This document shows, one piece after another, positions 1-64,000 of a stretch of DNA of 64,000 bases. Under the pieces are notes generated by a model. It was given only the letters and a program-made list of their open reading frames with translations, made no database searches and had not been told where the DNA came from. Made by a program: the position numbers and the translations under genes. Every line of letters begins with the position of its first letter. Within the stretch, counting starts at the first letter, position 1. Location of the stretch: NCBI GenBank assembly GCA_021651055.1, contig JAJHOH010000001.1:558001-622000 (forward strand). The letters run 5' to 3'. The DNA comes from Candidatus Manganitrophus morganii (GTDB lineage Bacteria; Nitrospirota; Nitrospiria; SBBL01; Manganitrophaceae).

Positions 1-1
1 G

Positions 2-322
2 CATTACCACCAGGGTGAGCTGAAGAACCCGAAAGACCCCCGACGGCTCGGCTACTATGTGGAAGCGACCTACATGATCGCAGATCGCCTGATGCCGGTG
101 GTCCGTTATGATGTCTATTATCCCCGCCGGCGCGACGTGAACACCTCCGCCGATTATCAAAAGGATCTCACCGTCGGCTTCAACTACAATGTGACCCATT
201 TTCTGGTTTGGAAGGCCGATGTCCACTTTATCAAAGGCACCGCCCTTCTCGCCGCGGCGGATAACCCCACCCCCGAAGAGGAATGGCGGCTTTACGCCAC
301 CAGCATCTCTTTCCTGTTCTAA
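2..322 (+). CDS. outer-membrane porin, 3' part only
   Basis: This is the last 106 codons of a gene that begins upstream of the window; the frame is open back to base 2. The product shows alternating polar and aromatic strands (GYYVEATYMIADRLMPVVRY, then a GFNYNVTHFLVWKADVHF-type strand) and ends in Phe (SISFLF). That pattern is typical of the last beta-strands of an outer-membrane barrel recognised by the BAM machinery. The repeat style resembles phosphate-selective or OprO/P-like porins, and a PstS-like periplasmic protein follows 150 bp downstream, which fits phosphate or anion uptake. The exact porin family cannot be fixed from this fragment. Confidence 0.6.
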   Translation, partial: HYHQGELKNPKDPRRLGYYVEATYMIADRLMPVVRYDVYYPRRRDVNTSADYQKDLTVGFNYNVTHFLVWKADVHFIKGTALLAAADNPTPEEEWRLYATSISFLF

Positions 323-383
323 TCGTGGAAACGACGGCTCTACCTTTGACAGCCGAGCCTTTTTTAGATATGGTAGGGATGAT

Positions 384-441
384 TCCAGGGGTGTAAACCT
401 GGAGAGCCGGTACGGGGGAGACCGCTGAGCGGATCTCCCCC
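384..441. other. pair of hairpins between porin and PstS-like gene
   Basis: Two inverted repeats stand side by side. CCAGG/CCTGG lies at 384-402. A strong GC stem at 414-441 pairs GGGGGAGA with TCTCCCCC around an inner CCGCTGAGCGG. No T-run follows, so this is not a textbook intrinsic terminator. It may limit read-through from the porin gene or stabilise a 3' end. Confidence 0.4.
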
Positions 442-472
442 GCCATCATAAGATCGAAGGGATTGTCTTTCG

Positions 473-904
473 ATGAAAATTGTTCTTCTGGCGCTGATCA
501 TGCACCTCTTGATGATCGGCGCCGCCTCGGCGCAAGAGACCGCTTCATTCAAGATCATTGTGAATCCTACCAACGGCATCTCTTCCCTGACGAAGGAGCA
601 GATCTCGGATCTGTTCTTGAAAAAGATGACACAGTGGGAAAACGGACGGAAGGCCCTCCCGGTCGATCAGGTCACCTCCTCGCCGATCCGCGAAAAATTC
701 TCCAAAGAGATCCATGATAAATCGGTGACGGCGATCAACAGTTACTGGCGCCAGAAAATCTTCTCCGGCCGCGATGTCCCTCCTCCGGAAAAATCATCCG
801 ACGCCGACGTGCTCGCCTACATCGCGGAAAACGCCGACGCCGTCGGTTATGTCTCGGCCAATGCCCCGATCGACAAAGTCAAAGTCCTGAAGATTGCGAA
901 GTAA
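473..904 (+). CDS. small PstS-like periplasmic phosphate-binding-type protein
   Basis: The 143-residue product has a clear signal peptide (about residues 1-20, ending ASAQ). The mature part follows the pattern of the short PBP-like family related to PstS: a strand with IIVNPTNGISSL, the conserved helix start LTKEQISDLFLKK, a tryptophan in the W-x-N-G segment, and a late VGYVSANA segment. Full PstS proteins are about 300 residues or more, so this is the single-domain version often found next to porins or ABC-independent loci. It sits 150 bp behind a porin gene in the same direction. Substrate is inferred from family only. Confidence 0.65.
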   Translation: MKIVLLALIMHLLMIGAASAQETASFKIIVNPTNGISSLTKEQISDLFLKKMTQWENGRKALPVDQVTSSPIREKFSKEIHDKSVTAINSYWRQKIFSGRDVPPPEKSSDADVLAYIAENADAVGYVSANAPIDKVKVLKIAK

Positions 905-958
905 GCCCCCCTGTCCGGACAACCCCGAACGCTCCTCATACGCGATTGATCCCCGATG

Positions 959-1954
959 TTACGAGCGATCCCGCACCGCCGAGAGAAAAGCAAACGCACG
1001 CGCTTCAGACCAATAACGGACCTTCCAGGGCGAGGAACCTCCGACGAAACCGGTATGGCCGCCGGAGGATGGGAAATCGGCCGTGAGCCATTTCGACTGT
1101 TCGACGATTTTGAAGGGAAGGCACTCCCGCGGCAGGAAGGGATCGTTCTGGGCGTTGATGAGGAGGACCGGCCGGCGGATCGCATCGAGAAACTTTTTCG
1201 AGCTGGTGCTCGTCCAGTAATCGACGCCGTCCCGGAATCCGTGGACCGGCGCCGTCACCTGATTGTCGAACGCGGCGAAGGAGGCGATCCGCCGCACCTG
1301 TGCCGGATCGACCAGGCCGGGATATTGCCGTTCTTTGATCAACGCCTTCTCCTTGAGCGTTCTTAAGAAGACCTTCCCGTAAATCCGGCTGAATCCCCGA
1401 TCGATATTCCGCGCCGCCTCGGCGAGGTCGAACGGCACCGAGATCGCCGCCGCTCCCCGGACCGGATCGGGGGCCTTCTCCCCCTGCTCGCCGAGCCATT
1501 TCAGAAGGACATTCCCCCCCAATGAAAACCCGATCAGGAAAAAGGGAGAGCCCGGAAAGCGTTCGATCAGCCGCCGGACGACCCAATCGATATCGGTCGT
1601 CTCCCCCGAATGGTAAAACCGCCGCTGCCTGTTGATCTCCCCGCTGCACGACCGGAAGTTGAGCGCCGCCCCCCGCCAGCCGAGCCGGTGCGCCTCCCGG
1701 AGCATGCCGAGAATATACTTCGCGCGGGAGGAACCTTCCAGCCCATGGAGGCACAAGACGGTCGGAACCGGCCCGACGCCCTCTTTCTCCGGATCGGAAT
1801 CGAAGAAGTCGAGGTCGAGAAAGTCATCATCGGGGGTCTCCCACCGCTCCCGGCGGAGGGTGACGGTCGGAATCTCCCCATAGAGCCGCCGCCAGACGGT
1901 CTGCAAGTGCGGCCCCGGACACCACCAGGCTGGATGAAAGTCGTTCATTTGCAT
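959..1954 (-). CDS. YheT-family alpha/beta hydrolase
   Basis: About 331 residues of the YheT/YMC0 alpha/beta-hydrolase family. The N-terminal WWCPGPHLQTVWRRL segment is the family signature. LCLHGLEGSS supplies the oxyanion-hole HG motif, and GFSLGGNVLLKWLGE carries the nucleophile elbow G-x-S-x-G. A late PFLPRECLPF and SGGHTGFVGG supply the acid region and catalytic His. Starts are possible at 1969 (TTG), 1954 and 1948 (ATG), none with a strong ribosome-binding site; ATG 1954 is chosen provisionally. The physiological substrate of the family is unknown. It is transcribed convergently with the PstS-like gene. Confidence 0.85.
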   Translation of the reverse strand: MQMNDFHPAWWCPGPHLQTVWRRLYGEIPTVTLRRERWETPDDDFLDLDFFDSDPEKEGVGPVPTVLCLHGLEGSSRAKYILGMLREAHRLGWRGAALNFRSCSGEINRQRRFYHSGETTDIDWVVRRLIERFPGSPFFLIGFSLGGNVLLKWLGEQGEKAPDPVRGAAAISVPFDLAEAARNIDRGFSRIYGKVFLRTLKEKALIKERQYPGLVDPAQVRRIASFAAFDNQVTAPVHGFRDGVDYWTSTSSKKFLDAIRRPVLLINAQNDPFLPRECLPFKIVEQSKWLTADFPSSGGHTGFVGGSSPWKVRYWSEARAFAFLSAVRDRS

Positions 1955-2006
1955 CACGATACTACTCAAGTGCTAAATTCGGAGTGTAAAGTTGAAAAGA
2001 AAATCG

Positions 2007-2628
2007 TTGGAATGGGGCTCTTCGCCCCAAGCCCCCACCGCGGGGGTTGCTTGCCCAACCGTTTATTTGATGTGGGGCCGGCGCTGGAAGAAGACGATGG
2101 GTTTTCGACCTTCACACCAGGTGCGCCATGCCCCACACCCTTCGGCTTCCTAAGGGCACCGGGGTTTCACCCCTGGACCCCCATACCGGTCAGAACTCGC
2201 ACCACCACGGGAGGACACCGTGGATGGTGCTTCAGACAGCTGACCTTGTAGGGTAGGTGAGACGATTTGATTTATAGTGGGCCTCTGCGTCCTCGCTCCA
2301 CCCATCCCCCAGTGGGTCCCTTGCGCTGCGGGCACAGTGGCCCACAGAACACAAAGCTGATTAAAACCAATAAAATAAAATAGCAAAGAGCCTGCGCGTC
2401 GTGGGCGTTCTGTGCCCCCCATTCTCCTGCGTTCTTCTGTCCAGACGTTTTATCGACCAAATCAGGTCACCATTGTTTGAAGCACAATCCACGGTGCTCT
2501 TCCGTGCGTTGTGCGAGTTGTGACCGTGGGGGGAGCAGGGGGGGCTTGCCCCTCCGCTGCCCGGGGAAGCCGGAGGGGCCGTGGCAATACGGCCCCACGG
2601 TGGGGCTTGGGGCAACGCCCCATTCCAA
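2007..2628. repeat. long imperfect inverted repeat in a gene-free segment
   Basis: No gene is seen between 1970 and 2731. The segment is organised as two inverted arms, about 2007-2247 and 2464-2628, around a centre of about 215 bp. The outer ends match (TTGGAATGGGGC against its complement GCCCCATTCCAA). So do inner blocks, for example GTGGATGGTGCTTCAGACA near 2219 against the complement of TTGTTTGAAGCACAATCCAC at about 2474. The left arm is roughly 75 bp longer. It could be a non-autonomous element (MITE-like) or two dispersed repeats in opposite orientation. No transposase is present. Confidence 0.6.
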
Positions 2629-2731
2629 TGCTCTTGATTCGGTCGGCAACTCCAAGTGAGACACGATGGCCGATCAAAACCTCGTTGCAATTTAAGGGTG
2701 CCTCCATTATGATGATTGTTTCGGAGGTTGT

Positions 2732-3358
2732 ATGAAGGGGCATTTTATCACATTCGAAGGGGTCGAAGGGAGCGGGAAAACCACACAAATGGCGATCCTC
2801 GGCCACGCCCTCGAAACACGAGGATACCCCGTCGTTCGAACGCGCGAGCCGGGCGGCACCAAGATCGGCGATGCCATCCGCTCGCTCATTCTCGACTCTA
2901 AAAATCAGATGATGGACGCCAAAACGGAGTTCTTGCTCTACCTCGCCAGCCGCGCGCAGCATCTGAAAGAGGTGATCCTCCCCGCACTGGCGGAGGGGAA
3001 AATCGTTCTCTGCGACCGGTTCGCCGACGCCACCTATGCCTACCAGGGATACGGCCGGGGCCTTTCCAAGCGGGAGATCGAGCTGATCGGCCGCTTCGTC
3101 ACGGGGGGGCTCTCCCCCGATCTGACCCTGCTGCTCGATATCGATGTCAAAAAAGGTCTCGCCCGATTGAAGGGACGAAAGGAAATCAACCGGCTCGACC
3201 AGGAAGCGCTTCAGTTTCATGAAGCGGTCCGAAAGGGCTATCTTAATCTGGCCAAAAAAAACTCGCGCCGCATCCGGGTGATCCGGACCGACGCCGGTGT
3301 CGAAGAGATCGCAAAAAAAATTAAGGAGGCGGTGGATGACTATTTCCGGGTCCCCTGA
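2732..3358 (+). CDS. tmk: thymidylate kinase
   Basis: The 208-residue enzyme phosphorylates dTMP to dTDP with ATP in the cytoplasm for DNA synthesis. The P-loop GVEGSGKTT lies at residues 9-17, followed by the TREPGG dTMP-binding motif, the CDRFADATYAYQG motif with the catalytic DR pair, and a lid segment near residues 145-155. Length is normal. A GGAGG ribosome site lies just before ATG 2732. It overlaps holB by 23 bp, so it is translationally coupled in a tmk-holB-metG operon. Sequence just upstream is the repeat-rich gene-free segment. Confidence 0.95.
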   Translation: MKGHFITFEGVEGSGKTTQMAILGHALETRGYPVVRTREPGGTKIGDAIRSLILDSKNQMMDAKTEFLLYLASRAQHLKEVILPALAEGKIVLCDRFADATYAYQGYGRGLSKREIELIGRFVTGGLSPDLTLLLDIDVKKGLARLKGRKEINRLDQEALQFHEAVRKGYLNLAKKNSRRIRVIRTDAGVEEIAKKIKEAVDDYFRVP

Positions 3359-4424
3359 CAAGCCCGCTTTTCAGGGTGGCTTTCGTGATATTATCGGGCA
3401 CCCGCGGGCGCTCGATATTCTGCAATCAATGCTCCTCTCCGAGGAGATCCCCCATGCCCTCCTCTTTATGGGGGAGGCGGGGATCGGCAAACGCACCGTC
3501 GCCCTCACCTTCGCGCAGACGCTCCTCTGCCACGAGCGCCGGATGCCGGAGGGGGAATCGGAAGGGTGGATCGAGCCGTGCAATCGATGCCTCTCCTGCC
3601 AGAAATTCGCCGCGCAGAACCATCCCGATTTGACGATCATCGAACCGGAAGGAGCCTCGATTAAGATCGAGCAGGTCCGCACCCTGCAGGATAAAATCAT
3701 TTACAAGCCGCTCGACGGGCCGAAGCGGATCGTGATCATCGACCCGGCCGACAAGATGAACGCCGCGGCGGCCAATGGCCTTTTGAAAACCTTGGAAGAG
3801 CCGCCGAGCCATGCCATCCTGATCTTGGTCACCTCAAAACCTTTTTCCCTTCCGGAGACGATCCTCTCCCGCTGCCAAAAAATTTCCTTCTATCCCCTCT
3901 CCCTCTCGCAGGTGGAGAGCCTTCTCACCGAGCGGAAAGGATGCTCGACGCAGGAAGCCCGGTTGATCGCTTCCCTCACCGGCGGCGATCTGGGGGAAGC
4001 GCTCTCGCTGGAGATCGAAGGGGCGCGGGAGCTCGAAGCGGCGCTCTACACCCTCGTCTCCGAGACGACCCTCAACGATTATGACGCGCTCTTCGATGCC
4101 GCCACCGCCCATTCCCGGGATGAAGAGATGATGGCCCAGTCTCTGCACTATCTCTCCGCCTGGTTCCGCGATGTCCTGGTGTTGCAATCGGTCCCCAATC
4201 CGGAAGTGCTCGATCCCTCCTGGCTCGTCTACAGCTGGCGGCATGAGGAGATCCGGCGATGGGCAACGCGGATGAATTCACACGAAGTCGGATCGTTCCT
4301 GGCCGACATTCAAGAGATTTACCAGGCACAGGTCCGCAACGTCAACCGCCAGCTCGCCCTCGAAACCCTCCTGATGCAATTAAGAGACAAAGTGCTGAGC
4401 CAAAAACAGAAGGCCTCCGGATGA
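3336..4424 (+). CDS. holB: DNA polymerase III delta' subunit
   Basis: The 362-residue clamp-loader subunit of the DNA polymerase III holoenzyme. It has an AAA+ fold with Walker A-like GEAGIGKRTVAL, a zinc module built from LLCHER, CNRC and LSC cysteines, and the SRC sensor motif in TILSRCQKISF. It begins FRDIIGHPRALDIL as is normal for delta'. The start at 3336 is chosen because AAGGAGG lies six bases upstream and gives the natural N-terminus. It begins inside the tmk end and its stop codon overlaps the metG start (ATGA), which indicates one operon. Confidence 0.93.
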   Translation: MTISGSPDKPAFQGGFRDIIGHPRALDILQSMLLSEEIPHALLFMGEAGIGKRTVALTFAQTLLCHERRMPEGESEGWIEPCNRCLSCQKFAAQNHPDLTIIEPEGASIKIEQVRTLQDKIIYKPLDGPKRIVIIDPADKMNAAAANGLLKTLEEPPSHAILILVTSKPFSLPETILSRCQKISFYPLSLSQVESLLTERKGCSTQEARLIASLTGGDLGEALSLEIEGARELEAALYTLVSETTLNDYDALFDAATAHSRDEEMMAQSLHYLSAWFRDVLVLQSVPNPEVLDPSWLVYSWRHEEIRRWATRMNSHEVGSFLADIQEIYQAQVRNVNRQLALETLLMQLRDKVLSQKQKASG

Positions 4425-6397
4425 CCTCGAAAGAAAAGTTCTACCTGACCACTCCGATCTATTATGTGAACGATGAGCCGCACATCGGCCATGCCTACAC
4501 CACGATCGCCGCCGACGTCCTCGCCCGCTACCACCGGCTGCTTCGGCGCGAGGTTTTCTTTCTCACCGGCACCGACGAGCATGGCCAAAAGGTGGCGCAG
4601 GCCGCGGCGAAGCGGAACGTCCCCCCGCAGCAGCATGCCGACGAGACGGTGGTTCGCTTTCAGGCGCTCTGGAAGAAGCTCGGCATCTCCAACGACGATT
4701 TCGTCCGGACGACACAGGAGCGGCACAAGCGGGTCGTTCAGACCGTTCTGAAAGAGCTGAAGGAGAAGGAAGAGCTCTACACCGACAGCTACGAAGGATG
4801 GTACTGTCTCCCCGACGAGCGGTTCTGGACCGAGAAAGATCTGGTCGACGGGAAGTGTCCCGACTGCGGCCGGCCGGTGGAGCATCTTTCGGAGCAGAAC
4901 TACTTCTTCAAAATGAGCCAATACCAAGGCCGCCTTCAGCAATATATCCGTGACAACCCCACCTTCATTCAGCCGGAGAGCCGGCGGAACGAGGTCTTGG
5001 GATTTTTGGAGAAGCCGCTCGGCGATCTCTGCATCTCCCGTCCCAAGAGCCGCTTGCCGTGGGGGATCGAATTTCCGTTCGCTCCCGATTATGTGACCTA
5101 TGTCTGGCTCGATGCGCTGGTCAACTACATCTCGATCCCCGGCTACGCCACCGATCCGGCCCGTTTTCAAAAATGGTGGCCGGCCGATCTTCATCTGGTC
5201 GGCAAAGATATTCTGACAACGCATGCCGTCTACTGGTCGACGATCCTGATGGCGCTCGGCCTCCCTCTTCCCAAAACGCTTTTTGCGCATGGCTGGTGGA
5301 CACTCAATGGTCAGAAGATGTCGAAGAGCCTGGGGAATGTCGTCCATCCCGGCGAGGTGATCGACCGTTACGGCGTCGATCCCTTCCGCTATTTTCTTTT
5401 CCGGGAGGTCCCCTTCGGGCAGGACGGCGACTTCTCCGAAACGGCGCTGATCAACCGGATCAACAGCGATCTGGCGAACGACCTCGGCAATCTCCTCTCG
5501 CGGACATTGACGATGCTGGAGCGCTACACCGGCGGCCGCACCCCCCCCGCGCACGAGGGGAAGCAGCCGGAAGATCTCGATCTGCGGCGAAAGATGGAGG
5601 CGCTGCCGGCGCGGGTCGATGTCCTGCTCGGAAAGCTGGAATTTCAGAAAGTGTTGATCGAGATTTGGGATGCGGTCAATCAGGCGAACCGGTATATCGA
5701 GGGGGCGGCACCCTGGGTCCTGGCGAAAGATCCCGCGAAGGCGGAGCGGTTGCAGACGGTCCTCTATTACACGACCGAGGCGCTCCGGATCGTCACCCTC
5801 TTCGTCTCCCCGTTTATGCCGGCCACGGCGTTGGAGATGGCGCGGCAGATGGGACTCCCCTCTCTCTTCGAAGGGATCTCACTGAAGGAGGCGGCGCAAT
5901 GGGGCCGGTTGCCCGCCGAGAGGCCGATCGCCAAGGGAAAGTCGCTCTTCCCACGCATCGAAAAAAAGACGGAGAAGACATTGGAAAAAGAACCGACCGC
6001 CGCTGCTCCCACCCCCACTGAAAAAGCCCCTGCCGAAAAAAAGAGCGCTCCAGCCGCCCCGGCCGGTTTTAAACCCGCCATTGCCTACGACGACTTCGCC
6101 AAGATCGATCTGCGTGTGGCGGTGATTCTCGCCGCCGAGAAGGTCCCCGGATCGAAGAAGCTCCTCAAGCTGCGCGTCACGCTCGGCTCGGAAGAGCGGC
6201 AGGTGGTCGCCGGCATCGGGACGAAGTATGCGCCGGAGGCGCTGATCGGAAAGCGGATCGTGCTGGTTGCGAATCTTCAGCCGGCGAAGATCATGGGGGT
6301 GGAGTCGCAGGGGATGCTTTTGGCGGCGGGGGCCGAAGAAGTTCTGGAACTTGCCACCTTTCTCGAAGAGATCCCGCCGGGGACTCGGATTAAGTAA
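4421..6397 (+). CDS. metG: methionyl-tRNA synthetase with C-terminal tRNA-binding domain
   Basis: The 658-residue class I synthetase charges tRNA-Met. The HIGH motif appears as HIGHAYT near residue 21 and the KMSKS loop as KMSKSLGNV near residue 301. A CPDCG half of a zinc knuckle lies near 147, with CLPDE before it. The anticodon-binding domain follows, then a low-complexity K/A/P linker at roughly 520-550 and a C-terminal EMAP-II-like tRNA-binding domain (KIDLRVAVILAAEKVPGSKKL). Start ATG 4421 overlaps the holB stop. Nothing is missing. Confidence 0.96.
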   Translation: MTSKEKFYLTTPIYYVNDEPHIGHAYTTIAADVLARYHRLLRREVFFLTGTDEHGQKVAQAAAKRNVPPQQHADETVVRFQALWKKLGISNDDFVRTTQERHKRVVQTVLKELKEKEELYTDSYEGWYCLPDERFWTEKDLVDGKCPDCGRPVEHLSEQNYFFKMSQYQGRLQQYIRDNPTFIQPESRRNEVLGFLEKPLGDLCISRPKSRLPWGIEFPFAPDYVTYVWLDALVNYISIPGYATDPARFQKWWPADLHLVGKDILTTHAVYWSTILMALGLPLPKTLFAHGWWTLNGQKMSKSLGNVVHPGEVIDRYGVDPFRYFLFREVPFGQDGDFSETALINRINSDLANDLGNLLSRTLTMLERYTGGRTPPAHEGKQPEDLDLRRKMEALPARVDVLLGKLEFQKVLIEIWDAVNQANRYIEGAAPWVLAKDPAKAERLQTVLYYTTEALRIVTLFVSPFMPATALEMARQMGLPSLFEGISLKEAAQWGRLPAERPIAKGKSLFPRIEKKTEKTLEKEPTAAAPTPTEKAPAEKKSAPAAPAGFKPAIAYDDFAKIDLRVAVILAAEKVPGSKKLLKLRVTLGSEERQVVAGIGTKYAPEALIGKRIVLVANLQPAKIMGVESQGMLLAAGAEEVLELATFLEEIPPGTRIK

Positions 6398-6498
6398 GAC
6401 ATTCAGAGGTTCAGGACTATCTCTGTCCGCTTTCCGTTAGACCGTTTTCTAACATCCTAATCACGAAACATCATCTAATCCCACTCGAAAATAAGTCG

Positions 6499-6527
6499 TT
6501 GACATTAAGGGCAAACTATCTTATACA
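6499..6527 (+). promoter_or_regulatory. near-consensus sigma-70 promoter
   Basis: TTGACA at 6499-6504, a 17-bp spacer and TATACA at 6522-6527 form an almost perfect vegetative promoter. Transcription would start near 6534, about 45 bp before the gene at 6581. Such a strong promoter separates the AT-richer islet from the metG operon. A GGGCAAAC string in the spacer resembles a c-di-GMP riboswitch core but would not be transcribed. Confidence 0.65.
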
Positions 6528-6580
6528 GGAAAGCCAGGCGCAAAGACGCCTTTTAGGACTCTACTACACCATTCGGTAGC

Positions 6581-7489
6581 ATGATACACAACATGTTATT
6601 CTCTGATCTATTTAACGTTTTTTCGAGACGGCCAGCCACGCAACCTGCGAGGCCGAAGCCTCTTACGGAGTCGTTCCGTAATAGGATTTTTATGCGTTGC
6701 AGAGATCTCTTTGGCAACGGCCAAACTTTCTGGACCGAGATTCATTTAAAACTTGCTTACCTTCATGGTCGTCTGCGCTTATCAAACACGGATAGCCACT
6801 CTGAATTAGAGGATGTGCTTCAGTTTCTTGAAAATTGTGCTGACACTCATTTCCTGGATTTCCTGGAGTACATCTTCCGCACCCAAGCATATTTCCATGC
6901 CTCAAATCGTGCCAACCTAGTCGATGATATTAACGAGTTCTTTCGACAGGACGACTTACCGTACGCACTCACGGACTTCGTGTATACGAAAGGAATCGAA
7001 ACCCAGTTCGGTCAAGAATACTCGACCATCACGTTAACAGGCTATCCGCAGGTGATCCGAAAGGACTCAGAGGTTCTAGATCGTGGTGCGATACAACCCA
7101 CTCTTCAACTACTTCGTGAACCGGACTTCATGGCAGCAAACAAAGAGTTCTTAGAGGCTCTAGAGGATTTCCGCAAGGCCGACTACGGCGACTGTCTCAC
7201 AAAATGCGGAAGTGCCTTCGAAAGCGTGCTCAAGGTTATATGTGCTCGTAAGAAGTGGCCGCATAACCCAACGGATACGGCATCGCCGCTCCTAAAAACA
7301 GTCATCAGTAAATCGGGGCTCGAGTCATTCTTCGAACAGCCTCTTATTCTAGTAGCTACGCTGCGAAACAAACTAAGCAAGTCTCACGGGGCGGGACAGG
7401 AGGCTCGCGATGTCACGGAAGCAAAGGCCGAGTACACCATTAACGCCACAGCCGCTGCGATTCTGCTATTAGTGAAGGAGGCTGGCTAA
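6581..7489 (+). CDS. HEPN-type, abortive-infection-like protein
   Basis: The 302-residue product resembles the STM4504/CBY_0614 type: an N-terminal DLFNVFSRR segment, a helical middle, and a C-terminal domain of the Abi-C/HEPN kind. In the latter, DYGDCLTKCGSAFESVLKVIC forms the first helix and TLRNKLSKSHG carries an R-x6-H motif (Arg262, His269). R-x4-6-H is the known catalytic motif of HEPN ribonucleases. No toxin activity is shown; family membership is by pattern. Base composition is lower in GC than the flanking genes. It has its own strong promoter and is followed after about 70 bp by a membrane coiled-coil gene, which suggests an acquired two-gene unit. Confidence 0.55.
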   Translation: MIHNMLFSDLFNVFSRRPATQPARPKPLTESFRNRIFMRCRDLFGNGQTFWTEIHLKLAYLHGRLRLSNTDSHSELEDVLQFLENCADTHFLDFLEYIFRTQAYFHASNRANLVDDINEFFRQDDLPYALTDFVYTKGIETQFGQEYSTITLTGYPQVIRKDSEVLDRGAIQPTLQLLREPDFMAANKEFLEALEDFRKADYGDCLTKCGSAFESVLKVICARKKWPHNPTDTASPLLKTVISKSGLESFFEQPLILVATLRNKLSKSHGAGQEARDVTEAKAEYTINATAAAILLLVKEAG

Positions 7490-7562
7490 GCTATGGAACC
7501 ACATCACTATAGTTCGAAGTTCCCTGTTTTTGTCAGATAATGCGAGCCAAGGTGAAATGCGT

Positions 7563-8324
7563 ATGTGGCCACAATTAAAAACCGCAGTTTTTTTATATGA
7601 TATAGCTAATATTGGTCTTATTATTAGTCTTGTAATCGGCGTTATTTCTACGGGTTTAGTAGTCTGGATGGGAAATGTAAAAGAAGAATATTTGGATCGT
7701 GAACTCGCGTATTCTCGTGAGAGAACTGCATCTCTCGAAAAACAAGCTGGCGAATCACAAACAGCTATAGAGCAAGCAAAGGCTGATGTAGCTAAAGCAT
7801 ATGCGCGAAGTGATGAAGCAAAGGCTGAATCTGCAAAATCTTTTGAGCGTGCTACTGAGGCGCAAAGGCACTTAGCAGAATCAAATGAACGAGCTGCACA
7901 AGCCGAACAAAAAGCAGCTGAAGCGAAGCTGGCATTGGAAAGATTTAAAGCACCTCGTGTTTTAAGCCAACAAGAACAGCAACTCATAGTTTCCATAGCA
8001 AGCAAATTTACTGGACAGGAATACACAGTAACGACATTCTGGGATATTAATGAAGCATTGGCCTTTAGTAACCAACTGCACAATACACTTCTGACAGCAG
8101 GCTGGAAGTTTATCCCACCTGGTGAAGGCGGCTCTTTTTTATTGGGTAGCATGATTGGTGTGCAAGTATGGATGCATCCTGACGCCGATCCCTCGGTTAA
8201 GGATGCCGTGAACGCACTTCTCTCGGTTCTATCAGAAATAGGGCAGCCTTCCATATTGAAGTTGGAAAATCCCAAAAACACTAAGAACAATAAAATACAT
8301 TTAAATATTGGCACAAAATTCTGA
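7563..8324 (+). CDS. single-pass membrane protein with coiled coil, function unknown
   Basis: About 253 residues. One transmembrane segment (about residues 12-35, IANIGLIISLVIGVISTGLVVW) is followed by a long Ala/Glu/Lys-rich coiled coil (about 40-140). A compact C-terminal domain (about 145-253) ends IHLNIGTKF, a tail I associate with a recurrent family of membrane coiled-coil proteins without assigned function. ATG 7563 is preferred because AAGGTGA lies seven bases upstream; TTG 7530 and ATG 7557 are alternatives. It is AT-richer than its surroundings. The architecture would suit a membrane-anchored sensor or partner of the upstream HEPN-type protein, which is inference. Confidence 0.6.
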   Translation: MWPQLKTAVFLYDIANIGLIISLVIGVISTGLVVWMGNVKEEYLDRELAYSRERTASLEKQAGESQTAIEQAKADVAKAYARSDEAKAESAKSFERATEAQRHLAESNERAAQAEQKAAEAKLALERFKAPRVLSQQEQQLIVSIASKFTGQEYTVTTFWDINEALAFSNQLHNTLLTAGWKFIPPGEGGSFLLGSMIGVQVWMHPDADPSVKDAVNALLSVLSEIGQPSILKLENPKNTKNNKIHLNIGTKF

Positions 8325-8394
8325 AACGAAAAAATATTGCGATAGCAATTCTTTCTTCATCAGGATAGGGGCATCTCCTTCATCCTCGAAACCC

Positions 8395-8530
8395 GGAACC
8401 GAATTCCGGAATTCCGGGGACACCATACTTAATTCTTGACTCACCTTAAGGTAGAGGTATACCCTCCCGCTATGGCCAGACTAGCACGGGTGACCGCACC
8501 CGGTCTCCCCACCATATCACCCAACGCAGC
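8395..8530 (+). pseudogene. relic of a RAYT (REP-associated tyrosine transposase) gene start
   Basis: An ATG at 8472 opens a frame reading MARLARVTAPGLP. This is the characteristic beginning of RAYT/IS200-like transposases, which normally continue HHITQRGN. One C is missing in the CTCCCC run, and after the shift the HHITQR codons can still be read. Nothing of the rest of the gene remains. Upstream lie TTGACT-16 bp-TATACC, which would be its promoter, and the CCGGGGACACCATACTT sequence seen again at 10016 and, decayed, at about 18818. Confidence 0.6.
8411..8439 (+). repeat. 29-bp direct repeat, copy 1
   Basis: ATTCCGGGGACACCATACTT plus nine more bases. The same 29 bp with one mismatch recurs at 10013-10041, so the S41-family gene is bracketed by direct copies. 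A decayed third copy lies near 18812. It is the upstream part of a RAYT unit. Confidence 0.7.
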
Positions 8531-8597
8531 AGCCGTCGAAAATAAACACTTTAAGAGTGAGGATGATCTAGCCACACGGCAAGATAGTGAGTCACAA

Positions 8598-9995
8598 ATG
8601 CAATGCTCTCGGTTCATATGCGGATTTCTGCTCGTCACCCTCAGTCTGGCAACTGCCAACTGCTCGCGTGTCTCTTGGTATCGTGTACCGATTGATATGA
8701 GCCCATCTACAAGGCTGAGCCAGGCCGAAAGAAAGATTATCAGCGCAGAGGAATCCTCCGCGCTGCCAAAAACCTTTGTCCAAGTCCTGCGGCATATCGA
8801 GAAAGATCATATCGATGAGGTAGATCCCACGGCGCTCATGCATGGCACTATCCAGGGAATGCTGGACGTTGTGGCTTCCGATGGTGCCACCGTTTCCCCT
8901 CAGGTCATTGAGGCAATGCAATCCGTCACGACTGAGGACCCTATCAAATTACGCAGAGTTTTTCTGGAAGCCTTAACCCATGCTCAGAAAATAAACTCTC
9001 AGCCTCTCACGTACGGCGCCATCCATGGACTGCTAAAGGCAACAGACCCTGAAGGCTTCTTCATACCTCCCGACACATATAGGGCACTGACGGAAAAGAC
9101 TCCTCTGCAGCAAGGCGGAACGGGAATTGAAATCTCTATCCGCGATAATAAGTTTACGATTACAACTCCCATAGACGGAGGACCAGCCTTTTATGCGGGC
9201 ATTCAGTCTGGGGATCAACTTGTCAAAGTGGATGGGGAACCGACCAAAGGGATGACACTGTATAAGGTCATATCAAAGCTGCGAGGTCCTGAAGGCTCCC
9301 CTGTGACCCTGAGTATCCTCCGCCAAGGTTTTACGGACCTTATGGAGTTCACGCTGCTCAGGCAGATTGTCCGGTATCAAATCGTCCGATGGATAAAGCT
9401 GCAGGAAAATATTGGGTATATAAAACTTAGCAGATTTGATCAAACCACAGTGAAAGAGCTAGAAAGAGCTTTGAAAGACCTGGAAAAGCAATTCATCAAG
9501 GGCCTCATCTTGGATCTTCGCAATAATCCAGGGGGTCTTTTCGAACAGACCATCGCTGTTACCAGCGTATTTCTCGACGAGGGGCAGTTAATCACCTATA
9601 CCGAGGCACGAATCCCAAATCAGAACATGAAATACTTTTCAAATGGGGTAGGCTTTCATGTGGGGTACCCTATGGCTGTGATCATAAACGCGGGCAGTGC
9701 GGCTGGCTCAGAAATTTTTGCTGGTGCCCTGCAGGACCTCCAACGGGCCCATATAATTGGGGTTCCCTCATACGGTAGAGGCACGATTCAGACGCAATTC
9801 CCACTCAGCGATGGCTCGGCCCTGCGCCTAACCACCGCTCGATTCTTTACCCCCAAGGGCCGTTCTATTCAGGACGTGGGCGTCACCCCCGACTTGGTTG
9901 TCCACTCGCCGACATCAGAACGCAGCTTTGGTGATCTTAGTACAGATATTCCGCTTCAGCGAGCAGTGGAAATTCTTACTGACCGTAAAGAATAA
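8598..9995 (+). CDS. S41 (CtpA/Prc) family protein with altered catalytic residues
   Basis: About 465 residues from ATG 8598, which gives a lipoprotein-type signal (MQCSRFICGFLL... ending LATANC). Domains in order: helical N-terminal region, PDZ domain (about residues 175-255, GTGIEISI... GDQLVKVDG), then the S41 tail-protease core. In Prc/CtpA the core reads S-A-S-A-S-E with the middle Ser as nucleophile, and a later FGKG supplies the Lys. Here the aligned segments read S-A-A-G-S-E (Ala369 at the nucleophile position) and YGRG (Arg394 at the lysine position). The Asp of GALQD (Asp380) is kept. The fold looks intact, so this is probably a non-catalytic binding or scaffold homologue. Direct repeats flank it. 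Confidence 0.85.
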   Translation: MQCSRFICGFLLVTLSLATANCSRVSWYRVPIDMSPSTRLSQAERKIISAEESSALPKTFVQVLRHIEKDHIDEVDPTALMHGTIQGMLDVVASDGATVSPQVIEAMQSVTTEDPIKLRRVFLEALTHAQKINSQPLTYGAIHGLLKATDPEGFFIPPDTYRALTEKTPLQQGGTGIEISIRDNKFTITTPIDGGPAFYAGIQSGDQLVKVDGEPTKGMTLYKVISKLRGPEGSPVTLSILRQGFTDLMEFTLLRQIVRYQIVRWIKLQENIGYIKLSRFDQTTVKELERALKDLEKQFIKGLILDLRNNPGGLFEQTIAVTSVFLDEGQLITYTEARIPNQNMKYFSNGVGFHVGYPMAVIINAGSAAGSEIFAGALQDLQRAHIIGVPSYGRGTIQTQFPLSDGSALRLTTARFFTPKGRSIQDVGVTPDLVVHSPTSERSFGDLSTDIPLQRAVEILTDRKE

Positions 9996-10012
9996 TACAA
10001 CGTAATTCTTTA

Positions 10013-10041
10013 ATTCCGGGGACACCATACTTAACTCTTGA
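10013..10041 (+). repeat. 29-bp direct repeat, copy 2
   Basis: Second copy of the CCGGGGACACCATACTT-containing repeat, one mismatch from 8411-8439. Here only the upstream part of the RAYT unit survives, and it now lies just before the start of a small membrane-protein gene. Confidence 0.7.
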
Positions 10042-10053
10042 ATCGTCCTAAGT

Positions 10054-10446
10054 ATGCGAACACGTGTAAACAATACCGCGTACCGATCCGCCATCGGCGT
10101 TGCGCTCGCCGCAGCAGTCCTCCTCGTCTGGCTGAGTCTGGGCGTCGGCATCATCGGGGCGGACGGCGATCCCGCCAACCGGATGTATTTCGGGGTGCTC
10201 GCCGTCGGAATCATCGGTGCCGTTATCGCGCGCCTCCAACCCCAGGGGATGGCGCGCGCGTTGTTCGCGACGGCGCTCGCGCAGGGGTTGGTCGCCGCGA
10301 TCGCGTTGATCGCAGGGTTGGGTCTGCCGTGGAGCCCGCCGGCGGAGATCATTCTGCTCAATGGGTTCTTCATCGCGTTGTTTGCCGGATCGGCCTGGCT
10401 GTTTCGGCGTGCCGCGCGCGGGCAACCCGAACGGGGTGGCGCCTAA
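10054..10446 (+). CDS. small four-helix membrane protein, function unknown
   Basis: The 130-residue product has four predicted membrane helices (about residues 12-34, 45-62, 66-90 and 96-118). They are separated by short loops, and a positively charged C-terminus RRAARGQPERGGA follows. I recognise it only as a conserved hypothetical membrane protein. The codon use is GC-rich, unlike the AT-richer genes at 6.5-8.3 kb. It starts immediately behind a RAYT-derived repeat, so its promoter may come from that repeat. A hairpin-rich repeat follows the stop codon. Confidence 0.6.
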   Translation: MRTRVNNTAYRSAIGVALAAAVLLVWLSLGVGIIGADGDPANRMYFGVLAVGIIGAVIARLQPQGMARALFATALAQGLVAAIALIAGLGLPWSPPAEIILLNGFFIALFAGSAWLFRRAARGQPERGGA

Positions 10447-10452
10447 CAATTG

Positions 10453-10630
10453 AAGCTCCCCGCAGCAAGCTGCGGGGAATCTTCGACCCGAAGGGATAAA
10501 AAGGCTCTATTTGTATTCGCGCGTCTAACCTCTCAGCAAGCTGCGAGGAATGTGCCCACAGGAATGAAGTGCGAAGCGCCTCTGCTCACATCGTGAGTGA
10601 AAGCGAACCATGCGACGCGCGTGCGTGTTC
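10453..10630. repeat. dispersed repeat with two hairpins, forward copy
   Basis: Two palindromes (CCCCGCAGCAAGCTGCGGGG at 10459-10478 and a weaker CTCAGCAAGCTGCGAG at about 10535) are followed by a conserved block at about 10572-10627. That block includes GCTCACATCGTGAG and GCGAACCATGCGACGCGCG. It recurs in reverse orientation at about 16862-16979. The repeat runs into the 5' end of the DUF1801 gene. Confidence 0.6.
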
Positions 10631-10638
10631 ATCAGTGA

Positions 10639-11058
10639 AAGATTGGGGAGGTCTGGGTCCTGTACGCCTTACTTCGATTTTCGGGAGCCGTCCAAAGAGA
10701 TCCTGCGATCGACGCCTGGCTGGCCGAACAGCCCGCCGAGCTGGGCTTCATTGCCCGGACGTGGTTTTCGAAAATGCGCCAATGCGGCGCCGACGTTCGA
10801 GAGCTGATGCATGACGGGTATCCAACGGCGTGTGTAGAAGATGCGCCTTTTGGATACGTCGGTGTCTTCAGGGCGCACGTCAACATCGGCTTCTTCCACG
10901 GCGCATCTCTGCGGGACCCCGCCCGCCTGTTGGAGGGAACCGGAAAATACATGCGCCATGTAAAACTGAAACCGGGAATCCCCATCGACAGTGCGGCTTT
11001 GGAAGCCCTCGTTATCGCCGCGTACGCGGACATTAAAGAGCGGCTGAGGGGAGATTAG
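10639..11058 (+). pseudogene. DUF1801-family protein, start codon apparently lost
   Basis: The frame is open from a stop at 10636 to TAG at 11056-11058. It reads AVQRDPAIDAWLAEQPAELG, then FIARTWFSKMRQCG, then ELMHDGYPTACVEDAPFGYV, and ends with GKYMRHVKLKPG, which is the DUF1801 (YdhG-like) fold. No ATG, GTG or TTG occurs before ATG 10774, which would remove the first 40 or so conserved residues. Either the start was destroyed where the repeat joins at about 10630 or a rare start is used. DUF1801 proteins are small and of uncertain role; some were proposed as iron chaperones. Confidence 0.6.
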
Positions 11059-11075
11059 ACCGGAACGGAGTTCCA

Positions 11076-11876
11076 ATGAGCCAGACCGAGTATGTTTTTC
11101 AAAACACTTCATTTCAAGCCGAATTGAATCGTCTAAGATCGATCGAGGCGATCTTTGACCCCGCAACGCGCCGCCGACTCCTTTCCGCCGGCTTGAAAAG
11201 AGGAATGCACTGCCTGGAAGTCGGGGCCGGCGCCGGCTCGATCATGGCCTGGATCGCCTCCGAGGCCGGCCCCTCCGGCCAGGTGACAGCCGTCGATATC
11301 AACACGCGCTTCATCAGCAATCCACCGCCGAACGTACAGCTCTTATCCGGCGACATTCAGACGGTCCCTTTGAAGCCCGATTCATTCGATCTGATTCACG
11401 CCCGCTACGTTCTGGTCCATATCCCGGAATATCAAACCGTCCTGCAAATCCTCTGGAGATCGCTGAAGCCGGGGGGAAGCATCATCATCGAGGAGCCGGA
11501 CTTTTCTTCCTTTCGGGCGATCGGAGGGAGCGACGCGGGAAAACGGGCCTTCAAAAACATCCACCAAGCCATCAACGAGATGTATTCTTCCAAAGGGATC
11601 GATCCCGCTTTGGGAATGAAGCTTCCGATCCTTTTTCAGGAGCTGGGAGCGAAGGACGTCGTGGTTGAGAACGACGCTCCGATTTCCCGAGGCGGATCGG
11701 AAATCGCCGAGATGATGAGGATGTCCTCGATCCCATTGAAGGAAAAATATATCGCCACGGGGAAAGCCGCCCCGGCCGATATCGACGACTATGAAGCCTT
11801 CACCGCCGACCCCGATTCATCGGCGATTTATTATGCGACCATTGGCGTCATCGGCCGGAAAGAGGGGATGGCTTAA
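11076..11876 (+). CDS. class I SAM-dependent methyltransferase
   Basis: The 266-residue product has the Rossmann methyltransferase core. Motif I is LEVGAGAGSI (about residues 47-56), the acidic end of strand 2 is VTAVDIN, motif post-I contains LLSGDIQTVPL, motif II is FDLIHARYVLVH, and LKPGGSIIIEEPDF is motif III. Substrate is unknown; the layout resembles small-molecule methyltransferases of the UbiE/Methyltransf_25 type. Start ATG 11076 follows a GGAG-containing site. It is 17 bp behind the DUF1801 fragment and 17 bp before a reductase gene, so it may be cotranscribed with the latter. Confidence 0.85.
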   Translation: MSQTEYVFQNTSFQAELNRLRSIEAIFDPATRRRLLSAGLKRGMHCLEVGAGAGSIMAWIASEAGPSGQVTAVDINTRFISNPPPNVQLLSGDIQTVPLKPDSFDLIHARYVLVHIPEYQTVLQILWRSLKPGGSIIIEEPDFSSFRAIGGSDAGKRAFKNIHQAINEMYSSKGIDPALGMKLPILFQELGAKDVVVENDAPISRGGSEIAEMMRMSSIPLKEKYIATGKAAPADIDDYEAFTADPDSSAIYYATIGVIGRKEGMA

Positions 11877-11893
11877 CGGCCAAGGAGTGAATC

Positions 11894-12538
11894 ATGAGCA
11901 AACTGCGCGTGGAAAGTTTCTCCATCTCGATCGACGGCTTCGGGGCGGGGCCCAATCAGACCCTTGAGAATCCGCTGGGGGTCGGCGGAGAGGCGCTGCA
12001 TGGATGGGTCTTACCAACGGCCACCTTTCAGAAGATGTTCGGAAATGAAGCCGGCACCACCGGAACGGACAATGACTTTGCGGCGCGCGGCTTCAAAAAT
12101 ATCGGTGCATGGATTCTCGGCCGAAACATGTTCAGCCCGGTGCGCGGACCCTGGCCGGATCAAGAATGGAAAGGATGGTGGGGAGAGAACCCGCCCTATC
12201 ATGTGCCGGTGTTCGTTCTGACCCACCACCCCAGACCCTCCATTTCGATGGAAGGGGGCACCACCTTTCACTTCGTGACCGGCGGGATTCAGGCCGCATT
12301 GGCCGCCGCCAAGAAGGCGGCCAATGGCCTGGACGTTCGGGTCGGAGGGGGCGCTTCGACGATCCGGCAATATTTGAAGGAAAGATGGATCGACGAGATG
12401 CACATCGCCATCTCTCCCATCCTTCTCGGATCGGGTGAGCCGCTCTTTTCCGGATTGAACCTGGTGGAGCTGGGGTACCAATGCGTTGAACATGTCGCAA
12501 CAGAGAACGCGACCCATGTTGTGCTCAAGAGAACATGA
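11894..12538 (+). CDS. dihydrofolate-reductase-family (RibD C-terminal domain) protein
   Basis: 214 residues. The N-terminal strand VESFSISIDGFGAG, the GAWILGRNMF motif, the nucleotide-binding VRVGGGASTIRQYLKERWIDEMHIAISPILLGSG and the end THVVLKRT are hallmarks of the RibD_C reductase superfamily. These enzymes use NADPH, but most stand-alone members have no assigned substrate. An AAGGAG site lies before ATG 11894. A second, broken member of the same family is seen at about 21980. Confidence 0.85.
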   Translation: MSKLRVESFSISIDGFGAGPNQTLENPLGVGGEALHGWVLPTATFQKMFGNEAGTTGTDNDFAARGFKNIGAWILGRNMFSPVRGPWPDQEWKGWWGENPPYHVPVFVLTHHPRPSISMEGGTTFHFVTGGIQAALAAAKKAANGLDVRVGGGASTIRQYLKERWIDEMHIAISPILLGSGEPLFSGLNLVELGYQCVEHVATENATHVVLKRT

Positions 12539-12703
12539 GCCCGACATATGAAAAAAGAGAGTCAGCAGATATAAAAGCGCCTGTACAAAACCTCCGCCTT
12601 TTTGTTGACTCGACCAACCCCGCCCTAGTATAATCCCCCACATATTTCTCCAACGCGGCCTTATCGTCCTAACGTCCATCCATCAAGCCGAAAAGGGTCT
12701 TCT

Positions 12704-13261
12704 GTGATCCATTCCGAAATCGGTGATCAAGCGTCCAACCCGGCGCGTTCCTATCAAAAAGGCCATCCGAAATGGCCTTGGGTCTTGATCATCGGCCTCT
12801 GTCCAATTCTCTTTCTGATCTCGTGCGCCCCGCCGGCCCGATATGTGATTATTCCTGATGACCTAAAAGATTTGGGCCTTGAAGCCAATCAGCGGTACGT
12901 TTGTCTGATGGAGGCCGATGCGCAAGCAAATACGGAGATCTTGCACCTTCGCACCATATCGGACGTTCGGAATTATGAACAGAGAAGAAAAGAGCGCCGG
13001 AACCCGGTCGAAGACGTTTTATACCACCTGATACGCGAAGATTACCAAAAGGCCGGGGAATTGTTAGTCGAGTACAGCGATCAAATTCCGGAATATCTAC
13101 GGCTGGTTCTAAAAGCCGATCTCACGTCAGAAATTAAAAAGGAGAAGGTCGACACCAGCCAGTTGGTCAAACTGTACCAGGAAGCAACCGAAGTTAGGAC
13201 CTGTTATATCAACCGAGAGATTATTAGCCTCCGAATCCGACAATTGAGGTATGGACGATGA
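12704..13261 (+). CDS. lipoprotein of unknown function
   Basis: The 185-residue product starts at GTG 12704. Hydrophobic segment WPWVLIIGLCPILFLISC places a lipobox Cys at about residue 41, an unusually long N-terminal region before the membrane helix. The mature part is helical and charged, without a recognised domain. Its stop overlaps the ATG of the next lipoprotein gene (ATGA at 13258), so the two are coupled. They probably act together at the inner or outer membrane. Confidence 0.6.
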   Translation: MIHSEIGDQASNPARSYQKGHPKWPWVLIIGLCPILFLISCAPPARYVIIPDDLKDLGLEANQRYVCLMEADAQANTEILHLRTISDVRNYEQRRKERRNPVEDVLYHLIREDYQKAGELLVEYSDQIPEYLRLVLKADLTSEIKKEKVDTSQLVKLYQEATEVRTCYINREIISLRIRQLRYGR

Positions 13262-13959
13262 AGAAACTATGGATACTGGTAGCGATTTTTTTCTTAACCG
13301 GTTGTGCTGGAGCCACCGGGCTTCAAAGAACCCTGGAAGTAAGCTCGGGGGAGTTGCTCTTTCTACATGACAGTGAAAAAGTACCCGATAAGCAAACTGA
13401 AACGGTGAAGATTGCATCTTTCGTTGTGGATGACATCCTGCAGCCGAACACGACGGTTGAGAAAAAATCAGGTTATATCGTTCCCCTCCTCTTTCTTAAT
13501 TTCTGGAAATTTGAATATCAAAGTAGTCTCGGATATGCGCAGATTAAAAACGACTATAAAAAGTTTATCCAGGAAAGTTTTGTCCAAGAGTTAGAACGGA
13601 GCGGCAAATTTCGACAGATTGAGGACCAAGCCGATCTGGAGTTGGATATCGAAGTAAAAAATGTAACGATGTCCGCCCCCATTGTTAAAACGGGAAACTT
13701 TTTATTTGTGGTGGTCGCGTGGGGATTTGGCTATAACACATTGGCGGGACCGGTCGATGTGGTCACCACAGCAAATGTTGCCCTTAAAAAAGACGGGATA
13801 GAGTTATTCAGCAAAGAGTTCCATGGAAATTCTAGAACCAATATTCTAAGTGGAACGAATATTAAAATAGAAGATTATACCCTGGCCATGATCGAGGGAC
13901 TCTCCTTGGCGATTAAAGACCTACATGAAAACATCGTCGAGGAAATAAACAAAACCTAA
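13258..13959 (+). CDS. lipoprotein of unknown function, second of a pair
   Basis: 233 residues with a short clean lipoprotein signal (MKKLWILVAIFFLTGCAG, Cys16). The mature part has a helix FIQESFVQELERSGKFRQI followed by DLELDIEVKNV. This ordering is seen in many outer-membrane-associated lipoproteins that oligomerise, but I cannot name a family. A hydrophobic stretch (FLFVVVAWGFGY) lies in the middle. Base composition is AT-richer than the methyltransferase and reductase genes upstream. Confidence 0.6.
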   Translation: MKKLWILVAIFFLTGCAGATGLQRTLEVSSGELLFLHDSEKVPDKQTETVKIASFVVDDILQPNTTVEKKSGYIVPLLFLNFWKFEYQSSLGYAQIKNDYKKFIQESFVQELERSGKFRQIEDQADLELDIEVKNVTMSAPIVKTGNFLFVVVAWGFGYNTLAGPVDVVTTANVALKKDGIELFSKEFHGNSRTNILSGTNIKIEDYTLAMIEGLSLAIKDLHENIVEEINKT

Positions 13960-14048
13960 ACGGGGTGCGACAGAGTCCATATGACTCATGTCGGTCCTGC
14001 ATTTGCCGCAGATGCGTGCACGGCACAGATTCCATCAGAGAAACCGCG

Positions 14049-14438
14049 ATGGCTAAACGGCAATCGGTCTCCGTCGCAACATTGAAGGCAATCACCGATG
14101 CGTTTAACGCCCACGATCTGGACGCCATCATGGCGTTCTTTGCCGATGATTGCTCGTTAGACCTCCCTCGGGGACCGGACCCCTGGGGGTGGCGCTTTAC
14201 CGGTAAAGCGGCCGTGCGAGAGGGATTAGCGACACGGTTCAAGGGTCTCCCGGACGTCCACTACAGCGATGACCGGCATTGGGTCAGCGGCAATATGGGC
14301 GTGTCGGAGTGGCTACTCACCGGCACGACACCCGACGGAGTTCCAGTTCGAGTACGCGGATGCGACCACTGGGAGTTCCGGGACGGGAAGGTCATCAGGA
14401 AGGACTCGTACTGGAAGATCGTCGAGAAACCCTCATGA
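14049..14438 (+). CDS. SnoaL/NTF2-like protein
   Basis: 129 residues from ATG 14049. The sequence ITDAFNAHDLDAIMAFFADDCSLDLP is the conserved first half of an NTF2-like cone. It is followed by GKAAVREGLATRFKGLPDVHY, then WLLTGTTPDGVPVRVRGCDHWEFRDGKVIRKDSYWKI, the standard SnoaL-like end. Such proteins bind small ligands or act as isomerases or cyclases; no substrate can be assigned. It stands alone, with 130 bp of unassigned sequence on either side. Confidence 0.8.
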   Translation: MAKRQSVSVATLKAITDAFNAHDLDAIMAFFADDCSLDLPRGPDPWGWRFTGKAAVREGLATRFKGLPDVHYSDDRHWVSGNMGVSEWLLTGTTPDGVPVRVRGCDHWEFRDGKVIRKDSYWKIVEKPS

Positions 14439-14559
14439 AGTAATATGGAGTCAACGGGCAATCAGATCATCGGCGACCAATACGGGAGGGACCGTGATCC
14501 ATTCTCAAGAGCCCTCTAACAACGCGATGCAGCAGAGCCCCGGCCGGCGCCGTTGCGCT

Positions 14560-14600
14560 TGCGCCATGGCCGGGATCGTACCCGGTCTCCCCCCTTATCC
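14560..14600 (+). pseudogene. possible RAYT start relic
   Basis: ATG at about 14565 opens MAGIVPGLP, close to the MARIVVPGLPHH start typical of RAYT transposases. The string GTACCCGGTCTCCCC matches the relic at 8500. Only about 40 bp are recognisable, so this is tentative. Confidence 0.35.
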
Positions 14601-14624
14601 CTTACATTCTTTTTGAAGAGTTCA

Positions 14625-15104
14625 ATGATGAAAGGCCTTTATCAAACCGACTCTTTTTCCATACGCCGACTTGGCCCCAACGACATTCCAGTGATGGAAC
14701 GGATGTTGACGATGTTCGGCAAGGCTTTCGGCGAGGTGGAAACCTATAACGGGTCTCGACCGAGCAGCGCCTATCTTCATCGCCTACTTGGCAGCGACAC
14801 TTTCATCGCGCTCGCCGCCTTGAAGGACGACGAGGTGGTCGGGGCGCTTGCCGCTTATGAGCTGCGCAAGTTCGAGCAGGAACGGAGCGAGATCTACCTC
14901 TACGATCTGGCCGTCGCCGAGGCGCACCGGCGCCAGGGCATCGCAACGGCGCTGATCATGGAACTCAAAAAAACGGCGGCATTGCGCGGGGCCTACGTTA
15001 TTTTCGTGCAGGCCGACCTGAGCGATGCGCCGGCGATCGCGCTCTATACGAAACTGGGTACGCGTGAAGACGTTCTGCACTTCGATATCAAAACCGCAGA
15101 GTAA
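14625..15104 (+). CDS. GNAT acetyltransferase resembling AAC(3)-I aminoglycoside acetyltransferases
   Basis: About 159 residues, the normal AAC(3)-I length. The pattern follows that family closely: FIRRL-type start, [52 protein letters not shown], the acetyl-CoA-binding [21 protein letters not shown], then [17 protein letters not shown] near the end. Known members acetylate the 3-amino group of gentamicin-type aminoglycosides. No integron attC or integrase is visible, so this looks like a chromosomal homologue. The actual activity is unproven. Start is ATG 14625 or 14628 behind GAAGAG. Confidence 0.8.
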
Positions 15105-15181
15105 GTGCACCCAAAGAGGACCGGTCGTGAGCCAGAACCATCCGGTGCTTTTGTGAATAGAGCATTCATCATGGGACTCTA

Positions 15182-15928
15182 ATGCCGGCGGAACCCCGCG
15201 AACGCATTGCGCTATGGGAAGCGACCGCGTCGCTCCCCTCAGGCCTGGAAGAGCGGTTTAACGGTTACGGTGTAATGGGCCTCCCCTTCAGCTCAGGCCA
15301 CATCTTAGCGATGCGGCGATTCCCCGCCTCATCGGTGGGGTCCGGCTACACCTCCGTGTGGCATCGAACGCCGGAGGGCGATTGGCGGTTTTATGCCGAT
15401 GTCTCCCCGAGACAGGCATGCACCCGGTTCTTCGGCGCGCTCGCGTCGGATGCCATCGAAACAGAAATCAGACTGACGTGGTCGTCGCCCTTCCGCCTGC
15501 ATATTGCGATGCCCGCCCTCTCATTCGAGTGGGAAATCACCGCAGGGACCACAGCGGCCACCCGGCTCATGAACGCCGTGGGACGGCTGCTTCCGGATGT
15601 GGCGTGGCATCGCCCGGCCGTGCTGGCAATGATGGGCAAGCTGGCGGGGCCCCTGCTCGGCGTGGGACGTGTTGGCCTGCACGGAAAGGTCCCCAACGGG
15701 CAGCAGTTCATCGCAAACCCGCGCATCTTGTGGGCCATCGTCGAGAGCCATGCGCGGTGGGCGGGAGAAGATTTCGGGTCCCCCGGTCCGGTGCAGCCCC
15801 AAGCGCGCCTGGGAGATTTCTGGATTCCGCAGCGCGGAATACTGGCGATCGGCCAAGCGTATTTCGATCCATTTGATCCGGCACGTCATTCGTCCAAGAC
15901 ATCTCGTTCGCCAATGGAAGCCGAATGA
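15182..15928 (+). CDS. conserved-looking protein of unknown function
   Basis: The 248-residue product has no signal peptide and no motif I recognise. It is rich in Trp and aromatic residues in strand-like segments (GYTSVWHRTPEGDWRFYADVS, IRLTWSSPFRLHIAMPALSFEWEI), and a lipid- or ligand-binding beta fold is possible. Codon use is GC-rich and the frame is fully open. The C-terminal 20 residues are hydrophilic and may be a recent extension. Ribosome site before ATG 15182 is weak. Confidence 0.5.
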   Translation: MPAEPRERIALWEATASLPSGLEERFNGYGVMGLPFSSGHILAMRRFPASSVGSGYTSVWHRTPEGDWRFYADVSPRQACTRFFGALASDAIETEIRLTWSSPFRLHIAMPALSFEWEITAGTTAATRLMNAVGRLLPDVAWHRPAVLAMMGKLAGPLLGVGRVGLHGKVPNGQQFIANPRILWAIVESHARWAGEDFGSPGPVQPQARLGDFWIPQRGILAIGQAYFDPFDPARHSSKTSRSPMEAE

Positions 15929-16027
15929 GTAAACCCGAAAGGGCTCCGGTCTGCTCCCGACGCCTGTTTCCGATGCACATCGATAAACTGTCGGAGCTTT
16001 TTAACAGCGACCTCAAAAAGGAGGGCT

Positions 16028-16546
16028 ATGCCCATGTCTCTGCGTCGTCAAGTCCCAGCGCCATTCTGGTTCTTTCTTCTGTTCTTCACGCTTGCCGCCT
16101 TTGGTTGTTCAGGGGCGAGTTATATCAAGGCAAGCGTCCCCGACAACCCCCTTCAGAGAGTTGCACAACAGGCCGAGCCGGAGTGGTCCGTTGAGCGGGT
16201 GGACGAGAACACGTTGCACCTTCGCGATTCCTGGCCCATCCACAGTATTTTTGCTCTCGGTTACAGTGCCTCGTATGCCCATTTGTTCTACGATCCATCC
16301 GTTTCGGAACTCAACATTCAGTATTATTTCAAATCCTATCAACCCGTCACGTTATGGGTTGTTCCCTTCTCCCTCGACGCCGAGCCCGGCTTCGCAGGTG
16401 GCGCCCTCAAGCCAACCATGAATCAGCAGATCGACGATATCCTGAGGTGGAGCGGCGCGACCGTCACATCGCGGCGCGGCGGTTCAACGTCGGAGCCGTT
16501 CCCCCCGAGGAAGGAAGACAGACTTGCCCCCCCTCTTGCTCCATAG
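16028..16546 (+). CDS. lipoprotein of unknown function
   Basis: 172 residues with signal FWFFLLFFTLAAFGCSG, giving a lipobox Cys at about residue 27. The mature region contains WSVERVDENTLHLRDSWPIHSIFALGYSASYAHL and a strand-rich middle, then a disordered Arg/Ser/Pro-rich tail. I recall similar short lipoproteins in environmental genomes but no function. An AAGGAGG site lies just ahead of two possible starts, 16028 and 16034. Confidence 0.6.
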   Translation: MPMSLRRQVPAPFWFFLLFFTLAAFGCSGASYIKASVPDNPLQRVAQQAEPEWSVERVDENTLHLRDSWPIHSIFALGYSASYAHLFYDPSVSELNIQYYFKSYQPVTLWVVPFSLDAEPGFAGGALKPTMNQQIDDILRWSGATVTSRRGGSTSEPFPPRKEDRLAPPLAP

Positions 16547-16716
16547 ATGGATTAAAAAAATAGGGATGGACACTTTTTGCGAAATACAAGATAATTGATC
16601 TGTTTCGGCGTAAACGAACAAAGGCGAATTGAGTCTGCCACGCCGATTTCCCCTAAACGCGAAAGGCGCGACGCTCCGAAGCTTCGTTCCTTTCCCTCAA
16701 CAAAAAGGACAACCAT

Positions 16717-16857
16717 TTGGCAAAACCGAATTATCAACATGAAAAGCGTCAGCGAGATATCGCGAAGAAAAAGAAACAGGAAGAAAAAAGACAGAACAAG
16801 CTGAAGAAAAAAGAAATCGCCTCCAACGCGAACCCGAATCCATCTCCAAAAAATTGA
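16717..16857 (+). CDS. small Lys-rich protein of the AKPNYQ type
   Basis: A 46-residue frame from TTG 16717 to TGA 16857, preceded by AAAAGGA. It reads (M)AKPNYQHEKRQRDIAKKKK, then QEEKRQNKLKKKEIASN, with a short polar tail. The AKPNYQ-x-EKRQ-x-x-AKKKK-x-EEKRQ pattern is a recurrent small protein in many Gram-negative genomes, normally starting with ATG. It is highly basic and probably helical, perhaps nucleic-acid or ribosome associated; no function is known. It is too short for usual gene-length cut-offs. Confidence 0.65.
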   Translation: MAKPNYQHEKRQRDIAKKKKQEEKRQNKLKKKEIASNANPNPSPKN

Positions 16858-16861
16858 ATAC

Positions 16862-16979
16862 GCGCGCGCGTCGCATGGTTCGCTTCGCTCACGATGTGAG
16901 CAGAAGCGCTTCGCGCTTGATGGATATCGGCATATTCCCCTTGGAACGCGGGTGAGACGCGCGAATGGGCTGCTGAGCT
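16862..16979. repeat. dispersed repeat, reverse copy
   Basis: Reverse-complement copy of the repeat at about 10528-10630, sharing GCTCACATCGTGAG and the CGCATGGTTCGC block at its left end. The two inverted copies enclose about 6.3 kb of small accessory genes. Confidence 0.6.
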
Positions 16980-18646
16980 TACTGGACAGTGAGCTCTATC
17001 TCTTTGAAAAAATGATTTCCTTCGATATCGGTCACATCGATTCCAATCTTGATCCGATCTCCGTCGGCAAGAGATAAGTTGCTGGAAAAAGGACCGGACA
17101 GCACACGAACCCGGTGTACGATACCTGAGCCATTTCCGCAGAAGCTGCAAAGCGGAGCGATCGTTCCATCGGTGTAGATCGTCTCGCCGTCAACCCCGCT
17201 GAAAAAAGACTCCGGATTGATTCTGACCACGTCATTTGGACCTTGCGTCGCACCCGAGGCGGCTGCGATGGAAATCGCCTGGTAGGTTCCTGTCACATAT
17301 TCAGGAAATTCCAAATAGACCTGAGAAGGCGAACTACTGGCTGAAGAACCGTTGTAATTATCCGCAGTGATACTGCTTGAAGCATTCAGGCCGGTACCGG
17401 TATCATCCGAAATATAGACATCCTGTGTAAAAGAAGAGGATAGCCCCGCTACCGTCGCGGTGATCGACCTGATTCGAATCGTCTCGTTTTTGGGGAAACC
17501 ACCTGAAGGAGGGGTGATCGTTAAGATGGTCCCTGTGGAATCGAGCGCAGCCTGAGCCGCCAGAGATTTTATTTCTGGAAAATCCGGATCGATGACATCA
17601 TTTCCATCCGCATCCGGATTAACAAGATCGTCAATATAGCTGACCGCGATCGGACCGTCCGTGGAAACAGGATAGTTAAAAACCAATTTGATCGGGCTGG
17701 TTGTGTTTGAAGAAGAAACAGTAGAGGCCGGGGAACAGTTATTGGGTACACACCCGGCCCCGATCACAGGAAGATTGCTCCCCGGATCAGGTCCCGTATC
17801 GGAAAGATTCTGGGCATTAAACGCGACCTCTTTATTTCGGTCCATGCTCGTTGCAACAACGGAGATCGAATCATCCCGCTGGGCTTGTACTAAAGCCAGG
17901 GAAATCGTCTTTTCGCTGTTGATTGCTTCGATCGTGGCCGTCGCTGTAACATAATCGTAGATTCCATCATCATTGATGTCATGCGGAGGAGCCGCGATCA
18001 GATACTCTCCACATTGATTCAGACCCGCTAAGGTGGCGATGCCGTTTTCATCCGTCGTAGAACGAATTTCATTGCTGATATCTGAAACAGTAAAAAACGG
18101 GCTTGAAGAAAAGAAGAAGGGATTACACTCCGACGGAAAACCATTGGGCAGCGCAAAAACCGAAACACCGGGGACGATATTTCCTCTGTCTGTCGTGACC
18201 ACTTTTAAATCGAACGCTTTTCCTAAAAAAATGGCGCCAAGGTTTGCGGTGACCGGCGTGTTATCACTGGATTGAAGGACGCCGACCAATAATTGAACCG
18301 TCGAAAAACCGGGGGCGACGATCTTCAGCGGATGAGGTCCCGCAGGCACCGCCGAAAAGACGAACGTTCCTTTAAGATCAGAATCAGAAGAACTGCTGCT
18401 TTGGGTGGTTCTCTTTTCTCCATTCACAATCAGCGACAGATCGACCCCCTCAAGAGGTAACCGGCTGTTCCCATCAATCACTTTCCCCGTGATGACGCCG
18501 GTGGGGCTCGCCTCTTTTACAATCGTCGGCTCAAAATTGGTATCATCACATCCTGCCACAAAGAAGCTCATCCCCAGAAACAGAATGGCAACCCTCAGAA
18601 AACGGTTGGACAACCGCTTTCCATTGATCATGATCGGTGCGTTCAT
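16979..18646 (-). CDS. large lipoprotein with carboxypeptidase-regulatory-like domain
   Basis: About 555 residues from ATG 18646, chosen for its AAGGAGAG site. The lipoprotein signal ends SFFVAGC. A carboxypeptidase-regulatory-like (CarboxypepD_reg) domain follows (about residues 45-140: GVITGKVIDGNSRLPLEGVDLSL... GTFVFSAVPAGPHPLKIVAPGF), then a second similar segment with DENGIATLAGLNQCGEY. A DxNxDG-type DINDDGIYDY and DADGNDVIDPDF could bind calcium. The C-terminal half is Ser/Thr-rich and beta-sheet-like. This suggests a surface or outer-membrane-anchored adhesion or sugar-binding protein. It is monocistronic. Confidence 0.7.
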   Translation of the reverse strand: MNAPIMINGKRLSNRFLRVAILFLGMSFFVAGCDDTNFEPTIVKEASPTGVITGKVIDGNSRLPLEGVDLSLIVNGEKRTTQSSSSSDSDLKGTFVFSAVPAGPHPLKIVAPGFSTVQLLVGVLQSSDNTPVTANLGAIFLGKAFDLKVVTTDRGNIVPGVSVFALPNGFPSECNPFFFSSSPFFTVSDISNEIRSTTDENGIATLAGLNQCGEYLIAAPPHDINDDGIYDYVTATATIEAINSEKTISLALVQAQRDDSISVVATSMDRNKEVAFNAQNLSDTGPDPGSNLPVIGAGCVPNNCSPASTVSSSNTTSPIKLVFNYPVSTDGPIAVSYIDDLVNPDADGNDVIDPDFPEIKSLAAQAALDSTGTILTITPPSGGFPKNETIRIRSITATVAGLSSSFTQDVYISDDTGTGLNASSSITADNYNGSSASSSPSQVYLEFPEYVTGTYQAISIAAASGATQGPNDVVRINPESFFSGVDGETIYTDGTIAPLCSFCGNGSGIVHRVRVLSGPFSSNLSLADGDRIKIGIDVTDIEGNHFFKEIELTVQ

Positions 18647-18799
18647 TAAGAGACCTCTCCTTGATGATATATTTCCAAATTGAAAAATCATTCCGGATCG
18701 CCCCCTGCCGGCTGGGACGCCTTATTTAGGGATAAGACCCTTGGAAATACCAGAACGGACTAGGGGAAGTCAAGTGGAAAAAGAGAGGTTCTACTTTAT

Positions 18800-18920
18800 C
18801 TAAACAGGAAAACAGGAACACCCTACATCATTCTTGACTCTCCCCTAGGGAGGAGTGTACCCTCCCGCTATGGCGAGACGAACCCGGGTGATCCCATCCC
18901 CACCCGCCTTACTCCTCATT
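18800..18920 (+). pseudogene. decayed RAYT start relic
   Basis: The 507 bp between 18647 and 19153 hold no gene. At 18812-18910 the sequence parallels the relic at 8395: ACACC, TTCTTGACTC, TACCCTCCCGCTATGG, and an ATG frame MARRTRVIPSP. It is more decayed than the 8.4-kb copy. A further shared block (CTCCTTCAT followed by a CCCGG box) lies at about 18967-19001 and at 8371-8401. Confidence 0.5.
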
Positions 18921-19153
18921 TACAAGGAAAACATCGGCAGGAAAACATTTTCTTTTCGAGGAATTGGGCCGTCTCCTTCATTTTGAATCCCGGTACTGAA
19001 ACAATTAATTAAAATTTGCCATGCCCGATGTCGATTTCAGGGTTCCCTGACGACTACTCAATGCAGGAAGGTGATTGTCAAAAAAAAGATGATGAATTAG
19101 ACTGATCCGGATTAAAACAGGCTTCATCTGAACAAAAATAAGGAGAATCCAGT

Positions 19154-20341
19154 ATGAGCGGCGTACGCGTTTTGGTCGGCACACGGAAAGGGGCATTTAT
19201 CCTCACCTCGGATGGGAAGCGCGCGAAATGGGAGGTCAGCGGACCGCACTTTGCGGGGTGGGAGATCTATCACATGAAAGGCTCTCCCGCCGATCCGAAT
19301 CGCCTCTATGTCTCCCAGAGCAGCAGCTGGTTCGGACAGATCATTCAGCGATCGGACGACGGGGGCAAAACATGGCATCAGCCCGGCTTGAAACCGGGCG
19401 AGCCGACCACGACCCCCGATGGGATGCCGATGGCCGAAAGCAACAAGTTCGTTTACGACACCTCCCCGGAAACGGGCAAGCCGCTCACGACCCACCAGTG
19501 GTACGACGGCACGCAGCATCCGTGGGAGTTCAAGCGGGTCTGGCACCTTGAACCATCTTTGAATGATCCAAACACGGTCTACGCCGGCGTCGAAGACGCG
19601 GCGCTCTTCCGCACCACCGACGGCGGACAAAGCTGGCACGAGCTCGCGGGATTGCGGGGCCACGGCACAGGGCCCCAATGGATGCCCGGCGCGGGAGGGA
19701 TGGGATTGCATACGATCCTGCTCGATCAAAAAAATCCGAATCGAATGTATATCGCGATCTCCGCCGCGGGGGTCTTCCGAACCGACGATGCCGGCAAAAC
19801 GTGGAAGCCGACCAATCAGGGACTGGTCTCTCAATACATTCCCGATCCCAAGGCCGAAATCGGTCATTGCGTTCACCGGATCGCCATGCACCCGTCGCGC
19901 CCGGAGGTGCTCTTCATGCAGAAACATTGGGATGTCATGCGCAGCGACAATGCCGGCGAGTCGTGGCACGAGATCAGCGGCAACCTCCCGACCGACTTCG
20001 GGTTTGCAATCGACGTTCATGCGCACGAGCCGAATACCGTGTATGTCGTCCCGATCAAAAGCGATTCGGAGCATTTTCCCCCCGAGGGAAAGCTGCGGGT
20101 GTATCGCAGCCGCGCCGGCGGGAATGAATGGGAACCTCTGACGAAAGGGCTCCCCCAACGCGACTGCTACGTCGACATCTTGCGGGATGCGATGGCGGTC
20201 GACGCGCTCGACGACTGCGGGATTTATTTCGGCACCACCGGCGGACAGGTCTACGCGTCGCCTGACGGCGGGGAGAACTGGAAGGCCATCGTGCATGATC
20301 TTCCGGCCGTGTACTCGGTCGAAGTGCAGACGCTCAGATGA
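19154..20341 (+). CDS. BNR/WD40-like beta-propeller protein
   Basis: 395 residues with repeated Asp-box motifs: [44 protein letters not shown] and [10 protein letters not shown], each with S/T-x-D-x-G-x-x-W. Asp boxes mark beta-propellers of the sialidase/sortilin superfamily, but the sialidase catalytic residues are not evident. No signal peptide is present, so it is probably cytoplasmic. AAGGAGA precedes ATG 19154. Its stop overlaps the start of a MoaD/ThiS-like gene (ATGA), and that pairing recurs in many bacteria. Function is unknown. Confidence 0.85.
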
Positions 20342-20634
20342 TCCGCGTCGGGCTCCCCTACCATCTGCGAAACCTGGCGAAGACCGACGCGGAGGTCCAG
20401 CTCCAGATCGACGGCCCGGTGACGCAGCGGGCCGTGCTGGATGCCCTCGAAGCGCGCTACCCGATGCTGGCGGGGACCATTCGCGACCATATGACGCAGA
20501 AGCGCCGGCCGTTTCTTAGGTTCTTCGCCTGCGGAGAAGATCTATCCCTCGACTCTCCCGACGCCCCGCTCCACGAGAAGGTGGCGGCCGGAGAAGAACC
20601 GTTTCTCATCATCGGCGCCATCGCGGGAGGATAA
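20338..20634 (+). CDS. MoaD/ThiS-like ubiquitin-fold protein
   Basis: 98 residues in the beta-grasp pattern, with [15 protein letters not shown] at the start, [17 protein letters not shown] in the helix, [11 protein letters not shown], and the C-terminus [11 protein letters not shown] terminal Gly-Gly is the site where MoaD/ThiS and ubiquitin-like proteins are adenylated and thiolated or conjugated. The gene overlaps that of the propeller protein, so the two are made together. Whether it carries sulfur or tags a protein is unknown. Confidence 0.8.
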
Positions 20635-20667
20635 GGAGACACCAAGTAGTAGGCCAATTTAAATTTT

Positions 20668-20789
20668 GTCATGCCTGCGGAAGCGGGCATCCAGAGGTTT
20701 TAGGGCACTGGATTGCTGTCGCGAAGCGATCGGAGGCGCTGTGCGCATCAAGTCGGTTCCAGGCGCTTTCCCGCTTTCGCGGGAATGAC
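20668..20789. repeat. dispersed inverted-repeat element
   Basis: GTCATGCCTGCGGAAGCGGG at 20668-20687 is matched in reverse near 20770-20789 (CCCGCTTTCGCGGGAATGAC). This is the common intergenic repeat type whose ends read GTCATTCCCGCGAAAGCGGG. It lies between the MoaD-like and SRPBCC genes and contains no coding sequence. Confidence 0.65.
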
Positions 20790-20872
20790 GACCAAAAAGC
20801 GACCGCTCAGATCCAGCCACTTAATGGACTGAGCAACTCAACACACACCCCATTTTGAGAGGAGATAAAATC

Positions 20873-21319
20873 ATGTCTAAAAACACGGTCCGGCTTCACC
20901 GGGTCCTCCGTGCGACGCCTGAAAGAATCTATCGGGCGTTCCTCGATCCCGACGCCATGGTCAAATGGCTTCCGCCGAACGGCTTCACCGGCAAGGTCCA
21001 TCATCTGGAGGCCAAAGTGGGCGGCACTTACAGGATGTCGTTCACGAACTTCACCAATGGTCACAGCCACTCTTTCGGCGGGGCGTATCTTGAGCTCGTG
21101 CCGAACGAACGGATCCGCCACACGGACAAATTCGATGACCCGAATCTGCCCGGAGAGATGCAGGTGACGATCTCTTTGAAGAAGGTTTCCTGCGGGACGG
21201 AGCTGAACATCGTCCAAGAAGGAATCCCCGACGTCATTCCATTGGAATCCTGCTATCTCGGCTGGCAAGAATCGCTTACACTCCTCGCAAAACTGGTCGA
21301 GGCCGAGATTCAAGAGTAA
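20873..21319 (+). CDS. SRPBCC (AHSA1-like) protein
   Basis: 148 residues from ATG 20873, preceded by GAGAGGAG. The pattern VRLHRVLRATPERIYRAFLDPDAMVKWLPPNGFTG is the canonical start of activator-of-Hsp90-homologue-1-like START-fold proteins. It continues GGTYRMSF and a C-terminal helix LGWQESLTLLAKLVEAEI. These bind hydrophobic ligands; specific role unknown. It is 12 bp upstream of a VOC-family gene, a frequent partner of AHSA1-like proteins, and probably forms a small operon with it. Confidence 0.85.
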   Translation: MSKNTVRLHRVLRATPERIYRAFLDPDAMVKWLPPNGFTGKVHHLEAKVGGTYRMSFTNFTNGHSHSFGGAYLELVPNERIRHTDKFDDPNLPGEMQVTISLKKVSCGTELNIVQEGIPDVIPLESCYLGWQESLTLLAKLVEAEIQE

Positions 21320-21331
21320 GGAGGGTGCAAA

Positions 21332-21832
21332 ATGTCTATTCCGAAAATAACCCCCTGTTTGTGGTTCGATAACGAGGCCGAAGCGGCGGCGAGGTTTTAT
21401 ACCTCCGTCTTCAAAAAGGGCAAGATCGGAAAAATCACCCGCTTCGGAAAAGAGGGCTTTGAGATTCATGGGAGACCGGAAGGATCGGTCATGACGGTGG
21501 AGTTTGAGATCAACGGCCAGCCGTTCACCGCGCTCAACGGCGGTCCGGTGTTTCAATTCAACGAGGCGATTTCGCTTCAAGTGCCGTGCGAGACGCAGGA
21601 AGAGATCGACTATTACTGGAACGAACTTTCCAAAGGGGGAGAAAAGTCACAGTGCGGCTGGCTCAAAGACAAATATGGCCTCTCCTGGCAGGTCTTTCCG
21701 AAGGGGATCGACGAATGGGTCGGCGATCCCAACTCCGAAAAATCGCAACGGGCGATGAAAGCGATGCTCCGAATGAAAAAGATCGACCTCGCGAAGCTGA
21801 AGCAGGCCTACGAGGGAAAGCGCACGGCATGA
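21332..21832 (+). CDS. VOC-family (PhnB/3-demethylubiquinone-like) protein
   Basis: The 166-residue product begins ITPCLWFDNEAEAAARFYTSVFK and continues MTVEFEINGQPFTALNGGPVFQFNEAISLQV. It then has EIDYYWNELSKGGEKSQCGWLKDKYGLSWQVFP, the established signature of the PhnB-like subfamily of vicinal-oxygen-chelate proteins. AGGAGG lies just upstream of ATG 21332. Usual annotations as methyltransferase are historical; the activity is unknown. It is probably cotranscribed with the SRPBCC gene. Confidence 0.87.
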   Translation: MSIPKITPCLWFDNEAEAAARFYTSVFKKGKIGKITRFGKEGFEIHGRPEGSVMTVEFEINGQPFTALNGGPVFQFNEAISLQVPCETQEEIDYYWNELSKGGEKSQCGWLKDKYGLSWQVFPKGIDEWVGDPNSEKSQRAMKAMLRMKKIDLAKLKQAYEGKRTA

Positions 21833-21937
21833 CACAAAGAGGTCAAATCTTCTCTGGCTCAGCTCACTAAAAGAGCGTCACGCCGATGAAGGCGAGATTA
21901 GCACTGCTCGGCGTGGAGATGGTCCCGGCCCTTTACA

Positions 21938-22050
21938 ATGTCGTTTTCGAATACTGAATCAGATTTACCAGCGCCCAATAAGAGAATCGTTCTATTTATG
22001 CACACATCGCCGGACGGTTTTGCGGCGGGACCCTCGCTTCCAAAACAAAC
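21938..22050 (+). pseudogene. 5' remnant of a RibD-C/dihydrofolate-reductase-like gene
   Basis: A frame from about 21978 reads KRIVLFMHTSPDGFAAGPS, the usual opening of stand-alone RibD_C-type reductases (LFMHTSLDGFVAGP). The similarity then stops and the frame runs antisense into the oxidoreductase gene at 22079. Only the first 20 or so codons survive. It points to a deletion or recombination end at about 22040. Confidence 0.55.
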
Positions 22051-22078
22051 TCCACGAACCGCATTAACACTCAATCCT

Positions 22079-23353
22079 TCACGCCCGCCGGTGGGCCCGC
22101 CGATCCGGATGAGCATAGTGGTCGCCACGATCGCGGTGGAAGAGAAGCTCGCTCCCTTTTCTCCAGAAAGCGCCGAGCGTCGTCTGCCGGAGGGGTTGGG
22201 TCTGAGACCTTCTCGGCGTCAGCCAGTATTTCCAGGCAAACCGCAGCCACTCCCTTCGGACCACCGGCCAGATGTGAGCGTACCGCTCCCGCCCCCGCAA
22301 GACCTCGAAGTAAAGCTCGGCAATCCACTTGTGGCTCTGAAGGAATCGGTAGCTCGTCTCCGGCCATTTGTGGAAGAGGCGCGCAAACCGGCGGGCGGCC
22401 TTGAACTCTTCCGCCGTCTCGGCCCGGACCCGCGCGGTATAAGCCGACAAGCCCTCTCCGGTCCCCTTCAGGTTATTCGAGATCACCTCCGCCGCAATCA
22501 GTCCAGTCAGAAGGGCATAATAAAGTCCGTCCCCGGAAAGGGGATCGATCAGGCCGGCGGCGTCGCCGACCCAGAGGACACCCCCCTCATGAAGCGGCGT
22601 CCTCTCGCTGATGGAGGCCCGCTGGAAAACACTCACCGGTTGTCCCGACGCCTCCTTGAGGATCCCCTGATTTTCGATGAACTGGCCGTAGAGCTCTCCG
22701 GCGCTTTTGACCTTTCGGTCCGCGCCGGAAACGCCCGTTGCGTGATGATCCCGCTTCGGAAGGCGCCAGCCGAAGCCGTGCGGGGCCGATCCGAGATCGA
22801 TCTGAATGAGGCTGTGATCCTCATGCTCTTCTCCCTGATAAGGGATCTCGCTCTCCACGCCGACCGCCCCTTCGCCCGGCAGCCCCCCGCCGCGCCGGAT
22901 CAGGCCGTTGAGGCCGTCCGCCCCGATTAGGTAACTGCAACGCCATCCGTCGTGTTGGGTCCGGACCGCAATCTCCCCGTTCTCCTCCGCCCACTCGACC
23001 ACTTCGGTCCCGTCACAGAGCACCGCCCCCGCCGTTTCCGCCTTCGAGGCCAAAAGATAGTCGAAGCGGTCGCGCGACACCGTCGAGGCGACCGGCTCGG
23101 GCGTTTCGATCATGAAAGGATCCTTCCCGCAAAAATCAAAACGGACCCCCTGGATCGTCTGCTCGATCTGATCGCTGATATCGAAAGGGATCAACGCGGC
23201 GGCCCGAACCGTCAGGGCCCCGCCGCAGATCTTCCCCCGGGGGAGAGAAGATCGCTCCAGCGCCAGAACCCGGTGTCCCCGCCGGCTCAGCTCATACGCG
23301 GCGATCGCCCCGGCCGGACCGAGGCCGACCACAATAACATCATAATCGGTCAT
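22079..23353 (-). CDS. geranylgeranyl-reductase-family FAD-dependent oxidoreductase
   Basis: 424 residues. The FAD/NAD(P)-binding motif VVGLGPAGAIAAYELSRRGHRVLALER lies at 8-34, followed by KICGGAL. Next come the STVSRDRFDYLLAS motif and the second FAD motif GVLWVGDAAGLIDPLSGDGLYYAL near 290. This family includes archaeal and plant geranylgeranyl reductases; substrates of bacterial members are mostly unknown but usually isoprenoid lipids or quinones. The last 45 residues (after YWLTPRRS) are Arg/His-rich and do not look native, possibly because of an altered 3' end beside the truncated reductase remnant. It starts four bases behind a BON-domain gene. Confidence 0.8.
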   Translation of the reverse strand: MTDYDVIVVGLGPAGAIAAYELSRRGHRVLALERSSLPRGKICGGALTVRAAALIPFDISDQIEQTIQGVRFDFCGKDPFMIETPEPVASTVSRDRFDYLLASKAETAGAVLCDGTEVVEWAEENGEIAVRTQHDGWRCSYLIGADGLNGLIRRGGGLPGEGAVGVESEIPYQGEEHEDHSLIQIDLGSAPHGFGWRLPKRDHHATGVSGADRKVKSAGELYGQFIENQGILKEASGQPVSVFQRASISERTPLHEGGVLWVGDAAGLIDPLSGDGLYYALLTGLIAAEVISNNLKGTGEGLSAYTARVRAETAEEFKAARRFARLFHKWPETSYRFLQSHKWIAELYFEVLRGRERYAHIWPVVRREWLRFAWKYWLTPRRSQTQPLRQTTLGAFWRKGSELLFHRDRGDHYAHPDRRAHRRA

Positions 23354-23357
23354 GGGA

Positions 23358-23873
23358 TCACCCCTGCACCTTCAGATTATTCTCAACCTGTTTGACGCCG
23401 GCGATCTCCTTCGCCAGCGCTTCGGCTTGACGCCGCTGGTCCTTTGTTTGAACCTCCCCCTCCAGGACAACGACCCCTCTGCGGCTTTGCACATCGATGT
23501 TGGCCTGGCGCGTGGCAGGATCGGTCACCAGCTCGGTTTTCAACGCCGCCACGATTGAATTGTCCAGAATGACCTCCTGCGTCAGCATCAGTTGATTATC
23601 CACCCGTCGAAGCTCGCCGACGACTGACTTCGTCAACTCCTCCGCCCGCTGACGCTCTTCCTCACGATCGACCAGACCGGTCAGGGTCACGGTATCCCCC
23701 TCCAGCTTCGGACGGATCTGCCAGGCCGCCGTGAGGGGATCCCCTTTTAGTTTGCTCTGAATCTTCGATTCGATCGCCTCGTTCTTCGGAGGAACCTCCG
23801 CACGGCGATTTTTCGCGCCACAGCCATTCAAAAAAAGCGACACGATCAAGACAACCCACACCGTTCTCTTCAT
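23358..23873 (-). CDS. lipoprotein with two BON domains
   Basis: 171 residues. The lipoprotein signal is MKRTVWVVLIVSLFLNGCG (Cys18). The first BON domain (about 35-100) contains ESKIQSKLKGDPLTAAWQIRPKLEGDTVTLTGLVDREEERQRAEEL. The second (about 105-170) contains IVAALKTELVTDPATRQANIDVQSRRGVVVLEGEVQTKDQRRQAEALA, ending VKQVENNLKV. BON domains bind phospholipid membranes, and relatives (OsmY, DolP) protect the envelope. It is the promoter-proximal gene of a pair with the FAD oxidoreductase. Confidence 0.9.
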   Translation of the reverse strand: MKRTVWVVLIVSLFLNGCGAKNRRAEVPPKNEAIESKIQSKLKGDPLTAAWQIRPKLEGDTVTLTGLVDREEERQRAEELTKSVVGELRRVDNQLMLTQEVILDNSIVAALKTELVTDPATRQANIDVQSRRGVVVLEGEVQTKDQRRQAEALAKEIAGVKQVENNLKVQG

Positions 23874-24140
23874 TAGACAGTCTCCTCTTATCGCCTACAT
23901 TTTATTTCTTATGTCTTGAACAAGGGTCTTCTGGGGATGGAACTAAAATGTAATAAAGCAAAAACCAGGCCCGCTAAAAAGGGTGGTCCCCTTGCTATAC
24001 GTAAGCCAGGTTCCAATAGACTGATCCAATTAGGATCAATTTCAATTCAGGATGATCGAATTTGTGAAAAACATGCACAAGGTTGAATTTTTTATTCATC
24101 GGAAGTAACATGATCCCTTCTTCCTGAAGAGGGCTCTGAA

Positions 24141-24920
24141 ATGTTGATCGATACGCATACCCATATCGCCGACCCCGAATTCGATGCAGACCGGGCGGCC
24201 GTCATCGAACGCGCCCTCGCGGCGGGGGTCAGAAAGATGATCCTGATCGGAACCGACCTCGCCTCCAGCCAAAGGGCGGTGACCCTTGCTGCGCAATACC
24301 CCTTTTTCTGGGCGACGGTCGGCCTGCATCCGCACGAAGCGAAATCGCTCGACGAAAACCTCCTTCAGGCGATGGAGAAATTGGCGGAGCACCCCAAAGT
24401 GGTCGGTCTGGGGGAGACCGGCCTCGACTTTCACTACAATTATTCCAGCCCGGAGGAACAGCGCCGCGCGTTTATCGAACAGATCCGGCTGGCAAAGCGA
24501 AAGCGGCTCCCCTTGGTGATTCATACGAGAGAAGCCTGGGACGAAACCTTTCAGATCTTGGAAGAAGAAGGAGGGCGATCCCACGCCGCCGAGGTCGGCG
24601 GGGTTTTTCACTGCTTCACCGGAGACGGCGCGGTCGCGGAGAAGGCGGTTCAATTCGGCTTCTATCTCTCTTTCTCGGGCATCATGACCTTTCCGAAGGC
24701 GATCTCGCTTCAACAGGCCGCCGCCGCCATCGATCTCTCGCGGCTTCTCATCGAGACCGACGCCCCCTACCTGGCGCCGCAAGGGTATCGGGGAAAAAGG
24801 AATGAACCGGCCTACGTCCGCGCGGTGGCCGAAAAGATCGCGCAGATCAGAAACACTCCGTTCGAGAAAATCGCAGAAACCACCTCCGCCAACGCCGAGC
24901 GACTCTTCACGCTTACCTAA
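24141..24920 (+). CDS. tatD: TatD-family metal-dependent deoxyribonuclease
   Basis: 259 residues with all amidohydrolase-fold metal ligands: LIDTHTHIADPEF, TVGLHPHEA, VGLGETGLDFHYN, PLVIHTREAW, VFHCFTGD and LLIETDAPYLAP. The family (TatD/YcfH) removes nucleotides from DNA 3' ends and is common beside metG-tmk-holB, although here it lies 18 kb away. The 267-bp gap before it shows no other convincing gene. Confidence 0.92.
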   Translation: MLIDTHTHIADPEFDADRAAVIERALAAGVRKMILIGTDLASSQRAVTLAAQYPFFWATVGLHPHEAKSLDENLLQAMEKLAEHPKVVGLGETGLDFHYNYSSPEEQRRAFIEQIRLAKRKRLPLVIHTREAWDETFQILEEEGGRSHAAEVGGVFHCFTGDGAVAEKAVQFGFYLSFSGIMTFPKAISLQQAAAAIDLSRLLIETDAPYLAPQGYRGKRNEPAYVRAVAEKIAQIRNTPFEKIAETTSANAERLFTLT

Positions 24921-25090
24921 GCCGACTTTATCGCCTCTCTTCTGAACCCCGCGTAATTTGACAGCTTTTTGATCGGGTGGTAGATTTTGTTCTGCCCGAA
25001 TCGCCACGTTATTGCAGGCCATGCCATTCCTGTTTGAACACCGCCGAACAGGAAAACCGTTAAAGGATCCAATCCAGTGAGAATTTTAAA

Positions 25091-27448
25091 ATGAGTCAGC
25101 CGATCCGGTTCGGAAAATATCTTCTCCTCGACAAGATCGGCACCGGCGGCATGGCCGAGCTCTTCCTTGCGAAGCAGACCGGCCTTTCCGGTTTTGAAAA
25201 GTCCGTCGCCATCAAACGGATCTTGCCGCACCTCACTCAAGGCTCCGAGTTCATCGCGATGTTCATCAACGAGGCGAAACTCGCGGCCCTTCTGACCCAC
25301 CAGAATATCGTTCAGATTTACGATCTCGGAAATGTCGATCAGTGTCATTACATCGCGATGGAATATATCATGGGGAAAGACCTTCGCACCGTGATCAATC
25401 ACGGAAAATCGAAGAGCATTCCCCTTTCGATCGGCGATGCGCTTCTGATCGTCAGCAAGATCTGCTCCGCCCTCGATTATGCCCATCGGAAGAAGGATCT
25501 CAACGGAAACGACTTGCACCTGGTCCACCGCGATATCTCCCCGCAGAATATCCTGGTCTCCTACGAAGGGGAGGTCAAGCTGGTCGACTTCGGAATCGCC
25601 AAGGCGGCGATGGGGGGACAGGAGACGAAGACCGGCGTCTTGAAAGGGAAGCTCGCCTATATGTCTCCCGAACAGGCGTGGGGAAAACCGGTCGACGGTC
25701 GGACCGATCTCTTCGCGCTGGGGATCGTTCTCTATGAGGCGGTCACGGGGGAGCGGCTTTTCAGCGGCAACGATGAAATCTCTATTCTGGAGAAGGTCCG
25801 AAAGGCGGAGGTCCCCCCGCCGACGCAACTGAACCCCGCTGTTCCCCCCGAGCTCGAAGCCATTCTTAAAAAGGCGATGGCCAAAGAGCCGGAGGATCGG
25901 TATCAGACCGCCTCGGAGATGGAGATGGCGCTGGAAGATCTGATCACCAAAAAGGGCTACGCTTTCAGCAGCCTCTCCCTTTCTCATTATATGCAGGCCC
26001 TCTTCGCAGCGGAGATTTTAAACGATACCCGGCGATTCCAATTGCTCACCAGTCAGGCGCATCAGACGGCCCCGGTGGAAGATCGCAGCACCGTCGTTCG
26101 TCCCGCACACGCGGCCGCAACCCCCGTCCCCGCCGATCCTGCGGCCGCCGTACGAAAAAGCATCAGCCAGAGCAAGCTCGTTCTTCCGCCGCCGAAAGGA
26201 CGCCGATTATCGCGGTGGGTCTCGGCCACCCTTTTCTTAACCTCTTGGTCGGTCTTCTTATTGCTTCTCTTTCTCTCCGATATCAGCTTTGTCGCCCGGC
26301 TACGATCGAAATTTCCTTTCCTGGAGGAATCGAAGGTCAAGATCGCGGCCTCCCTGGAAGGGACAGGATTGCTCTCTTTTCTGGATCGCTTCAAGGAGGG
26401 AATTTTTCAACTGGTTGAAACGGGAGAGCCGGAGCCTTCCTCCGTCGCCCCCCCTCCGAAAGAGGAAGCGGTTGCCGTGACGCTCGCCCGTCCGGAATCG
26501 GAGGCGGCTTCGCCGGTTCCTCCCGGTGCCACCGACTCGGAGGCCGAAGTGCCGCCGGCGGCTCCCTCTCCTCCGGCGCCGGATATTCCGAGCCTCTATC
26601 GGGAAGCCAAAGAAGATTACAACGCCGGCCGGCTGGATGAAATGGAGCGGAAACTGCGGCAAATTATCGAAACCGACCCGAACGAAGTGCACGCGTATCA
26701 CCTCCTGGGGACGGTCTACCAGGAGAAGAAAGAGCCCGACAGAGCGCTCCGGATCTTTGCCGACGCGGCGGCGCTTTTTCCAAAAGAGGCGATCCTTCAT
26801 TATGATTTGGGGTTCCTCTATTTTAAGAAGGGGGTCGACTCTCTTGCCGCACAAGAGTTAACTTTGGCGATGAAACTTTCCCCCCAGGCCCCGGAGGCGG
26901 AGCGCGCCCAAGAGATCTTACAAAAACTGGGGCAACGGCCGCGGCCGACCGCTTCTCTCCCGAAGAAAGAGATGGAGCCCCCCCGACCGGCCGCCGCGCC
27001 ACCGATCCTTGCCCCGAAGCCGGAAACGCGGGAGGAACCGGGAGAAAAGCCGGCATCGCCGCCGCTTCAGTCGGCGGCCCTTCCCCCCGCCGCCCCCTCT
27101 CTGCTCGACGATCAGGAACTGATCCGGCTGCTTATTTCAAACCTGAAGAGAGGATTTGAAAGTAAAAATACAGAAGGGGTGCTTCAAAGTTACCTCCATC
27201 CACTGCCGGCCTTCCGGCAGAAAGTGGGGCAGTGGTTCCAACGCTTCGATCGGGTTTCGGCCAATTATGAGGTCTATGAGCTCAAGGTCGAAGGGAAAGA
27301 AGCATCGGTCTCGGCCCTCGAAACGATTGTCCTCCAATCGGATAAAGTCGCCGCCCGTCAGGTCGAGAAGGCGCTTGTTTTTTGGAAACTGGAGAAGGTG
27401 GGGGACCGCTGGAAAATCGCCAAGGCCAATGTGGTTGAGAAATATTAA
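25091..27448 (+). CDS. membrane Ser/Thr protein kinase with TPR and NTF2-like tail
   Basis: 785 residues. The N-terminal kinase (about 8-275) has the glycine loop IGTGGMAEL, VAIKRIL lysine, HRDISPQNILV catalytic loop, DFGIAKA and GKLAYMSPEQ. A membrane helix lies at about 380-400 (ATLFLTSWSVFLLLLFLS), then a Pro/Ala-rich linker, then TPR repeats at about 500-610 (NEVHAYHLLGTVYQEKKEPDRALRIF). A second linker leads to a C-terminal SnoaL/NTF2-like domain (about 675-785). The FHA-domain gene lies 11 bp downstream, a likely phosphopeptide-binding partner, and a response regulator follows. Target proteins are unknown. Confidence 0.9.
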   Translation: MSQPIRFGKYLLLDKIGTGGMAELFLAKQTGLSGFEKSVAIKRILPHLTQGSEFIAMFINEAKLAALLTHQNIVQIYDLGNVDQCHYIAMEYIMGKDLRTVINHGKSKSIPLSIGDALLIVSKICSALDYAHRKKDLNGNDLHLVHRDISPQNILVSYEGEVKLVDFGIAKAAMGGQETKTGVLKGKLAYMSPEQAWGKPVDGRTDLFALGIVLYEAVTGERLFSGNDEISILEKVRKAEVPPPTQLNPAVPPELEAILKKAMAKEPEDRYQTASEMEMALEDLITKKGYAFSSLSLSHYMQALFAAEILNDTRRFQLLTSQAHQTAPVEDRSTVVRPAHAAATPVPADPAAAVRKSISQSKLVLPPPKGRRLSRWVSATLFLTSWSVFLLLLFLSDISFVARLRSKFPFLEESKVKIAASLEGTGLLSFLDRFKEGIFQLVETGEPEPSSVAPPPKEEAVAVTLARPESEAASPVPPGATDSEAEVPPAAPSPPAPDIPSLYREAKEDYNAGRLDEMERKLRQIIETDPNEVHAYHLLGTVYQEKKEPDRALRIFADAAALFPKEAILHYDLGFLYFKKGVDSLAAQELTLAMKLSPQAPEAERAQEILQKLGQRPRPTASLPKKEMEPPRPAAAPPILAPKPETREEPGEKPASPPLQSAALPPAAPSLLDDQELIRLLISNLKRGFESKNTEGVLQSYLHPLPAFRQKVGQWFQRFDRVSANYEVYELKVEGKEASVSALETIVLQSDKVAARQVEKALVFWKLEKVGDRWKIAKANVVEKY

Positions 27449-27459
27449 GGGGGGTCGGC

Positions 27460-28017
27460 ATGCAGATCACCTGTGAAAATTGTTTTACCGTTTATGAACT
27501 CCCGCCTGAAAAGAGCGGCCTCGCCGGATGTCCCTATTGCGAGCATATCAACAAGCCGAAGAAGAAGGCCCCCTCCGTTCAGTTCGGAGGGGGCGCCGGC
27601 GGAGAGATGGGGATCGACCCCAGCAAGACGATGCTGAACTACATCGAAGGGGAGCGAAAGAGTGAAGGCTCCGCCGTCCACAAAATGATCGAGGGAAAAG
27701 CCCCCTCCCTCCCCGCGGAAAAATCATGGATCCTCACCATCCTGGAAGGGGACGACAAAGGAAAACGCTTTCTCCTCTCCAAGCCGGTGATCCGGATTGG
27801 ACGAAAAGAGGTGGAGCTGGTGTTGAGGGACCCGGAGGTCTCCCGGCAACAGTGCGTGATTCAAATTTACGGCGAGACGGCGATCCTTCGCGATCTGAAG
27901 AGCGCAAACGGCACCCTGGTCAACGGCTTCATGGTGCAGGAAGAGATCCTGAAGAATAACGATCAAATCCGCGCGGGGAATACCCTCTTTCAAATTTCCC
28001 TCCAACCGAAGAAGTAA
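27460..28017 (+). CDS. FHA-domain protein with N-terminal zinc ribbon
   Basis: 185 residues. A zinc ribbon CENC...CPYC occupies residues 5-27. A linker follows, then an FHA domain (about 95-180) with IRIGRKEVELVLRDPEVSRQQCVIQI and LRDLKSANGTLVNG. FHA domains read phosphothreonine, which suits its position 11 bp behind a Ser/Thr kinase gene. Start ATG 27460 follows AAGGGGGG. The combination of ribbon and FHA is common in kinase-linked bacterial regulators. It acts in the cytoplasm. Confidence 0.9.
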   Translation: MQITCENCFTVYELPPEKSGLAGCPYCEHINKPKKKAPSVQFGGGAGGEMGIDPSKTMLNYIEGERKSEGSAVHKMIEGKAPSLPAEKSWILTILEGDDKGKRFLLSKPVIRIGRKEVELVLRDPEVSRQQCVIQIYGETAILRDLKSANGTLVNGFMVQEEILKNNDQIRAGNTLFQISLQPKK

Positions 28018-28231
28018 AAGAAATTATCGAAGGGAATCGGTTTCCCATGGAAGCCAAATTTCGACCCCCTCCCCGTGACAGTGATCACCCCCCTTCCAGC
28101 GGCCCCCTCATAACACATTGATTTCTTTCCGATGAGAGATCTCATCCAATACGGAATAGAGATTGCATTTACTCTCGGTAGATATCCCTTGGAAGGATCT
28201 CCTTCCAAAGGAAGGTCCCCCAGGAGGCCTG

Positions 28232-28750
28232 ATGGAAAGGCACTTTATCCTCATTGTCGATGATGAACCGAGCATTCGAAGCAGCCTGGCCCGGCTCCTT
28301 CAGAAAGAAGGATATGATACGCTCTTGGCGGAGAGCGCGGAGGATGGGCTTGCTATTCTTGAAAAGAAATCGTTCTCGGCGGTCATTTCCGATTACAGGA
28401 TGCCGGGCCGATCCGGAACCGATTTTCTGACCGAGGTGAAAAGGCGGCATCCGGAGTCGATCCGGATTCTTTTGGCCGGGCAAGCGGAAATTGACGAAGT
28501 GATGCCGGCCGTCGACCGGGGCCTGGTTTCTCATCTGATCGTCAAACCTTGGGACAATGATACTTTAAAAAAGGCGATCGAAAGATGGGGCGAAGAATTC
28601 GAGAAAGCGCACCCCGGCAGGCCCCCGGTCCCGGTGGAAGCATCGGACGAAAAGGAAGAAGGGATGATCCTCATCGACGAACTGGAGACAGCCACGATCC
28701 CGGACGAATTCCTCCAATTCATTTCACCCGCCTCAAAGAAACCTTCCTGA
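28232..28750 (+). CDS. response regulator receiver protein
   Basis: 172 residues from ATG 28232, which AGGAGG precedes. The receiver domain has the acidic pair VDDEPS, the phosphoacceptor Asp in VISDYRMPG, and the Lys in LIVKPWD. The usual Thr/Ser in strand 4 is replaced by Ala (ILLAGQ for ILLTG), which often alters phosphorylation-dependent signalling. The C-terminal 45 residues have no output domain, only an acidic tail. No histidine kinase is adjacent. It may connect to the Ser/Thr kinase pair upstream. Confidence 0.85.
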   Translation: MERHFILIVDDEPSIRSSLARLLQKEGYDTLLAESAEDGLAILEKKSFSAVISDYRMPGRSGTDFLTEVKRRHPESIRILLAGQAEIDEVMPAVDRGLVSHLIVKPWDNDTLKKAIERWGEEFEKAHPGRPPVPVEASDEKEEGMILIDELETATIPDEFLQFISPASKKPS

Positions 28751-28804
28751 CCTTTCACATCAATCCCGCTTGACTTTTCTTTCCGCTTCGATAAAAATCG
28801 ACCT

Positions 28805-29632
28805 ATGTCGATCCCGCCGAATTCTTCCCAAAGCAATACCATCGATTGGAATGAGATGTCGAAGAGCTTCGACCGGTGGCTTCCTTATATCCAGCCGGTC
28901 GCCGAGGTGCTGATCTCTCTGGCCGATCTCTCGGAAGGGGACGAGATCTTAGATGTGGCCGCCGGGACGGGAGAGCCCTCTTTGACGATCGCCCGGCGCT
29001 TCGGATCGGCGGTCCGGATCACCGCCGTCGACGGCGCCGAGGCGATGGTCGCCGTGGCGGAAGAAAAGCGCCGGAAGGAGGGACTTTCGGGGGTCACCTT
29101 CCAACCGATGAAGGCCGAGGCGCTTGCTTTTCCTTCAAACCGGTTCGATCGGGTCATCAGCCGGTTCGGTGTGATGCTCTTCGACGATCCCCTTCAAGGA
29201 CTCAAAGAGATGCGGCGGGTGATGAAGCCGGGGGGAAAGATGGCGATTGCGGTCTGGAGCGAATTCCACCGGATCGAATCGCTCCATCTGATTTGGGAAT
29301 TGATCATGAAGCGTCTTCCCGCCGAAGCGCGTCCTCCCCTCCCCAAGATGGCCGATCTCGGCCCCCCGGGAAAGCTCGAAGCCCTTTTAAAGGCCGCCGG
29401 GTTCGAGCAGTTCGAGATCAAACCACTTCTCTTATCTTATACGTTCGATAATTTTGAAACTTATTGGGCCATCAATACCGAATCGGGAACCCTCCGGGAA
29501 CCGCTCGACCGGTTCAGCGCCGAAGAACAGGAAGAAATCAAGAGAGAGACCTCCAGGCGGACCGCCCCTTTCTTTAAAGACGGGAAAATCATCATGCAAA
29601 ACCAAGCCCTCCTCGCCACCGCCATGGCGTAG
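28805..29632 (+). CDS. class I SAM-dependent methyltransferase (UbiE-like)
   Basis: 275 residues. Motif I is ILDVAAGTGEPSL (about 48-60), followed by ITAVDGAEAMVAVAEEK and FQPMKAEALAFPSNRFDRVISRFGVMLFDDP, with LKEMRRVMKPGGKMAIAVW. The order and spacing are those of the UbiE/Methyltransf_11 group. Substrate unknown. It lies about 55 bp behind the response regulator with its own upstream region, and the C-terminal domain is all helical. Confidence 0.87.
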   Translation: MSIPPNSSQSNTIDWNEMSKSFDRWLPYIQPVAEVLISLADLSEGDEILDVAAGTGEPSLTIARRFGSAVRITAVDGAEAMVAVAEEKRRKEGLSGVTFQPMKAEALAFPSNRFDRVISRFGVMLFDDPLQGLKEMRRVMKPGGKMAIAVWSEFHRIESLHLIWELIMKRLPAEARPPLPKMADLGPPGKLEALLKAAGFEQFEIKPLLLSYTFDNFETYWAINTESGTLREPLDRFSAEEQEEIKRETSRRTAPFFKDGKIIMQNQALLATAMA

Positions 29633-29760
29633 GGGCGACGCATGCGTCGCCCGACAGAAACTCCCCTTGCCCGATCTTCACCGGTCCCTTGCATCGTCCT
29701 CTTTCAGTCCGCTACAATAAGTATCTAAACGAAACCGGTCACCAATCTAAGGAGGGTCCA

Positions 29761-31614
29761 TTGCTGAAGACGATTCCGCCCCGCCCATCTTTCGGTGCAA
29801 CAACCTTGGAAAACGGTTCCGTCGCTTTTCGCGTCTGGGCTCCTTTTGCAAAGGAGATACAGATCAAACTGATCGGACAAAATCTTCCGATCCAGATGAC
29901 AATGAAAGCGGCGGACCGTCACTGCTTCGAAGCGATCGTCCCCAATGTTCCGGCCGGCACCCGTTATTTTTACCATCTCAATGGGGATCGGGATCGCCCC
30001 GATCCCTACTCCCGCTTCCAGCCCGAAGGGGTCCACGGCCCCTCCGAAGTGGTCGATCCGAACGCCTTTGCCTGGTCGGACCAGGGGTGGCGAGGAATCC
30101 CGCTCGAAGATTATATCCTTTACGAACTTCACCCCGGGACCTTTACCCCGGAAGGGACCTTTGATGCAATCATCCCCCATCTGAATTACCTCAAGCAGGA
30201 CCTCGGGGTCACCGCCGTGGAGATCATGCCGGTCGCACAGTTTCCCGGACGCCGAAACTGGGGTTATGACGGCGTCCATCTCTTTGCCCCGCAAAACAGC
30301 TACGGCGGGCCAGACGGGCTGAGGCGGCTGGTCAACGCCTGTCATGCCGCCGGCCTGGCGGTGGTGCTGGATGTGGTCTACAATCACCTCGGACATGAAG
30401 GAAATTACCTCCGAGAGTTCGGCCCCTACTTCACCTCGAAGTACAAGACCCCCTGGGGAGATGCGGTGAATTTCGACGATGCCGGGTCGGACTTCGTCCG
30501 CCGCTACGTGATCGACAATGCGTTGTACTGGATTCGCGAGTATCACATCGACGCCCTCCGCCTCGACGCCATCCACGCCATCTATGATTTTTCGGCCAAA
30601 CACATTCTGCAGGAGATGAAGGAGGCGGCGGACGAGACGGCCCGCGGGCTCGGAAGGCCGGTTTATTTGATCGCCGAAAGCGATCTGAACGACCCCAAAA
30701 TCATCCGCGCGCCGGCGCAGGGAGGTTACGGCCTCGACGCCCAGTGGAGCGACGATTTTCACCATTGCCTCCACACGCTGCTCACTGGAGAGCGGGAAGG
30801 CTACTACCAAGATTTCGGACGGCTTGATCAGATGTCGCAGGCGATCCAAAAGGGATTCGTCATGGCGGGCGTCTATTCTCCCTACCGCGATCGGATTCAT
30901 GGGAGCCCCTCCGACGACCAACCTCCCTCCAAATTCGTCGTCTTCTCTCAAAATCACGATCAGACCGGAAATCGGGTATTGGGAGACCGGCTCTCGACGC
31001 TCATTCCATTTGAAGCGCAAAAACTCGCCGCCGCCGCGGTGCTCCTCGCTCCAAATCTTCCCCTCCTCTTCATGGGGGAAGAGTATGGCGAAACCGCCCC
31101 CTTCCAATATTTCACGCACTACCAAGATCCGGCGCTTGGAGAGGCGGTTCGAAAGGGACGGTGGGAAGAAGCGATCGGATTCGGATGGAAGGGTGAGGTC
31201 CCCGATCCGCAGTCGGAGGAGACGTTTCAGCGGTCCAAGCTCGATCTCTCGCAACGCTTCCAGGAGCCGCACAACCGGCTCTTCGCCTTCTATCAGCGGC
31301 TCATCGCGCTTCGGAAGTCGGCGCCCGATCTTCATACGATAGGGGGATCGGCTTCGGTGAAGGGACACGATCAGGAGGCCTGTCTCACGTTTCAACGGGG
31401 GGACAAACTTTGGATCGTTCTCAGCTTTAATCCAAAGGCCGTTTCTCTTTCGATCTCCCTTCCCGGAGGGACTTGGGAACGGCTCCTCGACAGCCAGGAG
31501 AAACAATTCGGCGGATCGGAAGAGACACTTCTTCCCGCGCGTCTGGAAAAAGATCGCGCGACAAAACTTCGACTCTCTCCTTATCAGGTCGGACTCTTTC
31601 GCCAGAGTGAATAA
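29761..31614 (+). CDS. treZ: malto-oligosyltrehalose trehalohydrolase
   Basis: 617 residues of glycoside hydrolase family 13. It releases trehalose from maltooligosyl-trehalose. TTG 29761 is taken as start because AAGGAGG sits five bases upstream. An N-terminal beta domain (FGATTLENGSVAFRVWAP) precedes the barrel. Catalytic residues are visible: Asp in DALRLDAIHAIYD, Glu in YLIAESDLND, and the transition-state Asp in FSQNHDQTGNRVLGDR. The LPLLFMGEEYGE segment is typical of TreZ. The partner treY is not in this window, which is unusual because the two are normally adjacent. Confidence 0.92.
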   Translation: MLKTIPPRPSFGATTLENGSVAFRVWAPFAKEIQIKLIGQNLPIQMTMKAADRHCFEAIVPNVPAGTRYFYHLNGDRDRPDPYSRFQPEGVHGPSEVVDPNAFAWSDQGWRGIPLEDYILYELHPGTFTPEGTFDAIIPHLNYLKQDLGVTAVEIMPVAQFPGRRNWGYDGVHLFAPQNSYGGPDGLRRLVNACHAAGLAVVLDVVYNHLGHEGNYLREFGPYFTSKYKTPWGDAVNFDDAGSDFVRRYVIDNALYWIREYHIDALRLDAIHAIYDFSAKHILQEMKEAADETARGLGRPVYLIAESDLNDPKIIRAPAQGGYGLDAQWSDDFHHCLHTLLTGEREGYYQDFGRLDQMSQAIQKGFVMAGVYSPYRDRIHGSPSDDQPPSKFVVFSQNHDQTGNRVLGDRLSTLIPFEAQKLAAAAVLLAPNLPLLFMGEEYGETAPFQYFTHYQDPALGEAVRKGRWEEAIGFGWKGEVPDPQSEETFQRSKLDLSQRFQEPHNRLFAFYQRLIALRKSAPDLHTIGGSASVKGHDQEACLTFQRGDKLWIVLSFNPKAVSLSISLPGGTWERLLDSQEKQFGGSEETLLPARLEKDRATKLRLSPYQVGLFRQSE

Positions 31615-31672
31615 CAGACCCATTAATGTAGAAGTCTTGTCAGATCGAGCCTGATTTGATACGATCCGGCGG

Positions 31673-32371
31673 ATGAAAGAGAGAACCGTCGCATTCCTCC
31701 AGGAAGAGGTCATCCGTTGCACCCGCTGCCCCAGGCTGGTGCAATATTGCTCCGAGATCGCACGGACGAAACGAAGAGCTTATCGAGATGAGACGTATTG
31801 GGGAAAGCCGGTTCCCGGATGGGGCGATCCCGATGCGCGGCTGCTGATGATCGGCCTGGCCCCCGCCGCGCACGGCGGCAACAGGACCGGCCGCGTTTTT
31901 ACGGGAGATGCTTCCGGCGATTTTCTCTTTCGCGCCCTTCACAAGGCCGGCTTCGCCAACCAGGCGACATCACTCCACAGGGAGGACGGTCTCCAATTGA
32001 AAGGTGCCTACCTGACCGCGGTCGTCCATTGCGCCCCGCCCGACAACAAACCGCTGCCGACCGAAATCGAAACATGCCGGAGCCACCTTGCGGCCGAGTT
32101 AACGGCGCTATTGAAGGTGAAGGCGGTCTTGGTCTTTGGAAAAATCGCCCTGGACGGATTTCGCGCCGCCCTTCCCGGGGCGCACGGAATCGACCTTCCG
32201 GCGGCATCAATCCCGTTCCAGCATGGGGCCGTTTATGAAATCGGACCTTCCGCGCTCCGTCTCTTCGTTTCCTATCATCCCAGCCGCCAAAACACGCAGA
32301 CCGGCCGTTTGACGGAGCCGATGTTCGACGCGGTCTTCCGAAAGATACGGGCCTTCTTGGACAAGAATTAA
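31673..32371 (+). CDS. uracil-DNA glycosylase, type 5 (UdgB)
   Basis: 232 residues. The N-terminal CTRCPRLVQYC segment supplies iron-sulfur cysteines. Motif A is GLAPAAHGGNRTGRVFTGDASGDFL and the C-terminal motif HPSRQNTQTGRLT completes the active site. The GLAPA opening with Ala rather than Asp or Asn, together with the cluster, identifies the UdgB branch. It repairs deaminated bases. It stands alone, 58 bp behind treZ. Confidence 0.9.
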   Translation: MKERTVAFLQEEVIRCTRCPRLVQYCSEIARTKRRAYRDETYWGKPVPGWGDPDARLLMIGLAPAAHGGNRTGRVFTGDASGDFLFRALHKAGFANQATSLHREDGLQLKGAYLTAVVHCAPPDNKPLPTEIETCRSHLAAELTALLKVKAVLVFGKIALDGFRAALPGAHGIDLPAASIPFQHGAVYEIGPSALRLFVSYHPSRQNTQTGRLTEPMFDAVFRKIRAFLDKN

Positions 32372-32381
32372 CCGGCCGAAT

Positions 32382-32678
32382 TTATTTTTTCTGCGGCTGC
32401 AAGCTTGCAATAAACCGGTCGATCGGAATGGCCGGCATCGTCAAGAGCTTGACCGATCCCCGCCCCCCCAGCTCGACGGAGAGGCGCGCGACCGTCTCGT
32501 TGTCGGGCGCTTCGATAATGTTGACGAAATCATACGGCCCGAGGGTCGCGTACTGGCTCATGATCTTCACCCCCATCCCTTCGATCTCTTTATTGACCTC
32601 TTTGAGCCGGCTTGGATTTTCTTTGAGCGTCTCGCTCCCGTCGTCGGTCAGCGTGCTGAGCATAATATAGGTCGCCAT
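32382..32678 (-). CDS. GYD-domain protein
   Basis: 98 residues reading YIMLSTLTDDGSETLKENPSRLKEVNKEIEGMGVKIMSQYATLGPYDFVNIIEAPDN, the ferredoxin-like GYD fold, with the G-x-Y-D motif as GPYD. These small proteins are widespread and probably bind small ligands; function is unknown. The gene is convergent with the glycosylase, only 10 bp apart. Confidence 0.87.
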   Translation of the reverse strand: MATYIMLSTLTDDGSETLKENPSRLKEVNKEIEGMGVKIMSQYATLGPYDFVNIIEAPDNETVARLSVELGGRGSVKLLTMPAIPIDRFIASLQPQKK

Positions 32679-32789
32679 GGCACCCTCCTCGTTGAAGGAT
32701 CACGTTCAGATATAAACCTCTCAAAGTTTAAATCGATTGAAAATGAAAATGCAAGTAAGCGCAAAAAAGGGGAAAAAGGTCAGGAGGGA

Positions 32790-33248
32790 CTACGTATAGA
32801 TGAGACCGAAGAGCCGCTCCGCCCGTTTACGATCGAGATCGGAGAGGATTTTATATTCTTCCAGCGCCGCCGCCTGATTCTTTAGGCTGATATAGGTAAT
32901 TCCCAAGTTGAAGTGGGCCTCTGGATAATCGGGGCGCAGAGAGATGGCCCGCTTTAACATCTCGACGGCTTCTTGCTTTCTTCCCATCACCCCGTAAAGG
33001 GTGCCGAGATTAAAATAGCCTTCCGCCAGCTCCGGTTTGATCCGGATCAGGTTTCGGAACGCCTCCGCCGCTTCTTCCGGACGGCCTAGGTTGCCGAGAA
33101 CGACGCCGGCATTGTAATAGGCTTCGGCGTAATCGGGCGAAAGCGCGATCGCTTTTCGGAAAGAGGCGAGCGCCCCTTCCTTATCCTTCTTGGATAATTC
33201 GAGACCATGATTAAAATGTTTCTCGGCATCCGGATCTCGTGTTGACAC
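32790..33248 (-). CDS. tetratricopeptide repeat protein
   Basis: 152 residues composed of about four TPR units (34-residue pattern with the A-x-x-x-Y/F-x-N-L-G core): FNHGLELSKKDKEGALASFRKAI, YNAGVVLGNLGRPEEAAEAFR, FNLGTLYGVMGRKQEAVEMLKRA and FNLGITYISLKNQAAALEEYK. GTG 33248 is the only start in frame that keeps the first repeat. There is no signal peptide, so it is a cytoplasmic interaction protein. The next gene in the same direction upstream is the Lys/Ala-rich fusion. Confidence 0.85.
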   Translation of the reverse strand: MSTRDPDAEKHFNHGLELSKKDKEGALASFRKAIALSPDYAEAYYNAGVVLGNLGRPEEAAEAFRNLIRIKPELAEGYFNLGTLYGVMGRKQEAVEMLKRAISLRPDYPEAHFNLGITYISLKNQAAALEEYKILSDLDRKRAERLFGLIYT

Positions 33249-33312
33249 GGCATCGTACCTGCGCGCAGACTCATCGTCCGATCAGTCGATGGAGGATGGA
33301 TCGAAGGGGGCG

Positions 33313-33954
33313 CTAACCCCGATAGATCTGGTCGTGTTCTCTTACGTGATCGCGCACCTTCAACCCGAATATCTGACCGGCTGAAGCTTCTTGAAGCGAT
33401 TGATGATCGAGCTCCATCGATTCAACCGATTGCCGCAGATCGGTGGTATGTCCTTTGATGTGGATGGGGTCACCGACCCGCAACGGCCCTTCGTTCAGTT
33501 GAACGACCGCAACGGAAAGGTGGGAGTAATAATGGGTCACGACGCCGATCGATTGCTCGGCCGGCACCGCCGCGGGCGCGGGGGCGGCCGCTGCGGCGGA
33601 GGGTAAAGGCGCGGCCGTTTCTCTCATTGGGATGACCGGGGCCTGTCGTTTTTCTATCTTCGGGGCGGAGGAGACCTTTGGAGGGGGAGCGGCGGCTTTT
33701 TTGGCGGTGCTCTTTTTTGCCGCCGTTTTTTTGACCGTCGTCTTTTTCGCCGTTGTTTTCTTGGCGGTGCTTTTCTTCGCCGTGCTCTTCTTGGCTGCGA
33801 CCGTTTTCCTCTTTACGGTCGTTTTTGACTTGGCCGTGGTTTTCTTTTTCGGTTTTGCAGCCGTTTTCTTCCGTGTCGTTTTACTGGCCGTCTTTTTGGT
33901 CGCTTTCTTGGCCGTTCTCGTTGCCGCTTTTTTCTTTTTCACTCCCCTCTTCAT
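33313..33954 (-). CDS. Lys/Ala-rich histone-like tail fused to an EF-Tu domain-2-like module
   Basis: 213 residues from ATG 33954, which follows GGGAGGGGG. Residues 2-90 are a highly repetitive K-x-A/T-A-K-K pattern like histone H1 C-terminal tails and likely bind nucleic acid. After a Pro/Ala linker, about 80 residues (IGVVTHYYSHLSVAVVQLNEG, LRVGDPIHIKGHTTDLRQSVESM) match the stand-alone translation-factor-like beta-barrel seen in small elongation-factor-like proteins. A fusion of the two is unusual. Possible role: ribosome- or RNA-linked, or nucleoid structure. This is inference. Confidence 0.75.
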   Translation of the reverse strand: MKRGVKKKKAATRTAKKATKKTASKTTRKKTAAKPKKKTTAKSKTTVKRKTVAAKKSTAKKSTAKKTTAKKTTVKKTAAKKSTAKKAAAPPPKVSSAPKIEKRQAPVIPMRETAAPLPSAAAAAPAPAAVPAEQSIGVVTHYYSHLSVAVVQLNEGPLRVGDPIHIKGHTTDLRQSVESMELDHQSLQEASAGQIFGLKVRDHVREHDQIYRG

Positions 33955-34098
33955 CGATTTGACCCCCTCCCGTGTATTTAGACAGGTAACCGATTGCAAG
34001 CGTGATAAGATCCCGCCTCAAGCATTACAATATTCCCAAAAAGGAGTCAAGTAGTTTTGTTTAGAGCCTTCCCGGCCGTCTCTGTAAACCGCCGCCGA

Positions 34099-35235
34099 TT
34101 ATCCCTTCCGCTCAGAGATCGGCAGATACGCCCGGTCGTGCTCTCCCTCATAGATCTCGGTGGGACGGAAGATGTGGTTGTCTTTCACCTGCTCAATCCA
34201 ATGGGCCAGCCAGCCGACCACCCGTGCCATCGCGAAGATCGGGGTGAAGAAGTCGGTCTCGATCCCCATTTTCTGGTAAAGAATTCCCGAGTAGAAGTCG
34301 ACGTTCGCATAGACCTTTTTAGAGGCAAGGTACTCTTCGCCGATCTTCTCGACCTCGACCGCCACCTCGTAAAGGGGCGATTTGCCGTAATGCTCGAACA
34401 GGCGTTTGGCCAGGCGCTGTAAGATGATCGCGCGGGGGTCCTTGACCTTGTATTCGCGATGCCCCAACCCCATGATCCGCTGCTTGGCTTTGACCTTTGC
34501 TTCGATGTACGGCCGCACCCGATCGATCGAGCCGATCTCTTTCAGCATCGTAAGGACCTTTTCGTTCGCCCCCCCGTGAAGCGGCCCTTTCAGGGTTCCG
34601 ACGGCAGAGGAAACAACGGTATAAGGGTCGGCCAAGGTCGAAGCGGTCACCAGCCCGCTGAACGTCGAGGCGTTCATCGTATGCTCGGCGTGGAGAATGA
34701 GGCAGGTGTCGAAAATCTCCGACATCACCTTATCCGGGACCTTTTCGGTCAGCATATAGAGGAAATTTTCGGTGTAGTTGAGGTCGTCGCGCGGCTGGAT
34801 CTGATCGTCTCCGCGCCGTAGACGGGCATAAGCGGCGACGATGGTCGGAATTTTGGCGATCAGACGAACGGCCGAAAGATATTGAGTTTGTTCATCCTGG
34901 ACATTCTTATCGGGATAGAACATCCCAAGCGCCGCGACCGCCGCCTGAAGCGCATCCATCGGGTGACCGTTGTCGGGAAGACATTTGATCAGATCGGTAA
35001 TGCGGTATTTGATCCGCCGGTGCACGCGGAGGTCTTTGTCGAACTTCTCAAGCTGGGTGGGGGTCGGCAGGTTTCCGAAGAGGAGAAGGTAGGCCGTTTC
35101 GATGAAGTTGCTCCGCTCGGCCAGGGTCTCCAATCGAATCCCTCGGTACTCGAGAACCCCTTTGGTCCCATCCAGATAACTCACTTTGGACCGTGTCGCA
35201 GGAACCCCCGCCAATCCCGGTGAATAGTCGCTCAT
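34099..35235 (-). CDS. gltA: citrate synthase
   Basis: 378 residues. It joins oxaloacetate and acetyl-CoA in the TCA cycle. The usual active-site segments are present: HAEHTMNASTFS with the conserved His, GPLHGGANEKVL, MGLGHREYKVKDPRA and a late Asp in YANVDFYSGILY. The compact size is that of the dimeric type I citrate synthases. It starts about 80 bp to the right-hand (5') side of repeat array A, so the array may affect its expression. Confidence 0.93.
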   Translation of the reverse strand: MSDYSPGLAGVPATRSKVSYLDGTKGVLEYRGIRLETLAERSNFIETAYLLLFGNLPTPTQLEKFDKDLRVHRRIKYRITDLIKCLPDNGHPMDALQAAVAALGMFYPDKNVQDEQTQYLSAVRLIAKIPTIVAAYARLRRGDDQIQPRDDLNYTENFLYMLTEKVPDKVMSEIFDTCLILHAEHTMNASTFSGLVTASTLADPYTVVSSAVGTLKGPLHGGANEKVLTMLKEIGSIDRVRPYIEAKVKAKQRIMGLGHREYKVKDPRAIILQRLAKRLFEHYGKSPLYEVAVEVEKIGEEYLASKKVYANVDFYSGILYQKMGIETDFFTPIFAMARVVGWLAHWIEQVKDNHIFRPTEIYEGEHDRAYLPISERKG

Positions 35236-35313
35236 CAGTCTCCTCCGCGTAGAATTTCAGTGATTGTATTTTATTCTAGCGGATTTAGGAGATTCGGTAA
35301 AGTGGGAGAGAGC

Positions 35314-35450
35314 AGGGTGTAGGGGGCAGGGTGATAGAGGCTAGGGTGATAGGGGGCAGGGGGTAGGGTGTAGGGAAAGAAGAGAAGAGAAATAGTAATA
35401 GAGGGTTGAATCTTTAACTACACCCTATCACCCTACCCCCTACACCCTAT
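35314..35450. repeat. inverted G-rich repeat array, copy A
   Basis: Left arm 35314-35375 is a tandem of AGGGTGTAGGG, AGGGTGATAG and GGGGCAGGGGGTAGGG units. Right arm 35418-35450 is the reverse complement type (CTACACCCTATCACCCTACC...). Together they form a large stem with a loop of about 40 bp. The rlmI stop codon lies within 4 bp of the right arm. No gene is inside. Same family as 39924-40354 and 45577-45667. Confidence 0.75.
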
Positions 35451-35453
35451 TTT

Positions 35454-36626
35454 TTAGAGCACCTGCAGGACGGCGCATTTGAGATATTCGGTTTCGGGCA
35501 GGGGTAAGAGCACCGGGTGATCTTTGGCCTGTGAGCGGAGCGTCACCAATCGGAGCGTTCTTCCGACGTCTCGCGCCGCATCGAGGAGGATCTCCCGAAA
35601 CCGCCCCTCCGAAAGGTGATACGAGCAGGAACAGGTCACCAGAAACCCTCCCGGACGAAGGAGTTTCATCGCACGAAGATTGATTTCCTTATAACCGCGA
35701 ACCGCGTTTTCAATCTCTTTCCGGCGCTTCACGAAGGAAGGGGGATCGAGGATGATACAATCGTACTGTCTTCCCTCCCCTTCCTGCGCTTTTAAGAGAT
35801 CAAAGACATTACCGGCCTCGAATCGGCATCGCGACTCGAAACCATTGCGCGCCGCGTTCCGGCGTGCGAGATCGAGAGCCCCCTCCGAGGCATCGATCCC
35901 GATCACCCCCTTGGCGCCGAATCGGGCCGCATGCACCGACCACCCCCCCGTGTAACAGAAAGTATCGAGCACTTCTCCCCCGGCAACGAGCCCCTCCAAC
36001 TGAAGGTAATTTTCGGATTGATCCAAAAAGAATCCGGTCTTTTGGCCTTCCAATAGATCGATCTCAAAGGCAAGGCCGTTCTTCAAGATCACAACGGGCG
36101 GCTCCAGTTTCCCGGAAAGGACCTTCCGCTCGACAGGAAGCCCCTCTAGGGCGCGAGAAGGAATATCGTTGCGGGCGACGATCGCCTGAGGGGAGAAAAG
36201 CAACTCGATCGCAGCAAGGATCGATTCGGTATGCCGCTCCATCCCGGCGGTCAAGACCTGAATGACGATATAGGATCCATATCGATCGACAATCAGCCCG
36301 GGGAGGAGGTCCGCCTCGCTGTAAACAACCCGATAACTCTCTTCCCCGGCATAAAACCGTTTTCGGTAAGCGTCGGCGCTCGCGATCTTTCTTAGGAAAA
36401 AGTCGCCGTCGATTTTCTCCCGTTCCCGAGAGAGAATACGGACCGAAATCACCGATTTCGGATTACAATACCCGATCGCGATAAACCTCCCCTTTGGATC
36501 GACGAGTTCCACCAGCTCTCCGGGCGGGAAATCGAGCGGGAGCTTCGGCAATTCGTTCCGATAGATCCAGGGGTGCCCCTGTATGACGCGGGTGGCAACT
36601 GTTTTATTTAAGCGAAATGATTCCAT
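35454..36626 (-). CDS. rlmI: 23S rRNA (cytosine-5) methyltransferase, RlmI type
   Basis: 390 residues. An N-terminal PUA domain (LNKTVATRVIQGHPWIYRNEL..., about 1-75) precedes the methyltransferase domain with LDTFCYTGGWSVHAARFGA (motif I), VIGIDASEGAL, and IILDPPSF (motif IV). CSCSYHL, near residue 340, is a nearly complete catalytic motif VI. RlmI methylates C1962 of 23S rRNA in E. coli. It ends immediately beside repeat array A. Confidence 0.9.
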   Translation of the reverse strand: MESFRLNKTVATRVIQGHPWIYRNELPKLPLDFPPGELVELVDPKGRFIAIGYCNPKSVISVRILSREREKIDGDFFLRKIASADAYRKRFYAGEESYRVVYSEADLLPGLIVDRYGSYIVIQVLTAGMERHTESILAAIELLFSPQAIVARNDIPSRALEGLPVERKVLSGKLEPPVVILKNGLAFEIDLLEGQKTGFFLDQSENYLQLEGLVAGGEVLDTFCYTGGWSVHAARFGAKGVIGIDASEGALDLARRNAARNGFESRCRFEAGNVFDLLKAQEGEGRQYDCIILDPPSFVKRRKEIENAVRGYKEINLRAMKLLRPGGFLVTCSCSYHLSEGRFREILLDAARDVGRTLRLVTLRSQAKDHPVLLPLPETEYLKCAVLQVL

Positions 36627-36734
36627 GGAACGCTAGCCTACAAGATAAAGGGGGGAAGATGCAAGAACCGTTATTTGAAATCGGGAGGGCGAATCGCTTC
36701 CGGTCGCATCCCGGTTCATTCACTTTCTAAACGG

Positions 36735-36770
36735 AGAGGGCCGGATAACCCGACGGTTACCCGGCCCTCT
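36735..36770. terminator. terminator-like hairpin behind the PEP-CTERM genes
   Basis: AGAGGGCCGG at 36735-36744 pairs with CCGGCCCTCT at 36761-36770, extended by an inner AACC/GGTT stem. It lies 30 bp past the stop of the second PEP-CTERM gene and before rlmI. The T-run is short on the minus strand, so strength is uncertain. Confidence 0.55.
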
Positions 36771-36799
36771 TTCATTTACGAAAATCTTTACTAAAAATA

Positions 36800-37489
36800 T
36801 TATCGCTTGATCGCCAGCTTCTTACGGCCCCAGATTGCGAAACCGGCCAAACCCGATCCGAGAAGCAAGAGACTGCCCGGCTCCGGCACTTCCGAAACGC
36901 TGAGCGCTCCTCCCCCTTGTGTTCCGGAGAAAGCAACCCCGCTGGCTGTAGGAGAGGTTCCGAAGAAGATCTCCACCTGGGCAAGCGATCCGCCGGCGGC
37001 CGGAAGATTGAAGTCAAGCGCGGCAGCCAGGTCGGCATCAAGATAAGAAATGTCGAGGAGTCCACCGAACGAGGAGGCGTACACGGGCGAAGAACCGGTG
37101 CAGCAGTTGAATGTCGAGTTATTTGCGAAGTCCCCCTGCATGAGAAGAACCGAGCCCGACCCGACATTTCCATAGATCGTCAACGATCCGCCCGCTGCGT
37201 AGACATTCTGAAAGCTAGTCCCCGTCGATCCGCCGCCGATGTAGTTGCCGGTAGCGAAGTCAAGATCCCCGCCTGTAATAGAGAGGGTCGTCGAACCATT
37301 TCCGACCGCCGTCACCGCCCCGTTTGTCGTCGTAAACGCGCTATCTCCCCCCCCGTAAGAGACCGTCCCGCCAAAGCCTAAGTTAAAGACGATGGGGACC
37401 GCCATCGCCGGAATGCTGGAAAACCCGACGAAGAGGGCGAACAAGGCCACGATCACGGCCGCTTTCTTCATTTTTCTGAAATCCTTCAT
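36800..37489 (-). CDS. PEP-CTERM sorting-domain protein, paralogue 2
   Basis: About 229 residues; start ATG 37489 is preferred because AGGGGAA lies upstream, though 37516 and 37471 are possible. The signal peptide ends at AMA. The mature beta-rich domain contains a pair of adjacent cysteines (FNCCTGSSP) and ends with the sorting signal VPEPGSLLLLGSGLAGFAIW plus basic GRKKLAIKR. PEP-CTERM proteins are cleaved by an exosortase and linked to exopolysaccharide secretion. It is a tandem duplicate of the gene at 37562 and is probably cotranscribed from the same sigma-54 promoter. No exosortase lies in the window. Confidence 0.88.
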   Translation of the reverse strand: MKDFRKMKKAAVIVALFALFVGFSSIPAMAVPIVFNLGFGGTVSYGGGDSAFTTTNGAVTAVGNGSTTLSITGGDLDFATGNYIGGGSTGTSFQNVYAAGGSLTIYGNVGSGSVLLMQGDFANNSTFNCCTGSSPVYASSFGGLLDISYLDADLAAALDFNLPAAGGSLAQVEIFFGTSPTASGVAFSGTQGGGALSVSEVPEPGSLLLLGSGLAGFAIWGRKKLAIKR

Positions 37490-37561
37490 ATTTAAGATTC
37501 CCCTGTTTTGTTTCATCTGTTTTTGTTTCTTTACTGTTTGTTTCTTACCGTGGGTCCGGAC

Positions 37562-38272
37562 TTACTTTGTCTGAACCAGACTTCCCTTCAGCCTGCGACC
37601 CCAAATCCCGATCGCGATCATTCCGAAACCGAGCAACAAAAGGGTCGTCGGTTCGGGAACCACCGCCGTATCGGTGACCGCCACGGCTCCTCCGCCCTGC
37701 GTTCCTGAGAAGGCCGTTCCGGAAGTCGTGGGCGAGGCGCCGAAGAAGATCTGGACCTGGGCAACCGATCCGCCGATCGGGGGGTTGTTAAAGTTCAGCG
37801 CCGCAGCCAGCGTCGGATCGACGTAGGCGATATCGAGAAGGCCGCTGAAAGAAGAGACCAGAACCGGCGAGCTCCCCGAGCAGCAAGCGAATGTGGAGGT
37901 ATCGGCGAAGTCGGCCTGCATGAGAAGAACCGAGCCCGACCCGACATCTCCGTAGATCGTCACCGATCCGCCCGCTGCATAGACGTTCTCAAACCCGGTC
38001 GCCGTCGCACCGCCGCCGATCAGGTTTCCGGTGGCGAAGTCGATGTCCCCGCCTGCAATGGCGAGGGTCGTCGAACCATTTCCGACCGAGGTCACCGCCC
38101 CGTTCGTCGTCATAAACGCACTCTCCCCGCCCGCGTAAGAGACCGTCCCGCCGTATCCCAAGTTAAACACGATGGGAACCGCCAGCGCAGGGGAGCTGAA
38201 GAGCAATGTGAGCGAAGATAACAAGAGCGCACTCAAGATTGCCATCCGGAATTTCCGCTTTAGATTCATCAT
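37562..38272 (-). CDS. PEP-CTERM sorting-domain protein, paralogue 1
   Basis: 236 residues. The signal peptide (about 1-31) ends ALA before VPIVFNLGYGGTVSYAGG, a segment shared almost residue for residue with the next gene. The CC pair appears as FACCSGSSP. The tail is VPEPTTLLLLGFGMIAIGIW followed by GRRLKGS. It is the promoter-proximal member of the tandem pair, 55 bp behind a sigma-54 promoter element. Secreted and processed at the inner membrane by exosortase, inferred from the tail. The exact cargo role is unknown. Confidence 0.9.
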   Translation of the reverse strand: MMNLKRKFRMAILSALLLSSLTLLFSSPALAVPIVFNLGYGGTVSYAGGESAFMTTNGAVTSVGNGSTTLAIAGGDIDFATGNLIGGGATATGFENVYAAGGSVTIYGDVGSGSVLLMQADFADTSTFACCSGSSPVLVSSFSGLLDIAYVDPTLAAALNFNNPPIGGSVAQVQIFFGASPTTSGTAFSGTQGGGAVAVTDTAVVPEPTTLLLLGFGMIAIGIWGRRLKGSLVQTK

Positions 38273-38326
38273 TTCGATTCCTTGCCTAGTTTGATTGTTT
38301 GTTTATCTAAACTCGGGGACACTAAG

Positions 38327-38342
38327 AGCAAAGCACATGCCA
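38327..38342 (-). promoter_or_regulatory. sigma-54 promoter of the PEP-CTERM genes
   Basis: Read on the minus strand: TGGCATGTGCTTTGCT, with GG and GC at the exact -24/-12 spacing of the RpoN consensus TGGCAC-N5-TTGC. It stands 55 bp before ATG 38272. PrsR carries the GAFTGA sigma-54 contact motif, so promoter and activator agree. Confidence 0.85.
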
Positions 38343-38448
38343 CACAGCAATATGGAAAAAACATTATACCTAAGACATTGATTTTTAAAATATAATTTAC
38401 TCTCTTCACCTCGAACACTTTCGAAGGATTTTAAACCCGGAAGTGAGA

Positions 38449-38465
38449 GTGTCAACTTTTCCGTC
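38449..38465 (+). promoter_or_regulatory. upstream activator box 1 (likely PrsR site)
   Basis: GTGTCAACTTTTCCGTC, about 110 bp upstream of the sigma-54 promoter. It differs at one base from the box at 38548-38564. Paired upstream sites are what a sigma-54 enhancer-binding protein needs. Confidence 0.65.
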
Positions 38466-38547
38466 TCTTAGGAATCGATTTAGAAAGGGGCTTTATAATA
38501 ATTTCTTTAAAAATCAGTTACATCGGATAAATAAGGGGAAGGAAGAG

Positions 38548-38564
38548 GTGTCAACTTTTCGGTC
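38548..38564 (+). promoter_or_regulatory. upstream activator box 2 (likely PrsR site)
   Basis: GTGTCAACTTTTCGGTC, 99 bp from box 1 and about 8 bp outside the prsR stop codon. Same strand and one mismatch. Confidence 0.65.
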
Positions 38565-38571
38565 GGCGGTC

Positions 38572-39969
38572 TTACGTTCGATCGATTTTGTGCTTTGAAA
38601 GAATATCGTGGAGGGCCTGCCGTGAAATTCCAAGGACGGATGCCGCCTGGGTGACATTTCCCCCCAGACGCGCCAATGCCTGCTCTACTAACTCCCGCTC
38701 CAGCTTTTCTCTTGCCACCTTGAGCCTGGGAAGGGGCGCGGCTTCATTCGGTACGGCCAATTCCAGGTCTTCCGGGGCTAAATGAACCCCGTCGGTCATC
38801 ACGACCCCCCTCCTGACCTTGTTTTCCAGTTCACGGACGTTGCCGGGCCAGGAATGGGCCGTGAGCGCCTCAACGGCCGCAGGGGTTAACCCTTTGACCT
38901 TCTTCCCCGTTTCTTCCGAAAAACGGGCGATGAAGGCACGGGTGAGAACGAGAAGATCCCCGTTTCGCTCACGTAACGGGGGAACCGAAATAGAAACGAC
39001 CCCTAACCGATAAAAAAGGTCTTCTCGGAAAGCGCCGCTCGCCATCCTCTCCTTCAGATCGCGATTTGTCGCGGCAATCACCCTCGCGTCGATATGAAGA
39101 CTCTCCCTTCCGCCAACCCGCTCAATCGTCTTCTCCTGAAGAAAACGGAGCAGCTTCACCTGAAGGCCCAATCCAAGCTCTCCGATTTCGTCCAGAAAAA
39201 GGGTCCCCCCCGCCGCATATTCGATCCGGCCCTTCCGCTGCGCGTGCGCCCCCGTGAACGCCCCCTTTTCATGGCCGAAGAGCTCGCTTTCCAAGAGGTT
39301 CTCCGGAATCGCGCCGCAATTGATCGCGATAAAAGGACCGGCCTTCCGGGCGCTATGCTGATGGATCGATTGAGCGACCAGCTCTTTCCCGGTGCCACTC
39401 TCGCCGGTAATGAGAACAGGGATATCGGTCGTTGAAACTTTGCGGATCGTCGCGTAGAGCCCTTCCATCACCCGGCTGGTGCCGATCATCCCTCCCTCCT
39501 GGGTCGGGCGTTTCTTTAATTGACGATTCTCCTCTTCCAACTGAAAGAGGTGAATCGCCCGCCGGAGGGTTACCCGGATCTCGTCGAGATCGATCGGCTT
39601 GGTGAAGAAATCATAGGCCCCTTGCTCGATCGCCTTGAGGGCATTCGCCCGGTCGGAGTTGCCGCTGACAATGACAATTTTGACCCGGGGGTCGATCTCC
39701 AGCATTTCGGAGAGGGCCAGCAACCCCTCCGTCGCCTCTCGGGGATGAGGCGCCAGGCCGAGGTCGAGGGTCACCACCGGAGGGAGCTCCCGCCGGAAAA
39801 GATCGATCGCGCCCCTTCGGTTCTCGGCCAAAAAAATCTCATACTCGTCGGCCAGGGCCCATTTCATCTGTTGGCGGATCGTCTCATCATCATCGACGAT
39901 GAGGATCTTCGGACGAGATGAACCAGGGGGTAGGGGGCTGGGTGTAGGGGGTAGGGTCGATGATGACAT
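38572..39969 (-). CDS. prsR: PEP-CTERM-box sigma-54 response regulator PrsR
   Basis: 465 residues. Receiver domain (about 20-140, [29 protein letters not shown]), AAA+ domain (about 165-395) with Walker [13 protein letters not shown], the GAFTGA loop KGAFTGAH that contacts sigma-54, and Walker [12 protein letters not shown] Fis-type helix-turn-helix follows at the end ([20 protein letters not shown]). Residues 5-16 ([12 protein letters not shown]) are encoded by the left arm of a repeat element and are not expected in the family. Next to prsK but separated from it by a four-helix-bundle gene. Confidence 0.92.
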
Positions 39970-40354
39970 ACTATTTTTGCCCCTTTGACAAAGAGTCGAT
40001 CAGGCTGCTCAACATTTTGGATATTTCTTCCTGGAGTGAGTATAATGCATCGAAATTTTCGGGATCGATCATTTTCAGATCTTTAGATAATGACAACAAC
40101 GTCTCGAGTTCACCGCAGGAACCTAAAGCGACATGTAAAAACTGGATGTATTCTTTTCGTCCTCTTCTTCGGTATCCTTCCGCAATATTGCAAGGGATGG
40201 AAACGACCGCCCGCCTCATCTGAGAGATTAAACCAAACTTCTCCTCGGAGGGAAAAGCATACGTCGCTTGATACACGCGCAAAGAAAGCGCATACCCCTT
40301 CTGATAAACAACCAAGTCTTTATAACTTTTTATCTTTCCCACCCCCTACACCCT
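39924..40354. mobile_element. repeat-flanked four-helix-bundle unit, copy B
   Basis: G-rich arm 39924-39957 (GGGTGTAGGGGGTAGGG type) and C-rich arm 40338-40354 (CCACCCCCTACACCCT) face each other around the four-helix-bundle gene. The left arm encodes residues 5-16 of PrsR. The prsK stop codon TAG lies inside the right arm. Read as an element, it was inserted at the prsK/prsR junction. Arms A and C elsewhere lack the gene. Confidence 0.6.
39971..40342 (-). CDS. four-helix-bundle protein (S23/IVP family)
   Basis: 123 residues: SYKDLVVYQKGYALSLRVYQAT, FGLISQMRRAVVSIPCNIAEGYRR, EYIQFLHVALGSCGELETLLSLS, and a final helix. These are the four helices of the 23S rRNA intervening-sequence protein family (also found as Avd beside diversity-generating retroelements). 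No reverse transcriptase or 23S gene is nearby. It shares the prsK/prsR orientation and is embedded in the repeat arms. Its biochemical role is unknown. Confidence 0.88.
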   Translation of the reverse strand: MGKIKSYKDLVVYQKGYALSLRVYQATYAFPSEEKFGLISQMRRAVVSIPCNIAEGYRRRGRKEYIQFLHVALGSCGELETLLSLSKDLKMIDPENFDALYSLQEEISKMLSSLIDSLSKGQK

Positions 40355-42466
40355 GTCTTTTCGCCCCACCGGCAGGATCACCCGAAAAGTGGTCCCGACC
40401 CCCTCCTCGCTCTCCACTTCGATTTTACCGTGATGCGCTTCCACAATTTTCTTCGTATGAAACAGACCGATCCCGAGCCCCTGACTCTTTGTGGTTTGAA
40501 ACGGCTGGAAAAGAGAGCGCTCGATAAATTGTTTCGAGATGCCGCAACCGTTATCGCTGACGGAGAAAACGACGCACTCTTCCGTCCGGTCGGTCTCGAT
40601 CCGGATAACCCCCTTTTGGTCGGCCGCTTCGTTTGCATTGAGGATAAGATTCACGATCACCTTCTGGACCTGGTCGGGATCGATCATGCACTTCGGCAAC
40701 GTCTGAAGGTTTTTCTCCACCGTCGATTTGACCGATCCATTCATCCCTCCCAGGGTGGAGGCGACCAATTCATTTAGATCGACTTCAACACACTGCAGCT
40801 CCATTTTTTTCGTCAAAAGGGAGAGCCGGCTGCACATGTCGTTCATTTTGGAGACGCTCTGGGAGATCACCCGCAGCGCATCGCTTCTAAATTCGGGATT
40901 ATCAAAATGGGCCGGCAGATTCCGCATCGTGAGCGAAAGCATCGATGCCAAATTTTTTAAGTCATGGATGAAAAAGGCCGAGAGGCTCTGAAACGCTTCC
41001 ATTTCTTTTGCTTTTAAAAGTTGCTCCGTCAGCTTCACATTCAGGAGACTCCCCGCCGCCTGATCGGCGATGGTTTTCAATAAATCGGCATCTTCCACCG
41101 AAAACCGCTCCTTGGTTACACGATGATTCAGGGTCATTACCCCCAGCAGTTTTCGGTTGGAGATGAGCGGAACGCAATAGCTGACTCGGGTCTTTTCAAA
41201 ATAACTTCCCTCCGCTTCTTTCAACCCCCTCAATTTTTCGTCTTTGGTTGAATCCAAATCAAACGGCACCGGGTGGGTGTTGATAAATGAGAGAAGCTCA
41301 TCCCATATTTTACCCTTATTTTTCAAATCCAGGATCCGGGCGTCGGAAAACACAGTAGACCCCCCGAAATAAATCAGGTTGGAACCCTCATCGACCAACC
41401 AGATCGTCACGGAGGGGGCGCCGAACGCTTCCGAAACCATCTTTGATACCGCGGAGCAAAGATCGTTTACATTCATCAACGAAGTGGTCTGTTGGGTAAA
41501 TGCCGTCCACTCCTTGCGATAATCGTAACGCGGCTGATAGAAGTTCCGGCTGATAAATCGCTTTAGCTCTTGCCGCAACTGATCGGAAAGAAGGATGGCC
41601 GTTAGGGCAAGGAGCGAAACAAAAACGAAAAAGGTGCCCAGGGGAATGGCCTGGTTCCCCCCAAAATAAGCGATCGCCTTCGCAAGGATACCGACCGTCA
41701 GAAGATAGGCCCCGACCACCACGACGGTAATTGAGTTGTAAAGCAATGTGCGTGAGAAATAAATATCGACATTGAGGAAGCGATTACGCAGGAGGGAGAG
41801 GATAATCAGGATATTCGCCACCAGAACTGCAAAAGAATTGATCGATTCCATCCCCGAATTAATTAATGAAAAGAGAAGGGTATGACTGACCGTATAAATT
41901 TGAACGGCAAAGAGCCCCCCGATCCCCAGGAGCATAAATTTGACCTGCCACCGCTTATTCCCCGTGGAAGCCCGGAGAGTCCCCTCCAGATTCATCAGTA
42001 TTACTACGGAAGCCAAAAGATAGAAAAGGTAAAAGGTATAACCGGACCATCCAAGCCGGACGATGGGAGATCCCCCTTCCTCCGGAAAAGCGGACACCAA
42101 GAGTGATTCCCTAAATAATACTGTCATTGAAAGCGGGAAGGTCAGAGAGAAGAGGATAAACCACTTCCACTTTGCCACCAGCTCTTTGTAATTCGAACGA
42201 CCGAAACTGAGGCTAAACAAAAACCAGCTTCCGGGAAGCATACTGGCCGCTGTCAGCCCCCAGGCGCCCCAATCGACCCTTTCCGAGGGAAGGGGGGTTC
42301 CCATCGCCATTCCGACGAAAAGCTCTTTAAAAGCCAGGGCGATCATCCCGAAAGAAAATACCCGGTGGACAAAGGATCGCCTGTCCTCAAGGAAGATGAA
42401 CAGCGCCAACCCGATACAGAGAAGGGCATTCAATAACGGGATAAAAGAGGGAAATATCATCATCAC
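40346..42466 (-). CDS. prsK: PEP-CTERM system histidine kinase PrsK
   Basis: 706 residues. About eight or nine membrane helices occupy residues 1-285, then a GAF domain (about 325-470) and a histidine kinase core. The H-box is AFFIHDLKNLASML (around residue 500), the N-box NLILNANEAAD, followed by VSDNGCGIS and GLGIGLFHTKKIVEAHHGKIEVES. It is the expected partner of PrsR and controls PEP-CTERM genes through sigma-54 promoters. Its stop codon lies inside the repeat arm, so the last few residues (KDRV) may derive from the insertion. Confidence 0.9.
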   Translation of the reverse strand: MMMIFPSFIPLLNALLCIGLALFIFLEDRRSFVHRVFSFGMIALAFKELFVGMAMGTPLPSERVDWGAWGLTAASMLPGSWFLFSLSFGRSNYKELVAKWKWFILFSLTFPLSMTVLFRESLLVSAFPEEGGSPIVRLGWSGYTFYLFYLLASVVILMNLEGTLRASTGNKRWQVKFMLLGIGGLFAVQIYTVSHTLLFSLINSGMESINSFAVLVANILIILSLLRNRFLNVDIYFSRTLLYNSITVVVVGAYLLTVGILAKAIAYFGGNQAIPLGTFFVFVSLLALTAILLSDQLRQELKRFISRNFYQPRYDYRKEWTAFTQQTTSLMNVNDLCSAVSKMVSEAFGAPSVTIWLVDEGSNLIYFGGSTVFSDARILDLKNKGKIWDELLSFINTHPVPFDLDSTKDEKLRGLKEAEGSYFEKTRVSYCVPLISNRKLLGVMTLNHRVTKERFSVEDADLLKTIADQAAGSLLNVKLTEQLLKAKEMEAFQSLSAFFIHDLKNLASMLSLTMRNLPAHFDNPEFRSDALRVISQSVSKMNDMCSRLSLLTKKMELQCVEVDLNELVASTLGGMNGSVKSTVEKNLQTLPKCMIDPDQVQKVIVNLILNANEAADQKGVIRIETDRTEECVVFSVSDNGCGISKQFIERSLFQPFQTTKSQGLGIGLFHTKKIVEAHHGKIEVESEEGVGTTFRVILPVGRKDRV

Positions 42467-42628
42467 CTATTTTTTTAGAAATCAGAGTATTCTAGTAGAA
42501 ACTCGGGCGCGGCACAATCCCCTCAATCGGGGGGGGGTCCCTGGGTAATTGGCTCCACATCGGAGAGACAAAAAGAGGTTCCAGCCTTAAAAATGCCGTT
42601 TCCCGGCTCGAACACCCTCATATGGACC

Positions 42629-42713
42629 TGAGAACTCCTTCCATAATCATTGGATAGAATCTGTCCTCATGATCGACCCTTGAGAACTCCTTCCATAATC
42701 ATTGGATAGAATC
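42629..42713 (+). repeat. two 33-bp direct repeats with 52-bp period
   Basis: Copies at 42629-42661 and 42681-42713 are identical; each starts TGAGAACTCC. They lie just upstream of the riboswitch promoter, where they could be regulator sites. Confidence 0.7.
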
Positions 42714-42750
42714 CATTCTTTTCTCCATTCGTGTTTCACAGGCATGTCGC

Positions 42751-42778
42751 TTGCGTATACCGATACGCAACATACGAT
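42751..42778 (+). promoter_or_regulatory. probable sigma-70 promoter with overlapping palindrome
   Basis: TTGCGT, 16 bp, TACGAT; transcription would start near 42785, directly before the c-di-GMP aptamer. A hairpin GCGTAT/ATACGC overlaps the -35 box and could be an operator. Confidence 0.5.
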
Positions 42779-42787
42779 AGCAACTCG

Positions 42788-42900
42788 TGAAAAAGGGCAA
42801 ACTATCCGAGAGGGTAGGACGCAAAGCCAAGAGACCGATGAGTAGGGGATCCACTTCCCACGGTTCGTCTGGTTGCCATGACGATGCCGGCGCATCTTTA
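42788..42900 (+). ncRNA. cyclic di-GMP class I riboswitch (GEMM), aptamer
   Basis: The core elements are in order: GGGCAAAC, stem CTATCC-GAGA-GGGTAG, GGACGCAAAGCC, a second stem, then GGTTGCCATGA. An intrinsic terminator follows before the fibronectin-type gene. The structure is established for GEMM-I RNAs, which bind c-di-GMP. Whether binding promotes or blocks termination cannot be read from sequence alone. Confidence 0.85.
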
Positions 42901-42905
42901 GGCAC

Positions 42906-42935
42906 AGCCCATTCCGAGGAATGGGCTTTTTTTTT
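42906..42935 (+). terminator. riboswitch expression-platform terminator
   Basis: AGCCCATTCC-gag-GAATGGGCT followed by nine T. It lies between aptamer and ATG 42977. Confidence 0.85.
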
Positions 42936-42976
42936 ACACAGACCAAACACTTTTTGTTGATGCATGGAGGAACAGC

Positions 42977-45217
42977 ATGCAGACCTCATTAATCAAGCGA
43001 AGCGCTCTGATGATCATCGGGATGATCCTTCTCCTGAATTGGAAAACGCCTGCGATGGCTGCGGATGCCTCCCTCTCCTGGGACACCAACACGGAAAACG
43101 ATCTGGGAGGGTATAAACTCTATTATGGAACCTCCTCCGGCAGCTACGGCGCCCCCGTGGACGTCGGCAATCAAACATCTTTCACTGTAAACGGTTTAAG
43201 CAGCAGTCAGACATATTATTTTGCCGTTCGCGCATACAACACCTCGGGGGCGGAAAGCGGCTACTCTAATGAAGTCAGCAAGAGCTTCGGCGACACCGCC
43301 GCGCCGACCCTCTCCGCCATTGCGGCCGGCAGCATCACCAGCGCCGGAGCAACCGTCAGCTGGAGCACCAACGAAGCGGCCACCTCCCAGGTGGAGTACG
43401 GCGCCACGACCGCTTACGGCTCCCTCTCTGCGCTCAACTCAACGCTCGTCACCAGCCATAGCCGTGTGTTAAGCGGCTTGAACCCTTCAACGACCTATCA
43501 CTATCGGGTCATCAGCAGAGATGCCGCCGGGAACACCGGCACCTCGGGGGACCGCACCTTCACCACCACCGCCGCGCCCGACACCACCGCGCCGGCGATT
43601 TCCGGAATCGGCGCCTCGAATATCACCACCACCGCGGCCACGATCAGCTGGACGACCAATGAGAGTTCCGACACCCAGATTCAATATGGGACAACCACTT
43701 CGTATGGAAGCTCCACGACGCTCGATACCACCCTGACCACCAACCACAGCCAACAGGTCACCGGCCTTCTCCCCGCCACCCTTTATCATTATCGCGTCCG
43801 CGGCCGGGACGGCGCCGGAAATCTGGCCACCTCGGGAGATCGAACATTTACCACCGCCGCGCCCCCCGACACCACCGCGCCGACCCTTTCTAATATTGCC
43901 GCCAGCAACATCGCATCGACCTCCACGGTGATCACCTGGAGCACCAATGAAACGGCGACCTCCCAAGTCGAATATGGAACGACGACATCGTATGGTGCTT
44001 CCTCCGCATTGGGCGCCACGCCGGTCACCAGTCACAGCCGGACCCTTTCCAGCCTGAGCCCCGCCACCACCTACAACTACCGGGTCATCAGCCAAGATGG
44101 GGCCGGAAACATCTCGGTCTCCGGAAATAGAACCTTCACCACCTCCGCCACCCCCGATACGACGGCGCCGGTTCTCTCCGGTATCGCCGTGGGGAACGTT
44201 GCTTCCACTTCGGTTGTCATTTCCTGGAGCACCCATGAAGCGGCCACCTCCCAAGTGGAATACGGACCGACCACGGCGTACGGCTCTCTCAGCACATTAA
44301 ATACCACCCTTCTGGCCGCCCACAGCGCTTCGTTGACGAACCTCCAGCCGGCCACCACCTACAACTATCGGGTCATCAGCCGGGACGCCGCCGGAAACAC
44401 CGCCACCTCCGGGAACAATTCGTTTACAACGGCCGCCCCGTCATCTTCCGATACAATCGGGCCGGTTCTGTCGGCGATCGATGCGCGGGAGATGACCACG
44501 GAGGGGGTGACGATCCACTGGGGAACCGATGAGCCTGCAACAAGCGAAGTGGAGTATGGCCTGACCGCGGGATACGAAAACAGCACCGGGGTCAACGCCA
44601 CCCTGTCGAACAGCCACAGCCGGATCCTTTCCGGCCTCCAATCGAACACGGTCTATCACTATCGTGTCAAAAGCGCCGATGCCCTGGGCAATCTCTCCGT
44701 GTCGGCCGATCATACTCTCACGACAAACCCGCCCACCGATTCCACCCCTCCGGCGGACGTCGAAAACTTCACCGCCGTCCCGGGAACCCAGGTGATCACA
44801 TTAAGCTGGGTCAATCCGTCCGATTCCGACTTCGTCGGGGTCCGCATCGTCTACCGGACCGATCGGTTCCCGAACGGCACTGAAGACGGTGAGATCCTCG
44901 GGGACTTTTCGGGACGAACCGATGAGAGCATCACCGTCCTCCATGCAGGGTTAGAGGAGAACGTGACCTACTACTATTCGGCCTCATCGTATGATAACAA
45001 CGGGAACTATCAACACACGGCGCACGCTTCCGCAATGCCTTTCGGGTTTTCGACGGGCGCCTCGAATGCGGACGACGGCGGCGCTGGGGGCGGTGGCGGC
45101 TGCACGATGGTTTCGCCGAGCTCCGGAGCCGCTTCTGGACCGGGCCATTCGGCCGACATGATCGGGCTGATTCTGGTCCTCTCGCTTGCGGCGCTTCGGA
45201 AGGGAATCAAGAAATGA
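42977..45217 (+). CDS. secreted protein with seven fibronectin type III-like domains
   Basis: 746 residues. Signal peptide about 1-28. One FN3-like domain (about 30-108) is followed by five near-identical repeats of about 90 residues, each starting D-T-x-A-P and containing W-S/T-T-N-E... QVEYG... TYNYRVISRDAAGN. A sixth differing segment (about 590-690) follows. The C-terminus has GGAGGGGGC, then a hydrophobic stretch ending RKGIKK. A Gly-rich Cys-containing tail with a membrane segment is reminiscent of C-terminal sorting signals. Expression is under a c-di-GMP riboswitch, so it is probably a biofilm adhesin or scaffold. Confidence 0.88.
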   Translation: MQTSLIKRSALMIIGMILLLNWKTPAMAADASLSWDTNTENDLGGYKLYYGTSSGSYGAPVDVGNQTSFTVNGLSSSQTYYFAVRAYNTSGAESGYSNEVSKSFGDTAAPTLSAIAAGSITSAGATVSWSTNEAATSQVEYGATTAYGSLSALNSTLVTSHSRVLSGLNPSTTYHYRVISRDAAGNTGTSGDRTFTTTAAPDTTAPAISGIGASNITTTAATISWTTNESSDTQIQYGTTTSYGSSTTLDTTLTTNHSQQVTGLLPATLYHYRVRGRDGAGNLATSGDRTFTTAAPPDTTAPTLSNIAASNIASTSTVITWSTNETATSQVEYGTTTSYGASSALGATPVTSHSRTLSSLSPATTYNYRVISQDGAGNISVSGNRTFTTSATPDTTAPVLSGIAVGNVASTSVVISWSTHEAATSQVEYGPTTAYGSLSTLNTTLLAAHSASLTNLQPATTYNYRVISRDAAGNTATSGNNSFTTAAPSSSDTIGPVLSAIDAREMTTEGVTIHWGTDEPATSEVEYGLTAGYENSTGVNATLSNSHSRILSGLQSNTVYHYRVKSADALGNLSVSADHTLTTNPPTDSTPPADVENFTAVPGTQVITLSWVNPSDSDFVGVRIVYRTDRFPNGTEDGEILGDFSGRTDESITVLHAGLEENVTYYYSASSYDNNGNYQHTAHASAMPFGFSTGASNADDGGAGGGGGCTMVSPSSGAASGPGHSADMIGLILVLSLAALRKGIKK

Positions 45218-45397
45218 ACGCGGCGCCGGCGATCGACTCATTAAGTATGAATCACTTACGAAGGTCCGCTACGTTGACCTTCCGATTGATCTCGGTCCGC
45301 TTTTCTTATATCTTGCCGAGGATGATCGAGAACGTTGAACGACAGGAAGATCTTGAATAAGTCGAAGCGGTATAGATTAAGTGGAGGGTGATTATAG

Positions 45398-45426
45398 TTG
45401 ACGGGAAAAAAAGAATATAGTATTTT
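45398..45426 (+). promoter_or_regulatory. probable sigma-70 promoter
   Basis: TTGACG, 17 bp, TATTTT. Start would be near 45433, about 90 bp before the second riboswitch aptamer. A hairpin GGGTTACGC/GCGTAACCC (about 45464-45502) lies in the leader. Confidence 0.5.
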
Positions 45427-45520
45427 ATATCGTTATTAACACCACATAAGTCGAAGCGTCAGAGTGGGTTACGCTGAAGAATCTCACGCCGATGGCGTAA
45501 CCCAAGTTACATTTCGACCT

Positions 45521-45697
45521 TTGCTCAGAGCAAACCCATCGAAAGGTGGGGACGCAGAGTAACGGGGCTAAAGAAAGGGTGTAGGGGGTAGGGTATAGGG
45601 GGTAGTGAGAGGGGATAGGGTTTGGATTTTCTACACCCTACACCCTGGTTTATCACACCCGACACCCTTTCCTCTTCGCCTTCTTCCATGCCCGCCG
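45521..45697 (+). ncRNA. cyclic di-GMP class I riboswitch, interrupted by repeat array C
   Basis: GAGCAAACCC-ATCGAAAGGT-GGGGACGCAGAG and ACGGGGCTAAAG match the first half of GEMM-I aptamers. The second half appears to be CTTCTTCCATGCCCGCCGAG. Between them lies the repeat array at 45577-45667. The array has inverted arms, so it would fold as an added hairpin in the distal stem. A terminator follows. Confidence 0.65.
45577..45667. repeat. inverted G-rich repeat array, copy C
   Basis: GGGTGTAGGGGGTAGGGTAT on the left and CTACACCCTACACCCTGG plus GACACCC on the right; no gene inside. It lies in the middle of the riboswitch leader. Confidence 0.75.
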
Positions 45698-45730
45698 AGC
45701 CGCCAAAGGATTCACTTGGCGGCTTTTTTA
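45698..45730 (+). terminator. terminator behind the second riboswitch
   Basis: AGCCGCCAA at 45698-45706 pairs with TTGGCGGCT at 45716-45724, followed by a T-run. About 60 bp before ATG 45793. Confidence 0.85.
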
Positions 45731-45792
45731 TTAGGTGGCTTTGTAAGCGAGAGCACTGAACAACGAAATAAGTCATTGTGGAGGTCATTATT

Positions 45793-46755
45793 ATGCAGGC
45801 GAGATACTTGGCTAAATACACGACAGGAATCTTAATCGGCTTCGTTCTTCTTCTGCTGGGAGCAGGGGTTTCTCAGGCGGCGGTGCTCTTCTCTTCTACT
45901 GCCGAATCCGGAACGTGTGACACCGGCGTGTCGACCAGTATCTGGGATTATACTGGGAGTGGCGGTCCTGGCGGCCCCCTGGCTGCTCGGATGTTTTATC
46001 GCTGTGACACTCCAGTTCCTAATTCCGGTCGCTCCAAATATTTCCGCGTCGACACTGTCAATCTCATGCAGGGCACCTGGAATGTTCGTCATGTCAACCG
46101 AATCAATCTAACACCGGGCGTAACATACTACCTCGGGGCATTTTTTAGATTCGATAGAATCCTTGGTCTTGATATTTGGCATGATGCAAAAATCGGTAAT
46201 GATGGGCCAGATAGTTTCGATAAGCTCTTTGAGTCTGATGGATCGGTCAGGTGGATTATTAATTCTGGATGGATGAATGGCGGGTTTACGCCACCGGCAA
46301 CAAATACATGGGACCATAAATTTACGTTTAACATTTCTTTGCCGGGTGCTTCCGGCACTTGCACAAATTGTGGCACTGATACATTAGTCCATAACTTTTC
46401 ACCATATACTAGAAGTAATCCCTTCCTGTGTGACTACGAAAAATGGTATGCCGTGGTGATGGCAATTACGCCATCCACCGGAGGAAGTTCAACGAATGGT
46501 CGACTTGAGCTTTTTATTAATGGCACTAAAGTTAGCTCTCACACCGTGAAGACACAAGACACGTCCACGCCGTACATTGAGTCGTTCCAATACTCTGGTA
46601 CAATCGCACAGCCAAGCTATGATTCCCCGCCGCACTTTCGGAAAATAGATTATTTTATTTTTTCTGACAGCCTAGCCGATGTTCAAAACGCGGGGTTGAT
46701 GAGCGATCCCGCAGCGGGGGCACCAGCTCCTCCCACAAACCTAAGGGTACAATAA
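45793..46755 (+). CDS. secreted polysaccharide-lyase-like or lectin-like protein
   Basis: 320 residues from ATG 45793; GAGGTC lies upstream. Signal peptide about 1-31, ending SQA. The mature domain (VLFSSTAESGT..., YYLGAFFRFDRI, DKLFESDGSVRWIINSGWMNG, WYAVVMAITPSTGG, GRLELFINGTKVSSH) has the sequence style of concanavalin-like jelly-roll lyases or lectins, but no catalytic set is certain. The C-terminus ends APAPPTNLRVQ, as if an FN3-type domain had been lost or was never present. It is behind a c-di-GMP riboswitch, so probably a biofilm-phase matrix protein. Confidence 0.65.
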   Translation: MQARYLAKYTTGILIGFVLLLLGAGVSQAAVLFSSTAESGTCDTGVSTSIWDYTGSGGPGGPLAARMFYRCDTPVPNSGRSKYFRVDTVNLMQGTWNVRHVNRINLTPGVTYYLGAFFRFDRILGLDIWHDAKIGNDGPDSFDKLFESDGSVRWIINSGWMNGGFTPPATNTWDHKFTFNISLPGASGTCTNCGTDTLVHNFSPYTRSNPFLCDYEKWYAVVMAITPSTGGSSTNGRLELFINGTKVSSHTVKTQDTSTPYIESFQYSGTIAQPSYDSPPHFRKIDYFIFSDSLADVQNAGLMSDPAAGAPAPPTNLRVQ

Positions 46756-46812
46756 TCAGTGGAAGCCAAGAACTCTAGCAGAACTTCCTTAACTCCTGAC
46801 GAATGGCGAGGC

Positions 46813-46836
46813 CCCTCTCTCGCATGAGAGAGGGGT
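46813..46836. terminator. hairpin behind the secreted protein
   Basis: CCCCTCTCTCGCATGAGAGAGGGG, a near perfect palindrome 57 bp past the stop codon. It lies between convergent genes and may terminate both directions; T-run is absent. Confidence 0.55.
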
Positions 46837-47003
46837 GCTTGCGTTGCACCTTTGAATTTAGGTGAATAACCTCAATCTTCGAACGCTCAGATCCTAAACC
46901 ATATTCTGGTTTCAGACAGAAATATTAGCTTAGTCTCTACCTGACTTTTTGATTTTCTTTGCTATTTCTTGTGATTTAACTTTACTCTGTCTTCAGATAA
47001 AGT

Positions 47004-47777
47004 TTACTTAAAGCGTGCGTGCAGATCGTACCATCCACCCCTGTTGTCTGCTGCATAATCATTACAAAATTGCTGCCACTGAGTTCGCACGGAGAGGTAT
47101 GATTTCCATTGTCCATCCGTTGCCTCCGCCATTGGACCAGCGCCATGCTCCCTTCTAAATTGAACTCCATGGTAGGTAACGTACTCGGCTTCAGGCATAT
47201 GCAACATTCGGCGTAGCCTGCCACGAATTCGATCAGGCAAATAATCTATCCTCGAGAGCTCTCGGAAATTGACCTGGTTGATGATTTTAAAGCTCCTATA
47301 ACCGATAGCGGCCAGATGGTCAAGTAGCTCTATAGCATCTTCTCCCATTTCAAACGAGACATACTCTGGTAGGTGCTTTTCTGAGAGCGCCAGAATAGTA
47401 TGTCGATCTGCTCCTTCAATATCGCACTTAAGGTAAAATGGAGTACCGAAACGATCTAAGATATTTTCGAATCGCACACAGCGGACTTTAATTGAGCCGT
47501 TGGGTCTGCGGTTTACTACTCTGTCATATTCTATTGAGCTTGATCCTAAGTCCTGTCCTGATAGATATAGTTCTACGGTACCTTCGTGATCGCTGATTGC
47601 CACATTTTCTATAGTAAGACGCCCCGTCTGGATAAAGCTTGTAAAGCGTTCATGAGCACTCTCAACAAGTTTGGTGTTTGCCTCGACTGCAATCACTTGG
47701 AAACCTTTAGCAAGATAATACGCTGTGTCGGTCCCATCATACATACCAACATCAAATATTAACGAATTTTGAGCCAT
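47004..47777 (-). CDS. FkbM-family methyltransferase
   Basis: 257 residues. LIFDVGMYDGTDTAYYLAKGFQVIAVEAN opens the SAM-binding fold, and FYLKCDIEGADRHTIL is the FkbM signature with IEGAD. It probably O-methylates a sugar or sugar-phosphate in the polysaccharide made by the cluster. It is the last gene of the leftward cluster. Low GC compared with the core genes. Confidence 0.87.
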   Translation of the reverse strand: MAQNSLIFDVGMYDGTDTAYYLAKGFQVIAVEANTKLVESAHERFTSFIQTGRLTIENVAISDHEGTVELYLSGQDLGSSSIEYDRVVNRRPNGSIKVRCVRFENILDRFGTPFYLKCDIEGADRHTILALSEKHLPEYVSFEMGEDAIELLDHLAAIGYRSFKIINQVNFRELSRIDYLPDRIRGRLRRMLHMPEAEYVTYHGVQFRREHGAGPMAEATDGQWKSYLSVRTQWQQFCNDYAADNRGGWYDLHARFK

Positions 47778-47801
47778 AACACCCCCTTCAAAACTATTGC
47801 G

Positions 47802-49082
47802 TTACAATTCAGATATAAAATCCGCCTTCTTTCTGTTCGCAGACTTTAGATTGATCTTATCTTTAATTTCTACTTTAAGATCATCAGAAAAATATTTTTT
47901 GAATTCCCCTATCAGCCGATCCCGATCGGTCTGATTAAGCTCGCTTTCTATTGCGACTTCCAACAGTCCTTTTTGTTTCTGGATCGCCTGATAGTTGAGT
48001 ACCAGATCATATTCCATCGCCAGATTCTTGAAAACGTAATAGAGGGTCAAGCTTGGATATTGGTTTTTGACACCATGTATCACCTTCCCTATTCTTCCAA
48101 GCACCTCTTTGACGATATGATGTTGCATCCCGCAAGAACATTTCGTCTGAGAGTCGAGTTCGATATAGTCCCCCAGCTTAAACCGGATAATCGGAAATGA
48201 TTTTGAAACCAGGTTCGTCACAATGACTTCATTATTTTCTTCCTCGACGATCACCGTCTCCATATTCATATGCATCTTTCCTTGGGGACATTCAAAGGCA
48301 ATAATGCCCGCCTCGGCGGCGCCATACTCGCTGACAATTTTTCTCCCGAACGCTTTTTGGGCCTCGATTTGATACTGCTCAAAAATTTTCTCGGACGTTC
48401 CCTTCACCATCTTAAGATTTGTCAGAGGCCCCATCCCCGTTTTATTGATCCGCTTGGCCACTTCATAGATCATCGATGAATAGCCTCCTAGGAAGGCGGC
48501 CTTTCTCAACTTCCTAATAAAGGCGTCAATCTCATCATCTTTATAGGAAAAGAGCCTGAAGCGATTCTGAAGAAAATCCAAAAACTTTATCTTTACCCGC
48601 CGCTTGAATGCGGTGTTGTATCCCCACAAGTAACCATTCAAATCCCACGGATCGACGCCATACCATGAATATCCTCGATAAACAGAGGCCCGATGCCATG
48701 CATCCCAGTCTTCGTTCCGATAGAACACCAACGGCTTGCCGGTGCTGCCGGAAGTCTCAGAATAAAAGAGCTTTTCAGGGAGGGTCTTAATCTGAATTTT
48801 TCCGACGTTGCTCAAGAGTTCCTCTTTGGTGAGCACCGGCATCTTCTTTAAATCAGACAAAGATCTGATATCATCGGGGTGGATCTTATTTTGTTCAAAC
48901 CTGTTTCGATAGAACTCGGAATGGTCATAGGCATGGCGAAGCAATGCAGCAAGCTGCTCATACTGGTATTTTTGGAGTCTGTCGATATCCCACTTTTGGC
49001 TTTCGGCTAAAAACTCAAGGTTGTTCAGGATGCGCGGGTTCCGCGCCCGAATCCCGGCCAAGTAAACAAGTTTACTCAGCAT
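47802..49082 (-). CDS. CapK-like phenylacetate-CoA ligase family protein
   Basis: 426 residues from ATG 49082 with GGAGGGA just upstream. LFYSETSGSTGKPLVFYRNEDWDAW carries the adenylate-forming SGSTGKP loop, and EYGAAEAGIIAFEC is a later motif. A zinc-like CSCGMQHH follows. CapK-like members are found in capsule and exopolysaccharide clusters and are thought to activate acyl groups for polymer modification. The substrate is unknown. Confidence 0.87.
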   Translation of the reverse strand: MLSKLVYLAGIRARNPRILNNLEFLAESQKWDIDRLQKYQYEQLAALLRHAYDHSEFYRNRFEQNKIHPDDIRSLSDLKKMPVLTKEELLSNVGKIQIKTLPEKLFYSETSGSTGKPLVFYRNEDWDAWHRASVYRGYSWYGVDPWDLNGYLWGYNTAFKRRVKIKFLDFLQNRFRLFSYKDDEIDAFIRKLRKAAFLGGYSSMIYEVAKRINKTGMGPLTNLKMVKGTSEKIFEQYQIEAQKAFGRKIVSEYGAAEAGIIAFECPQGKMHMNMETVIVEEENNEVIVTNLVSKSFPIIRFKLGDYIELDSQTKCSCGMQHHIVKEVLGRIGKVIHGVKNQYPSLTLYYVFKNLAMEYDLVLNYQAIQKQKGLLEVAIESELNQTDRDRLIGEFKKYFSDDLKVEIKDKINLKSANRKKADFISEL

Positions 49083-49135
49083 TATTCCCTCCGCCCCTGG
49101 AGAATAGACCGCGCACAAAAATACCCAACATGGAT

Positions 49136-50272
49136 TTACCTCTCCCCCACAACGGCTTGCACTTCTTCCATCCTTCTCTTGAAGGATCGGGTCAAGCTTT
49201 GATAAATCACATTCGGACTATATTGGTAGAGATGTGAAAGAAAGAAAAAATAATTCTCAAACCGATTGCGCAACATTTTCTGATGAGCCAGTTTTAAATA
49301 ATCTGCCTGCAAGGAAGGCAGGTCCGTCTCCAGGCGTGCATACTTCTCGGAGATCATCGATCCGAGCCGGTCCATTGACTGTAGGAACGCCGGATGGAAC
49401 CGCTTGTCGGGAATTTCCGGCTGGAAGAGATCGTTTATATATAGAGGAATCATTTCAACCTCTATCGTCCCCTCTTTCGAGACCCTCGCCTTCAACATCA
49501 TCGATTGGCGCGTTGGCTTCTGCCACATATCGAATACAAAATTGCCAAGACTATAAACGATGACGCCTTGTTTATACTTCTCTACCCCTTGCAGCACATG
49601 CGGATGATGACCGAGAATGAGATGGACCCCCTGATCAATCAAGCGGCGAGCAAAGACAACCTGCTGCGGAGAGGGATAGGTCATGTACTCCTCGCCCCAG
49701 TGCAAAGAAACAATCAGGACATCGGAACGACCTCGATACGTTGCGACCTCTTGAAGGACCTGCGCTTCCGTGGAAAACGCATAGGGGACTTCTTTCCCTT
49801 TGTAGTAGTTTTCACAACAGAGTGAATAGGAAAGGAGGGTGGCTTTCATCCCATTCTTCTCAATCTCATATGGAATACAGCCGCCGGCTTCCGATCGCAA
49901 TCCGGTTACAAATATTCCCTGTTTCCGAACAAGATCCACCGTTTCTAAGAAGGCCTCTAATCCATACTCCATGCAATGATTATTAGCGAAATTAAGAAGG
50001 TTAAAGCCGGCTCTCTGCAGGGCAGGCACGGTGCTTGGAGCTCCCCTGAACTCGGCAGATTCAACCTTTTGACTGACCAGCCCGATGTCAGAAAGGACCG
50101 CTTCCAGATTACCGAAAACAATATCTGCATCACTCCAAACTGATTTCACTTTCGAGAAAAGATAGTCCGGTCCCAGTTTTTCCGTTTGCGAACGTACCCC
50201 ATTGCCAAATCGGACCGGATGGTCCCCGAACATCAAATCACCAACCGCAACGATACTCAGATGTTCCTTCAA
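49136..50272 (-). CDS. CapA-like metallophosphoesterase-fold protein
   Basis: 378 residues. IVAVGDLMFG, FGNLEAVLSD, FANNHCMEYG, VSLHWGEEYMTYPS and ILGHHPHVLQG are the metal-binding segments of the CapA/PgsA family, known for poly-gamma-glutamate or capsule synthesis. No signal peptide or membrane anchor is seen, which is less common for the family. Direction and context favour a role in the exopolysaccharide cluster. Confidence 0.87.
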   Translation of the reverse strand: MKEHLSIVAVGDLMFGDHPVRFGNGVRSQTEKLGPDYLFSKVKSVWSDADIVFGNLEAVLSDIGLVSQKVESAEFRGAPSTVPALQRAGFNLLNFANNHCMEYGLEAFLETVDLVRKQGIFVTGLRSEAGGCIPYEIEKNGMKATLLSYSLCCENYYKGKEVPYAFSTEAQVLQEVATYRGRSDVLIVSLHWGEEYMTYPSPQQVVFARRLIDQGVHLILGHHPHVLQGVEKYKQGVIVYSLGNFVFDMWQKPTRQSMMLKARVSKEGTIEVEMIPLYINDLFQPEIPDKRFHPAFLQSMDRLGSMISEKYARLETDLPSLQADYLKLAHQKMLRNRFENYFFFLSHLYQYSPNVIYQSLTRSFKRRMEEVQAVVGER

Positions 50273-50309
50273 TTTGTTCCCTCACTTCTACTCACGTAAT
50301 ACTCAAAAT

Positions 50310-51515
50310 TTAAATACTTGATTTGTTATTCATTACAGACAGGAACGCGTCAAAATCTCTTTCCCAATTAAAGACCTCTTTCACAGCACGGCATCCGTTC
50401 GAACCTAACTTTGCTCTCAAATGTGGGTCTTTCAATTTCAACAAGGTTTGAATAAGAGAATCGTTCGTGTAATCAAAGATCATCCCTGAATTCGTTCTCT
50501 CAAGAATTCTCTTGACCGGTTCCAAGTTTCCAGAAACAACCGGTAATCCACAAGCCATGTAATCAAATACTTTGTTCGGTAGAGTAAGATCATTATGCGA
50601 AACTTTGAGGTGGGGAATGATTCCCATATCTCCTTTCATTAAGTAATCAGGCAACTGATGATGCGGGACAAAACCGGAGAATAAGACATATTTTTCGAGC
50701 TTTCGATCACCGACCAACCTTCGAAGTTCAGTCTCGTAACGGCCTGCTCCAACAATTGTGAATACAAACTTCTCGTCCAACTTATTGACCAGATGATCGA
50801 CTGCTTCAATAACCAGGGGGATTCCGCGCATCTCCGTGAGATCCCCAACATAGATAATCTCGAGTGCATCCTTTCGTTCTGTATCATTCCTAATAAAGCT
50901 AAGCTTGCTCTTCAGAGGGGTATTATGTAATAAGGTAATTTTGGAAGCTGGAACTCCCTTTTTTATCAGATTAAGCTTCATCTCTTCCGATACAGGGAAA
51001 ATGTGGGCCGCCAGCCGGCAAACTGTTTGTTCGACAATTTCCGCAAAGCTTGCATTTCTTATAAGAAAATTGATCATCCTTTTTCTATAAGGAGGCCTTT
51101 GTATTTTGCGATAGCTATCCAACATCTCAGGATAGGGTTCGGCCATATCAATAAAACAGGAAAGTCCAGTCGCTTTTCCAACTAAAATACCAGTTAATGC
51201 AAGCGGTAAATCTCGGACTAAGATCAACTCGACATTATATTTCCTTACTACTCTAAAAACATATAGCAACCAAATAGGATTGAGAAAAAAAGGAAAGCTT
51301 AATAATTCGCCGAGAAATCGAAACGTAGGAAGTCGATGAATATGGATGCCATTACTATATTCGTAACGTTTCCGTCCTTTGGTGTTCCGACACACCAAGT
51401 GGACTTCATGCCCCGCACCCGTGAGGGAGTCACATATTTTTTCTACCCTGACATCCCAGGGATAGTCGGAATCCCATATCTTGCAGACTCTCACCATAAC
51501 CCTCTTAGGGAGCAT
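50310..51515 (-). CDS. glycosyltransferase family 4
   Basis: 401 residues of the GT-B fold. VCKIWDSDYPWDVRVEKICDSLTGAGHEVHLVCRN opens the acceptor domain. IIYVGDLTEMRGIPLVIEAV, DMGIIPHLKVSHNDLTLPNKVFDYMACGLPVVSGN and GxNG-type ends form the donor domain, with the E-x7-E-like region. Starts at 51515 or 51497 are both possible. Donor and linkage are unknown. Confidence 0.87.
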   Translation of the reverse strand: MLPKRVMVRVCKIWDSDYPWDVRVEKICDSLTGAGHEVHLVCRNTKGRKRYEYSNGIHIHRLPTFRFLGELLSFPFFLNPIWLLYVFRVVRKYNVELILVRDLPLALTGILVGKATGLSCFIDMAEPYPEMLDSYRKIQRPPYRKRMINFLIRNASFAEIVEQTVCRLAAHIFPVSEEMKLNLIKKGVPASKITLLHNTPLKSKLSFIRNDTERKDALEIIYVGDLTEMRGIPLVIEAVDHLVNKLDEKFVFTIVGAGRYETELRRLVGDRKLEKYVLFSGFVPHHQLPDYLMKGDMGIIPHLKVSHNDLTLPNKVFDYMACGLPVVSGNLEPVKRILERTNSGMIFDYTNDSLIQTLLKLKDPHLRAKLGSNGCRAVKEVFNWERDFDAFLSVMNNKSSI

Positions 51516-51603
51516 GCTCTCTGTATTTTAGAAATGCCCGTCTTCACTGTCCGTCTTCTTATCGCATGCGCCATCATCGTTCTTCACCAACACCATCACT
51601 TTG

Positions 51604-52692
51604 TTAGTGGCCTTTGTTCATCGCCTTCTCTTTCCTGAGCCATTCCCTAACGTTTTCTCTTATACCTGATAATTCGACCTTAAAAAACAACTCAGAAAAT
51701 TTACCGCCGAGACCCATCGAGCATTCCTCAAGGACATTTTTTCTTTTCAACTCGAAGGGCCTTTCGTACGAAATATTTGTTCCAGGCACGCATGTAAAAC
51801 CGGCCAAATAGCCTTCCTCTTCTGCTGTTTTGATAATAGATGAATCAAAGTTTCCATTCGGATAAGCGATAAAGTTCACAGGTCTTCCAGTTTTTTCCTC
51901 TATGATTTTCTTAGATTCTTTTAGCTCTTCCCGAACCTTTTCACCGGGAATGTTGGTGAGAAGAGAGTGACTCTTCGTGTGAGAACCGAAAGAAATATTA
52001 TTTTCAGACATCTCGGCAATTTGCCTCCAGGAAAGCAGGTCTGAATATTTCTCCCGACGCTCATGACCAAAGGCTGAATTTAAATCTCTGATTAGATCAT
52101 CGATTTCTTCCAACTGAAACGCTTTCAAGTATGAGATCAGATCATTGATAAGCGGCATTCGAGCCGGCATTGGACTGATCAGGACTCGATCGATTCTTTG
52201 TAACAATTCGGACGGACGACCTTTCAAAATCGATTGCAAGGCCTGCCTTTCTTGAGAGCTGTCTGGAAGAGGCATTTTCTTCAACAAATCAGCCAACTCT
52301 TCATGCCAAAAAGTACGACTGGTATCGATATAATCTGTGCTGATAAAAATAATGGCCGGCACCTCATTTTGTTTCAATATCGGAAAAGCATTTGTATAGT
52401 TATCACTCCAACCGTCATCAAAGGTGATGAAGACCGATTTTTTGGGAATCGAACGTCTGCTCTTGATGATGTCAGCCAGTTCTTCTCCGGAGAGGATGTG
52501 GCAGTTCTCTTTGAGATAGGATATTTGTCTCTCAAAGCTCTTCAAGGAAACCTTGAGCGGGTCGTCAAAATCAGAATGCGTCGATATTCTATGATAGGTT
52601 AAGACAAGAAGCCCCTTCTGTTCTCTTCCACCAATGGAAGAAATCTCAAATAGAGAAAGGAAAGCTGCTTTTTTGAGAATATGCATCATCAT
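51604..52692 (-). CDS. polysaccharide deacetylase (CE4)
   Basis: 362 residues. NodB-homology motifs: VLTYHRI (start), FITFDDGWSDN with the catalytic and metal-binding Asp residues, and FGSHTKSHSLLTN with the metal-binding His pair. The segment FIAYPNG is the usual late motif. It removes acetyl groups from N-acetylhexosamine polymers, inferred. No signal peptide, unlike secreted CE4 enzymes, so it may act on precursors in the cytoplasm. Confidence 0.88.
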   Translation of the reverse strand: MMMHILKKAAFLSLFEISSIGGREQKGLLVLTYHRISTHSDFDDPLKVSLKSFERQISYLKENCHILSGEELADIIKSRRSIPKKSVFITFDDGWSDNYTNAFPILKQNEVPAIIFISTDYIDTSRTFWHEELADLLKKMPLPDSSQERQALQSILKGRPSELLQRIDRVLISPMPARMPLINDLISYLKAFQLEEIDDLIRDLNSAFGHERREKYSDLLSWRQIAEMSENNISFGSHTKSHSLLTNIPGEKVREELKESKKIIEEKTGRPVNFIAYPNGNFDSSIIKTAEEEGYLAGFTCVPGTNISYERPFELKRKNVLEECSMGLGGKFSELFFKVELSGIRENVREWLRKEKAMNKGH

Positions 52693-52725
52693 TTTAAAAT
52701 AAAAGGATCAACTCTTGAGGTTGAT

Positions 52726-53856
52726 TTAGACAACCTTCCGTTGCAAATGAGAGTAAACATCCACATATTGCTTTGCCATATTCGCTGCGGAAAATGCATC
52801 CCGGACGCGATGTCCTGCATTGATCCCGACTCGCTCCATCCGCTCTTTATCCCTGAAGAGAGATATGACCGCATTTGTGATCATCTGAGGGTTTGCAGGC
52901 GGCACCAAGATGCCCAGTTCCGGGCCGGCGATTGCCTCCGGCACCCCCCCCACATTCGCGGCCACAATCGGTTTCTCTGAAACCATCGCCTCCAGGAGCA
53001 CGATCGGCAAACCCTCGGACAGAGAAGGAAGTATAAAGAGATCGATCATTTCTAAAAGTGCCCGAATCTCTCCCACATATCCGAGTAACTTAATATTGTC
53101 GATAAGTCCAAGTCTCTTAATGATCGCCTCCAAATCTCCCTTAAGAGGCCCATCACCGGCAATAACCAATTGGCAACCGGGGATCTCTTCTAAAATAGAA
53201 GGCATCGCTTCGATTAAATGTGCATGCCCCTTCACTTTTGCAAGGCGACCGACGGCCCCGATGATAAAAGCATCACGCTGTATTCCATACTTCCGACGGA
53301 GGGACAATGGATCGAAATCAGGAGTATCGCCGTCAATGTGAATCCCATTATAAATAAGGCCGATCCGATCCTTCTTTAATCCGCGCCTCGTCAAGTCTTC
53401 CAGAACCGCCTTAGATACAGCGATGACTCGATCCATTCTCTTCAGGGCAACCGCATCCAAAAATTCATAGAGCTTCCCTTTCATCCCGGCCGATTGTTTC
53501 GCCCAACCATGCACCGTAGAAACAGTATTAAAACTTCTCCCCGGCAAGAGACTCAAGAAAATATTCGTTTTATAGCCATGAGAGTGGACAAGGCCCAAAC
53601 CCTGATCTTCAACAAACTTCCGAATACCTTGAAGGCCGGAAAGATTTAGCCCCCGTCTCATCGTAAAATATTGAACAGGAATGCCTTCCTTTTCCGCCTC
53701 GGCAGCGATTTGAGGTCGCTCGCTCTCACCCTCCCGAATACATCCCAAGATTCCGGCGTATTGAGAGCCCTGCAATTCCTTAAGGAGGGTCAAAACGACT
53801 TTTTCCGCTCCATACATCCCGCCACTGTCTATCAGATGCAATACGTTAGTTCGCAT
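52726..53856 (-). CDS. glycosyltransferase family 4
   Basis: About 376 residues from ATG 53856 (frame extends to 53904 without a better start). VLHLIDSGGMYGAEKVVLTLLKEL opens the fold. IIGAVGRLAKVKGHAHLIEAM and LVIAGDGPLKGDLEAIIKRLG lead to the donor motif LFILPSLSEGLPIVLLEAM, which holds E-x7-E. The first codons overlap the end of the upstream glycosyltransferase gene. Confidence 0.88.
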   Translation of the reverse strand: MRTNVLHLIDSGGMYGAEKVVLTLLKELQGSQYAGILGCIREGESERPQIAAEAEKEGIPVQYFTMRRGLNLSGLQGIRKFVEDQGLGLVHSHGYKTNIFLSLLPGRSFNTVSTVHGWAKQSAGMKGKLYEFLDAVALKRMDRVIAVSKAVLEDLTRRGLKKDRIGLIYNGIHIDGDTPDFDPLSLRRKYGIQRDAFIIGAVGRLAKVKGHAHLIEAMPSILEEIPGCQLVIAGDGPLKGDLEAIIKRLGLIDNIKLLGYVGEIRALLEMIDLFILPSLSEGLPIVLLEAMVSEKPIVAANVGGVPEAIAGPELGILVPPANPQMITNAVISLFRDKERMERVGINAGHRVRDAFSAANMAKQYVDVYSHLQRKVV

Positions 53857-54979
53857 TTGTCGCGGTATAGACCGATTGGTATAATTCCTCGTAACGGCCG
53901 ACAAACCGGTCCAGGTTAAAGTCAGCTTCTACCCGTGCCCGGCTGCACTCTCCCATCCTCTTTAACCGTTCAGGATCTTTTAAAAGAGAAATGGTCCCCT
54001 GGTGAAAGGCCTTTTCATCATTCAGAGGAAAAAGCAGGCCGTTGGAGTGATCGATCAGCTTTACATTTCCGCCGACCTCAGACGCGACAATCGGAAGGCC
54101 GCACGCCATCGCTTCCAAAATCGTCATCGAGGTTCCTTCACTCAATGAAGAACATACATATAAATCAAATACGGGTAACATCTTTTCAACTTCCGCTGAC
54201 CGCCCCATAAACATGACCTTGGAAGCCACTCCGTTGCTTTTCGCATAACTCCTGAGACTTTCCTCACTCGGCCCATCCCCCACGATCAAAAGCTTGCATT
54301 CCGGAATGGCCTCGGAAAGAGATGGAAGAGACCGGATTAAAAACTCCAAGTTCTTAATCGGATCGAGTCGACAGATGGTGCCTAAAACCTTATCCCCTCT
54401 ATTCAAGCCGATGGCGTTTCTCAATTTATTTTTTTGTTCCGTATCCAACGGCACAAATCGGTCCGTATCCACGCCATTAATGATCGTTAATAACTTCTTC
54501 TTGTTTATTTTTACTCCCATCTCCAAATATTCCGTCAAATTTTCGGAAACTCCAACGACACGATCCATCATCCAAGAAGAGAACCGATCCTCTAGAACAG
54601 CAGACCGCTTGTCGGGAACGAGTCTTCCATGATCTGTATGAACAATTCCTTTGACCCCGGCCTTCCAACCTGCCAAGGCCGAATAAAGCGAACAACCGTT
54701 TTGGGAATGAATGATATCGATCTCGTTATCGACTAAAATCTTGCATAGGTTTTTAAATAATCCGGTATCAAAAGGACCAGGCTTTCTATTGAGGATATAT
54801 GTCCCAACCTCATTTTCTTTCAATTCCTCACAAAATATCCCACCTCGGTCAAGACAACAGAGATATGGGATAAATAATTTCTTGTCGATTCTCCGAATTA
54901 ATAGGTTAACAACCCGCTGGAGCCCCCCTAAATCCATGTCTAAAGCGATATACAAGATTTTTACTTTATCTGAGCCCAT
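53846..54979 (-). CDS. glycosyltransferase family 4
   Basis: About 377 residues from ATG 54979, 17 bp behind the next upstream gene (an upstream in-frame extension to 55060 lacks a natural start). ILYIALDMDLGGLQRVVNLLIRRI and VLGTICRLDPIKNLEFLIRSL lead to LYVCSSLSEGTSMTILEAMACGLPIVASEVGGN with E-x7-E. Architecture is standard GT4. It is part of the run of three GT4 genes at 52.7-56.2 kb. Confidence 0.88.
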   Translation of the reverse strand: MGSDKVKILYIALDMDLGGLQRVVNLLIRRIDKKLFIPYLCCLDRGGIFCEELKENEVGTYILNRKPGPFDTGLFKNLCKILVDNEIDIIHSQNGCSLYSALAGWKAGVKGIVHTDHGRLVPDKRSAVLEDRFSSWMMDRVVGVSENLTEYLEMGVKINKKKLLTIINGVDTDRFVPLDTEQKNKLRNAIGLNRGDKVLGTICRLDPIKNLEFLIRSLPSLSEAIPECKLLIVGDGPSEESLRSYAKSNGVASKVMFMGRSAEVEKMLPVFDLYVCSSLSEGTSMTILEAMACGLPIVASEVGGNVKLIDHSNGLLFPLNDEKAFHQGTISLLKDPERLKRMGECSRARVEADFNLDRFVGRYEELYQSVYTATNAN

Positions 54980-54996
54980 CGATTCAGCCAACGAAT

Positions 54997-56229
54997 TTAT
55001 TTCTTCGGTCCCATAACTTCTTTGATGATTTTGTCCACCAATGTCGCCTGACTTCCCCATGAATAGGAGTCCTCAACGGTTTTTCTGCCCGCTTCAGCAA
55101 ATCTCTTTCTTTGTACTGGGTCTGATAAAAGTGTAATGACCGCATCAGCAAACAGGTCCGGGGCATCTGCAATCAAAATATTTTGACCGTGGACTGCATT
55201 TATTCCGTTGCAACTAAAAGAGGTTGCAACGACCGGCTTTGACATGGACCACGCCTCGAGAACTTTATTTTTTAATCCCGATCCGGAAACAATCGGCGCG
55301 ATACAGACGGCCGCTTCTTCAAAAAAAGGCCGGATGTCTTCAACAAAACCGGTCAGCTTGACGCCCGGCATCTGGGACGCCAAAGTTTGGAGTTCTGTCG
55401 TGGGATTCCTTCCGGCGATGGTGAGCGAGACGTTCGGCATTTTTTCGCGGACCAGGGGAAGAACCTTGCTGATAAAATAGATCACCGCTTCAACATTTGG
55501 AGGATAGTCCATGACCCCGGTAAAAAGAAGAGAATCGTTTTTTGGGGGCTCACCTTTTGATTTGAAAAAGTCGGTATCAACCCCGTTCGGAACCACCCAC
55601 AACTTTGAACGAGGGGTTTCTTTCATTACATAATCCTTATCTGCTTGCGTGATAAAGATAGAATTTCGGGCCGTCGAAAAGTGAATTTTCTCATATCTTT
55701 TTGCCCATATATAATTTACATAATCTGTCAGCTTTTCTCTCATGCCCTTTTTTACCTTGAGGCAGCTATCCATAAAAAGAGAGAGCGAATCGATGATATC
55801 GACAACATAAGGTATCCGATTGGACTCTTTCTGATCGTAATAAAGAAACATCGAGAATCCGCAAAAGAAGATGAAGTCATATTTTGACGACGCCATTTTT
55901 CGATTGACCGCTTCAGCCATTTCTTCGGAATAATAGGGCAACCCAAGACCGAGCGCCGAAGGATAAAAAATGTTTCTGAGCGTTGAGATCTTTTTTCCCA
56001 CCCTTCGCAGGGTAGACTCTGGCACGATTTCCATATCGACAAAACAGGGGCCCAATTGCTTTAACGCTTTTTCACGGTCCTGCAAAAGTTGGGGATCGCC
56101 GAAGGTCAAGAAATCGAACTGATACCCTGAGCGAAAGCTCTTGAACAGGTTGTAATTTCTGATCATATGCCCATCGGAGGGAGGATAGGGGTACTTGGGG
56201 GCAATCAGCAAAACGAGGAGATCGCTCAA
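54997..56229 (-). CDS. glycosyltransferase family 4, resembling PEP-CTERM-associated sugar transferases
   Basis: 410 residues. It opens VLLIAPKYPYPPSDGHMIRNYNLFKSF, and has LWVVPNGVDTDFF, LLFTGVMDYPPNVEAVIYFISKVLPLVR and CIAPIVSGSGLKNKVLEAWSM. The FTGVMDYPPN segment and the PYPPSDG start recall the sugar transferases that accompany exosortase loci (stp1 type), which agrees with the PEP-CTERM genes at 37 kb. Overlaps the flippase gene by four bases. Confidence 0.75.
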   Translation of the reverse strand: MSDLLVLLIAPKYPYPPSDGHMIRNYNLFKSFRSGYQFDFLTFGDPQLLQDREKALKQLGPCFVDMEIVPESTLRRVGKKISTLRNIFYPSALGLGLPYYSEEMAEAVNRKMASSKYDFIFFCGFSMFLYYDQKESNRIPYVVDIIDSLSLFMDSCLKVKKGMREKLTDYVNYIWAKRYEKIHFSTARNSIFITQADKDYVMKETPRSKLWVVPNGVDTDFFKSKGEPPKNDSLLFTGVMDYPPNVEAVIYFISKVLPLVREKMPNVSLTIAGRNPTTELQTLASQMPGVKLTGFVEDIRPFFEEAAVCIAPIVSGSGLKNKVLEAWSMSKPVVATSFSCNGINAVHGQNILIADAPDLFADAVITLLSDPVQRKRFAEAGRKTVEDSYSWGSQATLVDKIIKEVMGPKK

Positions 56230-57659
56230 ATGGGGGCCCTCTTTTTTATTAACGATCGAATATAGAGTTTGTCCTCGGAATCAAAAACGCCGAAGAGAAA
56301 AAGCAAGACCGGATAAAAAGCGGCGCCCCCCAAAATGGCCGCGAAGAGATTTATATCCAGAAGAAAATTCACCATGACAATCATCGCCGCAACACTAAAT
56401 ACCAATCTAAAAATATGCGGGTCGGGTCTGTATTTCACATCAAGCTTCCACAACACCGCGTTGATAACTACCACCACAACTGCTTCCGTGATAACGGAGG
56501 AATAGGCCGCCCCGATGATGCCATAATTTTTGATTAGAATAATATTGAGCGAAATATTAACAAGACAGGCGAATGCCATAATTTTTACCTGGGCCGCTTC
56601 TTTCCGGATCGAAAACAGGATGGTGGACTGCATCTGAGAGAAAAAGGAAAACACCCAAAAGAAAATGAAAATGTTAAGGACCTCGGCCGACCGGATAAAT
56701 TCCGGGCCAAAAATAAGGAAAATGACCTTTTCTGAAACAAGAATGGTCCCGACCGAGATCCCCGCCGTCAGGATGATTAAAAACTTTGTCGTTTTTTCAT
56801 ATGTGCTTTGAAAAGTGTCTCCAGATCCCCCATGCATTCTTGAGAAGGCGGGAAAAATGGAGGAGGTGAACGCCGCCGGGATAAAATACAATCCCTCGAC
56901 CAACGTCACCGCCGCCATATATAAACCGACCTCCAGCTCACTCGTCATCTTGGAAAGCATCAAGATGCCAATTCTCGAATAGACCATCGTCAGAAGGGCC
57001 GAGGCGTAAAAGGGAAACCCCTGCTTTATCAGTCTTAACCACGTCTGCGCTTTGAATCTCACGCCGGATATTCCCAAACTTCGATAAGAAAACAACAGGA
57101 GACCCAAAAAGATGAATGCGTTTCCGATCGAGAAAGCGGAGACGATCCCCCAAAAACCGATCCCGGAATAAACTGCAAAAACAATAATCAAAGCGGTAAA
57201 AAGTCTGAATGCCAACGAGGCCAGCCCGATCACATACATCTTCTCCAGCGATCGGTATACCGACAACAAACTCTCATAAAGCACCTGAAAAAACAGACCG
57301 ATGCATAACACATAAATCACCTGGATCGTCTCAACTGGATAATGGAGAAGATGAACGGAGAGAATAATTACCGCAATATTCAGGGCTGATAATAAGACTT
57401 TAAAAGGGAGAATGTCTTTAATGAGGTCGATGTTTTTTTCGTCTCGGGCGGCTTCCCTGATGAATAATGACTCAATTCCTAAATTCGAAAGGACGCTGAA
57501 AAATAAGATATAGGAGAGCCCGAATGTATATCTGCCGTAGAGCTCCGGACCGATGCTTTTGGCGATGATCGAGGTGGTAAAGATGGAAACAAAGGTATTC
57601 ACGATCGAAACAACGCTAAGCAGCAGGGTGTTTGTGATAATCTTTCTTCCGCCGGTCAT
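56226..57659 (-). CDS. polysaccharide flippase (Wzx-like)
   Basis: 477 residues with about 12-14 hydrophobic segments and the MATE/MviN-like fold start ITNTLLLSVVSIVNTFVSIFTTSIIAKSIGPELYGRYTFGLSY. It should move lipid-linked oligosaccharide across the inner membrane. It sits between two glycosyltransferase genes and near the ligase-like gene, as in Wzx/Wzy loci. Confidence 0.9.
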   Translation of the reverse strand: MTGGRKIITNTLLLSVVSIVNTFVSIFTTSIIAKSIGPELYGRYTFGLSYILFFSVLSNLGIESLFIREAARDEKNIDLIKDILPFKVLLSALNIAVIILSVHLLHYPVETIQVIYVLCIGLFFQVLYESLLSVYRSLEKMYVIGLASLAFRLFTALIIVFAVYSGIGFWGIVSAFSIGNAFIFLGLLLFSYRSLGISGVRFKAQTWLRLIKQGFPFYASALLTMVYSRIGILMLSKMTSELEVGLYMAAVTLVEGLYFIPAAFTSSIFPAFSRMHGGSGDTFQSTYEKTTKFLIILTAGISVGTILVSEKVIFLIFGPEFIRSAEVLNIFIFFWVFSFFSQMQSTILFSIRKEAAQVKIMAFACLVNISLNIILIKNYGIIGAAYSSVITEAVVVVVINAVLWKLDVKYRPDPHIFRLVFSVAAMIVMVNFLLDINLFAAILGGAAFYPVLLFLFGVFDSEDKLYIRSLIKKRAPI

Positions 57660-57668
57660 GAATGATCC

Positions 57669-59489
57669 TTACTTTACCTTGTAAATCCGAATGGTATCCC
57701 CGCTTCTTGTCGCGGTCGGCTCGAAGCTCTGAACGAACGAAAATTGCTGGTCCAGGTTCTCATAGAATTCGGCCGACTTTGGATATTTCTCTCTCCAGGC
57801 GGAGTCTTCCAACCAACTCCTCAGGCTCGCGTTGTGAATGATATAGTTAAACCCATTTTCTCGGTAGTAATCGAACGATTCGATATCGCGTCCTAACTCG
57901 GTTGTGGTGATATCATAGGTAATCTCAGGCATATTTTGAAGCAATAGCTCAAAATAGATTGACGCATAGGAATCTACAATTTTAACCTGGGGAGAATCAT
58001 AGGTTTCCCCCTCTTTCAAGTTTCGAATCACATTCATCTGCGCTTCGAGCTTCTCGCGAGATTGACTGATTCGAGGCCCCGATGTGATCATCGTATGTCC
58101 CGCATCGATCAAGATCTTACTGCCCGCCGGAATATTCTCTTCGATCCACTTTTTCGAGACCTTGCTCGTGTTGTCCTCCGTCAGACGAACCGTATATGCC
58201 GCTGAATTGCGGAAGGGATAGAACACCATCACGATGCAAACAACCGCGATCGCCGTCGCTTGCAATCGTTGATCGGATACGAACCGCTTGATCGTCACAT
58301 CGAGCAGACGCCCGCTGAGCAAAAATAAGGCGGGAAAGAGGGTCATCAAGTAGCGGTCCATAATGAGAAAGTCGGAATTCGCAAGAACAAGGAAAATGAC
58401 AATCACAAAAGTCAGGAGAATATAATCCCAGCGCTCTCTCCGATAAACCGCGTAGAAAAGGCCACAAGCAGTCAATAGGAAAAGGGGAAGGCCGAAATCC
58501 TTTTGAAGGACCATCAAATATGTGTAATAGGCATTTCCTCCCACGGCGTAGGAGACTTCGTCGTAAACGTTCGTATAGATCCCGTATTGCCAAACGAAAT
58601 ACATCACCCATTGCTTGAAGGCGACAATAATCGCAGGATTGCTGATCAAGAGGCCGGCCGTAAATGCGGCGGTGGAATAAAAAATTTCTCTGGAAAAGAT
58701 CGAGCCCTTTATCGATTTCCGCTCTTGATAACACCTGAAGAAGTGGGCCATGAGAAAAATGATCCCGATCCCCCCGCCGATGATCTTGATGTTGATGGTG
58801 ACCGCCCCCAGAAAGGCGGCAATGGCGTAATCGTTCAGACGCCCCGATTGGAAAAACCGGACGATGAAATAGAAAGAGAGAAGAAAGAAAAAAGTCAGGG
58901 GAACATCGGTCCCCACGAGATGGGAGGTCCAGACATGAAGGGTGTTGACAGTGAGAAAGGCGGCCGCGATGAGTCCGACCGTTTTGTTATAGAGCGATTT
59001 TCCGATGAGGTAGAGAAGAGCGATTGATATCGTCCCCATGGTCGCCACCGTATAGCGGCCGATCAAAAAAAGCGGATCCATGTTTCTGATGATCTTCGCC
59101 GCAAAATCCATCGGGCTGCTGAAGAGATTGGTCAGATATCCGATGATGAAATAGACGCCGTATTCGACCGCCAATATATTTTGAAATCCTTTTTTGTGCC
59201 ATCGGTTCGTGTTAAATTTTCCCGAAGCGACCCGGAGCGCTTCGAACACCTCATTATATTCATCCGTATTCTCGGCATTATGCAAGCCGTAATACCTCAG
59301 AACGGCGCCGAAGAACAGAATCGCCAAAAGGACTTTGACAGATGGATCATCACGGACATAATCGATCGCGTTGTAAGCCTTTATCCTGATCGTCGTCAAA
59401 ATCGAATCTTGATTCCTCGGGAAGCTCTGAACGTCGGCTCCCATCGGAATCCGCTCATCACTTTGAGATACTTCATCCAAATTCGGCAT
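57669..59489 (-). CDS. GT39/PMT-type membrane glycosyltransferase
   Basis: About 606 residues from ATG 59489 (ATG 59444 is an alternative). Ten or so membrane helices; the first periplasmic loop has YYGLHNAENTDEYNEVFEALRVASG, with the acidic pair expected in PMT_2 proteins. The C-terminal domain (about 430-606) is soluble, with WIEENIPAGSKILIDAGHT and YIIHNASLRSWLED, and is probably periplasmic. It uses a lipid-phosphate sugar, which the GT2 gene upstream could supply. Confidence 0.85.
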   Translation of the reverse strand: MPNLDEVSQSDERIPMGADVQSFPRNQDSILTTIRIKAYNAIDYVRDDPSVKVLLAILFFGAVLRYYGLHNAENTDEYNEVFEALRVASGKFNTNRWHKKGFQNILAVEYGVYFIIGYLTNLFSSPMDFAAKIIRNMDPLFLIGRYTVATMGTISIALLYLIGKSLYNKTVGLIAAAFLTVNTLHVWTSHLVGTDVPLTFFFLLSFYFIVRFFQSGRLNDYAIAAFLGAVTINIKIIGGGIGIIFLMAHFFRCYQERKSIKGSIFSREIFYSTAAFTAGLLISNPAIIVAFKQWVMYFVWQYGIYTNVYDEVSYAVGGNAYYTYLMVLQKDFGLPLFLLTACGLFYAVYRRERWDYILLTFVIVIFLVLANSDFLIMDRYLMTLFPALFLLSGRLLDVTIKRFVSDQRLQATAIAVVCIVMVFYPFRNSAAYTVRLTEDNTSKVSKKWIEENIPAGSKILIDAGHTMITSGPRISQSREKLEAQMNVIRNLKEGETYDSPQVKIVDSYASIYFELLLQNMPEITYDITTTELGRDIESFDYYRENGFNYIIHNASLRSWLEDSAWREKYPKSAEFYENLDQQFSFVQSFEPTATRSGDTIRIYKVK

Positions 59490-59497
59490 CCTTCTTT

Positions 59498-60454
59498 TCA
59501 AGAGGTCCGCAGCTCCTTTCTTCCGCCCGCTTTGATATATTCGACGCCTCCGAGAATGCTGACCGAAACGACGATTGCAAACCACAAGAGGGAGAGGCTC
59601 AGCGCCTCCTCTTGTGTCGCCCCGATCATCGTAAACAGCAGCACGAAGGCCCCCTCCCGGACACCCAAGCCGGATAAGGAAAGGGGGAACATCGAAGCGG
59701 TGGTGGTGAGAGGGATGAATATAAAAAAGTAACCGAGAGGAATATCGATTTGAAGCCCTCTGGCAATCACATAATACCCGATGATCACGCCGATCTGAAC
59801 GACCATGGAATAGAGAAAGATCTTTACCAGCATTTTGTGGAATTTTTTATAGCTCATCAGAACATTGTAAAAATTATCTATCTTTTCCGCGACACGATGT
59901 AATCGCGTCCTTTTTAATAGATTCAGCATCCAGCCGTGCATCGCGTCGACCCAGAGGACAAGGCTGAGGAGGAAATATCCCGCCACAAAAACTCCCAAAA
60001 CGATCGGAAGCCCCGTGTCCTTAATCAGCGGATAGCCGGCAACAAGCCCGGCCAGGACGATAAATATCAGCGCCGTAAAGCCGGAATACCGATCCATAAA
60101 GATGGAGGCCAAGGAAGCCCCCCCCTTTCCGGTCACCTTGTAGAGATAATACCCCTTCACCGCGTCCCCGCCGATCATCGTCGGAAGAAAGTTATTGAAA
60201 AACATTCCGATAAAATAGATGGAGAGAAGGTTTCGATAAGGGATATCGACATCTTTTTCCAAGATAATCGACCACCGGTAAGTCGAGACGCACTGCACTC
60301 CGATAAAAATGCAGGCCCCAAGCAAAACGATGCCCGGATTGACCGAACGCATTTTTTCCCAGAGCGAACTGATGTCTATCTTCGAAAAGAGGGCATAAAG
60401 AATCACCAGGCTGATGATCGATTTCAAAGCCGTTATGGAGCTGCTCTTCTTCAT
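59498..60454 (-). CDS. LPG-synthase-type membrane protein (UPF0104)
   Basis: 318 residues with about eight membrane helices. The motifs ISIYFIGMFFNNFLPTMIGGDAVKGYYLYK and FPLSLSGLGVREGAFVLLF are the conserved parts of the UPF0104/YbhN family (related to the flippase half of lysyl-PG synthase). It neighbours a GT2 (overlap) and GT39, suggesting transport of a lipid-linked sugar. Overlaps the GT2 gene by four bases (ATGA). Confidence 0.88.
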   Translation of the reverse strand: MKKSSSITALKSIISLVILYALFSKIDISSLWEKMRSVNPGIVLLGACIFIGVQCVSTYRWSIILEKDVDIPYRNLLSIYFIGMFFNNFLPTMIGGDAVKGYYLYKVTGKGGASLASIFMDRYSGFTALIFIVLAGLVAGYPLIKDTGLPIVLGVFVAGYFLLSLVLWVDAMHGWMLNLLKRTRLHRVAEKIDNFYNVLMSYKKFHKMLVKIFLYSMVVQIGVIIGYYVIARGLQIDIPLGYFFIFIPLTTTASMFPLSLSGLGVREGAFVLLFTMIGATQEEALSLSLLWFAIVVSVSILGGVEYIKAGGRKELRTS

Positions 60455-61395
60455 CTTCCGAGTATTTTCTTTACGATAAAGATCGGTTTGCTCTGTGATT
60501 CGTGATACGTTCTCGCCAGCATTTCTCCCAACAGCCCCATGCCGATCAGCTGCCCCCCCAGAATAATTAACAGGATCGAGAGAAGAAGGAGCGGCCTTCC
60601 GCCGATGTCTTTACCGACCACAAGTTTCTCATACGTCAAATAAAGGGCCATCAAAAAACCGAGGGCTCCGGATAACAATCCGGCGGGGCCGAACGCCTGT
60701 ATCGGCCGGGTGGAAAACCCCTGGAGAAACTTGATCGTAATAAGGTCCAAGATCACCCGGATCGTCCTCGATATGCCGTATTTGCTCTTCCCGAACCGCC
60801 TGGCATGGTGTTTTGTTTCCACTTCGGTGATCGAGGCGCCGACCCAGTTGGCCATGGCCGGAATAAACCGGTGCATCTCTCCATAAAGCCTGACATTCTT
60901 TACAATCTCTTTTCGATACAATTTTAATGTGCAGCCGTAATCGTGCAGGTAGACCCCCGTCACCTTCGATATGATCCAGTTGGCGATCTTGGAGGGTAAT
61001 TTTCGACTGAGAAATTTGTCCTGCCTGTTCTTTCTCCACCCGCTGACGACATCATAGTCTTTGCTTGCTTCAAGCAGTTTCGGAATGTCGGTCGGATCGT
61101 TTTGGAGATCGGCATCCATCGTAATGATGACGTCCCCTTCCGCATAATTAAACCCGGCCGCCACGGCGGCGGTCTGTCCGAAGTTTTTTCTGAATCCGAT
61201 CACCACCACCGTTTTGTCCTTCGCTTGTATCTCCGACAAGATCGAAAACGATTTATCCCTGCTCCCGTCATCGACTAAAATGATCTCGTACTCCCTGTCC
61301 AATTTCTCCATCACATCTTTGATCGCCGTATAAAGATGGGGAATGCTCTCTTCTTCATTGTAAATAGGAATAACGATCGACACTTTTTCTTTCAT
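60451..61395 (-). CDS. glycosyltransferase family 2, polyprenyl-phosphate sugar synthase type
   Basis: 314 residues. SIVIPIYNEEESIPHLY, ILVDDGSRDKS and ITMDADLQNDP hold the GT-A donor motifs. Two C-terminal membrane helices (about 235-295) and the order match DPM1/GtrB/ArnC enzymes that make polyprenyl-phosphate sugars. It likely supplies the GT39 protein encoded just downstream. Confidence 0.9.
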   Translation of the reverse strand: MKEKVSIVIPIYNEEESIPHLYTAIKDVMEKLDREYEIILVDDGSRDKSFSILSEIQAKDKTVVVIGFRKNFGQTAAVAAGFNYAEGDVIITMDADLQNDPTDIPKLLEASKDYDVVSGWRKNRQDKFLSRKLPSKIANWIISKVTGVYLHDYGCTLKLYRKEIVKNVRLYGEMHRFIPAMANWVGASITEVETKHHARRFGKSKYGISRTIRVILDLITIKFLQGFSTRPIQAFGPAGLLSGALGFLMALYLTYEKLVVGKDIGGRPLLLLSILLIILGGQLIGMGLLGEMLARTYHESQSKPIFIVKKILGR

Positions 61396-61482
61396 GCAAA
61401 AAACCTCCTAAACCCGACAAGAATCAATCTGTACGAGATTAATCCCTAAACCGCTTACCTTCGCCTTCAAGAGCATTCATTA

Positions 61483-62565
61483 TTAAACGCTCAGTCTCTC
61501 CAACGTATAGTTTGCCCCGACCCTTTTGGATTCCTTATACTTTATAATCAGCATCGTGACGGCGAAATTCATCAGGATGAAGAGCTGCGGCACCAAGAAA
61601 AAGTTAGGGACCAGAAAGGTTAAGGCCATGGCAAAGTAGGCATGAATCACAAATACAGACAAACTGTGCCTTCCAAAAGACAAGAGCACCCCGCCCACCC
61701 TTGTATCTTTTATGTACTTCCAGGAAAGGAACGCGACAGACCAGACGAGGTATAAGATTGAGCCGTGGTATAAGAGCCCGAGATAATTTAACGGGAACTT
61801 TCGGACGATCAAACCATACTCCATCCTTAGGTCTTCCCAAACAGGGAACCAGTGATGACCAAAATAAACAAGGGCCATCAGCAAAAAAAGAGAAACGGCC
61901 ACTGATAGATGGACCTTGATCTTTCCGCTATATAGTGTACCAGACCCGGATTGGGTCCGCTTACCGAGCAGGATTCCAATGACAAAATAGATTTGCCATA
62001 AAATGACAGGGAAAATGGCCTTTTCTCCAAAGGGGAAGGGATGGGGATAGAGGTTTCCGACCGCAAACAACCCAATGCTGACGGCCATCACGACCGTGTC
62101 TTGCCCTTTTTGGAGGAGATACAAAATAGGAATTGCCAGGAGGAACAGAGGGATAAATGTCGGAAGGATATGAAGCAGTTGGACTTGATTTAGAAAAAGA
62201 AGTGATTTGGTCACAAACACCCAAACGGAGTCCGCCTTCGTTATCCGTGATCCAACGAGAAACGCAAGAGGAATACTGATCGTCAATACAAAGAGGTAGT
62301 ACACTTTTAAAATCTCAATGACTCTTTCGATAAGCCTTCTTATGACTCCTGCTTTGTCTTGCTTAAATTGACCGAAGTAGTGCTGACCTACGGCAAAACC
62401 GGCGATGAGCGTAAACCCTTCGATGGCAAAATCGGAATACCGGATGACCCTGCTCAGGTTGATGTCGGGCAGCAGATTCAAAAAGTCGCTGTAATGCACC
62501 AGGATCATATCGAAGATCGAGAGGCCTCTCATAAAATCGAGCATGTCGTTCCGGCTCTTAGGCAT
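61483..62565 (-). CDS. OpgC-like membrane acyltransferase
   Basis: About 360 residues from ATG 62565, overlapping the end of the upstream ligase gene by 8 bp. It has about ten membrane helices. N-terminal RNDMLDFMRGLSIFDMILVHYSDFL and RYSDFAIEGFTLIAGFAVGQHYFGQ are the OpgC/acyltransferase-3-like segments. OpgC succinylates periplasmic glucans; here the probable role is O-acylation of the polysaccharide. No transferase activity is demonstrated. Confidence 0.82.
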   Translation of the reverse strand: MPKSRNDMLDFMRGLSIFDMILVHYSDFLNLLPDINLSRVIRYSDFAIEGFTLIAGFAVGQHYFGQFKQDKAGVIRRLIERVIEILKVYYLFVLTISIPLAFLVGSRITKADSVWVFVTKSLLFLNQVQLLHILPTFIPLFLLAIPILYLLQKGQDTVVMAVSIGLFAVGNLYPHPFPFGEKAIFPVILWQIYFVIGILLGKRTQSGSGTLYSGKIKVHLSVAVSLFLLMALVYFGHHWFPVWEDLRMEYGLIVRKFPLNYLGLLYHGSILYLVWSVAFLSWKYIKDTRVGGVLLSFGRHSLSVFVIHAYFAMALTFLVPNFFLVPQLFILMNFAVTMLIIKYKESKRVGANYTLERLSV

Positions 62566-63874
62566 ATACCCGCTCTCTAATCGGAACCGGACTCTCCGAC
62601 GGGAGAGTCCTTCGACTACTTTCATAAGCCAGATAATTCAGAATTAAAAGATCCCAGACCCAATGGTAATACACGATATTATAAAAAATACCGTTTAACA
62701 GAAAAGTCACCATCGCCGCCTGCAGGGCGAGGGCAAAGTAATTGTATTTTCTGTTCCGAGAAATCAACTTTTCTTCCTTTTCATGCTGCCGATGCGGATG
62801 TTTAAGAGAGCGTTGGTACACTTTCTGGATGGCGTTGTTCTTTCTCCAGAAGATGCCGATCATCATTGCGAAAGTGATGACCCCCAATGAACCCTGCTCG
62901 GCAAGGATTTGAAGATAGACATTGTGGGTATCCCTTCCGTACAGATGACCGAGTTGAACACCTCTTTCTCCTGCCTCCTGATCGGTCGTCACGGTGACCA
63001 GCGCGATACCGTAATTAAAAGGACCCACCCCGACAAGGGTATTTCCAGGACTGTCAAAGAAGATTTGGAACGCTTTCTTCATTAAAAAATGCCTTCCCTC
63101 AGATGCTTCGTCCACCACGGATTCACGGACCGATGCAATCTCCTTCCAGTATTCGCCCCCTTCAAAAAAGAGACTCGTTGAGATTAGGACAAATGCAGCA
63201 AAAACGCTACCAATTCCCATCAGCAACATTTTCCTTTTCGACCGGTACCAGATGAAGAGGATCCCCGCGCAAAGACTCAAAAAAGCGCCTCTTGCATCCG
63301 AAGCGATTAATCCCAGGGTGCAGAGCAATCCGACGATAAGATAGCCGTACCTGACCTTTCCATCCTTTACCGAGAGAAGCAATCCCATCACAACGCCAAG
63401 ATCCATGAAAGGCCCGAATGCATCTTCATCACTGAGAGCAACATGGAAAGGGACCACCGCCCCGTTCCCCACCCCTTCCCTCATGTGGATGATTCCAGCA
63501 AAGAAATAAAAAACCATTGCAGCCATATAGAAATTAAAAATCCGCTCGATTTCTTCATCTTTTTTAATCAAAACGGCATTTAAAGCAAAGAAGATCAGGG
63601 TGTCCAGCATGCCGAAAAAGGCGTCACGGGCTCGGCCGGTATTCATCGCAAATACCGTTGAGACCGCAATCGACAGGAAAAAGACAAAAACCCCCGTATC
63701 AATTTTTAATTTTTGTCCACGAACAAAAATCACATAAAGGAGCAGAAGATATAAGAATAGTGTCGGCAGCCCTCTTATGACTCCGGTACCCGGCACATAA
63801 TAAGCGATGATCCATTCTGGCTTAAAAAGGCGTAGGAACCAAATAATGTATATAAGGCTAAATGCTTCTTTCAC
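62558..63874 (-). CDS. O-antigen-ligase/polymerase-like membrane protein
   Basis: 438 residues with about ten to twelve membrane helices. The conserved large loop contains SDARGAFLSL and the motif TLVGVGPFNYG...DTHNVYLQILAEQGSLGVITF with the H-N pair typical of the Wzy_C/WaaL family. It polymerises or ligates polysaccharide at the periplasmic side. It is the right-most complete gene of the leftward cluster. Confidence 0.85.
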   Translation of the reverse strand: MKEAFSLIYIIWFLRLFKPEWIIAYYVPGTGVIRGLPTLFLYLLLLYVIFVRGQKLKIDTGVFVFFLSIAVSTVFAMNTGRARDAFFGMLDTLIFFALNAVLIKKDEEIERIFNFYMAAMVFYFFAGIIHMREGVGNGAVVPFHVALSDEDAFGPFMDLGVVMGLLLSVKDGKVRYGYLIVGLLCTLGLIASDARGAFLSLCAGILFIWYRSKRKMLLMGIGSVFAAFVLISTSLFFEGGEYWKEIASVRESVVDEASEGRHFLMKKAFQIFFDSPGNTLVGVGPFNYGIALVTVTTDQEAGERGVQLGHLYGRDTHNVYLQILAEQGSLGVITFAMMIGIFWRKNNAIQKVYQRSLKHPHRQHEKEEKLISRNRKYNYFALALQAAMVTFLLNGIFYNIVYYHWVWDLLILNYLAYESSRRTLPSESPVPIRERVYA

Positions 63875-63907
63875 AACATCTCCGAGAGGCAGACATGCAA
63901 GAGCCGC

Positions 63908-64000
63908 TTATGATTTCGGACTTTCAATTTCGCGATGAATCGTGGGCTGATCAGAAAGTTTCCCGATATCTCGTGAAACCGGTCTCGCCGGATTACCGGC
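63908..64000 (-). CDS. hexapeptide-repeat acyltransferase, 3' end only
   Basis: The minus-strand frame from the edge to TAA at 63908-63910 reads AGNPARPVSRDIGKLSDQ and a short tail. GNPARPV is the usual exit of left-handed beta-helix sugar O-acetyltransferases. Only 30 residues are visible, so the call is tentative. Confidence 0.5.
   Translation of the reverse strand, partial: AGNPARPVSRDIGKLSDQPTIHREIESPKS

Follow-up and report, generated by a model that had tools for sequence, protein, structure and literature searches.

Control of PEP-CTERM surface proteins by the PrsK/PrsR/RpoN pathway was predicted in 2006 for Proteobacteria. Haft et al. reported, in Proteobacteria only, a 17-nt motif 1 that ends in TTTACA, is sometimes repeated and precedes a sigma-54 motif 2 (PMC1569441), and they proposed PrsR as the reader of motif 1 (PMC1569441). 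The spacer between the two motifs ranged from 32 to 92 nt with a mean of 62.8, figures that are statistics of the original set and not a stated criterion (PMC1569441). In Desulfovibrio vulgaris, the regulator DVUA0057 binds PEP-CTERM promoters (Rajeev et al. 2011, PMC3333781). In Aquincola tertiaricarbonis, the PEP-CTERM gene pepA is RpoN-dependent and has a predicted enhancer upstream (PMC9850573), and prsK and prsR mutants of Zoogloea are cited as having lost their flocs (as cited in PMC9012009). For the glnALG-type NtrC enhancer, helical facing may matter less, the activator and sigma-54 sites lying on opposite faces (review PMC7408454). In work on sigma-54 regulons from 2025 (PMC12316311), a search for PEP-CTERM or Nitrospirota found nothing.

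Here we describe a 64,000-nucleotide stretch of the genome of Candidatus Manganitrophus morganii (hereafter the window), in which a region upstream of two PEP-CTERM genes is very probably a promoter of the PrsK/PrsR regulon that depends on an enhancer. The elements and genes are listed in Table 1. Read along the minus strand, the order is prsK, a small ORF, prsR, the distal box, the proximal box, the sigma-54 element and PEP-CTERM genes 1 and 2. Gene 2 is probably co-transcribed with gene 1, since the two share a strand, are separated by a gap of 45 bp, and gene 2 has neither a box nor a good sigma-54 site of its own.

Table 1. Promoter elements and neighbouring genes, in window positions
Feature	Position	Strand	Evidence
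Sigma-54 promoter element, -24/-12, TGGCATGTGCTTTGCT	38327..38342	-	0 mismatches to TGGCAYGNNNNTTGCW
Proximal PrsR-type box (predicted), gene-orientation GACGGAAAAGTTGACAC	38449..38465	-	17/17 invariant
Distal PrsR-type box (predicted), gene-orientation GACCGAAAAGTTGACAC	38548..38564	-	16/17 invariant
Sigma-70-like promoter TTGACA-N16-TAAAAT, overlapping the proximal box	38428..38455	-	11/12 consensus match
PEP-CTERM protein gene 1, 236 aa	37562..38272	-	PF07589, 26.5 bits (cut-off 20.7)
PEP-CTERM protein gene 2, 238 aa	36800..37516	-	PF07589, 30 bits
prsR, NtrC-family response regulator	38572..39969	-	TIGR02915, Pfam domains, sequence
prsK, membrane histidine kinase	40346..42466	-	TIGR02916, 457 bits

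The initial annotation placed a -24/-12 element 55 bp before the first PEP-CTERM gene and two boxes 99 bp apart upstream of it, and both placements are borne out: the downstream end of the element lies 55 bp from the ATG at 38272, and the starts of the boxes are 99 bp apart. Nothing else in the window matches with 1 mismatch or fewer, and exact copies of TGGCAYGNNNNTTGCW number only 3 in the 4.29-Mb genome, this element included. The boxes (17 bp, GACSGAAAAGTTGACAC in gene orientation) are direct repeats in one orientation, and as written on the forward strand the proximal GTGTCAACTTTTCCGTC and the distal GTGTCAACTTTTCGGTC differ by one base. The proximal box starts 122 bp before the sigma-54 17-mer (11 helical turns), leaving a spacer of 105 bp, while the distal box starts 221 bp before it (20 turns), directly beyond the prsR stop codon. 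In an alignment of the orthologous promoters of three Manganitrophus genomes, the invariant positions given for the boxes in Table 1 are joined by 14/15 for the sigma-54 element, against 162/255 for the remaining intergenic region, and the boxes are more conserved than the latter (Fisher p = 1e-5).

The arrangement is like that of Haft motif 1 and motif 2, with a 17-nt box, a spacer, a -24/-12 motif and a PEP-CTERM gene in that order, the sigma-54 motif (-24 GG, -12 GC) lying between box and gene, and with PrsK and PrsR as companions. It differs in its Nitrospirota host, in its core (TTGACAC instead of TTTACA) and in the length of its spacer, which exceeds the range of Haft et al. but differs from the shorter spacers by whole turns, keeping phase with them. 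In the order of the window, Manganitrophales, a tandem second box is common; helical phasing is not mentioned by Haft et al. The predicted operator is probably the Nitrospirota form of Haft motif 1 and not a new kind of operator, because the boxes of Smithella and Chromatiaceae (below) agree with the description of motif 1. The proposal of the initial annotation that these boxes are an operator of the PrsK/PrsR/RpoN pathway is upheld, in that the boxes recur with sigma-54 elements before PEP-CTERM genes of relatives, are oriented and conserved, and follow the layout of Haft et al., although such an operator had been described for Proteobacteria in 2006. Against it count the long spacer, the absence of boxes from all but one of the four other PEP-CTERM loci, and a good sigma-70 -35 element within the proximal box. 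The region resembles the DVUA0057 regulon, where the response regulator is the one that Haft et al. predicted to act at PEP-CTERM promoters; no binding-site motif was validated for DVUA0057 in that study, whereas the box in the window is a predicted site defined by comparison. It also resembles the RpoN1-dependent promoter of pepA in its PEP-CTERM gene, its -24/-12 promoter (mapped in pepA) and its predicted upstream enhancer, although the start site and rpoN dependence of pepA were measured and the promoter in the window is predicted from sequence. For the manganese-oxidising Manganitrophus lineage, the region would extend the PrsK/PrsR/RpoN control of PEP-CTERM surface proteins, with the exact bases named.

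The regulators are encoded beside the promoter. PrsR scores 610.3 bits on TIGR02915 (cut-off 502.6), the only match above cut-off in the genome, and is 98% identical to PrsR of Candidatus Manganitrophus sp. GAC4; PrsK scores 456.6 bits on TIGR02916 (cut-off 300), and rpoN is present in a single copy. The Pfam domains of PrsR are a receiver, a sigma-54 AAA+ domain and a Fis-type HTH, as in NtrC-family enhancer-binding proteins, and the GAFTGA motif ascribed to it is present in its sequence. In the proposed mechanism, a signal that acts on PrsK, the membrane kinase, would lead to phosphorylation of PrsR, dimers of which would attach to both boxes by their C-terminal Fis-type HTH and form an AAA+ oligomer, probably aided by the second box. 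Looping of the DNA across about 11 turns would then bring phosphorylated PrsR into contact with the sigma-54 polymerase waiting at -24/-12, and the GAFTGA loop would open it, switching on the two surface proteins. The proposed layout resembles that of the glnALG-type NtrC enhancer, with upstream sites for an NtrC-family activator that loops to the sigma-54 polymerase.

Boxes of this type recur in relatives. Among 52 upstream regions of Manganitrophales PEP-CTERM genes, 13 contain strong boxes (at least 11/12 core positions) as against 0.2% in shuffles, and strong sigma-54 sites are likewise far above shuffled controls. A profile built from 39 boxes finds 34 forward matches in 20 loci and 1 reverse match upstream of PEP-CTERM genes, and zero matches within the genes themselves; the lone reverse match belongs to a sigma-54 promoter of divergent orientation that has a box pair to itself. 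Because the forward sites of these same regions, with a few added from Chromatiaceae and Desulfobacterota, served to train the profile, these sites score themselves, but the scarcity of reverse sites is still informative. Tandem boxes are frequent at Manganitrophales PEP-CTERM genes, at spacings that differ from that of the window. In Smithella (Desulfobacterota) and Chromatiaceae, GTCGAAAnnnTTTACA occurs at PEP-CTERM promoters near prsR. The boxes of the window end in TTGACAC and their sister boxes in the order in TTTACAC, and the GTCGAAA..TTTACA boxes of Smithella and Chromatiaceae align to the same profile. In another Nitrospirota family (G048, G050; L109, L110, L121, L122, L138), near-palindromic boxes of the TGTAAAnnnnnTTTACA type are found at PEP-CTERM promoters, and these appear to be another version of the motif.

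Within the M. morganii genome the recurrence is partial. Six PEP-CTERM genes are above the Pfam cut-off, namely the pair in the window and four at other loci. The initial annotation had staked its operator on recurrence of the box at other PEP-CTERM promoters of the genome, and the scan is divided: the exact 17-mer is found at the pair only, one of the four other loci has a degenerate pair, and the remaining three have no box. The box is therefore not limited to the pair, yet does not mark all PEP-CTERM genes. The exact 17-mer returned just the two known copies, so that probing for a genome-wide regulon required a degenerate consensus. The PEP-CTERM gene at 3,228 kb is preceded by the degenerate boxes GACGGAAATTCTGACAC and GCCGGAATGATTGACAC, in one orientation and 176 bp apart. 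It has no good sigma-54 site; the only candidate is TCGGCCCAGATTTTGTA, which is mostly kept in the genome G002 (box distance 125 vs 131 bp). Sigma-54-like sites without a box precede the genes at 1,037 and 1,617 kb, and neither element lies upstream of the gene at 2,182 kb. Elsewhere, a full-consensus box GACGGAAATCTTGACAC at genome position 1192520 (L003:1501-1517), kept in G002 and GAC4, precedes an SDR/queD operon; it has no sigma-54 site and was not counted as a target, and it may be a target or a chance -35 element. Degenerate matches at 2062158 and 4115990 lie inside ORFs and were not counted either.

We infer that PrsR reads the boxes, and the recognition helices of PrsR proteins offer a comparison. 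The Manganitrophus-type helix pairs with the box GACGGAAAAGTTGACAC, the helix SRPTLYEVMKKL of the second PrsR of G011 with GTCGGAAAACTTTACAC, the Smithella helix SRPTLYDLIEKL with GTCGAAATACTTTACAG, and the helix SRQLFRDLLNKY of G014 with GACGGAAATCGTACCAC. The box variant thus appears to track the helix, including between the two PrsR copies of one genome, in few cases that mostly follow clades, and this pairing lends support, without proof, to the view that PrsR reads the box directly. Two PrsR copies each are present in G011 (L099, L100) and G016 (L105, L106), with helices of the SRPTLYE/SRPSLYE type and the SRQAFHD type. In G014 (L101, L126, L220), where the PrsR helix is altered, the boxes near prsR are GACGGAAATCGTACCAC in place of those ending in TTGACAC, and another PEP-CTERM gene has TTTACAC boxes together with one GTACCAC box; this mixture at one gene suggests that two regulators may be at work there. 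The genome of M. morganii encodes about 20 other NtrC-like regulators that score below the PrsR-model cut-off, any of which might read the boxes if the adjacency of prsR were due to chance or history. We regard this as improbable, given that the box bases track the PrsR helix, that Haft et al. recovered PrsR and the motif by one phylogenetic profile, and that PEP-CTERM targets were hit in DAP-chip of DVUA0057, the regulator predicted to act on them in D. vulgaris.

In Manganitrophales, where distances of up to 150 bp were considered, the nearest box lies 65, 66, 77, 78, 88, 111, 119-123, 142 or 144 bp from the sigma-54 17-mer. Phase-blind test sets were collected by a pattern search that admits all gaps from 25 to 85. 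Among 399 Burkholderiales genomes, 59 promoters matched the pattern and 0 matched its reverse. Their distances form clusters at 65-68, 76-80, 87-92 and 98-100, leaving 45, 70 and 73 as the three outliers, and the best period is 11.05 (R = 0.78; 0/5000 jittered nulls), shared ancestry among the sites being not fully removed. The period is 11.0 (0/5000 nulls) when the dominant 76-80 cluster is left out; counting every distance value once gives P = 0.015, and with one site taken from each genome the median period is 11.25. The 7 non-duplicate sites in Desulfobacterota are in phase (p = 0.002), and the Manganitrophales phase equals that of Burkholderiales (p = 2e-5); without the 150-bp limit, the Manganitrophales distances give P = 0.0035, 0.0025 or 0.11, according to which box threshold is applied. 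Each of the two boxes in the window is at most half a base pair off the expected phase. Helical phasing of the box-to-box distance is weak (P = 0.06) and is not claimed.

The period of ∼11 bp matches the helical repeat of 11.1-11.6 fitted for looped DNA inside living E. coli cells; two data sets on lac looping in vivo gave 11.08 and 11.60 (PMC1762422). Whole-turn spacing in three phyla suggests how the activator reaches its promoter, the phase constraint pointing to a short, stiff loop. We think it likely that an 11-bp lattice of about 6 to 13 whole turns is kept in Nitrospirota, Burkholderiales and Desulfobacterota, that PrsR acts through short, torsionally constrained loops, and that genome comparison alone here yields an in-cell helical repeat, with Manganitrophales having a longer loop (often 11 turns, not 7) and a PrsR recognition helix that has been re-specified, and in many cases a second box. 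In contrast to glnALG, phase is kept across evolution in this PrsR-type box system. The spacing on a helical lattice is the new point and the one worth following: no report of helical phasing for the PrsR system was found in the literature searched. It provides a quantitative, cross-phylum signature that makes looping testable by half-turn insertions, and it sharpens the rule by which PrsR targets can be sought in further genomes.

The phasing of the boxes to sigma-54 sites also bears on whether they are -35 elements of ordinary sigma-70 promoters, the -24/-12 match being minor or unused. Each box contains TTGACA, and 16 bp beyond that of the proximal box lies TAAAAT, a -10 hexamer kept in GAC4 (TAAAAT) and nearly so in G002 (TAAATT). 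This explanation is very unlikely, as all 17 bp are conserved, GACGGAA included, the GTACCAC core of G014 is not a -35 element, and 34 boxes in relatives have no excess of -10-like hexamers 16-18 bp after TTGACA. The sigma-70-like promoter at the proximal box is probably incidental or basal, since the boxes of relatives lack a general -10 partner. That the repeats are chance or a functionless local duplication, as the mere two exact copies in the genome might suggest, is scarcely credible and already disfavoured by the comparative data: at up to 3 mismatches, shuffled versions of the window contain 0.27 boxes on average, conservation of both copies exceeds the background, and tandem boxes at other spacings recur before other PEP-CTERM genes.

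The promoter with its PrsR-type boxes lies among further genes of note. The small ORF between prsK and prsR (39971-40342, minus strand) encodes a 123-aa protein of the S23 / 23S rRNA-intervening-sequence family (PF05635, E 2e-38). No S23-type motif was seen between prsK and prsR in GAC4 or other relatives, where the gap between the two genes is about 430 bp shorter than in the window. Two exosortase genes are present in the genome, one of them ∼10 kb past the window edge, beyond the polysaccharide genes at 47-64 kb. Divergent to prsK, a gene at 42977-45217 on the plus strand encodes a 746-aa protein with repeated fibronectin type III domains.

Follow-up and report, generated by a model that had tools for sequence, protein, structure and literature searches.

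A riboswitch aptamer of the GEMM-I clan (c-di-GMP-I type) lies at positions 45518-45709 of the window, the stretch of 64,000 nt analysed here from a 4.29-Mb single-contig genome with Candidatus Manganitrophus as its closest named relatives, and carries a palindromic array of heptad repeats in the distal part of its P3 stem. Judged by its sequence, this is a real riboswitch with a structure-preserving repeat in the P3 arm. As a rather likely account of the whole, we suggest that it senses 3',3'-cGAMP (GEMM-Ib-like) and acts on transcription, and that the array was acquired by exchange with a paralogous riboswitch, leaving the sensor and the switch unchanged.

Anatomy of the aptamer and its array

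The window genome is called G000 and that of Ca. Manganitrophus sp. GAC4 (Nitrospirota) G004; G001, G002, G003, and G005 are other congeners. The features of the leader and its surroundings are as follows.

42786-42880, plus strand: separate canonical (G20) GEMM-I (RF01051, 57.1 bits), 5' of a fibronectin type III gene at 42977-45217 with five fn3 stretches
45398-45426, plus strand: candidate sigma-70 promoter of the leader, TTGACG-17-TATTTT (consensus scan; stretch kept in G002 and G004)
45518-45523, plus strand: P1 5' strand, CCUUUG (partner 45704-45709; 98.5% of cells paired in 33 sequences)
45524-45529, plus strand: J1/2, CUCAGA, with the last base A equivalent to G20 of Vc2 (aligned to RF01051/RF03167)
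45535-45550, plus strand: P2 hairpin, CCCAUC-GAAA-GGUGGG, with a GNRA tetraloop (both-side change in 6 of 6 pairs, 33 sequences)
45551-45556, plus strand: binding core GACGC and the next A (aligned to the Rfam consensus)
45557-45568, plus strand: P3 5' strand, up to the receptor (partner 45690-45701; 9 pairs, 100% of cells paired, both-side change in 3)
45568-45573, plus strand: CUAAAG, left side of the tetraloop-receptor-like motif and left edge of the insert (Rfam consensus CUAAgg; the same in G000, G002, and G004)
45571-45689, plus strand: distal P3 segment, 119 nt (15 nt in the orthologues, AAGCTGAAAGGCCAT)
45576-45668, plus strand: palindromic heptad array (TRF, fold)
45690-45709, plus strand: P3 3' strand, J1/3, and P1 3' strand, GCCCGCCGAGCCGCCAAAGG (Rfam alignment, covariation)
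45698-45729, plus strand: intrinsic terminator, AGCCGCCAA...TTGGCGGCT and T-run (full-leader fold; shares 45702-45706 with J1/3 and P1)
45793-46755, plus strand: regulated gene for a 320-aa protein (ORF; N-terminal hydrophobic signal-like stretch)

The 5' half of the aptamer (45518-45570) and its 3' half (from about 45688-45690 to 45709) are separated by the 119-nt distal segment. The sequence-only reading had proposed two GEMM-I halves split by a repeat array, and this is borne out, since both halves were found and the relatives have 15 nt in place of the 119. The terminal A of J1/2 we take to be position 20, and the A directly after GACGC is presumably A47. Second-shell positions depart from consensus in the Rfam alignment, namely G48, A49 opposite a C, and an A opposite an A in P3.

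A search pattern built from the core, with J1/2 and P2 omitted, gave 13 matching stretches in genome contigs and matches in 16 of 41 genomes, the window genome counted; viral contigs gave no match to it. Among the 38 distinct pattern rows, 37 are aptamers, with segments of 17 to 129 nt where measurable, and one (L057) is a chance match in coding DNA. The 38 parses reduce to 34 distinct cores and, after removal of a mis-parse (L093, 802), to the 33 sequences used for covariation, with the insert cut out. In this set 99.3% of 759 cells are paired and both-side changes occur in 9 pairs. None of 500 shuffles reached any of the five values, and slid controls were far lower. Thus, P2 and P3 are conserved helices with covariation across the 33 sequences; in P1, three pairs are invariant and both-side changes number zero.

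The Rfam scores of the window copy are low. RF03167 (c-di-GMP-I-GGC), whose gathering score is 59, spanned the entire element with an insert of 115 nt but reached 40.4 bits (E = 3e-8 in 401 nt); RF01051, with a cut-off of 35, gave 30.3 bits (E = 8.6e-4 over all of the genome). RF03167 is the best-scoring clan member for the array copies of G000, at 39-44 bits, all below gathering, and the window subfamily differs from it in having A rather than G directly after GACGC. A standard gathering scan of the window missed the array copy and found as the sole GEMM-I the one at 42786-42880. The covariance comparison with and without the array was made on natural loci, and the filled site scores 30.3 bits, while its array-free orthologues in G002 and G004 score 62.1 bits with the same model and cut-off. 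All four long-array switches of G000 are missed at the gathering threshold. By contrast, the two 78-nt array copies in G004 score 53 bits, above threshold, although a faster genome search gave 32. The array therefore hides the switch from annotation only when it is long. A Moco-II match at 45514-45544 (25.2 bits, gathering 35) and microRNA matches over the array, all under their thresholds, were taken as chance.

The array has a G-rich arm (45576-45625) and a C-rich arm (45631-45668) and is located in the distal P3 stem, just past the tetraloop-receptor-like bases (CUAA...AUG). Folded alone, the array arm has an energy of -54.7 kcal/mol (z = -3.6; 1 of 200 shuffles equally good). The array pairs with itself, and the fold predicted outside the insert does not change when it is removed. 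Earlier claims that the arms are inverted and that the array would extend the helix and keep the fold thus agree with the folding, the second as a prediction; the limits proposed for it, 45577-45667, do contain the array but are slightly too narrow, as it runs from 45576 to 45668. A G-quadruplex motif matches the G4 pattern in the left arm (45577-45602), and the isolated left arm could form a G-quadruplex of -8.4 kcal/mol. We rejected it as the stable state of the arm, as the gquad fold of the leader retains the hairpin.

Filled and empty loci

Four riboswitches of G000 carry the array: locus A is that of the window, B is L008 (3245453), C is L009 (1017891), and D is L010 (3250459). In G004 and G002, locus A has a near-identical upstream region, an identical 5' aptamer as far as CTAAAG, a 15-nt loop segment, and the same 3' half and terminator. 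Compared with these array-free orthologues, the window copy is identical at 52 of 52 positions in the 5' half and 17 of 17 in the 3' half, and the left flanks are 97% identical. Arrays are found in 4 of 7 aptamers of G000, 2 of 7 of G004, and 0 of 17 in the four other congeners (31 aptamers in six genomes, a count of pattern matches only, outside which stands a G005 variant, L163, at the likely locus A). Loci C and D of G004 have a shorter array and A and B are empty; in G002, loci A, B, and D are empty.

It might be argued that the array broke the switch, and that a decaying, nonfunctional riboswitch acquired repetitive DNA by chance. The array is young at locus A, being absent from both relatives, too young to reveal purifying selection after the insertion, and the Rfam scores lie under the cut-off. 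We nevertheless consider decay improbable, with both halves, P1, and the terminator all intact and the array present in four separate riboswitches of G000. Furthermore, the array still pairs with itself in two species despite a change of 48 nt in length. A working riboswitch with a lengthened arm remains the preferred reading.

The inserts within G000 are close to one another in sequence. Those of C and D are identical at 126 of 126 positions, those of A and B at 118 of 119, and all riboswitch arrays of this genome are 97-100% identical to each other, while the best full-length copy outside riboswitches reaches 74%. The inserts of C and D differ from the orthologous inserts of GAC4 by a 48-nt indel, but their flanks match the GAC4 orthologues at 93% and 98% on the left and 100% and 98% on the right. 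The insert junctions are the same in all six array-bearing copies. At locus B, both relatives have GTCC and the 15-nt loop, and G000 has GCCC and the array, so that an adjacent core base has changed as well. Because the arrays are homogenised within the genome and the flanks follow orthology, the arrays have probably moved by local exchange between riboswitches rather than by separate transpositions. From these six copies in two genomes, exchange of the P3 arm between paralogous riboswitches appears the most likely route of spread.

In the simplest history, the palindromic heptad array would have entered the distal P3 loop of one paralogous riboswitch once, in the common ancestor of the window species and Ca. 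Manganitrophus GAC4. After the split, the array-bearing arm may have been copied in the window lineage into two further riboswitches, that of the window included. This copying would be short-tract exchange, with the homology provided by the conserved halves of the aptamer.

Elements of the heptad family also occur elsewhere. The motif, with up to one mismatch, was found at 15 sites in G000 and 7 in G004; G001, G002, G003, and G005 have it at no site, and a reversed control pattern likewise gave none. A search with the 93-nt array returned 49 matches in G000. We inspected 17 loci other than the riboswitches: 11 are two-armed and inverted, and a mechanical ORF scan puts all of these between long ORFs; L029, L032, and L037 have a single arm; L041, L046, and L047 resemble chance hits within coding DNA. 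Nine of the 11 two-armed copies fold at z ≤ -2 and the other two at -1.84 and -1.85; the arm-fold set leaves out the L104 fold (1 of 14), the arm of L104 being folded separately. The window itself has a two-armed element between genes at 35312-35449, which is present at another length in G004 and absent from G002. For the element at L022, the matching site is empty in G004 and G002, with a diverged junction. A clear target-site duplication was not seen at the two filled/empty sites compared, of which the L022 junction is the diverged one. A further heptad element, single-armed, is found at 39925-39956 of the window.

For comparison with dispersed palindromic repeats of bacteria, we take REP, MITE, and STRR-like heptads to be the relevant ones. 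The array resembles them in being short and intergenic, with inverted arms, many copies, and presence or absence between relatives. It differs in its G-rich heptads, in sitting within riboswitches, and, for the two sites that were compared, in the lack of a clear target-site duplication. The sequence-only reading had spoken of a mobile repeat, and this stands in part: the heptad palindrome is dispersed and present or absent at sites, but within riboswitches exchange of the P3 arm is likelier than repeated insertion. Independent insertion of a mobile element into each riboswitch, with hairpin loops as targets, would draw on that dispersal, including the 11 two-armed copies outside riboswitches. 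We think this the least probable of the alternatives considered, given the gap between 97-100% identity among riboswitch arrays and 74% for the best outside copy, the shared junctions of all six copies, and the changed core base beside the array at locus B. Furthermore, neither target-site duplications nor differing junctions were seen. Arm exchange accordingly remains our favoured route.

Nor does the array stand alone: in other species, the P3 site holds inserts of 34-105 nt that are unrelated to it, several of which pair with themselves. At locus C, G003 and G005 have in common another insert, of 101-105 nt (L096 932-1036 and L101 744-858), structured in both (z = -4.7 in G003, as two hairpins, and -2.75), and this two-hairpin insert is a candidate extra RNA domain on the basis of its predicted fold. 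At the likely locus A of G005 (L163 253-362, minus strand; orthology judged from the shared promoter region) there is another insert, a long A+U-rich hairpin with z = -4.6, in an aptamer whose variant core, GAGTCACGG, was missed by the search patterns. Among the 11 nonheptad inserts of at least 34 nt that were folded, seven have z ≤ -2 and four do not (-1.18, -0.81, -0.72, and +0.65). Thus, many sequences are tolerated at the site, and most of them, though not all, pair with themselves. A bolder idea, which we hold to be unlikely as it stands, sees in the distal P3 of this GEMM subfamily of Nitrospirota a natural port for expansion, where unrelated foldable sequences would be plugged in repeatedly and exchanged between paralogous riboswitches via the conserved halves, some of them tuning the switch because the aptamer is completed later or because RNase III or another factor is recruited.

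Terminator, switch, and regulated gene

The candidate promoter of the leader is near chance expectation, with one found in the scan and 0.5 expected. The terminator stem has 11 pairs within 45698-45724, followed by the T-run. The proposal that a terminator and then a secreted-protein gene follow the aptamer is supported, as the terminator appears in the fold, although the consensus terminator scan did not list the one at 45698-45729, and the gene starts at 45793. The 320-aa protein has weak similarity to polysaccharide lyases and ConA-like lectins (Pfam E = 0.029 and 0.15, below the cut-offs) and no match in NCBIfam; its predicted structure, from a two-sequence alignment, has a mean pLDDT of 35.5.

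The full leader has a minimum-energy fold in which the terminator is formed and the P1 5' strand is paired with GAGUAA. When P1, P2, and P3 are enforced, the aptamer excludes the terminator. Since the terminator wins in the minimum-energy fold, binding of the ligand would have to act during transcription. Since the terminator overlaps P1, we infer that the ligand keeps the gene on: in the bound state, P1 (CCUUUG/CAAAGG) would sequester the terminator strand and the gene for the secreted protein would be read, whereas without ligand the terminator would form. The array, being self-complementary and outside the tetraloop receptor, would simply make a long P3 arm, and we propose that the sensor and the switch are for this reason unaffected.

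The energy differences, terminator minus aptamer, are consistent with such neutrality at loci A, B, and D; those of C differ and speak against it. With and without the array, they are -17.7 and -17.7 kcal/mol for locus A and -20.6 and -20.6 for B; with the long and the short array, they are -18.3 and -18.3 for D and -19.4 and -25.7 for C. The G004_3347 and 1086k copies were folded only for this comparison. Equality of this kind lends weak support, because it is largely built into an additive energy model.

The array could instead have a job of its own, tuning the switch by delaying completion of the aptamer or serving as a handle in the form of double-stranded RNA or a G-quadruplex. On its own, the 5' half has a fold of -20.8 kcal/mol with the P1 strand on GAGUAACGG, and this alternative state would persist longer with 104 extra nt to transcribe; there is also the G4 motif of the left arm, and structured inserts recur at the P3 site in other species. 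We regard such a role as unlikely. The alternative helix lacks covariation, the G-quadruplex is absent from the minimum-energy fold, the orthologues manage without the insert, and four of the 11 other long inserts are not clearly stabler than shuffles. As a selected anti-P1, the UUGCUC/GAGYAA helix is at most a candidate: 95.5% of its cells pair but covariation is absent. An array that is neutral for switching thus remains our preferred reading.

Two further features of this locus were noted. Directly 5' of the aptamer, at 45446-45517, there is a hairpin, GGGTTACGC/GCGTAACCC, within TCGAA/TTCGA; it is kept in G002 and G004, with differences of G-U versus Watson-Crick pairing, and folds with z = -2.8. 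The noncoding leader of locus A is about 95% identical between species, while the 320-aa protein is 33% identical to its GAC4 counterpart. The protein behind locus A in G002 looks different (L108, L055, and L094 compared), which would fit a regulated gene that is replaced or diversifies quickly.

Ligand and relation to known systems

The window copy and each of the 37 aptamer rows have A at position 20, so the G20 of RF01051 was not found in any of them, and in our own alignment the A at the equivalent of Vc2 G20 is that of GEMM-Ib. We take it, partly on the same alignment, to correspond to A14 of the Geobacter aptamer.

The genome also offers a possible source of the ligand. There are 33 GGDEF matches in G000; of 30 loci fetched, the active-site motif was readable in 23, and in two of these, L120 (G000:C1:2560579) and L138 (G000:C1:673028), it is GHxxGS instead of GHxxGD. 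GHxxGS is presumably the Hypr signature. One of the two has as its best PDB match, by sequence only, chain 6d9m, an endolysin fused to a GGDEF protein, with the same Ser and 172.8 bits versus 124.5 for the next match. Chain 6d9m presumably belongs to the Hypr GGDEF structure that PMC6456294 describes. The two GHxxGS proteins are thus candidate cGAMP synthases in a Nitrospirota genome, and as the motif was readable in 23 of the 30 loci, further Hypr-like enzymes may exist.

Because of A20 and the GacA-like Hypr GGDEF in the genome, 3',3'-cGAMP is likelier than c-di-GMP, the ligand originally proposed, and is probably what the switch binds. In the text excerpted from PMC6274999, a GEMM-I aptamer with G20A has a crystal structure with cGAMP bound, and the excerpts of PMC6456294 and PMC8835794 describe cGAMP switches of Geobacter that use the GEMM-I fold, sometimes in tandem. 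An ordinary c-di-GMP switch that tolerates A20, with all else as proposed above, seems to us doubtful but worth keeping in mind. Its best family matches are c-di-GMP-I models, the same genome has GEMM-I aptamers of the G20 type, one of them in tandem just upstream at locus C, and position 20 is described in the excerpt of PMC9262584 as a selectivity factor and not a hard filter, so c-di-GMP may still bind. However, A20 is present in every member of the subfamily that was read, and there are the GacA-like cyclase and the G20A structure; 3',3'-cGAMP remains the ligand we favour.

The window copy shares with c-di-GMP-I (RF01051) P1, P2, and P3, the GNRA tetraloop, the receptor bases, the GACGC core, and a terminator-coupled leader of a secreted protein, and it differs in A rather than G at position 20, altered P3 bases, a 119-nt distal P3, and a score below gathering. 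With the GEMM-Ib or 3',3'-cGAMP riboswitches of Geobacter, as described in the excerpts of PMC8835794, PMC6456294, and PMC6274999, it has in common an A at the selectivity position (an equivalence that we assume from our own alignment), a 6-nt J1/2, tandem arrangement at some loci, and a Hypr-like GGDEF; it differs in the Nitrospirota host and the long P3 inserts. The riboswitch family is known, and the arm and its spread appear new to us. Our searches of open-licence papers gave nothing on repeat arrays within GEMM-I arms, on exchange among paralogous riboswitches, or on cGAMP in Manganitrophus, a negative that we put forward tentatively.

The locus amounts to a natural experiment, in which the same riboswitch is found with and without a 104-nt-longer arm in close relatives and the same arm is homogenised across separate riboswitches of one genome. 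With it one could test how long an aptamer may become and still work, and whether recombination drives concerted evolution of riboswitch parts, and it suggests how a signal-sensing RNA can absorb and share new parts. It also marks a blind spot in annotation at Rfam gathering thresholds, for the four long-array switches of G000 though not for the two shorter GAC4 copies. If the ligand is cGAMP, then Nitrospirota with manganese-oxidising relatives would have the cGAMP pathway that is known in metal-respiring Geobacter.

Tandem riboswitches were seen at three of the loci. Locus C has a G20-type followed by an A20-type aptamer (L009 1343-1700), and loci B (L008 1324-1691) and D (L010 1500-1866) have pairs of the A20 type. 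Each tandem is located 5' of FN3-like secreted proteins, and two-signal logic is possible.
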